The notes under the pieces: model-generated
The model's database searches: none
The model's input: only the letters and a program-made list of their open reading frames with translations
What the model was told of the DNA's origin: nothing
From: Hydractinia symbiolongicarpus
Lineage: Eukaryota > Cnidaria > Hydrozoa > Anthoathecata > Hydractiniidae
Direction of reading: 5' to 3'
Length of the DNA stretch: 64,000 bases
Assembly: GCF_029227915.1 (NCBI RefSeq)
Contig: NC_079884.1
Coordinates: 3,782,001 to 3,846,000 of the forward strand
Position numbers and translations under genes: made by a program
In this document: positions 1 to 64,000 of the stretch, piece by piece
Layout: every line of letters begins with the position of its first letter
Position numbering within the stretch: the first letter of the stretch is position 1

Positions 1-3000
1 GTTATTAGTGGTGTTAAAACTCATAAAAAAACTTCCAAATATACTGATCCTGTTTCTATTCTTATATTCTAAATTCTAGTTTAGTAGTTAGTAGCAGGCA
101 GGTTTCACGTGTCCTTTAGGGATGTAGGAATATTTAAGATCAAGAATTGGGTCCTGGTCGTTAAAGTGGATATGTTTCTACCACCTTGGTGGCATATACA
201 CAAAAGAAGCCAAAATAGTAAATAAGCCTTGAAGACTAAAAGTGAGTAACCTTACCTCCCGCGAAAACATTATTTTTCTTTTTTTGAAAAACCCTTATTG
301 GTTCGTGAGCAAATGACTTGAAAGTTTAGCTAATTATGCGGCATTATGACATTATAATTCGAAACATTATTGCCTGGCAAAGACATGAATAAACTTTTTC
401 AATTTTGCAGCTCCCAAAGAAAATAATTTATAGCTTTTAATAAATCATTGTTACAAATTCACCATTTTGAACTTTTGAATACGACGATATGGACGAAAAG
501 ATTGCAGTTTTGGACATCCAAAAGTACACGCAGGTTATGAAATCGTCACACTGCTAAAACAGGTCTTTAAAAGAAATTAATTATAAGCTATTATTATATG
601 ATTTATTATGCCTTTGTAAAAAACGTGTGTATGCGGAGCTTCACCAGAAAAACCAGAGTTTAACTTTTTTAAAAGAGAGGCGAACAAGAAACTATTTTGT
701 GGCAGCCAGAAAATAAATTTTAAGCGAGAGAAAAATATATATAGATTTCTAAATCCTAAAATCTGCTAAGATAACTACTATAATACCAAATAGAAAAACT
801 ATTTCACGACTGACTACCTATATATCTTTCTAACAACATTTTTATAGAAATTCCATGGCTGTATGGGGTGAAAATAAGTAGGTTTTAAATGTACTTTTTC
901 GTAAACATCAAAAATGACATCCTTTGCTTGAAATAACCATGAGTATTTTACGTACTATAGTAGTAACAGCTTTTTATAACCTTCGTTTAAACTTTTCTGA
1001 ACTAAAGAAATATCCGTCATAACCAACAACAATGTTATTTCATGTTTTGAGTCCCTTTTCCACAATATACTACCAACTTCGAACGATAAAGTTTGTTAAC
1101 ATGAGATGGCGCCAAATTTGAATAAATATACAGACCGGAAACCTTCAATAACAAATCGAACGTGCAATATGGTAGCTTCATCTTTCTTCCTTGGTTTTTT
1201 ACTTCCTTTATCTTTACTCGCTATTGTATTGGCAAGTTAAGTAGTACAAAATAATAAAAATATGTTCTTTACATGTTATTCAACATTTTTGCCATTTTGA
1301 TCTTCAACTTTGTGTACATTGACCCCGTGACCATCACAATAAAAAGAAATATATCCCATTGTTTTTTAATTTAGCCACCCATTTGACAAATGCGTAAAAA
1401 TACTCAATTATAAATAATTCAGCAATAATTTACTACAAACACCCATTTACGCCCCAGGGCGGTAATGTTTTCCTGCAGTGACGCATTTTTGTATGTTCGT
1501 TTAGTCTTGGTACCCTGTGAAATCATTTATTTTGATCTGTATTTTGTTTATGTCAACACGACTACTTTTCTCCATTTCGGTACTTTAGTGTGTCCTAACA
1601 TGGATTGTTTTTTTGTGTAGGCGTGCTGAAGAATGCCACTAGGAAATACACTATCCACCTGGCCTGTATGTGCACAAGAACAGACAGAGTAAATTATTTT
1701 TGGGAAAAAACTTCAGTCAAAAAATATTAATAATCATAATGTTTTATAACAATTGAGCAAGTAATTTCAGACATTACAATTTTGATTTTGTGCGGGAACT
1801 TTACTCTAAAATTTGTGTATAATTATATAATGGTAAAAAGTGATGAAAGATGTTCTATATCCGGTAAGAAAAATATCCAACCTGCGCGCCAAAACCAAAC
1901 TTACCACAACATGCTTGTCTCAAGTTTGTTTTATAATATCCCAATAATTGAACAAACACTGCATTTGTCGCGTTGCTGAATACAGGCCCATGCCGGAGTC
2001 TTCTTCTTTTTCGCTGTCTAAATATCAGAAAGAGAAAAAGGGCCGCTAAAAACGAGGTTGTGAAAGCATAGAAGTTTACGCAATTTTTTTTTCTAATTCT
2101 CAAATTTACTTACTTTTGGGCTTAAAAAGCCGGAAAACAGTTAGGTCAGGGTATAGTGGTGAGCTCTTTTCAAGGTCGTTGTTGGGTTTAAAAATTAGTC
2201 GCTAAAAATTACAGAAAATCTATTTTAATTTTTGCAAGCCTAAATATTTTTTTCAACTTTTTTTAAAAAAAAAATGTATCAAAATAACATGTCATTTTCT
2301 CCATGGTCTCATCTGCTTTAATAAAAAAGTCACTTATACATTTCTATTTATTGTGGGTTCAGTCAATCATCGTAAGTCAGAAATGGCAAAGGACTACAAA
2401 TTGGGACAAAAAGTACAAATAGGAATTATGAATGTGGACGGAGCGGCTTACAAACCAGGACAGCTTTGGGGATAAAAAATCGGGACAGGGATTATAAAAC
2501 AGGTTATTGGGGTAGGGATTACAAAACGGATTACAAATCGGAGTATGAACTACAAAACGGGGTAAGGATTACTCTGTTAATTATCGTATTTAAATATTAT
2601 TATGTGAACAAAACAAAGCATTCAATTTGCCATCATTTTTATTGAATCTCGATGGGATTGCCTATTATATACAAAAATTAATTCATATATTTCTAGTTTT
2701 TTATTTTACTAAATACTGAGAGTCTATTGCACACAGAATTTTTTAAAAGATAGAGAAAAAATGATTGATTGGTAAGGATTTTATTTTTGTATATTTTAAT
2801 CCTACCCTTACATTATGAAGAAAACTAAGTGTATAAATCTTTTTGTCTGGTTTGTGTATTTAGAAGAGAAATTATCATCTACAGAATAGTCCATCTACCT
2901 TCAAATACCTAGCACCTTGGTCCCTTTACATGATCTATACATTATTTTTCTTTATATATCCCGATTTTTCTCCGAACGAATTTCCTTACCCCTTTTGAAG

Positions 3001-6000
3001 TTTAAGATAGAGAGAGCTCATTTCATTTTGAGTTGGCTGGACAGTTTAGAGGCCACAAAAGACTTTTAACCCGAGAGGACTTAGCAATTAGTATAGTAGG
3101 TTGTCAAAGAAAATAAGAATAAGAAAATATATTAATATAAAAAAAACAACTCTTGGCATAATACACTAATTTAATCACACAGAATCAAACCGTAGGATTA
3201 CTCTTGCAGGCTAAATTTAGATAACGATTGAAAACAGAAAACGATAATTTCCCTGGAAAATTTCGAAGCAATAGGGAGACATAAGGAATATTAAAGAGGC
3301 GCTTCCCCTCCCCCTTGTTCCAGGACAATTTTCGCTTTTATAATGAAGACTGCGAGAAATGTTTAAGATTAAAATGTCAAAAAAGCGCTGGTAACGAGGT
3401 TAATTTATCTTCTTCCAGCGTGCGGCCAATTTTATTTTTGCTTTTCCCGGTACCAGTAGACTCTCTAATTGGACACGCCATTAAACGCACACCCCGGTGG
3501 AGTAGCCAACTTCATCCTATTTCTATAACATCCCAGAACTTCTTATAACAACTCGGTTCTCAGGAGTTATGACAGTCCAACGGTGGGGTTGATTTTGCCT
3601 AACTTTAGCCTGGATATTTCCAGGACTCGAGCTTTGGGTTAAGCCACTTAAAAGTTATTTGAAGTGGTGGAATATCAACAGGGTTAAAATTTGCCAAACT
3701 TCATTTAAATTATAGCAATTGATTTATTCAAACAAATTTCCGACATTTTAAGACATTATAATTATTCCAATTACTTTTTAATTATTTTTTAATTAGTTAG
3801 ACCTGTAAATATATTTTGTAACTGTCCTGATAACTCTACTGAAAGTTTCGGCTTATTTTAAATAACTCTGTTATCACAATTCAAGAAAAAGTTAATCTTA
3901 ACTTAAATAGTTAACTCTATTTTTATTTAAAAAACTGCCCCTAATTGGCTTGTCGTTAGGTGTGTACTGTGTATGCATGTTAAGCAACCCCGTCTCCAGA
4001 CCATTTTGCATTATGATGCCATTGATTACCCTGTGAATTGGTTCTAGGTAAGATACCCCCGGAGACGAAGTACAATTTGCAGGTAACATAAACATATACA
4101 TAAGTAAATAATAGTCAGCTAGGTTATTGACCTTTGAGCAACAGCGGAAAACAATTGTAGATTCGCTTTTAACATTGCCTTTGTTAATCTTGCGAAACAG
4201 CGTCAGGATATCATCATGGACGTAGAAGAGCCCTAGGGACAAGGTTGTTAGTACCCTGTTACAAGTAAAGAGTACAAGAATAAAAACATAATTTTTGCTA
4301 CAAGGGCGTCTTATAATGGAGACCGCCATTATGGAAAAGAGAATTCATAAATGATATTTTACAAAAATACTGAAACACAGGAGGTTTTGCCAAAAAATTA
4401 AGAACGTACTTATCCTAAGTTCCTTTGTTGATTATAAGAACATTTATTTTAAAAAAGTTTTTTTAATTCTGGAAATATTTATGGTCATTGTAATCATGTT
4501 GTAATCTATATATTTTCATAATATTCGGGAAAACAGAAGTTAAAACAGCTAACTCTAAAAAAAAAAATTAATAAGTAAGCACATCCAGTCTGTGCTGAAA
4601 TTTTGTGTAATAAAAATAACATGTATAAAAGATACATAATTATGTTAAATAAAACATAATTATATGTTATTACAGAGTCAGAACAATAATAGTTTTCGTT
4701 GCCAAATGTAATTAAACAAACAAGATGTATAGGTTGGTTATACAAACATCTTTTCTTTTTTCTGTATTTTTGTACATTAATACCACATTTATCTTTTTTT
4801 ATTTGTACACATTCTTTTTATTTATATACACATATAGATAAACTTAACAAATTTTTTTACACGTTAAATTTTATATTCAGTGATATCATATACGATTATC
4901 TAATCACAACAAATGCAATTATTGTGTTTGACGATAGGCGAAAGCTAAAAAAAAATTGTGCAAAGATTTTTAAGTTCATCCTAGAAAAACAGATGGCTGG
5001 ATGAATAGATTTCTTTTTCTACCCTCTCAGGTCTATCTAATACAATACACAAAAGTGTAACACAAAAGTGGAAATTTAAAAAAAAAGCTACTTCGTTTAA
5101 GGCATTTTTTAATTTTAGGTACTCTCATACTCTCATTGTAAAGGTTTCTTTCATATAGAGATATGTTTCTTTTATATACCGAAAATAATCTAAATTTGGC
5201 AGACTAACGTCAGCATTTCTTCCCAGGGCCTCTAATCTCTTTTTTCAATATCTAACGGACTCGCTTTCGAAAAAAAGACAGAAGGTCCTAGGAATTAGGT
5301 AGGGCATAATTGGAAACAGAGTTGATATTATATATATTATATATATATTATATATAACCACGATAGTCAGAAATAACATTTGATAAAAATAAAGTAAACA
5401 TATGAATACATGTTTTTTTATAAGAAAGTAAAATTCGAATTCAGGCTGGGATATGCTTATGTGGAAACCACAATCAGGTTTAGAGTACGCACACGTCGTT
5501 CTTATTGAAGAATCGAATTAAAAACTTAAACTTTCCCTTGTGAGCTACATGGGTAAGATGAAACGGTCCACAAAAAGATAAAGGTACATAAGGCCAGGTT
5601 CAGACAGTCCAAGGACAGTGTAGTGGTGTTAAGTTTTAGAAGACTGCCTAATAAAAATACCTCAAACATAAGAAAAAAAAACTTTGGATTCACCAAGGCT
5701 GAGCAACAAGCTTAGCATATGCTTAAAAATTCCGCTATCTATCTATCCACAACATGCTTTTAATCGTTTTGCTTATATATAACATGTACATTAAAGGAGA
5801 AATAACGTAATTTTCTTAATTAATAATCATCAACAATGAAAACAACTCGTGTATACAAAATTCCACCAGTAGCGATACGCTTTTTGTAATCCATCAATCA
5901 ATAATAAATAAGCGTGCTTTTTATGAAATTTCTTATGCAACTTGTTATAGAAGAGTTAGTTATAAAACCAGTCTTTAAAACACGAATCCCAATTTTTCTA

Positions 6001-6907
6001 ATCTCAAAAACAATGACGCTAAAACAAGGACTCCCCGAAAATATTTTTTTAGCTTCTCCTAAGTTTTGTTTGAAATTATAAACGATAAAGGTAATTTTTT
6101 TTAAATAAAATTTCTTTTACTGTCATAAAGGAGTAACCCCTTGCTTACAAAAAGGTGCCATGTTTACCTATATTGTGATGCGACCACGGTTTACTTTTAT
6201 TGTGATGTGACCACGATTTATGTTTGTGATCCACGGTTTAAAGATTCGTTTACAATCGTAAAAATGAAACGTGGATACAAGGTTTTGAATGGCACCAATT
6301 CCAAATATGTTGCTACAGCGCTTACAGTTTTGCAGAATTTTGTTTCGATACATCCAGCATTTGTCGGACAACCTCGTCCCCAGGGCTTTTTCATTTCCAT
6401 GATATTCCGACGGAATCATAAAGTTTGCAAAATTAAGATGAACTAGTACTAAATGTTTTATTGTAAGACATGTACTTAAATTCAAAAACAAAGAAATTAT
6501 ATTGATTTGATATTGTTGCGTCATCTAGTTTTTAATTTCAGCCTTTGAAACACATCTATAAAAGAGTTTCACTGCATGCAGCTAAGGCAATAATTACCAT
6601 CTCCATGACATGTCTTGGAGAAGGTAGTTGACAAAAATGTGTATAATTATTGATTTAAAAAAAGTTTATAGCATAACAAAAGTATATAATGCACATGTTG
6701 AAGCTTCATTAGAAACGCAAGGAGCTTTGTTACAATTACAAGAATTGTTTTTAATAAAAATTGGTAATTAAAATGGTGTGCTTAGAGATACGTGCTTATT
6801 TACTTCAAAAGTTAGATATATCGCCAGGCGATTTAGGTTTTATAATTATTTTCGATTTGATTTTTCATGACGTACTAACGATAAGACCACCATGCAATTT
6901 GTATATG

Positions 6908-7345
6908 TAGTCACACGTTTACGAGTGCAATTAGGAAATATCCGAACGAGTATTTGCTTTTAATTTTCCGAGTCCGTTAGGACGAGGATAATTTTAAAAA
7001 GCAAAAAAACTACGAGTTTGATTATTTCCAATTGCACGAGTAAACGTTCGATTACGAGCTAATCACACAATGAACTATTTTTGTAAGAGTAGCACAGGAT
7101 GTCAATTTCAATGTTTTGATTTTTTTATTATCCGCTTTATAATTGTAAAGAAATCTTCTTTTGACTTATCAGAAAACGCGAGAAAATAAATATTTAAATT
7201 ATCGGCGCTCCTTAGAGAGTGATGTTAAGATTCTAGAGTGCAATTAAGAAATAATTGCACTCCGCATATTGCAATTACGATATAATTTGCACTGTAGAAG
7301 AAGCGCCAAACAGGAAAAAATAGGTCATCGTGTGATTAGTCGTGT
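6908..7345. repeat. Fold-back / inverted-repeat region (MITE-like)
   Basis: The segment starts with TAGTCACACGTTTACGAGTG and a stretch CAATTAGGAAAT. It carries the inverted counterpart ATTTCCAATTGCACGAG followed by TAAACGT at about 7024-7050 and CTAATCACAC at about 7059-7068. A second part ends with GTGTGATTAG at about 7336-7345. These matched arms indicate one or two non-autonomous inverted-repeat elements. No protein is encoded, and I could not delimit target-site duplications with confidence. Confidence 0.5.
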
Positions 7346-7928
7346 AATGATCAGTTTAGCTACCACTTTGGCATTCTCGTCCCCAGAGTATCTTATTATA
7401 GAGCAAATCAAAAAAGAGAACAGGGGAAGAGGTTGCCACTGTGGCTAACAGAACAACTTTTTTAACTACTATTAGCCCGTGGAAAATTCACCAAGATTTT
7501 CCGTTTTGCACAATAATATTTCGTGTATCTTTGGCATGAAGTAGTGATTTACAACAAAATACAGCCATTTCGTGCATCCTTAGCATGAAACAGTGATTTA
7601 AGAAACATTCAGAACAGAATATTGATTTAGATTGTAGACACATTTGTTGGGTTCAACCTGAAAATTTCTTAACCGATAGAGGCTTTCTAAAAGTTCATGA
7701 AGTCCAACCCAACATCGTCCCCAGGGCTCTTCTACGCCTATGATATACTACGAGACTGCTCAAGCTTTGGTCTTGTCAGAATATCTAATAGGTGCAGATG
7801 AGTCCTTAGGACGAGGTTGAGTCTGACCCTTTAAAATCCTTTCCCCTTAAATTAACTCGCTCAATTTGCCTTGTAAAAAATATAGATAACAATCGAACAA
7901 ATACCAAAATGAAATTCTGGCATGGCGG

Positions 7929-7963
7929 GGATCCTTTATGCACATAAAGTGCATAAAGGATCC
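7929..7963. repeat. Perfect 15-bp hairpin
   Basis: The arm GGATCCTTTATGCAC is followed by a five-base ATAAA loop and its exact reverse complement. It lies about 420 bases upstream of the first channel gene's start codon. It may be the core of a small MITE; no function can be read from it. Confidence 0.6.
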
Positions 7964-8380
7964 AGTGTTATCCAGAACAACAATGACCACATGGTAATCT
8001 TCTTTAAACTCTTAAAATAGTAGAGTGTGAAAACATCCACCTATCATATACCTCAGAGATTTAGTGAGCACTTTAAGCAAAATATTGCTCTTTTGATAGA
8101 AATATATCAGTTGCAAAAATCTGTTCAATAGGTATTATCAAAGCAAAACATCATTGAGAAACCACCGAGATCGTGCACGTCTTTGACTGATGTTCATAGT
8201 TAGTAATTAGTCGTGCCAAAAACGGTAATCCTTCTTCTCATTCTTCTTACAAGTAATAACGTAGTAATTAATTGCAGTCACAGATTCCTCCTAGAATTGT
8301 AAAATTATTTATCACAGACCGTTCGCGTTTAGATTTAATTGATATGATATTGTCCTGAGCAAATTTGACACCGATTTATA

Positions 8381-11300
8381 ATGGCTACTTCTTTTGAAAA
8401 CCCTACGTATAATGGCGATGACGAGCACAATGACGATTCTAATCAAGGTGGTGATGATGATGCATTTTTTAGTTGCAGTCAAAATCTGTCCGACTCAGGT
8501 GGTGACAGCGATATCATGGACTTACTGGAACAAGTCGATCGACTAAATCGATTCGAGGAAATGCAAAATTTAGATATACTCAATTTAAGATCACAAAAAT
8601 GTATTGGAAGCCACGTGGATGCCAAATGGAGAAAGGGGCCATCTCCTATAGGTGATCTCGACGAAATAAGTGATGTCAAAATCGCCAGTTTGGAAGGTAA
8701 GTGCATTGCAATTACGTGAATTTTTGAATAAACTATTGTTTATACTTCGTCGGAGAGAATGGGGAAAAATCAGGGGATATGAAAACTTTTCCAAAAACTT
8801 TTTTCCAAAAGATGAATTTGTTGATATTTTTCATTTGCTTCTTTTTGACATCTAAGTTTTTAATAACATATTAACTAGGTCGTAAAAAAAGTCCCCTTTA
8901 TTCTTTACGTTTATATGTTGCGATATGTCTACGAATTGTACACACCAAACGGTGCCTTGTATATGTTCTGGAAGGGACACATATAAGCTTTTGTATATAA
9001 CAACACGAGGTTTAATTCTTTAAAAATAAAGAAACCTGCTGTTAACCAATAGCTCACTTTAAAGTGAACAAATAAAAATGAAAGAAAAAAGGAAACAGTA
9101 AACAGGGATTATAAAATCAACAGTATGTTACGAGACACACCTTATTTAAAATGTTGTGCAGTTTTTTCTAATAACAAACGTGATTAAGCGTGATTTAGTT
9201 TGGTGTAGTAGCCTAAAAGAAAAAACAAGTAGATAGTAAACAAACAAACAACTAAGCAACATCCTGTAAAATTTACATTATTAGGTTCGCTTGGCCTTAA
9301 AATCGAAAAATCTGAAGATGCAAAGGTTCGAAGGATGGAAGTTGAAATGGCAGACGATAGTGAAAGAGATATGACAGCTAACAATGCTCTAATCAGCTAT
9401 TTTGCATTTCTTGGCACATGTCCTGACACTTACTCTGTTGACTATCAGTTCATCAGCAACTTATTAAAATATGCAGGTTCGATATATTATTTTCTGTAGA
9501 TTTTTTTGTTTGTATATTAAATCTGGTGACGTAAATTGATTTTGACTTTCCGCAGATATCAATACAAGAGATCAGCATGGCCAATCATTATTGCACGAAG
9601 TTGCTAGAGAGTGGAGCATTGATTTTGCTGATTTTTTAAGAATTAAAGAAATAGATATCGATGGTGCCGATCACTGGGGTAGAACGCCATTGATTGTTGC
9701 TTCAGCATGTAATCACGTGGAAATGGTCGAATGGTTATTACAGCATGGTGGTAAGGTTTTACACTGCTACATTGCCATTATCCATATGCAATTATATGCT
9801 AACATGCACAAAAACAAGACAAAAAGTCACAAGAGTTTCATATTTATTCTTTACAGCAAATATTAGTCATCGTACCATCAAGGGAGAAGAACAAAGCGCG
9901 ATACATTTTGCAGCAAGATATGACGCGGTGGATGCATTTGGAATGCTTATAAAGTTTGGTGCCAACCCTTTGGAGAGAGATGCAAAAGAAAGAACACCAT
10001 TTTTTTTGGCAGCTGAAGCAGGTTTGACTGATACGCATATTGCCATGTAAAAATATTTTGATAACAACAATTGCAATCCAACCAGTGAGGCATATTTCTT
10101 TTGTTTTAGCATTCGGTTTTTGGCTTTGCAGAATTGAATAGCTCGGTTTCTTGACTTTTTTTAAATGGCGCACATTGTCGTGATGCCATCTTATTTTCTG
10201 ATTTTAGGACAGCGAAACATGTGCAGTTACATGTTGGACTTGGGTTTACCTGCAGCGGCTTACGACGAAAATGCAGTTTCTGTTATTGACAACATCATCA
10301 TAAAGATGCCAACTAGCATAGCGTATAGCGCACTCGATCAATTTGTCACCACAGATAAACTACGTCGACAAAGGAAGTATTACTTAAGTTGTTTGGGAAA
10401 ACGTCGTTTTACTTTGTTGGAAAGAACAAAAGAACGTTTTAAACCTGCTTCAGATAGTCCTACTGCTTTAGAGGTAAAATTTTACGCGGTCGCGAATATA
10501 AAATGTTTACATACACACCAAGATGCACTGAATTCCTTGCTCCGTTATTAATTGAGTTTTGTTGGATTCCTGTCAAACTACAGGTCACAAGCACAATATG
10601 TTGGTTTCACGTGACTTTATTTCTGCAAGAACATTTTACAGTTCTTATGAAAAAGCGTTCATAGGACGTAGATTCATCTAAGGGGAGTTGGACTGGCTTC
10701 CAAAAACAGGGAGGTTGAATAAATTATGTTAATATAGTAGAGAAATAAGAAAAAAACTACTTTTACTGTATTTGATTAAAATCCAAACCTCTCGAAACTG
10801 TTTATTGCTGATTATGTTACCATATTGCCTTTTTTACAAATTTCCAGGACCTATCGTTCTCTTTCAATGTTGCTTTGCAATACGGTGCTACTAAATGCTG
10901 TTTACCGAACCATGCATACTTAACTAGCCTTCATCTACATATATGCATCATCAGGATGAACTATCTGTGTACACCGCTAACATTCTCTGAATATACAGTA
11001 GTTTATCTGCGGCTTCCATTTCTGGTACCGCAGATAAAATGCCGCTTATTGAGATGCAGTATATTAACGACACACAAGACTGTTCTACTTCAATATGATT
11101 TACAACGATAATACTCGCCCGTCATGATTGCAGGTCTGATCGCAGTAAAATAATCTTAGCATAAAATGGACACACGGATGTACCATTATAAAGCTTTGTA
11201 TTTCTAGCCTTTATCTACAAAACACTGGGCTTAGCATACCCTTTCTTTTTTCTCTATTATCTAGAACTGTGTTATTTTTATCAATGATAATAACGATTAT

Positions 11301-14300
11301 CTGTTTTAGATCATAGTGCAAAGAAGAGATCTTAACTTGATTACTCATCCCGTGATATTAAAAGTAATTGAATTAAAATCAAAAACATTTGCGAAAAAAT
11401 TTATCAGAATCAATGTTGGTATTGCGTTTTTGTATACACTGTTATGGACTGCAACAATACTGATACCATCAAAACGAGAAGGAGATTGGAGTTCGTCAAA
11501 TGTAATGCAGGTGTTGACATCAACATTTGCTCAATTTATCGCAGTATACCAGTTTTACCTAGTAAGATGTTTTGCTTTGGTATTTACATCTCTTACATGG
11601 GCATAATCTCTGTTAGAGGTGAACACTATAAAAGTGTGAGCTGTTCCCTGCTGTTTAGAATTGAGGACCTCCTTCTCGTTATAGGCAGTTGTTGTTCCTT
11701 AGGTATTGCAATTGGAATTTTCAATACATAAGATCTTTATTTCAGTACCAATATTAATAACAGCACCGATCAAAAATGCTCTATCATGGTATACTTTCTT
11801 TAGTATTATTTTTTAACGGTTAGCCAAATGCCCTATAAACCTTCGGAAGCCGATTTTTTTACCATTTTGGAATAAAAAGAATTTTAGGGGTGTACAACGT
11901 CAATTTTCAAAATCATAGTCTCTCATATACTTTGTTATTGTATTTTGTATTTTTAGAACTCAAATGCTAGTAGCCCTCTTTTATGCCCGAATGCTTTAAT
12001 ATTTTTGTACACTCATATACTCATCTATATTTCCCCCAGTTTTTTTAGTCTTTTTAAGTACACTAAATATACAATGCGTCGCATCAAGAACGAGTATCAT
12101 AATTTTTTGAGTTGTGGTGTAGTTGGTGCCTCCAAGAAATATTAATTTAATAATCAATTTGAATCATCAAAAAATAGTTAAAATAATAATTATTAAGAAA
12201 CTGGAATTTTACTAATAATCGCTGACGTCAGCAAAACCAACAGTCATAATTCAATTGGCATGCAGGCATCATTCGTTTTGTGGTAGGATAATAGGACTTT
12301 TTTACAATACCTGACATTTATAACCCCAAACTGGGAACTCCACAAGCCCTCCTAAACCCTGGCCTGAACAGAATTAAAAGCAAAAATGCCCATTAACTGG
12401 AAAATCCTTTTTAATATGTTTTTTTTAGATTTATCAAAGGTTTTCTTCAGTAAATGCCAAGATTAATAAAGAAAGGAAAAGAGTATTGCACCAGTGTAAA
12501 GATGAAAAAAAATTTTGTCACCCACGCTGGGTAGTTGAAAAGAGTTTATTGAAAAAAAAGAAAAACATAGCAGAAAATTTATCACAGAGATTTTTCTCAG
12601 ATGGATGGAATGTAATAGATTTAATATCATTGCTAGTTGGGACAGGAGCCTGGATAATTACTTTAATAAATACCATTTTTCCAAATATTTATAAAATAAA
12701 TTCTGTGTGGACGGGTTATTGTACGTTTTTCATCTTGTTGGCTTGGCTGAGGTTAAATCGCTATGTTAGATATGAACAATCTCTAGGGAGGTTTATTGCA
12801 ATGTTGGAAGAATCTGCTATTGCTTCAGTGACATTTGCATTTCTATTTTTTGAGTTCTTTATACCGTTTGTGGTTGCGTTTTGGGTGCTGTTTGGTGGCG
12901 TAAAGCAAGGTTAGTGCATTCAATATTTGCTAAAAAGGTACATATAAAAATTTTTTAGATCATGCTTGTTAGTAATTAGCATATAACATATAAATCGCAT
13001 GATTCTGTCATAAAATCTTAAGTGATAGTTCGTGATCTCATTCTGTATACCTATATTTGTGACTTGATGGTGTATAATCCTTGATTTTAACATTTTATAA
13101 TTTTTTACTTAGGTAGCGAAGGAGGAGAATATGAAAAATTTAACGATTTAGTTTATCAACTGTATCTACTGGCAATAGTGGGTGATTATGACTATGATAC
13201 GTTACAAGCAGATCGTAAGGTTGTGTCCCAAATCTTAGTGGGTGGTTATTTCATACTTGTCAGCACAATAACAGTGAATCTGTTGGTTGCATTGTTTACT
13301 GAAGCCTTTATAAGAATAAATGAAACAGCAGTGGCTAATTCTCGTTTAAGAGAAGCTGAAGAGATCCTAGACATTGAAAGACGATTTCCAGAGAAGCTTA
13401 GAGAATTTGAAATATACACAAATAGACATTGTGCCCCAATGGTAAGAAATGGAATAAGTATGAAATTTCGATTGAACTACTTAATTGAGAGAACTATTAA
13501 GGGAAAGTTGTTTTGGAGTCATTATGAGTTATAACTAACTTTAATGATTTAAAATATCTGCAACGTATCTATAAAACCTTCAAAATTTGTTTTTCTTTAT
13601 AATTTATGTACTGTTATATAGAAAATCATACGAGCTTCCTAAAAATTTATTTATTAATGTTTTAAAATAAAGTTTTGATGAATTAATAGCATTTTAAAAT
13701 ATCACATCTTTTTTGTATACTCACGCCTCAAGTGGATTTAGTTTTACGGGTTGACTTCTTTTTCCATTTTTTTATTTACGTTTTGGGCAAATTAATTTGC
13801 GCCTTCATCATTTCCATTTTGTCTTAACAACAAAACATATTACTTATAAGACCTATTTTCGCCGATTTTTTTAAAAAATATAGGAAAGTACCTCAAACAT
13901 TTCCCCTCGTGAAAATCTCTCCTTATTTAGTACACGAACTCTCCATTTATTAATCGTGATTTTATTTACGCAACTTAATTGCCTTTTCAAAAAGAACTTC
14001 AGCTGATACTACAATGAACGTTTTTTTCTTTATTATTCTTAATTGTTAAGAGTGTTAGCAAATATCATACTAAATCATTCATATTAAAATATTTGCAAAA
14101 CAAGCAGCATACTATTTCGTGAAGAATTCACATAATAGCAGGAGGTACTGGCTGAAGCATTTCCACCTTATTGCACTTTTGGTTCCGGACTTAAAAACAC
14201 TCAACAAAAATCCTTAAAAGCTTCATCATTTGAAAGTAGCAAGGACCATGCTAGGATCCTGCAATTTTTTATCATCGTATGTGCTGCCGGTAGCGATGTG

Positions 14301-15151
14301 CCATTTGTTGACAGCACATTCTTGTAATTTGCAGGTAACTGAAATGTTGGGAGAAGAGGAGACAGATAAGAAAAAAAGTTACAGTGCAAGACAAGCTTTA
14401 AGTAGCGTTTATTTCAAGTTGCGTCGATTCAATCCTGAACTGAACAACATTATTAAAGCGCAGGAGGCTCTTCGTCACAGTGTCGAAATAGGCGGAACCG
14501 CGGTAAGTTGTATTGTCTTTCATTTGTATTACAGAAGCTACTGGTACTTGTCAACTTGTTTGCTAATACCAAATGTTTACACACGTATACACAAATACCG
14601 GCCTAAATAAACTATGATTACTTTATCTTTATCTTTAAAGTTTATCGTTACAAAAAAAATTGGTAAAAAGAATTAGGCAATTGGCAACACTTTTGTAAAA
14701 ACGAACACTAGCTTATACTGAGTGAATTTTTATAACTTTCTTTTTACGTCAATTTTCTTCATGATGGACGTTTTGACAGAGGTTTACTTAGGATTTAATT
14801 TTATTAACTTTTACATTGATTTCATCCCCCTCCCCCCAACATAATAAAATTCAAACCAGTTGAGCGAGAAAGGACTTAAAAATGTTTTTTAAATTATCCG
14901 ATGTGTTAGTCTTGTTAGAAATATAGTTTAGTATATAATATATTCGTTTTTTGTAGTTGGGAGACTTCAATGTAAAGTACATGTCAACAAGGCGTAACGA
15001 AATTTTGGATAGACTGAATGAAGTTGTGAAGTTTCAATGTCACGTTTTTAATAAAGCACAAAGAATAACTAGAAACAAAATTTCAAGGCTGGTGGATAGA
15101 ACAGTGTTTGCATTGACCGATACAACTGACGGGTCTATGCCTATGGAATAA
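8381..15151 (+). CDS. Ankyrin-repeat TRP-like cation channel, copy 1
   Basis: Ten exons: 8381-8696, 9285-9476, 9556-9750, 9857-10021, 10208-10473, 11310-11561, 12429-12909, 13113-13441, 14335-14502, 14957-15151. The total is 2559 nt with consistent phases, giving 852 aa. Residues about 1-110 form an acidic Ser-rich N-terminus. About 170-310 hold roughly four ankyrin repeats (HWGRTPLIVASACNH, SAIHFAARYDAVDAF, RTPFFLAAEAG). Six membrane segments follow from about residue 405. S4 contains LAWLRLNRYVRYEQSLG, the pore loop VYQLYLLAIVGDYDYD, and S6 ends TVNLLVALFTEAF. The order ankyrin, six TM, pore, long charged C-tail is that of TRPA/TRPV-like channels, so a non-selective plasma-membrane cation channel is inferred. 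S4 has few charges, which argues against strong voltage gating. The THPV motif before S1 is typical of this group. Subfamily is not settled. The start is the first ATG of exon 1 and is conserved in the paralog. Confidence 0.88.
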
Positions 15152-18100
15152 TACATCCACCTTGCTTTTTTCTCCATAGAAATACTGCTCATGATTAAAA
15201 AATGCTTTGTGGGTTGTATAACGGGATATTAACCTACTTGAAGAATAACTATGTTATATAATATATCTATTCATAGACCGATTTAAACGTCATGGTTCTT
15301 CGACATGTATTTCGTGTATATCTATATACGTCAATGCATTTTTTAGCTCTTAACTCTGTATACATATTTTAAATCCAGTTGTTAATTGTTTACAAGAAAT
15401 TGCATTCGATCTAAATATTTTATATCATGTTGTTCACCCGTTATAAAATCCACTTTTGGAATAGAAAACCAAACAATCACGGACAGATTTTTGTGACGTC
15501 ATCAAGTACCTGTCAACATACAAAAATTTCCTCTTTAGATTAAATCATTGAATATTTTTTTTTATAACTGCCAGATACACACAAACACACGGACTTAGTT
15601 TTTTTAATTCATAAGACTAGTTATTTGTCCGTGGAAATATCCACTTGATTAGAGAGGGAAATATCTAAAGAAAAAAATTTTGGTGACGTCAGAAATAAAT
15701 TTGCTATAGAATAAAAAAATTATTAAGAAATTTAAGTCTAGTAAAAAAATCTACTTTTGCTAACTAACTATGGTAATAATATTTGATTTTCAAAAATTTT
15801 GATGACGTCAGCACCGACACGTCAATATTCAAAATAAATGGTTGGAAATATGTTTTTTCGAAACTTCTATTGCGTATGAGAAAAAAGAAGCTGATCAAAA
15901 AACGTATACAAAAACCACATGGCTTTTGACAAATCATTATAAGGTTTTTGGTTACGTCATTAATTTAGCGGGCCTAAATCAGTAAATTCACATAACTCTG
16001 CGACTTTTGACAAATTGAAGACTGAGAGGGGATAAAAACATGCATCTACTCTTTCTCCAGGTTATTTAGCCTTAACATTAAAAGTGCAATGCAGTTACGT
16101 CACTTAAAAGCACAATACAACAATTCTCTAATTATAACTAAGTTCAGGCCTAAAGTTAATGTATACGTATATGTCAAGAAGAGATAACAGATAAGACACA
16201 ATAACGTTTGTCCACAGACACCTTAACAGTATTATAATAGCCCAGTCGTTAACCCGCTCACAAATAAACGGGGTCGTCTGTCTTTAAATTACACGTCATT
16301 TCGTGTGCCCGTCACACAATACTTTTCTTGCGGACAGACAAACAAAATACGGCTATTGTTATAGAGATGGCTATAGGCTTAGAATGTCGTTTTCACTGAC
16401 GATTGATCAAGCGCCAGTGAAAACGATATTTGACACGATATTTGACCGTTATCAAAACGTGAAAACAAGAAAGACACGCTTGGAGATTAAGATGCGTTTT
16501 TTTCTAAGATAAAATTGTAAAACAAATAGACTTAAAGCCTAAAGAAACTTTTGCAGACAGGATATTCAACAATAAGAAACACTTTATTTAGTATCTAAAA
16601 TTATTAGCAAGATAATAATATTACGGGTTAAAAGGTTTTAGTTGAACCTAAACTAGTCTTGAGGAAATGTAAGAATTATGTAAAGTGTTGAAAGAAGCAA
16701 ACAGGAGCAGTCCCAATACAACAACAACTTCAGGACAAAAAAAAGAGAAAAATAACCTTGACGACAAACTTGGAGAGAACTTTAGAATCAGGAAAAATCG
16801 AAAAAAATTTAAGCAGAAGGGCAAGATATTCCTTCAAATAGATAAAGAGGTCTGTGTCACCATAAATGCTAGGAAAAATTTACGTAAGACTAACATACAC
16901 CGAACATATAGAAGTTAAACCTATTAGTTTTTGCCTTTTTTTAATCTTGTACCTAGTCCCGCCCCTTCCTCACCTATGAAAAACTCCAGCTCTTGTAAAT
17001 AATTATTGCGTGAAACATGGAGGAATAAATTTCTATCCAATATAAAAAGTTTAAGCGGAAAAAAATTTATATTTTGTTCACGTGATCTATTACGTCATTA
17101 CGTATTGTTTTTGTAAGAATTAGGTGCTTGTAAGTTACAAATGTTTTCGAAATGGTGTCATTAATAAGGACAGTCAATAACAGCATACATTTTTGAATTT
17201 TAGAGAATGCTTTTGATCAGCCAATATCTGGGAAAGTATTCGGTGAAATATTCGGTGAATTCTATTAGTAGCTAGTTAGAAACACCAAAGAAACATACTA
17301 GCAATATTATTCTGATAATCTAATACAGATGACTATGCCTTTCGGGTGATGATGCGATATAACAAATTCAAAAATGTTTACATCAGCAGAATTTGATGTG
17401 ACCAGCATCTATAAAAAAAAAAACAGGAAAAAACGCCCTTTCAAAAATTTGACTCAGGCACTATTAAAAAAATCTGCAATGAAAAGTCAAAAATGTTAGT
17501 TTTTACTTAGAATGGAGTCGCATTAGCTGCAAGACAAATATAATTTAAAGAGATCGTTCATTACTTAATCATTCGGATTACTCCCCCTCCTACATCTCGC
17601 TTCTTTGAGAAATATCGTAGTCAAAAAAGAAATCAAAACGACAGTATGTGTTGACACCAATCAGCGTCTCTTGTTTAACATGCAAGAAAATTATCAATTG
17701 AAGTTAGGGAAATCATGCTATTTCGTGTATGGCGCATTATATAAGTAACTAGTCGTTGCCCGTGGAAAAATCCACGGGTTCGCCCGTCCTTTATATTTAC
17801 CCGTTGCAACAAAGAGGATAAAAATATACCGCATTTGATATTCGTGTTTCCGCAACATCATTTTCTAGCTCGGCGGGGGTCTGCGCAGAGACAGACAGAC
17901 GACGGCTATTATTATTGAACTAGTCGTTGCCCGTGAAAAAATCCACGGGTTCGCCCGTCCTTTATATTTACCCGTTGCAACAAAGAGGATAAAAATATAT
18001 CGCACTTGATATTCGTGTTTCCGTAACATGATTTTCTAACTCAGCTGGGAGTCCGCGCAGAGACAGACAGACGACGGCTATTATTATAGAGAAAATTTTT

Positions 18101-19690
18101 AAAACTGCATGGTACGTTTATATCGTCAAGAAAATCGCAAAGTTATAACGAAAAGTGAGAAAATGATCAAAACAGCAGTTATTTTCGTGTCATAATATAA
18201 ATAAGTAACAGTAACTCAAAAATTGATAATAATATAGTAAAATTAAATAAAATCGAACAAAAAAAAATAAATAAATAAAAAGAAGAAAAGGAGTTTTAAT
18301 GTTATGCTCTCAAAAAAAACTTTTTCGCGTGTCAAAATCTCTAATCCATATGTTCAATGCTTATTGAAATAGTAATTAGCTAGCCGCAAAATAATGTCGA
18401 CTTTAAATTTTGTTTACACGGATTTTTTATACGGTAATGTTTTCAGCGAAATGTTGAAGTAAAATTACGCGATACGATAGTATTACACGTGCTGCTGATT
18501 ATTACCTGTGAGATATGTAGTCGGAATTTGTTCTTGTTCTTGTATTTTGCAGTGTACTTACTTAATATTTTAAAATAATAACCTGTTTTTTCTCTTTTTA
18601 GCTTGAATGATGACTTTCACATATATTCAGAATTGGTAAAACCGACCAGTTGGAAGACTACCTAATTGATGAAACAGCATTTTTAATTTCGCCATATGTG
18701 ATAAAATTCGAAGAATAAAGTGTTGCAGAAAAAATCCTTTATTGCATTGTTAAAAGATTACTACTTATATATTAAAAAATTATCAGTTTAGCTCCTGTTT
18801 TTATTACAGTGTGCACCATGTTGTACGTATGGAAAACATGTTATTCCATGTACATGGCACACTTAAAGCATGCCACGCATTGAAAAGAACAACTCAAACT
18901 CTAGTCAGTTATGATATTTCTTTGTGCTTGATTTGTAGTTATTAGAAAGTACTAAGGTTAGAACAGAAAAGAAAACATAAATACAAGCTATTCTTTTATA
19001 CAAACATAGGAATTCGCTAACTTGAAGCGGCAAACATCAAAGTATTTTAATTTTATTGCATTGCTTGTCGGCAAAATGGTCAAAGTTTTAATAGAAGACT
19101 TAAAAGATTTACTTCGACTTAATATAGTGGATTCATTGCCCAATCAACTTTGAGGTTAATTTTCTAGTGTTTGCGATAGGTATTTAAAAAACAAATGCTG
19201 TGATGGTATCTTAATTTATTTGGAAATCGGAAGCTAGATTTAAAAAATGTTATTGCTTGGTGGTCATCTAAAGTGCCAAAGACAATAAAAGAAAGGTTAA
19301 AACACCATTCATTGGTAATAAGTTATACGTTGAGTATGCATGCATTTCCAATTATAACAAATCTTATTTAAGCAATACGCACTAAAATGTATCATGGCCA
19401 GTAAAAAATAACCGTTAATACATATTAGAAAGATGCATCTCTATTCATGCACATGTGGCATATTTTTTCGCGTGTCAAAATCTTTAATCCATGTTTTCAA
19501 TGCTCAACGAAGAAGTAATTGGCAAACAGTTAAGAACTTCCTTTGAAATGATATTTCGTCATCCACTAGATATTTCTGGCACGGTTCTCTCGTATTTAGA
19601 GTCGGCTGACACTTTGACTGAGCGACACACATAGCAAGTTATCTGATTCTGATCATCTGATTGGTAAAATTGAATTGGAATGCAAAAATC
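15152..19690. other. Intergenic spacer between the two TRP-like genes
   Basis: No supportable exon. The spacer holds several TGACGTCA octamers (15494, 15684, 15803) in short AT-rich repeated contexts, a fragment of the dispersed ACAGACAGACGACGGCTATT repeat tail near 16330-16375, and two tandem full copies of that repeat at 17748-18089. Short frames at 16303-16512 and 16685-16918 show no domain and look spurious. Confidence 0.6.
17748..18089 (+). repeat. Dispersed repeat family, two tandem copies (171-bp period)
   Basis: Two copies, 17748-17918 and 17919-18089. Each begins ACTAGTCGTTGCCCGTG, contains the perfect hairpin CCCGTGGA-AAAA-TCCACGGG (one base differs in copy 2), then GGGTTCGCCCGTCC, and ends with AGACAGACAGACGACGGC and CTATTATTAT. 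Related pieces occur at 23304-23336 (5' part, plus), about 16330-16375 (3' part, plus) and 49533-49655 (minus, in a Cav2 intron). It has no coding capacity. The size suggests a SINE or MITE; the GGTTCG core loosely resembles a pol III B box, but not well enough to assign a class. Confidence 0.75.
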
Positions 19691-22600
19691 ATGACTACAT
19701 TCTTCCAAAATTCCGTTTTTAATGGCAAAAGCGAGGAGGATAATGAATCTAACGAAAATAGCAACAATGAAACGCTGTTTCATTGCAGTGAAAATCTATC
19801 CGAATCAGGTAGTGATACCGATTCAGTGAACCTGTTTGAACAAATGGATCGCCTTAGCTGGCTTGAAGAAACAGAAAATTCAGATCTAAGTAAATTAAAG
19901 TCGCAAAAAAGTATTGGAAGCCTTGCCGATGCAAAATGGAGCCGGGGACCAGCTCCCTTAGATGATCACGGTGGAATATTTAATATTAAAATTGCCAGTT
20001 TGGAAGGTAAATATATTTAAAATACCATTAACGGGTTAACCTTGCCGAAATCTTTCGTCGACGAAGAAAATGAATTATATATTTACTAAAAGCTTAATAA
20101 GTAACATCTAAGAAGTATAGAAATGATAATTCAAAAAACCATAGAGTGTCTTTAAGGTGCAACGCTACCATTGAACACTGTTTAATTTGTCTGAATAATA
20201 AAATATTTTTGATAACACTGTATTGCTGAAAATGCCATCTTTGGTTAGAAACAGGTTAAGAATAAAATATAATATCAGGCGTTCCAAAAAGGCATTATAG
20301 AATCTTTAACTATGTAACATTTGTAGTACTCCGCTATCCCCCTCCCCCAAAAAAAAATGTATTCTTTAACTGCTTACACTCTTCCTTTAAAGCCTCAATA
20401 GTGATTATAGGTACATCTTACGCATTTAGCAATATATCATATATATGTATAAACGACTATGTTCTTTTGATATTTTTACTTACCTAGGCTCCCTGGGTTT
20501 CAAATTGGATGAAGCGGTAACATTTCAAAAAATGGAAGTTGAAATGGCGAATGACAAAGACGGTCACACAACTGCTAACAATGCTCTAATTAGTTATTTC
20601 GCATTTCTTGGCACATGTCCTGACACTTACTCTGTTGACTATCAGTTCATCAACAATTTATTAAAATATGCAGGTTCGATATAACATATTTTTATTTTTT
20701 TGTTTTGAAAAAATTCTATTAATATCGGTTTATTGACTTTGTGCAGATGTCAATACAAGAGATCTGCATGGTCAATCATTATTGCACGAAGTCGCTAGAG
20801 AGTGGAGCACTGATTTTGCTAACTTTTTAAGAATTAAAGGAATAGACATTAATGCTGCGGATCACTGGGGTAGAACGCCATTAATTGTTGCTTCAGCGTG
20901 TAATCATGTTGAGATGATCGAATGGTTAATACATAATGGTGGTAGGTCTTAATTTTTTCTTAAAGGGGCTACGGAACGGCTGCTGGTTTTCGACTTTAGT
21001 GACTTACACGAAAGTCGAGCTGATGGCGGCGTAAAACAAAAATGTCTATTTTCCGGCATGTATGTAATTTACACACTCGAACATATAGATATATCTATAA
21101 TTTTTATCTTCTCCAGCTTTGGTCATGTTTTCATCCAGAATGAGTCTTGCTGAAATATTTCTTTGTAATATACTTTTAGAAAAAATATTTGAGCCAGTGT
21201 GTAAAGTGCACTGGTCTGTTCATTGCGTGAAACGTGTTTGCCGGATTTTAAATATGTGCGCGGGATATACGGAATGTGAGCATTTTAACCGGTTCGTAGT
21301 GCCTTTAATCCTTTACCTAGAACTTCAGGTCAATGCAGCCTAATAACTAGCATGTTAATATTTCTTAAACTAAAACATTAAAACTCCTTCAGTTCCTATA
21401 TGTCAGGCTATTGTTTTTATCGGACATTCAATATGCTCAACATTATTGCGTCAAGAAAAATTCTATATAGTGCATTGGAATCATCATGTGAAACCGCTTA
21501 TCGGATGTTGGTATCCAGATGTTTCTATAAGTGTAAACTTGTCATGATTTGTAAAGGAAAACTTCCTATCGGCTTATATGTTATAGCCAACATTGATCAT
21601 CGTACCATCAAGGGAGAAGAACAAAGCGCCATACATTTTGCAGCAAAATATGACGCGGTGGATGCATTTGGAATGCTTATAAAGTTTGGTGCAAACCCTT
21701 TGGAGAGGGATGCTAAAGAAAGAACACCATTCTTTGTGGCAGCTGAAGAAGGTTGAACACATATATACGTACTTTGTCTATTTTAGGAAACCTTGTCATA
21801 ATTAAAAACGCAGGAAATATGTAGAATAAAATAATGATTGCCCTGAACTCTTTGGAGCCACAAATAATCATCAATAACGCTCCATTAATTAATTGCGCAA
21901 TCTTAGTCAATGTACATTGTAACAATCTAAGGAAGTTTTGTAGTCAGTTTTTCTAATAGAAAATAATTCATAGTCACAAGGTATTTTGGTAAAAACGAAT
22001 AATGATTGTACCAACGGTAATGATCTTAACATTATATAAGTTATATATGTGTGTTTTACAAAAAAATATTGATCTTAACATTATATAAGTTATATATGTG
22101 TGTTTTACAAAAAAATACTGAAAAAATTTAACTTCGATTTCTTATGCTAATTGCAATTCGCTTGTAAGTTTTTCATCAACGCACTCCTCGTTTCAATAGC
22201 TTCCCTGAAACCTATGAAACATGCTGGGTGAGATTGACACTAATTTTTAATTTTTTTGTAATTATAGGACAGCGAAATATGTGCGATTACATGTTGGACT
22301 TGGGCTTGCCTACAGCAGCGTATGACGAGAATGCAGTTTCGGTTATTGACAACATCATTATAAAAATGCCAACAAGTACAGCATATTGTGCGCTTGATCA
22401 ATTTGTCACCACGGATAGACTCATGCGACAGAAGAAGTATTACTTAAGTTGCTTGGGAAAACGTCGTTTTACTTTGCTGGAAAGAACAAAAGACCGTTTT
22501 ACCCCCAATACAGATAGCCCAACCGCTTTAGAGGTAATATTTTATAACAGAGGAAGTTCATGGGTTTTTAAACGAGCTTCAGAAACTACATGTTGCTCAT

Positions 22601-25600
22601 GATTTGTACTGAATTTTTATACATATATCGTTACATTCAGTTGTTTTCACGATGATTGTCGCCTTTTCCAAGTCAAAAATACAACAAATATGAATATATT
22701 GTTTGTTCGTCACTTTTAAAAAGATTATAATATTGTGAATTAATTGACAGATTATACAAGTAATATTCTATTTTAGATTATAGTGCAGAGAAGAGACCTC
22801 AACTTGATTACACATCCTGTAATTTTGAAATTAATTGACTTAAAATCTAAAAAATTTGCCAAAGTCTTTATCAGAATCAATGTTGGGATTGCCTTTTTGT
22901 ATACATTGTTATGGACTGCAACCATGCTGATACCATCGAAACGAGAAGGAGATTGGAGTTCGTCAAATGTAATGCAGGTGTTGACATCAACATTTGCTCA
23001 ATTTATCGCAGTATATCAGTTTTACCTGGTAAGATGTTGTGCTTTGGTACTGTATAATATAACATAAATGCACTGCAAACTGGGCTAATGTTTTACATTG
23101 AATGCGCGCAAATATGAAAATTTTTCAAATATTATAATATGAATGGTTATGTTTGAAGATCCATATAAATTAATAATTAATCTATAATAACAGTCGTATA
23201 CCCTATTAAGGAATCCTGAGCCGTTGTGACTAGTTGGGTGTCCCTAGTTACTCACGCAAAAGTTGCTTTAATAACCTTAGTTAATGCATTGAAATTAGTC
23301 TAAACTAGTCGGTAAGGCCCGTGGAAAAATCCACTTAGCCTGAAAAACAATAAAAATTAAAAAAAAATGTCATTCAAATTTTGATGACGCGAGCAATGAC
23401 CATACTGAAAGAGTTTTCAGAAGTTTGTTTGGCCGTTGCTTCCAATGTGTAGAGCTTGAAGGCTGATCAAGTAAATGTATAAAATCGTGTACTTTCAACT
23501 AACAATTATGGCAATGTATGAAAATTTTTAAAAACTTTTTAGCTGTTGGCTCTATTGTGTAGAGCTTGAAACGCTGATCAAAAAAATGTATAGGATTATG
23601 TACTTTTGACGAACAGTTGAAGAAATATTGGGTATTTAAGGAATTTCGATGACGTCATTAACCCGTCTGTTCCGAAACGTGTGGTATGACCAAGCTTACG
23701 GGAACTTAACCAATTTGGTCCTCGGTGGCCCCTGGTTACCCACGCGGAAGATGACGTCAGGTATTTCCAGCCGTCTCCAACACCCTAAATATAAAAATGC
23801 AATGTAATGACTTAGCTAATTAAAAAAGGGTTTTGACGTCATTCTAAATACTTTGACGTCGTGCCGTAACGTCTAGGCAGTTAACAAATAAGACATACTT
23901 TTTTCGGTGACTTTAAATAAGTTGTTGTTAAAACGGAGTAATAACTTTTTTCAGTCCTTAAAACTGTTGCTACCAACCTGGTGTAAAAACATGCAACATG
24001 TTTTAGATATATCAAAGATTCATCTCAGTCAATGCAAAAATCTACAAAGAAAGGAGAAGAATTCTGCATCAATGCGAAAAGGAAAAGAAATTTTGTCATC
24101 CACGTTGGATTGTTGAAAAAGGTTTACTGAAAAAAAAGAAATCAGTCGCAAAAAATTTATCACAGAGATTTTTTTCAGATGGATGGAATGTAATAGACTT
24201 AATGTCATTGCTAGTTGGGACAGGAGCCTGGATAATTACCTTAATAAATATTATCTTTCCACATATTGATAAAATAAATTCAGTGTGGACGGGTTATTGT
24301 ACGATCTTCATCCTGTTAGCTTGGCTGAGGTTAAATCGCTACGTTCGGTATGAACAATCACTAGGAAGGTTTATTGTAATGTTGGAGGAATCCGCTATTG
24401 CTTCAGTGACATTCGCATTTTTATTCTTTGAGTTCTTTATACCATGTGTGGTGGCTTTTTGGGTGCTGTTTGGTGGCGTAAAGAAAGGTGAGTACTTGAG
24501 TAAAATCTATCTGAAACTAATGCAATCAACATCAGACACCTCTATATAACGTACACCAACACTCGGTCAAAAATACGAAAACATTTCTACTAGTATGAAG
24601 TGCACATTTCTTTTGTACCAATTTTGATCGCTTTAGATTGAATCCACTGTACTTTCATTCGCATAAGCTTAAATTCCAGTTAAACGCTTTGATAGGTAAC
24701 CTAGAAGGATAGTAAATACTCCTAAAGTCACTAACATCCAGTCTATAATAAAAGTTAGTGTTTTGTATTCATCTCGGTTTTAGAAAGCGAAGGAGGAGAA
24801 TATGAAAAATTCAACGATTTAGTTTATCAACTATATCTACTGGCAATAGTTGGCGATTATGACTATGATACGTTACAAGCAGATCGTAAGGTTGTGTCCC
24901 AGCTTTTGGTGGCTGGTTATTTGATAATTGTCAGTACGATAACAGTTAACCTCCTGATTGCACTGTTCACCGAAGCATTCATAAGGATAAATGAAACAGC
25001 TGTTGCTCACTCTCGTTTAAGAGAAGCTGAAGAAATTCTGGACATTGAAAGGCGATTTCCAGAGAAGCTTAGAGAATTTGAGATTTGCGCAAACAAACAC
25101 CTTGCTCCTATGGTAAAAGTTTAACTTGTTATATAAGTTTTTCTGCATCTATTTTTCAATCTATTTAGTACAGGTCTTCTGTTTGTAAAGGTAGTTTTAA
25201 CGATACAGATAAAAATTCCTCAAACCGCGTGTATTCTTTCTATAAACAAAAAAACTTAGGTCATCCAGGAGTTACCCAATTGTCAAGCATCAAAACGGCG
25301 ATTCGCCCTTGCATCAATGTGAATATACAATACCATACGTAGTCTTAACTAAATGCATTTTACAAGAAAATAATGGCAAGCAGTTTTTCTAACAAAATAG
25401 TTTGAATATCGTTAAACAACGTTAATCGTAAAAGAAAATATTTTTCGAATGTCTAAAGGCTGCTGCTCACTAGAATTCCATGAAAAATGATTATTATATA
25501 TAATTGGTAACTTCATTGAGTTTCATTTAATAGCGATTCCAGGAAACAGCTGTTCCGCACTCTCGGTATTTTATTTTCCTCTTTAAATTACTGACACTGT

Positions 25601-26551
25601 CAGTTGGGAACCGATTAGAGTGACATATTAATGTCAGCATTTTCTTGTTATTTGTAGGTAACTGAAATGTTGGGAGAAGAAGAAACAGATAAGAAAAAAA
25701 GCTACAGTGCAAGACAAGCTTTAAGTAGCGTTTACTTCAAGTTGCGACGATTTAATCCTGAACTGAATAACATCATTAAAACTCAAGAGGCTCTTCGTAA
25801 CAATGCTGAAACAGGAGTCAATGCGGTAAGTCAATCCTGGGTTTTATTATATATTTTATTATTATCTGTTAATCTGTATCCATTTTACTAATAAAAGTCA
25901 CGTGATAAACTTGACACTGCAGTGGTGACAATTGCTAAGCAGAACACTTCAAAATGTATGGTGTGTGCTGGAAAGCTATTTGGTAATATATCACCATAGA
26001 TAGTTAGCTTACTGTATCAGAGAGAGTATTGAAATATGTTTGTTATGTATAACGCAAAGTGCTTCAGACATAACGAACATATTAACGCTATTAGCGTTCA
26101 GCATGAAAGTATGATTGATTTTATTGGCGATTTGGTAGCTTAAATGGAAGCTTTTAATGCACTACTAGGACCCCTTCGCAGGACCCTCATTAGGGACTGA
26201 AGATGCTATCCTAGGTAAAAAAATAGTAACTGGTTAAATAAAAGAAAACCTTGTGAGAAGTATGCGGATACGGGTGTTTAGAGTTTGATTATGGTAGCAA
26301 GAGTTAAAATTTATAGTGAATATTGTATTATTCAAAGCTAATGTGATTTCTATGTTTAGATCGAAAAATTCAATGTAAAGTACATGTCAACGCATAGTGA
26401 AATTTTGGATAAACTGAATGAAGTTGTGGAATTTCAAAGTCACATATTAAGCAAAGCACAGAGAATAACGAGAAATACAATTTCAAGGCTGGTGGATAGA
26501 ACAATGCTTGCGTTTACTGATAAAAATGACGATGTCATGCTAATGGAATAA
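19691..26551 (+). CDS. Ankyrin-repeat TRP-like cation channel, copy 2 (tandem paralog)
   Basis: Ten exons: 19691-20006, 20488-20673, 20747-20941, 21587-21751, 22268-22533, 22777-23028, 24007-24487, 24784-25112, 25658-25825, 26360-26551. The total is 2550 nt, 849 aa. Exons 1 and 3-9 have exactly the lengths of those in the upstream copy; only exons 2 and 10 differ, by six and three bases. Ankyrin repeats, six membrane segments, the GDYDYDTLQAD pore region and the SARQALSSVYFKLRRFNPEL C-tail segment are nearly unchanged. The N-terminus and last exon are the most divergent parts. Introns differ in length and mostly in sequence, so the duplication is not recent, and the intact frame suggests both copies are functional. 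The start is the ATG aligned with that of copy 1; the frame also opens upstream without an ATG. Confidence 0.88.
22022..22119 (+). repeat. 49-bp direct tandem duplication in an intron
   Basis: Two nearly identical copies of an AT-rich unit beginning GATCTTAACATTATATAAG and ending TTTTACAAAAAAATA lie in intron 4 of the second channel gene. It is a simple local duplication with no further meaning that I can see. Confidence 0.7.
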
Positions 26552-27163
26552 TACGTCCATTGATAACATATTCTGTAATGTTTCATACGCACTGTAGAGG
26601 AGATACGCAGTTATATTATCATATATTTGGCGTGGATCGCGCCGCGACATTTAATACGGTCGGGGGAGGGACAAGTGGTGATAATAGGTTGAAAGCAAGT
26701 ATTTTTTTGTTTTTTTTTATATGTTTGGGCAATCGACAAATCTATACTCCAAGACCACAGAATTTTGTTTGCTTTTTTTAATTTGAAATATGGTTTATTA
26801 AAAAAAATCATTATCCAGCACAAAAGTGTGAGTAGAGAGGACGACCCATGTTTGGTCTCCTCAGCTCTCTGTTGTCCTTCTTAAGACGTCTAAATATTCG
26901 AAAAGGTTGGTTTTTGGCAACGTGTATAGTTTAACATATTGCTCCTAACAATATCACCTGACTTAAAAAAGAACCAAGTTATAGCACATGCTCAGGCCTC
27001 GTTTTGTCAGGCTTAGAGTGTGCTTGCAGTACGCTTATTACAGCAAACTGAAATACTTAAAAACATAAACGGTACAGGTTTGACCTTTAAAAGAACACCC
27101 ACAAAACTTAAGTACAGTGGTGTTAAGTCTTATTGCGTATAAGGAAGTAGAAAAGTCTGTGTC

Positions 27164-27251
27164 TAATTAAAATACCCATAACATCCGTTATGGGTATTTT
27201 AATTAACGTCCCCAGGGCTCTTTGATTTAATCTTAAAGAGCTCTGGGGACG
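27164..27251. repeat. Two adjacent hairpins (palindromic MITE ends)
   Basis: The first hairpin has a perfect 19-bp arm, TAATTAAAATACCCATAAC, with a four-base loop ATCC (27164-27205). One base later a second hairpin, 27207-27251, has 17-bp arms CGTCCCCAGGGCTCTTT with one mismatch and an 11-base loop. The second arm is the same end sequence seen near 7707 and 6372, so it is probably a short derivative of a dispersed inverted-repeat element. Confidence 0.7.
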
Positions 27252-29751
27252 ATAATGCTGTAACACAAGAAAATGAGAAGAATTCACTAAGAGTTATAGT
27301 ATATTCTTAAAAAATTCCCCTACCTGAGCCAGAATATTCTTTGAAACGTTATGCTTATAAAGAAATTTTTACGAAGAAAAAATGCGTTTGCAGATGTTTA
27401 AAAAAGTTTCCGCCTCAATCATTTAACCAATCAGTTTTAGTAAATAAGTTTAAAACAAAAGAAGTTAATGCTTGAACGATTTGAATGACTTGATGAAATC
27501 AACATGAAATTGATTACAAAAAAATCACAACAAAAGTTAAATTAGCATCAAGCTTCGTCAATTCAATAATAGGGGTGGAATACATGAATTATTCGGTTAG
27601 CTGTTTTGCATGTGGGAATACAATAATAGCATGACTAGCGCTTGGACATTCGTTGCCATAGTTGATGCCTGACAGGACCAACTCAGCCGAGTACATTCAT
27701 TTTACGATATTAATTGTCGTATGACTTGCTTATAATTTTAAAAAACGTTGTTTTGACGTGAAATTCTGACTTATTTATATCCACAATGCACTACGCAAGT
27801 AAAAATGCATCAGTACGGGCAGGTTTCCACTGAAACAATGCTGCCTTATCCCGTCGTACTTTGTAATCTGTTTTGTCGCACTTTGTAATTTCTTCGCACT
27901 TTGTAATCCTTGCGCTAACGCACTATTCTGTCGTTTGACATCGATTCATTCGACCATTTGCTTTTAAGTGAAAATCCGCCTTTCTATACGTTTCTATAGT
28001 TTATCCGTGCTACACACTATAAAAATATTGGTTTATTTTGAGATGCACGCTCTGATAAATTTACTGTTTTTTATCCTCTGTTTAAAAATTACTTTACTGT
28101 TTTTACTCAAACCAATTGATCTGCCCAATATGATAGCAAAAAATGAGTGAGCACTTCCCTTTTTATATGATAAAAAAGTGTTAAAAACTCACTTATTTAT
28201 TTTGAGATTCCTTAAAAGTGCCAAAAATTGCAACATAATTAGTTTTTAGGACCAGGTACTATAAGAAAAAGTACTACCTGCAATCGAGGTTGTTTTTAGG
28301 CCTACTTTTATGCTGTAAATATCTTACAACAGTTCTAAAACAAGTGCTTTTTTCTTTTGCTTCGATTGATTCGTGTTATTATATGTAAATTATTTGTTGA
28401 GCGCTTTCGTCGAAACGTCTCCTTTAAAGTTGGAAAATGAATTGTTACGCTCTGAGCGCTCATTCGAATAAACACTATACTACTCACCGAAAACTAAATG
28501 CTTCGTATCTATTTTTAAATACACAGGGTTCAAAACCAGAAAAGGGCAAACTGAAAAAAAGCCCTATGAACAATAGGGGGGACGGGCTAGCAATAGAAGA
28601 ATTTTTTCATTCTTATGTTAAAAAATACTTCTTGAAACTTAAACATGGAGCGAGAGGTGAATCTATTTGGGTACTACACCTGTTTTTGCGCGGAATGTTC
28701 TGGCTTTTTCAGCAAATTTTTGTACAGGATTCCCATTTTCTGCTAGCAAAACCTGTGGTTTAATTCTAATCACGGTATCCGTACATTTGCTGGTGGATGT
28801 ATGCTGGTAAATTTCGAAGTATTTGAAATGTTTACTTTATCTAAATAATATATTGTGCGTTTGGGCTGACCATTTGCTACTCACACGAACATCGGATATA
28901 TTTCAGCGCAATTTACTTGGCCTACGCGTCTACAATGGCTGCCACAAGCCTGCTTTCCTGGTGTCTCTAGCCAAGAATTTTAAGTTTCACACAAGAATTT
29001 TAAATAATAACAAGAAACCGAAACTGTTTTAGCACTCGAACTAAGGCAACAGATAAATAAATTTATTGAAAATAATAAATAAATAAGCATGAAAAAGTTC
29101 GTATAGACGGATACAGCAAATATTGATCGATACGGCGCCCTGATTAATTTTGTTGCTACCTCCGCCGAACTCTCGTTGCATTTTAAACACTCTCACCCAC
29201 GGGTGTGAGTTAACAACAGCATGAATGAATCACCAGTAGCGATATACTCCTTTAAGTAACACATTCAAACAGAGCTATTTGGCGTAATTGACACAAACTT
29301 TGATTACATGCAGTAGTAATATTGTGTACCCCTGGACTTCATCCAAAATAACAAAGTCAGTGCAATATGAAATAAAACAAAACTAAAAAACGCAACAATT
29401 CTGGACTGATGTGCTTCTGAACAATGCAATAAAAAAATGCCGAGGTCTAGCTGTATGCAAGAAGCACCATGTCGTGACGTCATGGAAGTTAAGAATACAC
29501 AGTAGTTCTATTTTTTATGCTCTTGTAAATTCAACGGCGACGAGAATACAAAAAACAAATCCGCATTTAAATTTGAAAAAGCCTATTAAAATAGTCGGCA
29601 ACCGTAGGATTATTCAAAATTGCATAAATTAACTATTTTTGTCTGTCAGCGAAAGAAATGATTCATTCCGGCTGAAAAAAGAATATGCATTTTTAAAATT
29701 CGAAAAAGGCATTGGTACATGGAATTTAGCAAAGGTCACCGAGAATCCACA

Positions 29752-30018
29752 ATGGCTGGTGACTTAAGCAGTGCGGAGAAGGTACTGGGTAATCATTTAG
29801 CGCAAGCTAACCCCACGATTGAATTCTATATGAGGTTAATTGGGAAAGTCTTTACAGCAAAGTTGAGTCGAGGTAATTTAACAAAACATTGAAATGTCTA
29901 ATCGTACTCATTTCCCAGGGTTTGTTGCCTGATGTCAAAGCCACTTACTTGACAGCTAACGGTAACGCCGGCCTCGATGTGAAAAAGGTGACGACACATG
30001 GGATCGATGTCTAAGAAT
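29752..30018 (+). other. Two neighbouring short unidentified open frames
   Basis: A 46-codon ATG frame (29752-29892) begins MAGDLSSAEKVLGNHL. A second frame, about 29928-30018, encodes LLPDVKATYLTANGNAGLDV and ends in TAA. A potential donor (29870) and acceptor (about 29925) lie between them, but joining them there does not keep frame. The composition looks more protein-like than the surroundings. I do not recognise it. It could be a decayed gene or element fragment, or chance. Confidence 0.2.
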
Positions 30019-30370
30019 AAGTTATATCTTGAAATCCTCGGGAAAGAATCCAGATTTTTTAATGCCACAATGTAATTTTTAAAAAGTGAAGGTAATAAAA
30101 ATCATTTTTGTGAACAAGCTTTCTATGCGGACGCATCATCATAACCAGCGTTTTGCTAATTTATGCATGACATCACAACCGAAACGTTTCAGTCTAAATA
30201 ATACCGCGCCACGTTAATGCCAGAGCTTAGATCCTCTTTTCTAAATTTTGAAAGAAATGCGATTAACTCATTCTAGGTAAGTAACGCCCCAAAAGATTGA
30301 GGCAAATTTTTTAAATTAATGTGTTATGTTTATATCATGACAACAACATATATATTGTATAAAAATTCAG

Positions 30371-30478
30371 CAACCTCGATCCCAGGGCCTGTAGCGTTTC
30401 TTGATATGATAAATCATTGATTATATTATATTGATATCCTCATATCAAAAAATGCTACAGGCCCTGGGATCGAGGTTG
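30371..30478. mobile_element. 108-bp palindromic MITE with 9-bp target-site duplication
   Basis: Long inverted arms begin CAACCTCGATCCCAGGGCCT and end with the exact inverse. The element is flanked by the 9-bp direct repeat AAAATTCAG (30362-30370 and 30479-30487). A 9-bp duplication fits Mutator-like elements; the inner arms (TGATATGA-type) are imperfect. It sits about 240 bases upstream of the RRP15 start codon, so it may overlap that promoter. Confidence 0.8.
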
Positions 30479-30719
30479 AAAATTCAGGGCTTAATTGAAA
30501 TTTTATACAATATATGATTTTGCGGTAATTTAATTTTGAGATTTAAATATTTTAGACAATTCGCGAGTTAATTGTACTCATATTAATTTCATTTGCGTTT
30601 ATTTTCCACGGTGCCTTACTTAACACCGTCCTTTTTGGACAAAAGATCCTCGGAACGAGGTTGTCTGGATTCGCTACAAAATTATTGTGGACCGTGAGAA
30701 AATAAAACAAACAAACAAA

Positions 30720-33700
30720 ATGGCAGCAGAACAACGTGCTCAAGATCCTAACGAAGATGATGGAGGTATTGATGCTGATATCGAGAGTGATGATGGTACC
30801 GCTAGCCTTATTTATATTTAACTTTTCGTTTTTGAACATAATGATGTCGAAAAATGCTAGCAAGAAATTGTTGAAATGGTATAGCTAGCTAGCAGTCTAT
30901 GTATAAGTCCGTGTAGTAGTAATCACATATTTTCTTGTCCTAGCTAGACATTTAAAAACACTCTCTTAAGAATTTAATTATTCAATAATATATTCCCAAC
31001 CAAAACCTGTGCAATCAGATCAGTATAAGAAAAATTAGACTGTCCCTTGTACAAGGGTGCTGACTCGCTGAAAATACCCATAGCTATAGCTATGGACTAA
31101 AAATTTTACCTTTTTCTGATAACTCCTGAACTTGCCTGTATTATTACCCAACTTGCCCCAATTCTGGAATCTATCCGGGTTAACAATATCAAATATTAAA
31201 ATAAAAAATTTCAAGCAAGTTAACTCGGATCCAAGATTTATTCCCAAAATGCATCACTGCTTTCAATTTTGTCGATTTAACTCAGCCACACTAAAAGAGA
31301 TGACCTTCAAAGTAAACAGAATTATGTGACTTCATTAAGCAAATTGTATTAAACAAATCCTTCTTTGAGAACTCTCTGCCAACAAACTTGGGTGTGATAC
31401 TATCACAGTATATCTTCCATTATTTTTATTGTTAATTGTGGGATATCGCTAAGATTCGGACCCCCTCCTCCCCTCTTATAGCGGATTTGCCTATGTGAAA
31501 TACACACATTCAGATAAATCTTGGAAGGCTCAGGGGCGTGTTTTGTAGATAAAAGTTATCGGAATTGATGACAAGAGGAATTATGCTCACAAGCGACGAA
31601 GAATTTTCTGGTCACAAAAAAGTTTTTTAAATTTCTTAGTCCTTAGCGGATTTTTTTTCAAACTTCAGACCCCCTCCCCCCCTTAGCGGCGATATCCCAC
31701 TAACAGGGCCAAAGAAATTTTTTGAAGGCCCCTAAAGCTATGTGCAGGACTTTTAGGATGCAAGACTTGATGTCCTGCTGTTAATAAAACAATAATGAAC
31801 ACTCTTGTCAATAGCAAAGGCACGTTTAGCCCATATTATGCGTATGGAAATTTATTATGAAATTTTCTTGTGTTATTAAAAGATCTTTAAAGATGACAGT
31901 TGCTTTAATTTGCCAGCTTGAGAAAAAAAAGTTCAAATGATTATGCGCAATGAAGTTTGCTGGAAGTCATTTTGTGAGCAAAACAAAAACAGTCTTAAGT
32001 TTTTATTTCTCTACCAGTTTTTGGCAAGTCAAATTCTTGGAAATTATTTTTTCTATGGGGATGTTTTCTACAAGCATTTAGCTTGTTTTTTTTTATCGCT
32101 CAAACCTTGCTATAAATTTGTGACATTATCATGTGATCTCACAAATCAGCAAACATTTGTGAACCAAGTTGGCTTTTGTTCAATAATGGCAGCGATTGTT
32201 AACGTAATTATTTATTATTGAGGACACACATTTGGACACAAGAAATGAAAAGACCATATTGTTTTCCCAATATGTAAGAATGTTTTAATTCTAAAAAACA
32301 TATATACAATTTATATATAAAATGTATATGTTTTTTCGTTAGTTCTTCTTTGAAGTCACCTGACCAACCATAATTTTATGGGAATATTGGTATACAGAGC
32401 TAAAAAACTAGAGCATCAAAAATATGTGCTTGTTGTCTCACCCTACAACCATGCCCACCATTTATTTATCGTGCTTCACTTTAAAATTTTGACAGTGAGT
32501 GCCAAGGGTTCTAAGAACTAATTTAAAATGGTGTGTAAAAGCTTTAATCAAACGAGATATGTAAGTTATGATTAAATATCAGTGTTTAACAGGGCACACT
32601 AAAGGGAACCCGAGGTATAAAATAATGTTGGGCTTATATTATAGAGCTTAAAAAGTTGGTAAACAAGTCTTTTTAAATTTTTTAAAAAGCTCTTTTCGTT
32701 CTCAAGATATTCACATTTAAAGAATTTCAGATTTAATTATGCTGCATGAATTATGATGTCATATTTCAGTAATAGCAAATTTGAACATTTTCTTTCATCA
32801 GTAATTTTAGGCCTATTAGGGAGTGTGCATTCAAACTTTGTCAATGCATAGATATTATCAAGGTTAATTGATTAACATAATTTTTTTTGTCAAAATGACC
32901 CTTGCTCGCTCGTCCCAGGCCTCTTATTTTTTTGCTGACGACTCAATAACTCAGGATCTGCAACTTGGTTTGCAATCAAATTTTGTGGGTAAGCTTGCAT
33001 AAGCCCTATATGTTTACTCACAAAATTTGATTGCAAACCGACATGCAAATCCCAAGTTCTGGGACGAGCAAACAAGTGTCATTTTGGCAAAAAAAATCAA
33101 TTAACTTTTATAATATCTATGCATTATTTTTAGGGCTCAAATGACTTTATTTAAAGCGCCTAATCCAAGTCAAGTGCATTTTGCAAAGTCAGACCATTCT
33201 GTACACTATGTTGGATCACTTCCTTGGTCAAACATTTTGCTAAAAAAAACACCTTGTAGCTACACGAAAACAGTCCTTGTTGGGTATAAAGAAATGATGA
33301 AAATAACTGGCAAACACAAATATATATAATGAAAATTATGGAATAAATAAACTTTTTCATTCTTTTTTATTTGTTATGTGCAATAAACTAAAAATATGTA
33401 AATATGTATATTTTAGGAGACAACAATGTTAAAAATCACGGTATGGTTGCAATGGGAGATATTATTTCGAAAATTCTGGCCAAACCATTACCGGAATCTG
33501 TGGTAGGTTATTTTGAACCTTTCGAATCATTCTGTGAACATTTTGTTCTTTGCTGCTGACAATTTCTAACGAAACTTCAGCATGCTGCTACTGAGATTTC
33601 TTCTGTTCTTCAGCCTGCAATCTTGTCCAAGAGTAAGAAGTCTCAAAAGAGGAAACTGGAAATGAGGGAAGAGCTTTTAATTAAAAAGGTACCAGCTTAT

Positions 33701-35891
33701 CTTCCTACCATTTTATAATCCTCATATTTTTATTGCAGTCAATTTTTTTATTGAAATATGGTACAATGCCTATATATAAAATATATTATGAAAATTGTAG
33801 GATAAAGCTGAGGAGCGACTTGAAAAAAGAGAGAAGAACCATGTCTTACCTACACGATCAAACGCACAAAAAGAAGTTCTGCTAAAAAGGATTGCTACAA
33901 AAGGAGGTGTGTTTTCATGATTTTATTCAAAAGTTAAAACGATTGCCTTTATAAACGCCCGAGATTTTTAGGGTTGTTGTCTATTGGAGCCATTTTTAAA
34001 CTGAGCGTTAAATCCAAAAATTTGTAGAATTCCATTTTTTTACATACCTATTATCATCATAAATTCATTACTAATAAATTTTTGTCTGCTCTACATCAAT
34101 AATATCTTCATACTCATGGTCTATACGTCTAACAAATTAAAGACAATGTCCTCATTTTTATAATTTTATCTTGAAACCTGAAATGTAGTAATATAGTAAA
34201 ATTATTTTCTTTACTTTTAAACTTCCTGAATTAGGAAAACTAAAAAAAAACTTTTGATTAGGTGTTTATTAAATGGGCGTTTATATAGAGATGGGGCGTT
34301 TGTTTAAAGCATTTTGGTATAAAAATGATTGTTTTTTTCAGTTGTTAAATTGTTCAATGCTGTAAGTGCACATCAAAAGCTTGTTTCTGAGAAGATGAAG
34401 GAAGCGAAAACAGAGGCTAGAAAGTCGAAAGGTACAATTTTTATCTCTGCGAAAATACATCTTCATGAAATTATTAGAGATGACGTAATTTCTAAAATTA
34501 ATCTTTACAAAATTGAGCCCTTAGCTACAAGATTTTTAAACTATTTCTCTACTATTTCTTCTTTTTCTACATGATGATTGTATTAACTTTTTGTACAATC
34601 CATCACAAATATGTTGGCATCAGCATACAAATTTTAAATTCACTTTGTGGCATTTAAGGGGGTATAATTCTGTAATGGAAGAAGTAAATTTTTTCATTCT
34701 TTTCAACCTCTCTCAAACCCTGTCTAGTGGTGCAAGTTTTCTTTCGAAATTTCATTAGTACATTTAGATGGATTTATATTCTTATATTCTGGTCTTTAAT
34801 ATACCACATTGCATTGTAGTTAGCCCAAAACCATTCGTAGGTACTTTCTAAAGAACCCATAAGAAAATTTTCGTCTTTCGAAGTGGAGAAACGCGCCACG
34901 TATGCTCCGACCTTCGGTTTGTTTTTGTTTCTGCTAAATTTTGGAGAAATAAAGGGAATGGAAGTCAATAACTTTGATCGACACATTTCGTAGTTGATAA
35001 GAATAATTGTTAGCACCAGATATGAGAAAGTTCAAAGCTACCTTACTTCAATAAGTAGACCTGAAATTGCGAAAAACCTACAGTTTAAAGTAATTCTTTA
35101 CAAAAAATATTAAAATGGTCTATTCGCGAAATAACGCAAAAAGACCGCGAAAATTATTCTTTGTGCAGCTTTTTCACCTTTTTGATTTCCCAAAAATTAA
35201 AGCCGCTTTCCAAAGGCGATTTTGACCGCAGTTCTCAGTGTTTAACCATGGTCGTCCATAGTTGTGGCTATGTTGTGTATTTTTTTTTCTGTTTAGCTGT
35301 GGAAACTGTTACGAAGTCAAGTTTTATGGATTTATTAAAAACTAACAAAGATAAAAAGAAATCAGAAGAGGTAAATTAGACATGTGCATAACTACGTCTA
35401 TGATTTTTTATTTGACACGTTTTTACGTTTTTGTTAGAGGGTATTCGTGATTGATAAATGCTTGGTCGAGAATATTGCATTCGTCTGTAGGGCTTTTTTT
35501 GCAGTTATTAAACCCTTGTATTTCCTTTATCTTTTGTCAAAAGTGCAAGACCCTTATTATATTGATGAATATTTTACGTTCTTCACAGTAAATGCAACAG
35601 GTTAATAATTCGCTGACTATACTGACTGCTGACTTCATTAAAATTCCCAAAACTTATATTTTCTCATTTACGAAAAAGAAAACTAACAAAGCCTCCCAAA
35701 GCAATAAAAAGCTACTAATTTTTTTTCATATGTAGGAAAATAGCAAGGAAAACGACAAGCAAAATAAGAAATGGGACGTATTGCGTGATGACTTCATGTT
35801 GGGTGCATCTATGAAGGACTGGGACAAAACGAACGAAAATGAAGTGCAAGAAGAGAAAGAAGCTTCTGATAGCGAAGATACTTCAGAATAG
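30720..35891 (+). CDS. RRP15: RRP15-like ribosomal RNA processing protein
   Basis: Seven exons: 30720-30795, 33417-33502, 33614-33688, 33801-33906, 34342-34431, 35297-35370, 35736-35891. The total is 663 nt, 220 aa. RRP15 is a nucleolar protein needed for 60S pre-ribosome maturation (27S/ITS2-stage rRNA processing). Family marks are an acidic N-terminus, MGDIISKILAKPLPES, a Lys/Glu-rich helix, LLKRIATKGVVKLFNAVSAH, and the C-terminal signature VLRDDFMLGASMKDWDK, with an acidic tail. Length is somewhat below the vertebrate protein, mainly at the N-terminus. Exon 3 has two in-frame acceptors (33581 and 33614). I chose 33614 because it gives gap-free agreement with the family (LPES followed by PAILSKSKK) and has the better pyrimidine tract. 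The first intron (2.6 kb) is large and filled with MITE-like repeats. Confidence 0.93.
31438..31702. repeat. MITE-like element with GTGGGATATCG ends in RRP15 intron 1
   Basis: The left end GTGGGATATCGCTAAG is matched on the right by CTTAGCGGCGATATCCCAC (inverted, two extra bases). Both ends are followed internally by C-rich stretches (CCCCCTCCTCCCC; CCCCCTCCCCCCC), which stand out in this AT-rich sequence. No coding capacity. A target duplication is not clear. Confidence 0.55.
32843..33127. repeat. Long imperfect palindrome (fold-back element) in RRP15 intron 1
   Basis: Outer arms AATGCATAGATATTAT and its inverse, then TTTTTTTTGTCAAAATGAC against GTCATTTTGGCAAAAAAAA, then CTCGTCCCAG against CTGGGACGAG. 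Inner arms GGTTTGCAATCAAATTTTGT and its inverse surround a short centre near 32985-33020. The whole segment can fold into one hairpin. It has no open frame of note and is probably a non-autonomous transposon of the CGTCCCAG-end type. Confidence 0.75.
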
Positions 35892-37388
35892 ATTGCATTT
35901 ATTCAATTAAGAGTAATCGCAAAAAGGAAGGATGTAACAATTTTGGTTGTGGAGTTTGAATAATAACTCTATGGTTTGAAGAAGTATTGCTGTTCACGTA
36001 ACCTTGAGGAGAGAAAAAGTGTCACAAGAAATCCATCTATCTCACTCAAAGAATATGGAAAAACTGTTAAAACGAGGTTCCTGTAGTGCTTGTTGGAAGA
36101 GAACAGTTCAAGTCAGTGTTATATGTTATAGTGTGGATAACATGCAAGAAGTTAAAATATAACTGAAGTAGGGAAATTGACCTATCTTAGGGTATTTGTG
36201 ATGTCATTTCTGATCCCGGGCTTCATTTCAAATCCCCGTGACGTCCTTACATTGAAGGAGTTAAGACATTCTATAATTATACCAATTTCGTCGCTTAAGC
36301 ATTTTTTTTTAATTTGGATTTATGACCCCCGGGTACATTTTGTCCCTCCCCCCAATACACTGGCCAAGAAAGTTCAGGTTTAATATGGTTAAATAAGTAT
36401 ACTGTACGCATATTTTGCCTGTAAACTCTTATTTTCTTCAGGAAACATGTGAACAAGTCAGACAATAAACCCGTGAATTTATTTAATGGGCATTTTGGGG
36501 ATCAGATATCAATTCACAAAATTCGCAAAAATTTCTGTCATCGAAATACTTTTCAGTGTCAGTATTTACTTAGTTAATCCAGACCTCTTCCTATGCTAAA
36601 ATTCCAAAAAATTTTAAATAGTGCTCCTTAAAAAGCGCCGAGTAAGAAATTCACGTATCTTTTTTATCCCTTACTGCCGAAAAGCTAGCTGCCAGAGTCA
36701 CATCCTTTTACTTGCGTGAAGATCCATAATGGTTACCACAATTATAAAATGGTCTAATTCATGATATATGGCTAGTCAGTAAACTTAAACAGGACAGCTC
36801 TATTAAATCTTAAGTTGAGCATGCAGATCGATTGTACCTTTTATGAACCAGCATTGGCGCCAACAAAAGCCTCATGCCATATTGTCATCGTATTTGGATA
36901 AATTGAACAAATGTACAGTTATACGTTAGCACATTGAGTTTTTGTTGTCACGAGAATACTGTCGCGTAATAAACTTCTCGATTAAAACAGGACAAAAAAA
37001 TCATTTAAAATTTAATATCTGATTTTTTTCTGTAAAAATATGTCCCGCTCAAGTAAAAACAAAATTTTTCTTATATGAAAGTTAAATAAGCCAACAATTA
37101 TTCCACTGTTTTTAGCGTTCACAAAAACACTTCCTAAAGTGCTGCCACTTTTTGGTTCTAACAGATGTACCTTGGTAAGTTTGCCTGTTAAGATTGCAAT
37201 TTTGTCGTGAATATAGTCACTAATTTTCGACATTCACACATTTTCAGATAATGCTGTTATATATAACGTATGACATGTAACTTCTTTTTGTGTTTGTGTG
37301 TGAAAATGCACGTTGATAAATAGATCTGTCAAACGACCTGCAGAAAGTTCAATTTTTCCAATAAAAAACCTCTTTTTCTTTGAGATTC
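35892..37388. other. Convergent intergenic region (RRP15 and Cav2 3' UTRs)
   Basis: There is no coding signal between the RRP15 stop and the Cav2 stop on the opposite strand. The likely 3' ends meet here. AATAAA on the plus strand at 36464-36469 and TTTATT (AATAAA on the minus strand) at 36478-36483 lie nine bases apart. Small frames in this stretch have no domain. Confidence 0.55.
36464..36483. terminator. Possible bidirectional poly(A) signal
   Basis: AATAAA for RRP15 (plus) is followed nine bases later by TTTATT, which reads AATAAA for Cav2 (minus). This implies 3' UTRs of about 0.6 kb and 0.9 kb. The hexamers are seen in the sequence; their use is inference, and AT-rich DNA gives such hexamers by chance. 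Confidence 0.35.
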
Positions 37389-40300
37389 TTAGCACCAGTC
37401 GTCATCTTCATTTGACTCTGGCAAACCGTACATTTCGTATGGACTTTTACCAGACTTTATAGCAAGCGCGATTTGCTGTTTACTTGTAGATGGAGCAGCT
37501 GCCTCCTCCTGCGGTGGTTGTTCGTTGTTTACAGAATACGTAGATTGAGACAACCTTTGCGGTGGAGAGTTACGATATGAAAAAAAGTTCGCTAAGTTTG
37601 GCGTGGAGAGGTTAAAAGCCCCATTTACGCTTGGTAGTAGCTATAACAAGAAAATATTGAATTGAAAACTACTGTACCTTGGCGACGTGAAAAATAATCG
37701 AGTTTTTTATTTACCTCGCTTATATGGAAAGGTGATTTTGTTTTTACAGGTGCCACTACCGGGGGAGGTTCCTCCTCCACTATAGTCTCCTTGTGGACTG
37801 CAGAACCATTCCCATTTGACACAACCTAAAAACAACATGGTTAGCTAATACCACTTTAAAACAATAATTTTTGGTAACAGTTTCCAAATCTTAAGGTGGT
37901 TCCCTGGGAAACAAGGATTTTTTTCCAAAAAATGGTTTTTTTTCAAAATGCTTTGGCACAAAGTTGTATCATAATAAAATAGGAAGAAAAAAATTTCTTT
38001 TCTTAAATTTTTTTGATGACGTCACTAATTATGCGCATAATTAACAAATTATAGGCTAAAAACATATGGTATCTCCTAACAAGGATATCTCTAGGTAGAC
38101 TTTTCCAATCAAGATAAAACTTTGCACATGTGTTAATATTGAGTAGCTGAAGGGACTGAGTGAATTACTTTTTTAATTTTTTATCTAAATCGCATCGGGT
38201 TGGCCACCAAACTTGACTTTTCCGGAAAAGAGAATATCAATGACAACATACTAGATTCTAGGAGAAGAAAAAATAGTAAAATTGAAAAACTAATTCACAC
38301 AGTCCCTCCTAAATAGAATGAAGAACTGATGTTCGAAATTTCAGCTCAAAAGCTTGTTCCAATGAAAAGTTATCTTTGTTAGGAGTTCAAAAATCTGCAA
38401 AAATCTTGTTTTGAAATATCGGTAAAAGAAAAAAAAACAGTTTGTATAAAAAAAACTAATCTGTTCATAAACTAATAATTAAAGTCCAACAAAAGCACCA
38501 TATCCATATGTTTCCCCTTCCTCAAGCAAATTCTTATCTTCATAACCTTTTCTGGCAGCTCTCTGCCTTTTTCTGTCATTTTTAACTCTGTCAGTAGACT
38601 TGCGGTTTGACTCTTTCACACGTTTTGTGTTAGCTTTACGAAAACCAGTTTCGGTATAATAACCAGGTTCTAAACCAAGTTTGGAATATACTGGTAACAG
38701 TCCTGTTTCTCCATTGTTATATGCTATTACTGCAGATGCTACTGCTGTTTTGAAAACAGCATTTCCAACATAAACTCTTTTAGGGCATCTTGACCAGATG
38801 ACATTGTTGAGAGACTCATTTACGTTTTGTGTTTGACCATGAAGGCATTTCTTAAGTAGATCCTCACTTCCAAGGTCTTTGCTTGAAAATACAGGTGCAA
38901 TGAGGTCTGAGACAACTTTATCAATGTTTAAATGCCCTTTGTAAGTAGATTCACCAGTTATCTTATCCCTTTGATATTTACACCAAGAGTTCTCAGTTCG
39001 GGGACAGTACATGTGACGCTTTTCTTCATCAGGTTCATTTGTCGAATGAAAAAGGACAGCAGCAACAGATTTACGCATAGCATAAAGATTATCAGTGTTC
39101 TGTCTAATACCTTAAGGGAACTTATTTTGGCGGGAACTAATTTTGGCGGACGAAGGAAATCTAAAAAAAATTTAATTTTGGCGGGAACTAATTTTGGCGG
39201 ATCAACGAAATTTTTAATTTTGGCGGGAACTTATTTTGGCGGGTGGCGGTTTTTTTTAATTTTGGCGGGAACTTATTTTGGCGGGTCAGCGGATTTTTTA
39301 ATTTTGGCGGGAACTAATTTTGGCGAGTGAAGGATTTTTTCAAATTTCAACGAAAATTTTCTTTGGTAAAGATGTAGAAATAAGCATTACAAAGCAAAGA
39401 ATTTTAAAACAAATACTAAAAATCTACTCTTCTTCATCGTCTATGATAATGTCAAATGCATTCCGACTAAAGTCTATGTCATCCTCGTCACGCGTGTACT
39501 CCTCTTCTTTGTCATCGTCATTTTCGACTCGCACGTTGATGAAGCTATCCTTTAATAAATCTGGCGCATTGATTATGTCGGTTATGGGCTGAGTAATTAC
39601 ACTATTGCTTTCTGGCAGCGGTGATAGATCTTGAAAAGGGTCAAGGGATTCAAGTGAAGTGGATCCCATGCGAACTGCGTCGTAAATTCCAGATGCTTTC
39701 CACCCATTCAAAACGACTTCACGGCCATCTGCCGAAGTGATATGGTTATAAAACTGGAGGAGCCAACTTGCATGAAGAGGCTTGATGGTGGTCAGCTTTA
39801 ATTGAATATTTATATCTTCGATCTTTTTGTTAAGGGATAGCTCTTTCTCGATCTGTTTTGAATACCATTCAGTGAACAAATTTCTCATGAATTGCTTGCA
39901 ATGATTATTCACAGTAAGATCCAAGGGCTGGAATATATGTGTCATGTTACTTGGAACCAAAACCAGGAAGATGTTGTTCTTCTTCAGCAATTCGGTAACT
40001 TCCTCAGTAATTTGTCCTCGAAAGACATCGAATATTAGAAGAGCAGCTTGCTTTGGGTTATTTAACTTCTTCCTCTGGTCTTCAACGTGCTTTAGAACGA
40101 TCTCTTTGATGACTTTGATGGATTCTTGTGTATTGCTGTAGTGTTTGGGATTAACGCTTAGTGAGAACGATTCGGGGAATTCAAACTTTGGGAGGCTTTG
40201 ATTTGTTTTCCCCCCATATATCAGTTGCATTGGCAGAAAAGAACCATCAAGCGTAATAATAAAGGTACCAGTAAGGCATCTTTTGTCGGAAGATCCAACG

Positions 40301-43300
40301 ATAGGGACGGACGATGAACCCTTTTTCGCCATGGTGTGATTCATTCTTGGAACAAACTTAAGAGGTGTCTGGTCCAGATTCATAACAAGTTGGTGAGGGA
40401 TGCTGTGTTGTTCGATGGTCGAAACAATATCGTGAAGAAATAGTAATTCGCACTCCTTTTTGGCTCCTTCAGTGATTTCAACTTTGGAGGTCGTTTTCAT
40501 TCTTTTCTTGAAACCCATTCTCTTGAAGAGGCTTTTTGCCCAACTGTTATCAATTTTAATATGCCCCAACTCAAATTGAGGGTTTCGTGATATTAGAGCT
40601 TTCGCTGCAGCGGTTGCAACTGTTCTTGAAACAACACCTCCTCGATTTCTCAGTGCAATTAAAAATCTTTGTACCATCTCATCTAGACTGCCAAGGAACA
40701 GAGGTCTACCGCGTTTCAAAGGAACAAATTTGGTTACCACGCTACGTTTTTCTCGGGTTGAATCTTTCAGCTCTTTTTTGTAAAGATTGCCAAATCTTCG
40801 AGCTGTACTCTCACTTAACGGCCTGTCTTTGGTTTGAAACTTTGTGATTGCAGCCGCACCACCATGAATCGCAACATATTTTCCGATATCAAATCTTTCT
40901 TTTTCTGACCAACGGTTGTATGATTTTTTGCCACTGGATTTAACATTTTCAGTCGCGTCTGTAACAGCTTCGTAGTCTAACGAACCAAGGGATGATTCTT
41001 GCTGGAAGTCAGTTGGTTGTGGGCCTAAAATGAATAAAACGAACCACTATGTAATTGCGAATTTTGACCAAAAATTAAAAATTTTCAAACAAAGAAAGAA
41101 ACTTCTTCGCAGGTAGGTATAACAAAAAAAAACATCAAAGAGAAATACTTACTTTGTTCCCTAGAACTGTTTGAAGGTGTTTCGTCTGAAGTTTTTTCCT
41201 TTTCAGCGGCCCTTTGTTGAGCTTCTTTCTCTTGTAATTTAGCTAACTTCCTGATGTAAGACATTTTGAAAGCCGGGAGATAAAAAAGGAAACGTAAGTT
41301 ATCTGTATCCTGTATATTTACTCGAACATAAACATTCCATTCACTTGGCCTATATTTACACTAAAAATCGAACAAAAACATTCTTTTTTTCTTGGCTAAG
41401 GCCCGTTTAGACTACCCAATCGAACAAAAACATTCTTTTTTTCTTCGCTAAGGCCCGTTTAGACTAACCAATCGAACAAAAACATTCTATTTAATTGGGA
41501 AAGTTCGGTCTACACTGACAAATAGAACAAAAACGTTCTATTTTCATGCTAGGCAATTAAAAAATCGATCGATTGACATTTTTGTTTTTCATCAGAGCTA
41601 GAAAAGAAAAGACGTCCATATGGCTTACAACAAGACGTTCGAGTTTACAGCTGCTGTCAGAGGATTCCATTATTATAAAACTTATTGGAAACCTGAGGAA
41701 AATCAATCACTGGACTGCTTTCATGAGAACAACAATGTTTTCGATAGATTTGCAATCAAAGTTTGTGAATTCGGAAATGACAAACCAGTTGGCCATTTAC
41801 CCAAAGAAATCTCAAGGGTTACAAAATTTCTTCTGGACAGAGGAGCGTCTATGAAATCCACGTTGACAAGTGTACACTATCGAAGATCACCTCTCGTTCA
41901 AGGAGGCTTGGAGATCCCCTGTAAAATAACTGTTACTTTACCAGGGACAGTAAACAATCTTTTGGTTCTTGCAAGATACCAACAACTTGTAGAAGCCTTG
42001 TATACAGAGCCGAAAGAGGAATTGATTCTTGGTTCGTTCTTACATATTGCAGTTATTTTAGATGTCGTGGTTCCAACCGAAGAGAGACCAAAGCGTAAAA
42101 AAAATACAGCCAAAAGCCAAAGCAAAGAGACGAAAAAGCAAAAAGATATTCGAAACTTTTTTGGAAACACCTCAGCTGCACCAGCCCCAAAAAGGCAAAA
42201 AGTTAACAACAAACCTAAAAAGTCGTCACCATCGTCAAGCAAGGACTTAGAAATCATAAATATTGATTAAAAATTATCTTGTATTAGAGGTTTATTATGA
42301 CATAATATTTCTAGCGCAAAGGTATATTTCTAAAAGATATAAAAAATTGAAAAAAAGTTGATTTTTGTCGATTTTTTAAGGGGAACTTATTTTGGCGGAT
42401 CAACGAAATTTTTAATTTTGGCGGGAACTTATTTTGGCGGGTGGCGATTTTTTTTAATTTTGGCGGGAACTAATTTTGGCGGGTGAGTAAAATATTTAAT
42501 TTTGGCGGGAACTAATTTTGGCGGATTTTGCCCCAATCCGCCAAATCCGCCAAAATTAGTTCCCGCCAAAATAAGTTCCCTTAAGGTAGCCATTCCATAA
42601 TGGTTTTGAAGTGTATTCATGATCTTGTCTGTGAGTCTTCCCTTTCCTCTGCCAATGCCTTTTCCATCTGAAAGCTTTACACCCTTGTGGTCAGTTTTAA
42701 TTTTTCGCAATCTGGTTCCGACACGTTTCTGTACATGCCCGATACATTCACCTTTGTTCAAGCTGTGTCCTGGGTAGGGATTTGTACTACAAAGTTCCAC
42801 AAAAGATTTTGTGTCTCCGTCTCCAATGTAAAAAGTGTATCAGAGTTTGTGAGTTTTCACAGAGCGATGGTAAATACGTTTCAAGCCGGTAATCTCCATG
42901 GCACCAGAACTGCCTCTATGGTTGATAGAGCAAAACGCAGCATGATTTTCTTTCCACTCTTTATGCTTCTCAGAATGGGTGTCATTTGTCTTTTCCCAAA
43001 CATCACACTCTACACTTTTTCGACATAACCTCAGTGTCAATACACTTTCCATCTGCGATCAATGTCATTACCCCATTAAGGGATGAAAATCCGCGCTTTT
43101 GCCAGGCGCCATCACCGCTGACAGCTATATTAGCGATATCCTCTTTATCAACACTACTTGGGTCATTTCTTTTTGTTTTCTCATGCACTTCTTTTGCTGC
43201 TGTAGCCATGGACTCATGTGAAGTCTGTACATAAGCATTGTGGACCAATGAATTAATGTTTTCAAATGTTGATTTTGTCATTGGTTGTGGCATATTCATG

Positions 43301-46300
43301 CATCTGCAAAATTTTTCGATGCCGCTGAAACCAATACAATTCTCACGAAATGCAACTACTGTCCTTCTATTAATGTCATAACCTTTTCTGCCATTAACTG
43401 GATCTGGTTTATCACACTCTTTAGAAGAACAAAACTGCAAATTCCATGGGCATTCTGCACATGAGATTAAAAGGAAATGAGCCATTCCCATTTTGGCTTG
43501 CAATAGATGTTCCACGCTTACAGAAGCTGCACAGTCTGGGCATCTTCCTATCATAAAAATCAAAGACATTAACAAGTCACTCTCTATTATAATGTTACAG
43601 TTAGCAACAAACTCTTTCTCAATTGTTTCTGAGGTAGTACTACAATCTAATTTGGCAGCTGATGCTCCAGTTTGTGTTGACGGTTCAGGTTCGGTGAGTT
43701 CTTGGATTGGTTCTGAAGATGTTCCGTTTAATGTTGTATTGCTGGCTGTAACATTTGCACCATTAAAACCTTTTCTCTTCCTTGATCTTCTCTTCTGATA
43801 ACTTTTCTTGTTAGCCATGACTTTAATTGGTTAAAAGAATCAAGCTATTTGTGTTTAAAAAATGGAGGAAGAATTTATGACCTTTCACCAGGAGCTCTAA
43901 CTTTGAAAGCACTTCAGGATGGTTTCGGTGTATATCTTATAGTAAAACTTTGCCGTGCAAGATAGAACAGCCCTTTGGCGTCAAAATGGCGGCATTTTCA
44001 CGCCCTTACGACTTTTTAACAAAAAGATATTGGCCTAAATCAGTTTCTAAGGACCGTTGCTAAGGAAATTTTCGAAATTTTAGGTTCTAACTGTATAGAA
44101 ACTTCTGTAAAATTTGCAAAATTATTGCAGGACCTTGGAAAACCATTTATACCACCTTATAGCTGAGAGAATAACCTTTCCAACAGTATATAATACTCAA
44201 TATTGAAAAAAAAATGAAAAAGGGCTTTATTTCCCAGGGAACCACCTTAAGGGTGTTATCTCAGGATATTTCAAGACAGCTATGTTCTGTTTGTTTTCCA
44301 ACCTCATCCCCAGGGTTTTGTGGCCCCTAAGCCGTTATTACAGAGTTGCCGCTAATAATTTTATCAACAAGGCAAAATGCCCTTTCTGCCAGGTTGGTTT
44401 TGTTTCTAAACAGTGTTGGTGCTTTAACTGGTCGTATCAACTCTTACCACAGTTTTCTTCGGAGCAGACTTTTTTAAATGTTTATAATTTTCGTAAATCA
44501 GTTTGGCGCAATAGATTTTACCAACTGTCATCTGGTTAGCACCTGCAATAAAATAAAAAGAGGACATATTTTCATGCTATACCAGACAGGCGTGGGTAAG
44601 TTCACTAAGAATATATTTGTTATGCAAACATTTGCTGGATGCAAAGGTGTTGTGCGAAGCAACATACAGCTCTACACAAAAACTAAGAAATCAACTTGTT
44701 TTAGTCAATCTTCCAACCTCTCCACATAAGACAGTTGGTGATGATCTGTTTCATAAGTTCTTGTGTTGATGAAGGAATAACGGCTATTGTAGGTATAACT
44801 ACTAACTTTAATAATATTTAAACTTTTACCTTGCGGGCGCTTAGGAATCACATGGTCCAGTGTCTTTTTCGTTATATTTGGCCAAACTCGTTTGAGCATC
44901 AAACGTAATTCTAAATCGTTGCTATGAAGGTTGTCTAGGAAAAAATCAAGTAAAATTACGGCTATTGTCAAACTTCTGTTCCAAAACATTTAATATTTGA
45001 AAGATATATAAATTTTCTATAGTTCTCTCTTCTAATATCTAAGAGAATAGAATATTGTATTATGTTGAGGTATATTCAGGGCGTAGTTAATTAGGCAAAC
45101 CCTCCTTTCGCCAACCAAAAAAAATATCAAACACGAAAAAATTCTACTAGAGGAAACACAATGGCTTGATCTTTTTAATTAATTTAATTAATTTATTGAT
45201 CTATTTTCGTCTTTATTGATGCAGTTTCGTATTGTTGTCCAAATTCTTATAGTGCCTTTAGCCAGTCTAACGAGTTGAAATCTCTTTTTTTGCTCAGTAG
45301 ATTCCAACCATGGTAGGGTCTCCTTGGTCACTACATACGAAAAAGTCCCATAAATCACCACATACGAAGAAGTCCCATAAATCACCACATACGAAAAAGT
45401 CCCATAAATCACCACATACGAAAAAGTCCCATAAATCACCACATACGAAAAAGTCCCATATATTTGTAATCTTGCTCCTCCTCCAACTGAGAATCTGTAT
45501 GTCTCTGATCATGTTTGTATTATTTTCATATAATGATCAAAACATCAATGGTCCACAGCAATACTAACTTTTCCATAATCGAATAAAAACAATGCTGAGG
45601 TGAGGTATATTATCCATGTACATTACTTTCTCAGTGCCTTCTGTTTTATATTTTTTAACACTTCAGATTAGACAATAAATCACTCCATTTGTAAGTCCCA
45701 CATTTGCTTGTCATTTATCGAAGCTCACATTATTGATGCTCGTAGAATGAAGATTGGTGATACTGTTGCTTAAGGAAAAAATCATGCAGAGGAATATAAA
45801 GGCACTTACTCTGTTCCGTCATAATGTTTAAGGCTGTTCTCACTAGCGCAAATAAAGTTGCTGTGAAGTCCACTGTGTTATCTGGATGTAGCGGCATGTT
45901 CATTCGAATTAAGCGCTACAAAAAAGACAACAGCAATACACACTTATGCGTCGACAAAAATGCATTAAAGAACAAGAAATGATCATGTGAACCCGCCAGA
46001 GTTTATCGAGTGGATAAGAACAATAATTTTATTGTGCAATGGAATAAGAAACAGAATAGTATAACCTACCTTATAGGCTACAACTTTTGGACATTTTGTT
46101 CCTAAACCAATAGGTGGTGACATCTGACGTAATAGTTGACACACTTCTGTGTGTTTAATGCGTCCGCTGAAAAGAAATACTTACTGCATTACAGCTTTCG
46201 TTTCATTTACATATTTATTTACCCATAATTAGCATGAGAGAATTTTCTCAAAAAGTCACCTTATGTTAATTTTCGCGAAGACTTATTTTCGAACCTTTCC

Positions 46301-49300
46301 AAGAATTCGGAAATTTTCGCAAATACAAGTCAAGCATGCGAAATTCGCAAAAATTAATCAACTTAGAACACTACTTCTCAACCTGTAAATTATTTCCAGG
46401 TGAAAGTATTTCTTTAGCGTTATTTTAATCGTTTATCAATACGAACAAAAATATAAGATAATACACGTATTTTCGCATGACGTGTTGGGTCTATGACGAG
46501 TAAAACAAGATATAAGTAAAACAAATTACTAACGTTGCCCTTGGATCAAACTCCGCCCAAACGCGTATGAACTCATCTAAATGATGTGGACCAAGTATGC
46601 TTTCATCTTGAGTTAAGTATCCAAAGTTATCCATAATTACAGCAACGAATAAATTTAACAACTATAAAAAATATATAATAAATATTGAAAGCAACGTTGA
46701 CGCGACTGCAAACTTTGTTGAAAGAAATTCTTGCTCGAAATAAACTCTCTACTACACACCACACGAAAAGAAACTGTGCTTTTCAATGAGAGCTAATTTC
46801 ACATATTTATATAAAAAATAAGACTTAAAAAGGGCTAAAATAAAATTAATTATTAAAAAATCATATTTATACTTTTTCAAATGGGTGTAGTTTAACTTTT
46901 TTTTTAACAATTTAAGAGCATGACCTGAGAGCTTAACCAGCCTTGATTAATGCGCGGGTTAATTTAAGCGTTTTTACACACGCCGTTTATTTTCGTAAAA
47001 TTATATCGTTCGTCTTAATCACGTGATTTTTTTCGCGCTGACTATTCGAAATTAAATAGTGTATATGCTGTTGTATACAATGGTGGACAGATCAATGTTT
47101 TGCTCTTTTTCCTTGAAAAGATATTCTCTCTCTTTTCAAAAATTGTTCTGTTGTGTTAAAATCAAGAAAGAAATAGCTAAATAATAATACTTACCAGAAA
47201 AGAGCAAAAGAATATAAAAGATATAAAATAAGCGTAAGTGAAATTATTTCCACAATAAGCTGCTCCAACAGAAGCTGGTAGACTTCTATCACATTCGGCA
47301 TTATTTCCGCACGCTAACATGATGTTATGCCAGTTTTCACCAGTGGCTGACCTAAATCAAGCATATAAAGTGTAGTAGTAATCCATGGTCAGATTTACTA
47401 GTTCCAAAGCATATATAAGTAGGTCTTTGACATTTATATAACTTAAAACTCGATTTGTTTCAGGCTTGGTAATGGTTTTTTTAATATTACAGGTACCCTT
47501 GTGGAAAATCTGATATACCTTGTGGCCGTCTCAATGTAAGTAGTTTCCAGATAATTTTTTATATCATTTATCCTTTCATTCTCGTCTTCGGAATGTCTTT
47601 CTTGTTGTTTTTTTAGGAAAATTAGCAATAGAAATCCAAAATTTCAGAAGAAGAATCTATTTAATCAATCCATTATTTTTCCAGATCTTAAATGTTAGAA
47701 AAAAAAGAGAAAGAACTAATTTCTACCTAAATAAAACTTGCATGGCTGGGAAAAATGCTCGAAAATTATTTTGGCGATTAATTTGTGCCCATGGTTCTTC
47801 TTCTGAATCGATTCTTATTAACGAAAACATCTAAAGAAAATTATGATGATATAATCTACGGTACATCTTCAGATTTTTTTTCGTGTGTTAATACTTATGA
47901 CGTCACTCACCTGCATTCCAATAATTGCGTAGATAAAAAATAGTAAAAATATAAGCATGCCAACATAGGGTAATGCCTAAAATGAGAAACGAAATAGTTA
48001 GTGAGCTCTTGCAGTGATGAATAATGTGTTAAGTCTCCCTTTAAGTAAAAACATCTTAGCACTATAATTTCCTTTGGAATGACTTTAGGAAGGTGATTGT
48101 TAACAAACAGATTCCAACAAAAATTGTTATTTATCCTAATGATATTAGTATCACGGATTGAAATAATTACATTTCGCCGGTATTAATCTTAGACATTAAT
48201 TTGCAGGTAGTTTTGCGAATTTGGTCAAAATCTGCGCGAAAATTGTTACCTGCGAATATTATTGGTAATTCGTTAGTATGCTTGCACACCAAAGTGATTT
48301 CAAAAACTCACGATTTTACAAATTGTAGACTTCATGTATAACACAAAAAAATACCACATCTTTAACGTCCTTGTTACGAACCCACAAAACATTTGATTAC
48401 TTACCTTGAACGATTGTAGAAAGGTCCATAGAAGAATTCTTATTGTATATCCTCTTCGCAGAAGCTTTATTAAGCGCGCTGCACGAAACAACCGGAACAA
48501 ACTCGGATCGAATGGGATAGTACCTTGTTGCTAAGGAGTAAAAAAGTAATTCAGAACCTTAGATGTAGAATTTGAATGAAATGGCCACACCAGATTAGTA
48601 TGTGGTGTTTTTTTCACGCGAAAATTTTCAGTATTTTCAGTTAAATTCTACCAAAAAACTAGTACAAATTTCTTTATTGACTGCTTAACCACGTCCTTCA
48701 CAATTCCTAAGTATTTTATTTGGTTATAACCAAGTACAGAACATTTGATGAACAATAAGCTGTAGTTCAATAAGTTACTTTCTGAATTACCAGAACATAG
48801 CCAGGACTAATAGACACGCGGTATAATCTCAGTAACTCGAACCAACGATTACTTAAACTCGCAAGTTCAATTGCGCAAACATATTTGCTAACTCGAATGT
48901 CCTAGAATCTAACATTCGCTAACTGGGAGTATTGTCAAAGGTCTGAGAAAGATTCTAGCTATCTGGAGACCTCCGTTGTAATCAAGTTATGAAATACATA
49001 CAAGGGTTTTTGAAAAGACAAAGTCTAGCAAACTTCCAAGTACAATGATGAAATCAAACACATTCCAACCATCTCGGAAGTAATTCTAAAAAAGTTGATC
49101 AAAAGTAACATGATTACATTAGAGATGACAGTAAGTGCTACACCTAACAAACCATATCTGGCGATTTTCACACCAACTTCATTCAAGTTCAGCAAGGTTA
49201 AAAAATTACAACTCACATGTCTGAGTGCGAATAACTTCAACATGAATTCACCAGTGAAGAGAAACGTAAAGATAACATTTACTACGTCCAAATAAGCTTC

Positions 49301-52300
49301 GTATTCCTTTGGTTGGTCATCAAACTAAAAATTAAATAAAAAAACTAATGGAAAATTTATTACGTTGTGTCTGCACCAAATGCACTTTCATAACAAACAT
49401 TGGGTTAAAATATCCTTAGTTTGAGGAATCAATTTGAGATATGGCATCTTAAAAACATGTATTTGGGTTTGTTTTCGTTAAATTTACATTTGAACGTTCA
49501 AGCTTTCTTGCACTTATTCATTGAACATCTATATAATACCCGTATAGCTACGTCTGTCTGTCACGCAAAATGGTACCGCAAGTAACGAGACGCACGCAAT
49601 GCGGTATAAGAAGGATGGGCGAACCCATTGATTTTTCACCGGCCACTGACTAGTTAAGTAACGAATTACACTAAACTGACACGTGAAATCTCCACTTAAC
49701 CTACCTTTAACATTAGAATAAGCGTGTTTCCAGAAATTAACAACATGATAAAGTATTCAAATGGAACTGAATCAACAAATTGCCACACTTTGTATTGCAG
49801 ACTGTTTGGGTTTTCCGGCATAAAACGTTCGGCTGGTTTGGCTTCCATCGCAATATGTAAGCACCCTCTCTAAAAAAGGTGTTATACAGAATACATACTG
49901 TGCGAATAATTTACATTGTGATAGACACACTTCGTGCAAGAGCGCACATTTAAAGCATTGTATTCAGTTTTTATTAGTTAGTTGTTGACATATCGCGTCG
50001 TAGAAATCTTAGCTTCATAAAGAAATAGCCTAATAATTGGCGCAGTTATATAAACATATCTTATAATACTCAGATTTAAGAAAATGAAAGATTTTTGTTT
50101 CATTTGCAAGCCAACTCGCATGTATATGGTCAAATCCTCCCCATTTTTTGCAGCTTAAAGGCTGTTTCTTATTACAGTGTTCAAGGATGCAGCTCCATTG
50201 TTCAAACATCGACGCTCAGGATTTACAGATTCCATTATAAAAAAAGATGACGTCTATTTCAGCGAATTTTATTACACATGTACACCACATAAAAGGAAAA
50301 GCGTCCTTTATCGTATTAAGTGCTGCCGGAAGTCATCAAAAAGTTGAAAACATTTGCAAAAACGTCAAACTTCCTTTGATGACCCCGGGTATATTACACT
50401 AACCTGGTTTCTGTCCAATTCACTATCTCCTTCTTCTGCTTCGCCCTGTTCTTGAAATGTCAGAATAATCAAAGCAACAAAGATGTTAAGAAAGAAAAAG
50501 GAGAAGATGACAACGAAGAATATGAAGAAAAGAGCAACTTGAATTTGATTGTTAAGGACTGGACCTTGATCGATATCCGTACTATCGATGGCGTTGAACA
50601 TCACACTAAATAAGAAAAACGAGAAGATACAATATTATAAGTCCGAAAAAAAAATTGGTAGAATTTTTGTTAATGTTTTCGTCAAACATACTTAGGCCAT
50701 CCTTCTCCTGTTGAGGAAGTAAACAATGTCACCAACGCTTTGAAAACATTGTCGAAATTAAATTCCCTGTTCTTCCATTCTCGAGTTCTTTCCTAGTAGA
50801 ACACAAAACAAAGAAATATTTAGCATTCAGAAAGATATAAATGTGTGAGAGTTCTTTTTTAGTAGAATATAAAACAAAGAAGTTTTTAGTAATCAGAAAG
50901 ATATAAATGTGTGAGAGTAAAGTTAAAGTACTCACAACAGGGTTGTGGAAATCATTGTCTTTGAACGTGATATATTGTCCTCTAAACAGGAAATGTCACA
51001 TCTTAAAGACAATGGCTTTGTTCTTTGTCAAGTACAACTAGTGACACTTCGGAGCACGTTTAAAGAAGAGACCATAAATAAAATAATCTGCTTGATTTGC
51101 TACATTTGGTCATTTCGCTTTGTAGTTAAAGTGAAATTTATTATAAAATATATCACTTAAAACAATGTAAAGTCTTACTGGCAACTTTCTTCGTCCATTT
51201 TAGATGGATCTGTGCAGTAGTTAAACTTTCCCTACAAAAATAAACAAAAAAAGGTAAAAACGTACACCGAATAAATTTCACCTTAAGCATTTGCTGGTAT
51301 GATTTGACTAAAACTACAGATTTCTGAAAGCATGGAAATATTAAATAGATATAGAGAAGCTGAGCGCTTCAGATAGAGGAAAATTTTATCATATGAGTCC
51401 CTAAGGCAATATTAAACTTCGTCCCAAAATCTCTAGCTAAAGTTGTTAACAAAGTTAGCCGTCATGGAAAAGAAAACTGAAGTTGTTTGGTTTGGATTGG
51501 TCAGTAGTTTGGTTTGGTTTAGTCAGTGGTATCATCTAAGTTAGATACTTACTGAAAACAGTTGAACTCCCATCACGGAGAAGATAAACAGAAACTGAAT
51601 CGTAATGACCAGAATATTAATGACATTTTTTAAAGAATACACCATGCATTGAAAAACTGCCTAAAAACGAAAGTGAAATAAGGTTCTATAATTTCGGTTA
51701 ACAGGACTACAACCTCGAGTCCAGGTTTTTTTTATCTTTCCGATAATCGAGACTAGAAAGAGAAAAAGTAGCCCTGGGTAAGTTAAGAAAATAATTTAAA
51801 ATTACCTTTAATTTTTTCGTTTTATTGATAGCTTTTAAAGGTCGTAACACTCTCAACACACGCAGTACTTTTATCACTCGTTTTGAATCTGCGGATGATG
51901 AATCGTCTTGACTGAAAAAATTCAACATGTAAATGTACCCTTAGAATGTAAGGAAGTTATATATTAGGGAATGAAGTATCTACACGAATATGTTGCGATT
52001 TGATACACGTCCTTGTACTGCTAAATCTTAGGATATGCAGTTACAACTCTCTTTCACGGACCCTATGGAAATTTGTGTCGTAAAAGAAAAGGATTTAGCC
52101 CAAAGTTTTATCCGTGCCAACAACACTAAGTGTTTCTATAACAAGATGATTTGTAGAAAGGAAATGTGAGCGAAAGATTTTAACTATATTTTAACTTAAA
52201 GATAACAAAAATACTGTTTCCTAAAAACAGAAAATTGCTTTAAGATGAGAAGTTGTACCTGAGGACAAGTGAAGCGATGGAGCAACTGACAACCAAGGCG

Positions 52301-55300
52301 TCAATAAAATTCCATGCATCACGAAAATATGAATCTTTATGTAATATAACTCCATAATTTATAACCTAATAAAAAAAGCATTAAAAGAAAATTAAGAACT
52401 CTAACCGGTGTGTAACATATGCACGGAAGCACAGAAGATTGGGGACTAATTAATGGTTATTGTAAAGATATTGCTATATGGGAAATCTGCATAAGACATG
52501 TACCGTTATGTACAGGTGTGTCAGCACACACTCTAAAAATGTTATCGAGAACACACACAACTTGGTAAATAATCAATGCCCAAGGTTAACGACTTTTTTT
52601 CAGGATATGTATCGTTTTTTCGGTTTGAGGATAAAATGTACGAAAAACGGTACAGACATGAAATCAAGGTTGATATAACAACGCTTAAAAAAGATCTCAA
52701 TGCAAGAATATGAAAAGAAAATGTCTGCGATGCAATATATCCACTATGTACAGGCTTATCTGTAAACACAAGAAAAACTTTCGTTCATAATCAAGAAAAA
52801 AACACCACTTACTTTTAAAACTACTTCTAACGTAAATATCGACGTAAAAATATAATCGCAATTTCTTAAGACCTATAAAACACAAAAACAAGAATTAAAA
52901 TTGACACTTGTAGCTTCTACACGCTCTTTTAAAAGAGCCAGTAAAATCGGACTTAACGAGCCGGGTTGTTATATTTTTTGAACCTCATTTCAGTCTGATT
53001 TGTTCTTAATAGTAAAAAAATTCAGAATTAATATTCATTTTGTTTTTATCTATAGACTTTTTTCTTAAAGTATTCTGGTGTCTTTTTTGTTGCTGATCGC
53101 AAGCTCTGTAATTGTGTTCATGAACAATTGAGCTGAGAGGGAATTGCAGGGAATTACACTTCCTAGGTTGTACTTATTTTTTACACAACTTAGGCTCGAT
53201 TTGTTCTTAGTTTTAAAAACAATGATTCATATCACTGTTTTTATAGCCTAAAGTTGTACATATTTTTTTCTCATTTTTCCCACAAATCTTTGTTCTTATA
53301 AAATTGTTCTTATAAAAGAGCGCGTATGATGTTAACTAATAAAATGTTTAGCAAGATCTTGCATCGATTAAAAAAGACATAGGCGTAATTCGACAATTAT
53401 CCATTGGCTTACCTTGTTTAGTGTCACGTGACGACCAGTAGTATCCTCCATGGCAAGGAACATACTACTTATTAAAATAAAAGCTAAAATGGTGTTGTCG
53501 AAATATTTGGACGATACAATTCGATGCACAAAAATGCGAATTCTAAACAAAAGGTTTGGGTGAGTGAGTCCATTAACAATCTTACGGCAACGAAAAAGAA
53601 TCTTAAGAATATCTGACTAGCATGGAAGAAAGTATGGGAAAGCTTTTAACACTAGGTAACATATGAGAAACGAAAATGAAGGGAAAGATAGTAAGTTCTG
53701 AAAACGTTTATTGTTAATTGCAATATTTTTATAAACACAAAATAAAAAAAATGTGAAAAAACACACATAATTAGAAAAGATTTTATGTTACTTACGGATT
53801 TCCAGGAAAGCATACGAAAAGTGTATTGACTTGCAACATGCCACTTCCGTCATCACCTTTAATATTTCCTGTCATTCTACCGGGATTTTTCAAATTCTTT
53901 ATCCAGTTTTGACCTGGAAGTGCATGCCCACCTAAAAACACCACAAAGGTAGCCACTAAGGAACATTTTTTATCTTGTGTTGTATCAGGAAAAAAATCCC
54001 GATTAATATGCTAATTATACTAATTATTTTAGTCACGTGGTTATTAATTGTGTATTATATAGTCAACGTTTAACTGTAATTTTATAATTTAATTCTTATA
54101 TAATTTTACAAATATAATCTCAAATATTTTAAAACCATGATCAAACTAACCACGATATAATAATTGTAATTTCTACCTTCTATGGGAACTCTTTCAAATT
54201 CGCTTATAACAACCCCATTTCTGTCCTGAAAAAGATATTTAATCAGTTAAAGCCCATATTCCAACAGTCAGAAGACTCCGTGTGGAATGGAGTCTTTTGG
54301 CTAGCAGAATGGTGCGCCAATAATCAAAAGGAAAAATTGATTCTATGTTTATTGGGCGGACATTTTTGTAATTCTATTAAAATTTAAATGCACTAAGTAT
54401 ATAAACGCATACCCTTGATAGATCGTACCCTCTTCCTTCTCTACAAAAAGAAAAATAAATACGAGGTTACATTAAACGATGGTATGTTGTGCAGAACTCT
54501 ATTCACAGAGGAAACTGCTATAATATATAGCAGTTTATATTTTGATATGCATTTTGTAGGTAACGCCAACCTCAATAAAGGGACGTTCTTAATCCTCTTG
54601 TGATCATAAGACGGCAAACAACGCCCCTGTTCATTGGTCTAACACATAGAAAAAAATCTTGAAGATGTAACGTGACAGTTGAAACATGTCAATATGAACA
54701 ATGGGTATTTCTTGTTATTTACTGTTTATTAATGAATCAAGTATATGTTACGGGATTGTGATAAACTCGGGGATTATGCATATTAACTGGTTATCACCAT
54801 AATAGCAATAACCCTAACCCTTATACATAAACACCCCATGAATATAAATCATTTCCAATTGATTATATTCCCCGTAGCATATACAATAACAACGGAAATA
54901 GAATTAACGTTATTTACATTGCTGTAGATTTTGGTGCATATTTCTCTTTAATTTCTTTTTTATGTTCCTCTCTTTTCTTTTCGGCAGCTTTTTCGTCTTC
55001 CCCTAGTTCCTGTGCGTTTGTTAAATTGTCAACAGCAATGGCGAGAAAGACATTCAATAAAGTGTCTAGAACAGAATTAAGGAAAAATCTGGTATAATAT
55101 CATAACGTATCTTTGTTCTGTCTGATCTAATGGTTAATATTTATTTTTTATGCTAGTATTTTGGAGACAGTAAAATAACCATTTAGTTGTATTCTAAACT
55201 GCTATCATATTTTTATGAGTCCTTAATGAAAGTTATTCTTTTGGATATGTAGAAAATTTTAATGTCACCCCCGATGCACAAGGACCTGCATTCGCCGGCC

Positions 55301-58300
55301 AGGCATGATAAAAAAATGCATTACGTAAGTATACATTTTATTCTATGTAACGTCATATTTGAGCTGCCATATCCAATAGACCTATTTCGTTAGTTAAATT
55401 TAAGATTTTTAAATGATGACGAATATTTCAAGAGAGATAAAAAAAATGAAAAAAGGATACAATTTCCAAACACAACAAGCGTGACGAAATATAAGGAGAT
55501 GGTTAATCCTTTTGCTGATTTGGGACCACCATATGCAAAAATTCCTTCATACATAACCTGATTCCAATCTTCTCCAGTTAAAATCTAAAAATATATATTT
55601 ATTTATATGTAGTTTTTAATGTTTATTTTTTTTGATTTGCAGGGAAAAAAATATTGGATAACCAAGATTACCTGAAATACAGTCAACATAGCATTTCCAA
55701 AATCATCAAAGTTTGACCGTGGGGGTTGAACTCGATGTGCAAAACTAAAAAAAGATGAAATCAAAACTTATATTGCGTTAAGTTCACAAACAAAAATGTA
55801 ATTTCCAAAATTTTAATGCATCTTGAGCTACAGTTTTTATCTGGATTTTTTTTGGGAGGTTAATAGGTTTGCCATAAAGTAAACTGGTTCTGTTGTCAGA
55901 TGGTCAGATTGATATCGATAGATGGAAAAAACTTCATCTAGCGTTTGAGGTTGCTTAACATTGGTATATTTTAATCGATTTTAGATTCGCTTCAAGAAAA
56001 CGATGACTCACATACCCTCCACCAAACAACTGCATGCCAAGTAAAGCGAAGATGAGAATGAAGAGGAAGAGAAGAAACAGCAGACTAATGATTGATTTCA
56101 TACTGTTCAATAACGATGTAATCAGATTTTTTAGTGAGCTCCAGTATCTATAGAAGAAAAGTCAAGCATCATATATAGTTAAGTTACGTTATCGAGAACA
56201 ATTTTCGTCGGGAAAAACAAAGATTGCTATTTTTTTATCATTCTTTTTAATCCGGACATTCATATTTCTTTGTGAGTGGATGAAAGTTTTATCACTAATA
56301 GCAAAAATAATCCTCATTTGTTACATTTCAGAAGCTATCGTACATTCAATGTCAGAGAATAAATTTGGCAGGATGAAATATTCTTATTCTTTACATCGGG
56401 AAATATTTTTTTCTTCCGATAGGGTAGGGATTGTTCTCTTTGTAGTATAGTAACAAATGTGAAGTATTTTTTTACCTTGTAAATTTGAACAGTCGCAGCA
56501 GACGCAGTGCACGAAGAACTGAAATACCCATGCTGATTCCATAGATTTTTGAAACTATCAACTCAAAAACACCAGCCGTTACTACCTTAAAATAGAAAAG
56601 ACTTGGTGCACTTGCTACACAAACATATACTTAACCAAGGAGGTCAAAATCAACGAACAAAAAATCAGATTAAAATTGGCCTATTTTTTTGTGAGCTAGG
56701 TGTGACCTATTTTTACCAATCAAATCAAAACAAAAAATCATGCTTTGGTCCATTTTCGTTCCTGGGGTCACTTGCGTCAAGCCACAGGGCAGCCTAAGAA
56801 ATCAAAACAAAAAATATTTACCACGCTGTCAAACTTATTGAATTTTGATCGGAAGTAAGTTCTTGCTCCCAACCCATAAAGTTTCAAACACATCTCAATC
56901 AAGAAAAACGATAGAAACACCAATTCAGATATATCTATGGAGGAAAAAAATAATAAATAAAAAAACAAATTACCTGCGGCTTTTCAATTTCATACCTTAA
57001 TCAGAGTGACAATTTTAAAGGAGGCATTCTGCAGAAAGACTATATATATTTACCTTGGAGATCTGTCAGCCATTTCGGCTGCCGGTAATGTTGCGCAGCA
57101 ACTGAAATAGTGTTTAGAAACACACATGCTATCACTAACCAATAGAATGCGGCATGGTTAACAATTTTTCGTATTCTGATTCGAAAACGACGATTTTTAC
57201 GATGGAACTTCTCTTTCCAAGTTTCCCTGTGAAATTAAGTAAGAAAAAAGTAGTTATAGTGACGAAGTAGGGGTCTGGAAATTTGGCTGTCGAATGGTCA
57301 ATTTTTTTGACCAAGCAACAGTTCACAGGTGCTTCGACCGAATGAAAATAAACAGAAAATATGAAAGTATACAAGGAAATATAATAAAGGGCAATAATAG
57401 AGGAACCATTTAACAAACAAAATTCACATGTAAACCAATCCAATAGACTTATGGTCAGCAGGGAAAACTCGTGTCCTCATCAAAACGATGATGTCATAGC
57501 ACAACTGCTAACGTCAGCAAGTTTTTATCTCACCAAACAATTCCTTTTTTGTTATCTAAATTCCTGCTTAAGCCATCTAAAATATTTGATACAGAAGAAA
57601 GCCTGGTATAACCAGGGTTTAAAGTTGCTTTTTAATTCATTACGTAAATATAACAAAGTCACTCACTGTTGTTCCATCGAATCTGTAATATTCAAACGAA
57701 ATGCTTTTCCAGCTGCATTTCTAGTCAACACACTCGTCATACCAACACTCCCAGTTTCGGTCTTCTTTCTCGTTCTCGATCTTCCTAAAAAAACGTTACG
57801 TGCGCTGAAAGGTTTATAAAGTCTGCCGTAACTATAGCGTAGTTATAGCTAATACTTTTATATTGAATTTAGGCGTTCTACGTCAATTTTGAAATATGAC
57901 TAATGCAATATAAAGTTATTGGACAAACAGAAAAATAGCGCTCGATCATGTGATCGATATAAGTCAATAAAAACATTACATTGCCAGGTACTAAAGGGCC
58001 TTAGAACACAAGTGAATTTTAACGGTGAATGTTTGGTAAAAGACGTTATTGAAAACTGTCATAAGGAAGAGAGAGGATAAAAGATTTTCTTTAAGTATCC
58101 ATAAAACATGATTAATGTGTTTCTCATGTACAAAAAGAGTTACTTTTTTTACAAAACTTTAAACAAAATCACTGTCGTACTTTGACCTGTTTCCTCATCT
58201 TCCTCTTTTACAAGAACTTGTTCTGCTGCATCAATCCAATCAATATAACCAGCCAAAGCTCGATCTGTTTGTTGGCCTTGACGTAGCAATAAAAAGGCTT

Positions 58301-61300
58301 GTCTATTTTCAACACGTTCTCTTTCCTTTCCAAATTCCCTTAAAATAATATTTTTTTACTTAACAAAAATTTCATAAATTCTAAACAATCAAATGAAAAG
58401 AATAGTATAGAAACACTTCAAACTCTAACAATATTTTTGCATATGCTTACATACCCACTGAGAACACCCAGAACGAGATTCAACATGAATTGTGCACCAA
58501 TGATATTTAAGGAGTAATAATAGATCCATAACAGATAGCCATGCAAATCATAAACATCAAATGTCTAAATAATATCGAAAATGATTTAGTATAAACTTAA
58601 AATCTCTTGACACTTGATTCATTGAAAAACATTTCAGCAAGAGAACGTTACATTTGCCCAAGAAATGGTTGATCTTGCGTTTTTAGAAAATTCATGGAGA
58701 AGTTTTGAAAGAATGCTTATCTTGTTATTTTCAGATAATGGATACTTTGTCAGTAATTATTCAAATGTGACTTGAAAATTTCATTTTTTGTTCCTTCTTT
58801 GGGCTGCATCACAATGCTTTTCTCCGGCCTCTACAACCCTGGTGATAGGCTAAAATGCTCAATAAATAAAAAAATAAACCTAGTGCGACACGATTTAGAA
58901 TAGACACTTACATAATACATCGTATCCGTCCATCCTTCACAAGTGATACAAGTAAACACAGTTAACATACTAAGTAGCATGTTATCAAAACTAATTATAC
59001 CAAACGCTGGTCCTTCCCAGTGTTCACGACACTCAGCATTATCGTCACATTGGAAGCCATTCTCGCCACAAAGTTGGGGCTCACCGCCTTGAAATTCTAC
59101 ATGAAAACAACGTGATAGACGAGTGGCAGCTTTTCTTTTCATTTGCCATTATGCTTTAAGTGATTGTCTAGTGTCTTTCTTAATAGACTTATTTTTTAGC
59201 TGGATATGTTTTTAAAAATTTTTGTCTTCGCTATTTTCGAATTTAAAAAAGTATTCCAGATTTAATCTTATACCAGTTCAAATGCTATCTTCAACTGTCA
59301 TTTTGAAAGAACATGTAATAATAGAGTTTTTTTATGGATTTCTTTCATAACGAAACATGAATTTACATGCTAATTTAAATCTAACTCTGTTTTTAATACA
59401 CAATGCTCTCTTGTTTGCCTCAAATTAGCTTTTAAGTGATTTCTAAGAACCAGGGAGTTGAGTCTGGTGCTGTAATAGGTTGTAGCAAAAGAAAATAATA
59501 TGCGCCTTGTTTCCAAATAGGGTTAAAATACGACATGAACCGTTTAAGTTTGTTCAACACTGTATTATTTTCATTTTTAGGACCTGATATTGATACTGGC
59601 ATAAAAGAATACTGAAAGTTTTAATCTTACCTGTCGAATTTTTAAGAAAACAAACACTATGAAACAATCCATTAAGAAATTCTAAACCAATAATTGAATA
59701 GATGACAATCACGAAACCAACCAACAAACAAATTTGTAGCAAGGGAGCCATTGCGCGCATGATAGATTTAATGACCACCTGTAAACCTTGAAAAAAATTA
59801 AAAATGAGCCGTGTATTTCGCCCGAAATGTTGCCTGTAACTTTAGTTGGGTTCTATTTTGTTATTGAGATTAAGTAAAATTATCCTGTCTGCATCAATCA
59901 CATTATACTAGGAATACTTACACACACTTAAGCAAATAAATCTACATCTTTAATATAAACATGGTTCTTACAGGTTTTTTAAAGGATAAAACTATTTGAC
60001 TGTTTTATAGAGAAAATCTTGCAAGAATTACCTTGACCTATACTAGGCCTCAAATTAAAATTACTTATGTTGATAACGTACAGTCACACAATAATGCGGA
60101 GAGGGGGGAGGGGGGGTGGGCAAACTATTCAGGACTACAGCAGGTCCAACTTACTTGGTATGCCAGAAACTAATTTTAATGGTCTCAGCACTCTTCCTGC
60201 TCGTAGAGCTTTCAAAGAGCTGGCATCGATGTTCAATCCAAGCATAGGTAAACTCATTATGCTAAATTGAAAAAGTTAAAATTCTGTTAATTTGAAATTT
60301 TATCCCTGTTTATATGAAAGAATTGGATTAAAAAATGTTAGGTAGGTCTGAAGACCTGTATATATTCAAAGATAGTGAAAAAAAACTAAAAACGGTCTAT
60401 AAGACTGCATTGTCCATTTTTAATACTGTCTGTCGTTGCTCAAACGCTGAAATATAATTTTATTTAATTTGATGTTTATTTCGACTGATTTAGTTCTGAT
60501 GACGACAAAAACGTTAAAAGGAAATTTACAGCTAGCATATATTTTACACCGTCTCTTGGTTTAAGTTATTCACTAACAACCAGAAAGAAAAAAAAAGAAG
60601 AGGGAAAAATTAAATATAGTTTTGAACAATAAAAGGAAAATATGTGTAGCAGATATGCTCACAAAACAGCTGTTGCATTTCTGTACCTTCTGTAAACAGA
60701 CAAGCCGGTGAGTTTTTTATCATTGCTTATCACGTTATGGTCAAATAAAAAACACGTTTTGAGGTGTTATGTTGTTAAGAGCGAAATACACAACGCAAAA
60801 CAAACTTTTAAAACATCAACTTTATTTATTGCTTTTGGTAATTCTCCCGCTAGACCATCGTAATTCCTGAAACATTTCCCTATGAAATTTACATAGGAAA
60901 AGAAAATGACGTAATGAAATAGCAATCTTATCCATAGCCCGCTCATCTTGAAACTGACAGATTGATGACGTCATCGGAATATTTTTATCCCCGATATTTC
61001 TTTAATCGTTTTTCGAAAATATATGATGCCATATGTATTTTTTAATCAGTATTTCAAACTATTACTGGCCTTGAAGATCTTCCTTTTAATATGCATATTC
61101 CCACGAGCTCGCGAAGAAGCAAAGCGAAAGGAGGATTTTTCTGATTAATCTTTACAGAACATATAGACAAATTTGCGAAAAAATTGTTCGTATATGATGA
61201 CGTCGTCAGAAATTATAAAATCAAATACTTTCAAGTGTTTGCTTGTCTAAGTGGATTCTATCACGGAATTTGTAACTAGTCTTTAATAATTTACGTAAAT

Positions 61301-63269
61301 AATTTAACACAAAAGAAATCTTTAATTGAGCGTACAATCTTCACTATTTGAATCAACCGCTATTTCAGGATTCAAATGCTATTCAAAAGTTTTTAAAAAC
61401 CGAATTTCTTTTTAAACTTCCATATCTCATTGCGTGATGTAAAAACATGGCACAGTAATAAAAAATAAGTAATAATAAAAGTAATTGGATAAATTATTAA
61501 TTAGATTCACAACAATTTTTACCCTACCCTGTGACAACGACTATGAAGTCGAGCACATTCCATGATGCTCGAAGGTAAGAACCCGGATGTAATATAAAAC
61601 CCTGCGTGACTATTTTCAAAATGGCTTCCACGACGAAGATTGCAAGTAGATACAATTCCGCTTTTTCCTATAACATCAAAATATAAATAATGAGGTGAAT
61701 TATTAATTATATCAATAGTAAGAAAAGGATATAGGAGTTCTAATATAAAATATAAACAACCTTTAAACGCTATCAGGCAAAAAACATATTCTTTATGAAA
61801 TATAAATATTGTTGAAGCAAGAAGAAGAAGAAGAAGAAGAAGAAGAAGAAGAAGAAGAAGAAGAAGAAGAAGAAGAAGAAGAAGAAGAAGAAGAAGAAGA
61901 AGAAGAAGAAGAAGAAGAAGAAGAAGAAGAAGAAGAAGAAGAAGAAGAAGAAGAAGAAGAAGAAGAAGAAGAAGAAGAAGAAGAAGAAGAAGAAGAAGAA
62001 GAAGAAGAAGAAGAAGAAGAAGAAGAAGAAGAAGAAGAAGAAGAAGAAAAAGAAGAAGAAGAATAGGAAAGGGGCTCACCAATTGTAGATTCAACTTCGA
62101 TTTATCATGATGTGGTAGTGGAGTGTTGAGTGCTAGTAATACACAGTTTACAGCAATGGTTGCAAGAATAAAGTGATCAAATGGCTGGAAAAACACATGT
62201 TAAGGATAACGATAACACTGACACAAAAATGTATGCATAAGTAGCAAGCATAATGTTGTTACAAACATCTACCCCACACTATATTACGTAGCCTACCCCA
62301 AGTCTATACAACGAGTACGAAAACATAAAAAAGTAATGTCGGCTTTCTAAATGTCAAAAGAAAATAAAAAATATATTTTTGCTAAATATTTATGCACAGT
62401 AGAAGCTCTAAAGTCAGTTTAAAATTTTAAAGACAATTTTGTCTTCTATCTGAACGCTTTATATCTTGATTCTGCATTAGCAGAAACTTAATTTGTGTAG
62501 TATGATACGTTTAGGCATTAAACTGGTTTATACTTTGCAGGCTGAGGGCTACAAATATGCTACCTTATTAGATACATGTGCTACTTAACAGTCGCGACAG
62601 AGCATGGAAACCAGGGCTTTTTGTCGCCCAGAAGATTGGATTAGGGCGACATGTGAAAGACATCAGAAATTATACTAGTCTGAACATTTTCAACTTGGCA
62701 ACTAGAAATAAATAGCTTTTGTAAAACATTGGAAAGTTTAAAAGTGCGTCTATCTAATTTAAAACTATGGTTTAAAAAAGATCATTTCATAGAAATATTT
62801 TGTTTAAGATTACAGATATAAAAGAAGAAATATTAGATACCGCGTAAAGTGAACTACAATCCAAAAAAAACTAAAAATAAAATTTTGTGTGTGTGTATTT
62901 AACCACGCTACACAAAAATGAAATAATGTGTGTCTTTTCTTTTATGCTACTTGGCCTAACTCTCAAGTTTATTGAATCCCTGTTACCGACATAAAATGTT
63001 TATTTTCTGACACAAAGCTACTTAAATTAGAAAACTTTCTTTTTCTTCTTTCACCCTCAAAGTAAGTAACCATCTTTTCATGAAAAGGATACCTTAGACT
63101 CGCTTACTGCTCGACATAATCTTCTAACAGGATTTGATTCACCGAATATAAACAAACTAGTGTAACTTTTTCGTTCTGGTCCTGTTATTTTCTGTAATGA
63201 AGAAGCTTTTGACTGACTTCCCGTCATTGACACTGCTGTTGACTGTCGTCTGATATCTCTTTGCGACAT
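37389..63269 (-). CDS. Cav2: Voltage-gated calcium channel alpha-1 subunit, Cav2 type
   Basis: I can chain 42 exons with GT-AG junctions and continuous phase; 4944 nt give 1647 aa plus stop. The product is the pore-forming subunit of a high-voltage-activated Ca2+ channel. It has four homologous six-segment domains. The selectivity glutamates are at about residues 279 (TCEGWTD), 619 (TGEDW), 1009 (TGEGW) and 1303 (TGENW), the EEEE pattern of Cav1/Cav2. The beta-subunit site [18 protein letters not shown] lies at 346-363. The C-tail has an EF-hand-like region, a pre-IQ helix and an IQ region starting TVGKIY. It ends DDWC, the PDZ ligand of Cav2 channels that binds RIM/Mint-type scaffolds. TVGKIY, NAQEL after domain II, and DDWC favour Cav2 over Cav1. 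At 1647 aa it is shorter than vertebrate Cav2; the II-III linker is only about 100 residues. Exon coordinates are given in the block entries. Confidence 0.95.
39110..39330 (+). repeat. Left-end iteron array, five GGCGGGAAC units
   Basis: The core TTTTGGCGGGAACT(T/A)ATTT occurs with GGCGGGAAC at 39129, 39180, 39222, 39264 and 39307, spaced about 42-51 bases and separated by AT-rich spacers, each followed by TTTTGGCGG. Likely transposase-binding subterminal repeats. TTTGGCGGGAA also matches the animal E2F/DP site core. Confidence 0.85.
39424..41264 (-). CDS. Pogo/Tigger/Jerky-like DDE transposase
   Basis: Two exons: 41153-41264 and 39424-41024 (GT-AG, phase 1), giving 570 aa. Exon 1 encodes a Glu/Gln-rich lead ([17 protein letters not shown]). 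Exon 2 begins with a helix-turn-helix region ([17 protein letters not shown] ... [15 protein letters not shown]), then a second DNA-binding segment. The catalytic core follows, with D255 (NLDQTPLKF), D369 (IFDVFRGQ) and D405 (FQPLDLTVN), a DDD triad with 35 residues between the last two. This is the DDE superfamily of pogo-type Tc1/mariner transposases, which cut and paste at TA. An acidic tail ([14 protein letters not shown]) ends the protein. The frame is unbroken, so it may be active. Part of exon 2 upstream of 40740 has no internal ATG, which supports the spliced start. Confidence 0.9.
41362..41560. repeat. Tandem repeats in the shared divergent promoter region
   Basis: Four copies of an AATCGAACAAAAACATTCT-like unit, partly with the extension TTTTTTTCTT(C/G)GCTAAGGCCC and GTTTAGACTA, lie between the transposase start (41264) and the HIRAN gene start (41620). 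The first three have a period near 59-60 bases; the last is diverged. They could be regulatory repeats of the bidirectional promoter. Confidence 0.7.
41620..42270 (+). CDS. Transposon-borne HIRAN-domain protein with PIP box
   Basis: A single-exon frame of 216 aa. Residues about 8-145 form a HIRAN-like domain: [15 protein letters not shown], a [11 protein letters not shown] segment (the family's N-x-D-x-x-A-I pattern), and [11 protein letters not shown]. In HLTF and related enzymes HIRAN binds DNA 3' ends at stalled forks. The C-terminal 60 residues are basic and carry QKDIRNFF (174-181), a consensus PCNA-interacting motif QxxIxxFF, followed by a nuclear-localisation-like [12 protein letters not shown]. 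There is no helicase or nuclease domain. It is transcribed divergently from the transposase and lies inside the element's borders, so it is transposon cargo or an accessory transposition factor. The ATG at 41620 gives the full domain; a splice acceptor-like CAG upstream leaves room for a 5' noncoding exon. Confidence 0.88.
   Translation: MAYNKTFEFTAAVRGFHYYKTYWKPEENQSLDCFHENNNVFDRFAIKVCEFGNDKPVGHLPKEISRVTKFLLDRGASMKSTLTSVHYRRSPLVQGGLEIPCKITVTLPGTVNNLLVLARYQQLVEALYTEPKEELILGSFLHIAVILDVVVPTEERPKRKKNTAKSQSKETKKQKDIRNFFGNTSAAPAPKRQKVNNKPKKSSPSSSKDLEIINID
42374..42586. repeat. Right-end array: three direct and one inverted GGCGGGAAC units
   Basis: Direct units lie at 42420, 42462 and 42504; the inverted unit GTTCCCGCC is at 42559-42567. 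The part 42377-42530 begins TTAAGGGGAACTTATTTTGG, so it copies the left end in direct orientation before the true inverted terminus. 42525-42560 forms a short GGCGGAT/ATCCGCC hairpin. Confidence 0.8.
45333..45460. repeat. 27-bp minisatellite, five copies, Cav2 intron 38
   Basis: Copies start at 45333, 45360, 45387, 45414 and 45441 with exact 27-base spacing. Each has ACATACGAAAAAGTCCCATA followed by AATCACC; the second copy has one G for A and the last is truncated. Because 27 is a multiple of three, all frames stay open and give spurious repeat peptides. Confidence 0.9.
47195..49869 (-). other. Cav2: Cav2 exons 29-35: III-IV linker and domain IV
   Basis: Exons: 49705-49869, 49217-49324, 49002-49085, 48405-48530, 47911-47976, 47727-47830, 47195-47351. 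Exon 29 holds the linker with the conserved [12 protein letters not shown] and S1. Exon 30 is S2 and exon 31 S3 ([14 protein letters not shown]). Exon 32 is S4 ([20 protein letters not shown]), and exon 33 S5. Exon 34 includes [17 protein letters not shown]. Exon 35 starts with the filter SATGENW and enters S6. All junctions keep phase. Confidence 0.9.
49533..49655 (-). repeat. Minus-strand copy of the ACTAGTC dispersed repeat
   Basis: Read on the minus strand it starts AACTAGTCAGTGGCCGGTG, contains GGGTTCGCCCATCC, and ends with GACAGACAGACG and a CTAT tail. It is a diverged member of the family at 17748-18089. It lies in Cav2 intron 29. Confidence 0.65.
50404..54440 (-). other. Cav2: Cav2 exons 17-28: short II-III linker and domain III
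   Basis: Exons: 54413-54440, 54177-54225, 53796-53931, 53413-53542, 52813-52872, 52259-52365, 51806-51911, 51553-51660, 51179-51231, 50936-50981, 50692-50792, 50404-50605. Exons 17 and 18 are microexons of 28 and 49 bases; both keep phase and complete the short linker. Exon 20 is S1, 21 S2, 22 S3, and 23 S4 ([19 protein letters not shown]). Exon 24 is S5. Exon 27 ends with the filter STGEGWP. Exon 28 is S6 ([20 protein letters not shown]). No vertebrate-style synprint region is present. Exons 17-18 are the least certain part of the model. Confidence 0.85.
50786..50922 (-). repeat. 66-bp tandem duplication spanning the exon 27 acceptor
   Basis: Two head-to-tail copies on the minus strand begin CTCTCACACATTTATATCTT. 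The downstream copy ends TTCTACTAG/GAAAGAA, the real 3' splice site of Cav2 exon 27. The upstream copy has TTCTACTAAAAAAGAA, where the AG is lost. Confidence 0.75.
54918..57784 (-). other. Cav2: Cav2 exons 9-16: I-II linker and domain II
   Basis: Exons: 57667-57784, 57054-57226, 56822-56934, 56476-56585, 56016-56147, 55672-55744, 55461-55584, 54918-55065. Exon 9 is a basic linker ([11 protein letters not shown]). Exon 10 holds S1 after the Arg-rich lead [12 protein letters not shown]. Exon 11 is S2-S3. Exon 12 is S4 ([16 protein letters not shown]). Exon 13 is S5 ([20 protein letters not shown]). Exon 15 starts with [14 protein letters not shown], the domain II filter. Exon 16 contains S6 ([17 protein letters not shown]) and a charged Glu/Lys helix that begins the II-III linker. 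Confidence 0.9.
60103..60120 (+). other. G-rich tract, potential G-quadruplex, Cav2 intron 4
   Basis: Runs of six, seven and three G separated by single A and T lie about 35 bases past the exon 4 donor. The G-rich strand is the plus strand, so the transcript is C-rich. Such a tract is exceptional in this AT-rich window. Confidence 0.6.
61816..62062. repeat. Long GAA/TTC trinucleotide microsatellite
   Basis: About 80 uninterrupted GAA units on the plus strand, with one imperfect AAA unit near 62048. On the Cav2 sense strand it is a (TTC)n pyrimidine tract starting about 12 bases after the exon 2 donor GTGAGC (62074-62079). The poly-Leu and poly-Glu frames across it are artefacts of the repeat. 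Confidence 0.95.
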
Positions 63270-64000
63270 AATTATTATATTCGTCTAATTATATATAATG
63301 TATCTTGTTATATTATTGACTTCAAGTAGTCCAAGGACTCTTCTTTTTCACTTTTTTCTTATATTCTTCCAAGGTTTTCATTTGCGTGGAATGTTTTGGA
63401 TATTCTTCATACGGAAAATGTGATTATAACCCCAACGAATAAAAAAGAAGCTTCCACTTCGCACTTCTATTCCCTTTATTAGAATTTTTTTACAAAATTT
63501 TTTACTCTATTATATATTTTTAAGTTTTTGTTGAAATAAAGAAAGAAAAGAAAATTAATTGAAGAACACTAAGGAATAATCTGATCAGGTCTGGGAACTA
63601 ACGTTTTAACATCTGTCCAATAACATGAGAGAAATTTTATATTTTGAACACGTGATCTTATTGTTTTACGCGAACAGCTTATAACGTCTGGTAAAAACAT
63701 CATTTCTCTCGCTCTCCTTTTCACCTGCTCCTTTTATATATTTGGTTTTTAATTAATATATAAGAAGGAAAATGCAAGGTAATCGAGGCAAAATCTTTAA
63801 ACATAATAGAAACTCTCCTTAGTATTTTGTTCTTTCTTTCTTATGGTTTTGTGTGGAAACAAAGATTATTCAACAAGCTGCTAATTTTAACACTAGACTA
63901 TAACCCCAATAATTTAAAATGCAATATCATGCTGATTCATCAAATTATGATGTCATCATCACTTTTGTTTCGCATATTGCTAGGTGGAAAACTCTGTTGC
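63270..64000. other. Region upstream of Cav2 start codon
   Basis: AT-rich sequence with no recognisable exon. It presumably contains the Cav2 5' UTR and may contain part of its promoter or an upstream noncoding exon. I see no distinctive promoter motif. Confidence 0.4.

Follow-up and report, generated by a model that had tools for sequence, protein, structure and literature searches.

A HIRAN gene as a recurrent second gene of pogo-type transposons in Hydractinia symbiolongicarpus, with motifs that point to a possible link with PCNA

In the bacterial transposon Tn7, the transposase is accompanied by a distinct accessory protein, TnsE, which the element itself encodes and which docks on the sliding clamp. 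Transposases of the pogo type leave short 3' overhangs. PIP boxes have been reported on the transposases of pogo, Tigger and Lemi1 in PMC5371812, the available part of which also names Tn7 and the beta clamp together and calls the functional relevance of the PCNA motifs of pogo and Tigger unclear. As far as the available portions of the sources go, reviews assign to pogo elements one or two ORFs encoding the transposase (PMC7386202), Tigger is described with a single ORF (PMC9219625) and DNA transposons in general may contain additional ORFs (PMC7325037). The HIRAN domain of HLTF takes one single-stranded dinucleotide (PMC4666394), and Srs2 reads SUMO-PCNA via a PCNA motif and a SIM formed by its last five residues, IIVID (PMC4030836), both according to the accessible parts of these papers. 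In the literature searched, which comprised titles and the beginnings of abstracts and left most subscription papers and repeat databases outside, no description of a eukaryotic transposon carrying HIRAN was found, in agreement with an earlier note on this DNA, whose author knew of no described transposase with a separate HIRAN-PIP adaptor. The word HIRAN in a fungal genome paper (PMC13237565) is, in the available part of that source, an author's first name and not the domain.

Here, we analysed a stretch of 64,000 nucleotides of the hydrozoan Hydractinia symbiolongicarpus (contig NC_079884.1, positions 3,782,001 to 3,846,000), referred to as the window. Our analysis bears out the TA-bordered, pogo-like element with an intact DDD transposase and a divergent 216-aa HIRAN-PIP frame that the earlier note had proposed (Table 1).

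Table 1 Features of the two-gene element and its insertion site, given in positions of the window.
Feature	Position	Strand	Basis or remark
Whole two-gene element, flanking TA included	39108..42588	.	Core 39110-42586, 3477 bp; 43-bp perfect inverted repeat
Left terminal inverted repeat including TA	39108..39150	+	
Left TTTTGGCGGGAACT repeat array	39125..39347	+	42-bp period across 39171-39347
Transposase exon 2	39424..41024	-	DDE_1, DD35D, stop codon
Transposase intron, 128 bp	41025..41152	-	GTAAGT...TTTTAG; predicted from sequence alone
Transposase exon 1	41153..41264	-	N-terminus MSYIRKLAK, versus MSLxxYF in many outgroup transposases
Putative divergent promoter region, 355 bp, between the two genes	41265..41619	.	
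HIRAN accessory gene, 216 aa	41620..42270	+	Intact ORF, Pfam, structural match
HIRAN fold, residues about 2-143	41623..42048	+	Pfam 8-86; structure 1-140
PIP-type motif QKDIRNFF, residues 174-181	42139..42162	+	DI[RQ]x[FY][FY] family conservation
C-terminal LEIINID, SIM-like end	42247..42267	+	61 of 78 rows end in the pattern, window included
Right array, same TTTTGGCGGGAACT repeats as left	42381..42571	+	
Right terminal inverted repeat including TA	42546..42588	-	
ORF of no assigned kind, split by the element	38479-39078 + 42589-43818	-	Open over rejoined flanks

The transposase is intact (570 aa, minus strand, two exons) and diverges from the HIRAN gene across the centre of the element. Its DDE_1 domain (PF03184, E 3.3e-10) with the triad D255, D370 and D406 accords with the pogo superfamily, as do the TA target duplication and terminal inverted repeats (TIRs) below the limit of about 60 bp used for pogo. 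A match to HTH_Tnp_Tc5 is weak (E 0.033; 14.6 bits against a cutoff of 22.2). The element resembles pogo, Tigger, Passer and their kin in its DDE_1 domain with three aspartates (DD35D), TA target and short TIRs. It departs from their descriptions in having HIRAN as an additional gene in divergent orientation and, within the clade of the window, in the placement of a PIP-like motif on this HIRAN partner. The arrays at both ends are perhaps repeats to which the transposase binds. When the flanks were rejoined with a single TA, a frame of 293 codons remained open across the junction, and hence the element landed inside an ORF of something else.

That the accessory protein carries a HIRAN domain, as claimed in the earlier note, is borne out by Pfam (PF08797, residues 8-86, 32.5 bits against a gathering score of 24.7) and by a structure model in which residues 1-140 match the HIRAN domain of HLTF. 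Most DNA-contact positions of HLTF HIRAN are kept in the transposon HIRANs; only 15 of 50 have Asn at the position equivalent to N90, a residue that in HLTF was mutated jointly with N91. By analogy with HLTF, the transposon proteins might bind single-stranded 3' ends. They differ from HLTF and Rad5 in that the window protein stands alone without helicase or RING, is borne on a transposon and has a tail with a PIP motif and a SIM-like end, as well as in a signature, G[FY]HxY...W, common to the transposon HIRANs read. The tail is predicted to be mostly disordered (pLDDT below 50 at residues 147-156, 158-171 and 186-209), and its QKDIRNFF conforms to the full PIP-box pattern Qxx[ILM]xx[FY][FY]. 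A search of PDB sequences with a 26-aa tail peptide returned no match, and scans of viral contigs with the HIRAN protein and with alignment A1 found no relative. The core DIRxFF presumably resembles the N-terminus of RFC1, a likeness for which a separate PDB search gave no match; the term DIRKFF was absent from the literature checked.

The family of the window element is young and repeated. Among the 150 of 784 candidates scored, at least 22 genomic copies encode the 216-aa HIRAN protein at 100% identity, and at least 19 of these lie 622 bp from a match spanning the full 524-aa exon-2 query of the transposase, which makes the family a testable two-component system. One of the remaining copies adjoins a partial transposase match, and two have none among the matches listed, one of which (L006) retains a 48-aa transposase fragment. 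Of the eight copies fetched around the HIRAN gene, five (L001, L002, L005, L007, L008) show at most one base difference to the window in the 969 bp up to the right TA and none in 1500 bp upstream; they end at the same TA, with other sequence beyond it. A small deletion affects L003, one terminus is missing from L004, and L006 is internally deleted.

Pairing of the two genes extends well beyond identical copies. Genome-wide, at least 59 of 82 transposase places have an opposite-strand HIRAN match upstream within 6 kb: at least 59 of 66 with a transposase identity of 46% or more, and none of 16 at 36-43% among the HIRAN matches listed. For this count, 105 of the 150 HIRAN matches listed and 82 of 83 transposase matches were used, and mainly short or weak ones were omitted. 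This and the corresponding count for Tigger-type elements given below are lower bounds, since the HIRAN searches scored 150 of 784 and 150 of 780 candidates. Six of seven fetched loci of the 36-43% class do hold a diverged HIRAN-family ORF in divergent layout, to which a profile built from 120 homologues responds (E 5e-16 to 3e-29), while no HIRAN was seen in the fetched locus of L032, a broken copy. In L033, the HIRAN ORF is split across two frames. Against PF08797, the outgroup protein of L029 gave no match and that of L030 remained below the cutoff (E 0.05, 13.9 bits). In the family of L029 (2195-2914), the HIRAN protein is extended at the N-terminus by a Cys-rich region and has a tail of acidic character, neither assigned to a Pfam family at the cutoff, and L033 and L035 are similar. 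TA-flanked TIR pairs of a common design (TAC[CT]TTA... followed by TTTSGCG repeats) are present in 13 of 20 diverged loci, so that the TTTSGCG core is retained across diverged families; no TIR pair was found in the other seven (L009, L010, L014, L019, L020, L022, L028).

HIRAN frames stay open, with conserved motifs, across families that are about 50% identical. Between two HIRAN families we obtained a dN/dS of 0.15; close pairs within the genome gave 0.31-0.44, and one pair with few changes 1.59. The earlier note had considered the opposite outcome, a HIRAN gene found mainly in the host without transposase, which is not what the genome holds: a Pfam scan returned 91 HIRAN matches, mostly in repeated families, and one outlier among them, at 80.9 bits (C3:13870189), is probably an exon of a host gene of the HLTF type. 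The same scan uncovered a second HIRAN family in Tigger-type elements. One such element (L036) of 2.75 kb, with the TIR TACAGTGGAATCCC..., encodes a divergently oriented 192-aa HIRAN protein (PF08797, 34.1 bits) and a transposase that spans two frames in that copy, carries an HTH match of E 1.7e-12 and ends in QSSIKDYFK. L038 and L041 carry HIRAN as an antisense frame between two transposase frames, which are probably exons. At least 73 of 114 Tigger-type transposase places have an opposite-strand HIRAN within 3.5 kb and two have one nearby on the same strand (114 of 142 transposase and 108 of 150 HIRAN matches were used, mainly short or weak ones being omitted). Three unpaired places were fetched: L041 does hold HIRAN, in L043 it has apparently been deleted, and in L042, where the transposase frame is open and terminates in a PIP-type motif, the 3.5 kb fetched contain none. 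The expectation that HIRAN always accompanies a pogo-type transposase therefore stood for many relatives but not for L042 and L043, nor was it seen at L032; the partner is common, not universal. L037 (2658-3878) shows 1.2 kb between perfect TIRs, holding an intact 202-aa HIRAN ORF and no transposase ORF listed.

Which of the two proteins carries a PIP-like motif depends on the clade. Among the 64 of 120 homologues with an anchored tail of at least 45 aa, 50 HIRAN tails of the window clade, including the window, contain DI[RQ]x[FY][FY] (shuffle expectation 0.0), although the canonical Q is kept in only 15 of these 50. Families within the genome read KDIRSFF or SKDIRNFF, and several have weakened forms (DIRDMF, DIRVMF, DIRDML). 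Outgroup transposases, on the other hand, often begin with MSLHKYF, MALFKYF, DLRDYF, FLNYF or similar, and in four outgroup clades [ILMVF]xx[FYWH][FY] occurs in the first 40 aa of 14 of 16, 7 of 7, 4 of 4 and 30 of 37 proteins (shuffles 2.6, 0.2, 0.3 and 2.3). A stricter scan (pattern without F, 30 aa) gave 25 of 60 and 15 of 33 against expectations of 4.3 and 1.8. Clades were taken from a quick tree without named reference transposases; tree and stricter scan used 93 listed homologues of at least 440 aa out of 227. In transposases of the window clade, none of 13 rows has the N-terminal motif (shuffle 1.0). As most of these rows are gene models from which exon 1 is missing, the absence of the motif is read from the window, L015, L017, L018, L023, L026 and P0211. 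Their readable starts, including MSYIRKLAK and MSFLRKMQL, are similar to the outgroup start without its aromatic pair. A C-terminal motif, the placement known from pogo and Tigger (PMC5371812), is found in all four Tigger-type transposases that could be read to the end (L036, L038, L041, L042); the locus boundary truncates L039 and L043, and the frame of L040 ends otherwise. Hence, the PIP that the earlier note had located on the HIRAN protein holds for tails of the window clade but not for the other families read, which mostly carry the PIP-like motif on the N- or C-terminus of the transposase; the docking motif seems to shift between positions, with HIRAN retained as the partner. Members of a sister transposase clade (P0191 and kin) mostly start with MSLFQFGF or similar, perhaps an altered form of the N-terminal motif, which itself occurs in 2 of 21 (shuffle expectation 1.6); the best matches of P0191 in the genome belong to the window's own family (44%).

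The extreme C-terminus shows a second conserved feature. Among the 78 of 120 homologues with the tail motif, 61 end in a hydrophobic-Asp pattern, including the window (IINID), where shuffles yield about 0.2. Like ends occur in the outgroup proteins of L030 (VIEID) and L034 (VIVIDD), and a SIM-like end is absent from the HIRANs of L029, L036, L038 and L039. By its residues, the HIRAN protein of the window clade would thus share the architecture of Srs2, a PCNA motif with a hydrophobic-Asp C-terminus. Compared with Srs2 and PARI, the window protein has a HIRAN domain and no helicase.

Overall, the interpretation given in the earlier note is partly supported, with fork targeting or fork protection as its hypothetical part. 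The best reading of these findings is that pogo-type elements have a second gene, HIRAN, which has been overlooked, and a HIRAN-transposase pair that is kept with the motif on either partner suggests that movement of the element is coupled to DNA replication or repair synthesis. We propose, with arguments for and against in even balance, that the window element is a two-gene pogo-type transposon whose HIRAN accessory factor tethers transposition, or the repair that goes with it, to 3' ends bearing PCNA. In this scheme, the transposase would perform cutting and joining, the HIRAN domain would grip single-stranded 3' ends as that of HLTF does, DIRxFF would dock on PCNA and the last residues would bind SUMO on it. 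The HIRAN protein, through a putative physical link with the transposase, could thereby retain the complex that carries out transposition, or the repair of its cuts, at such 3' ends during S phase, be it at replication forks or at repair synthesis. In related families, the transposase would provide the PCNA dock and HIRAN the binding of DNA ends, alone or with a SUMO-type end. Tentatively, and a little short of an even chance, the pogo superfamily at large may have had an ancient, overlooked two-protein replication interface, in which each element combines a HIRAN protein for DNA-end binding with a single PCNA dock. This dock would have relocated among three sites, the two ends of the transposase (C-terminal and N-terminal) and the tail of HIRAN, and in the last of these it would have joined the Srs2-like SUMO end. 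If this is true, a dock on either protein would mean that selection maintains the PCNA link itself, and the HIRAN partner would be a possible eukaryotic counterpart of the clamp-directed targeting of Tn7. Like TnsE, it would be a separate accessory protein with a putative clamp dock; TnsE, however, is bacterial and unrelated, and targeting by HIRAN is only proposed.

Among the alternatives, the one that survives best is rather unlikely in our judgement: HIRAN might act on the products of transposition instead of target choice, binding 3' overhangs of the excised element or of the broken donor site, with the PCNA and SUMO motifs recruiting repair synthesis and favouring templated gap repair and hence a gain in copy number. 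The pocket of HLTF HIRAN for one dinucleotide (PMC4666394) would fit short 3' overhangs, and Srs2, the nearest analogue of the PIP and SIM pair, acts in recombination control, the dinucleotide and the role of Srs2 being taken from the available parts of the sources; fork targeting, for its part, predicts identical anatomy. It is improbable that the HIRAN protein serves as a regulator or decoy that rivals HLTF or Srs2-like factors of the host in binding (SUMO-)PCNA, so that host surveillance of forks, or silencing, is weakened at the element. Its architecture resembles that of such host factors (HIRAN of HLTF, PIP and SIM of Srs2), yet a decoy requires no fixed partner gene, whereas HIRAN is observed in a pair with a transposase gene, in most cases in opposite orientation, and either partner can bear the PIP-like motif. 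Conservation of short motifs can also serve other partners, which counts against the PCNA and SUMO reading, and DIRxFF and the C-terminal motif might bind, for example, the transposase itself, the PIP likeness being convergent. The rarity of the canonical Q would suit this, PCNA binding being a prediction from motifs; we nonetheless see little prospect for it, as a similar motif occurs on the transposase in those outgroup clades in which the HIRAN tails fetched are without it, and interaction with PCNA is known for the pogo transposase according to the accessible part of PMC5371812. That HIRAN is a functionless passenger or chance neighbour, a host gene captured by the element, is very improbable: it is missing from some copies and families (L042, L043), but frames are open with conserved motifs at about 50% identity, pairing recurs in several deeply diverged families and dN/dS is 0.15 between two families.

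The terminal and subterminal repeats TTTTGGCGGGAA (39125-39347, 42381-42571) match what we take to be the E2F consensus, TTTSSCGS, and 19 of the 30 8-mers of this type in the window fall within the element. Control of the element by E2F was set aside, since the sites are located where the genes end and not in the region between the two. The intergenic centre contains four direct repeat copies of 51 nt each with GAACAAAAAC[AG]TTC (41335-41540). Outside the element, a 27-bp tandem repeat (45328-45460) comprises 4.9 copies with 97% matches.
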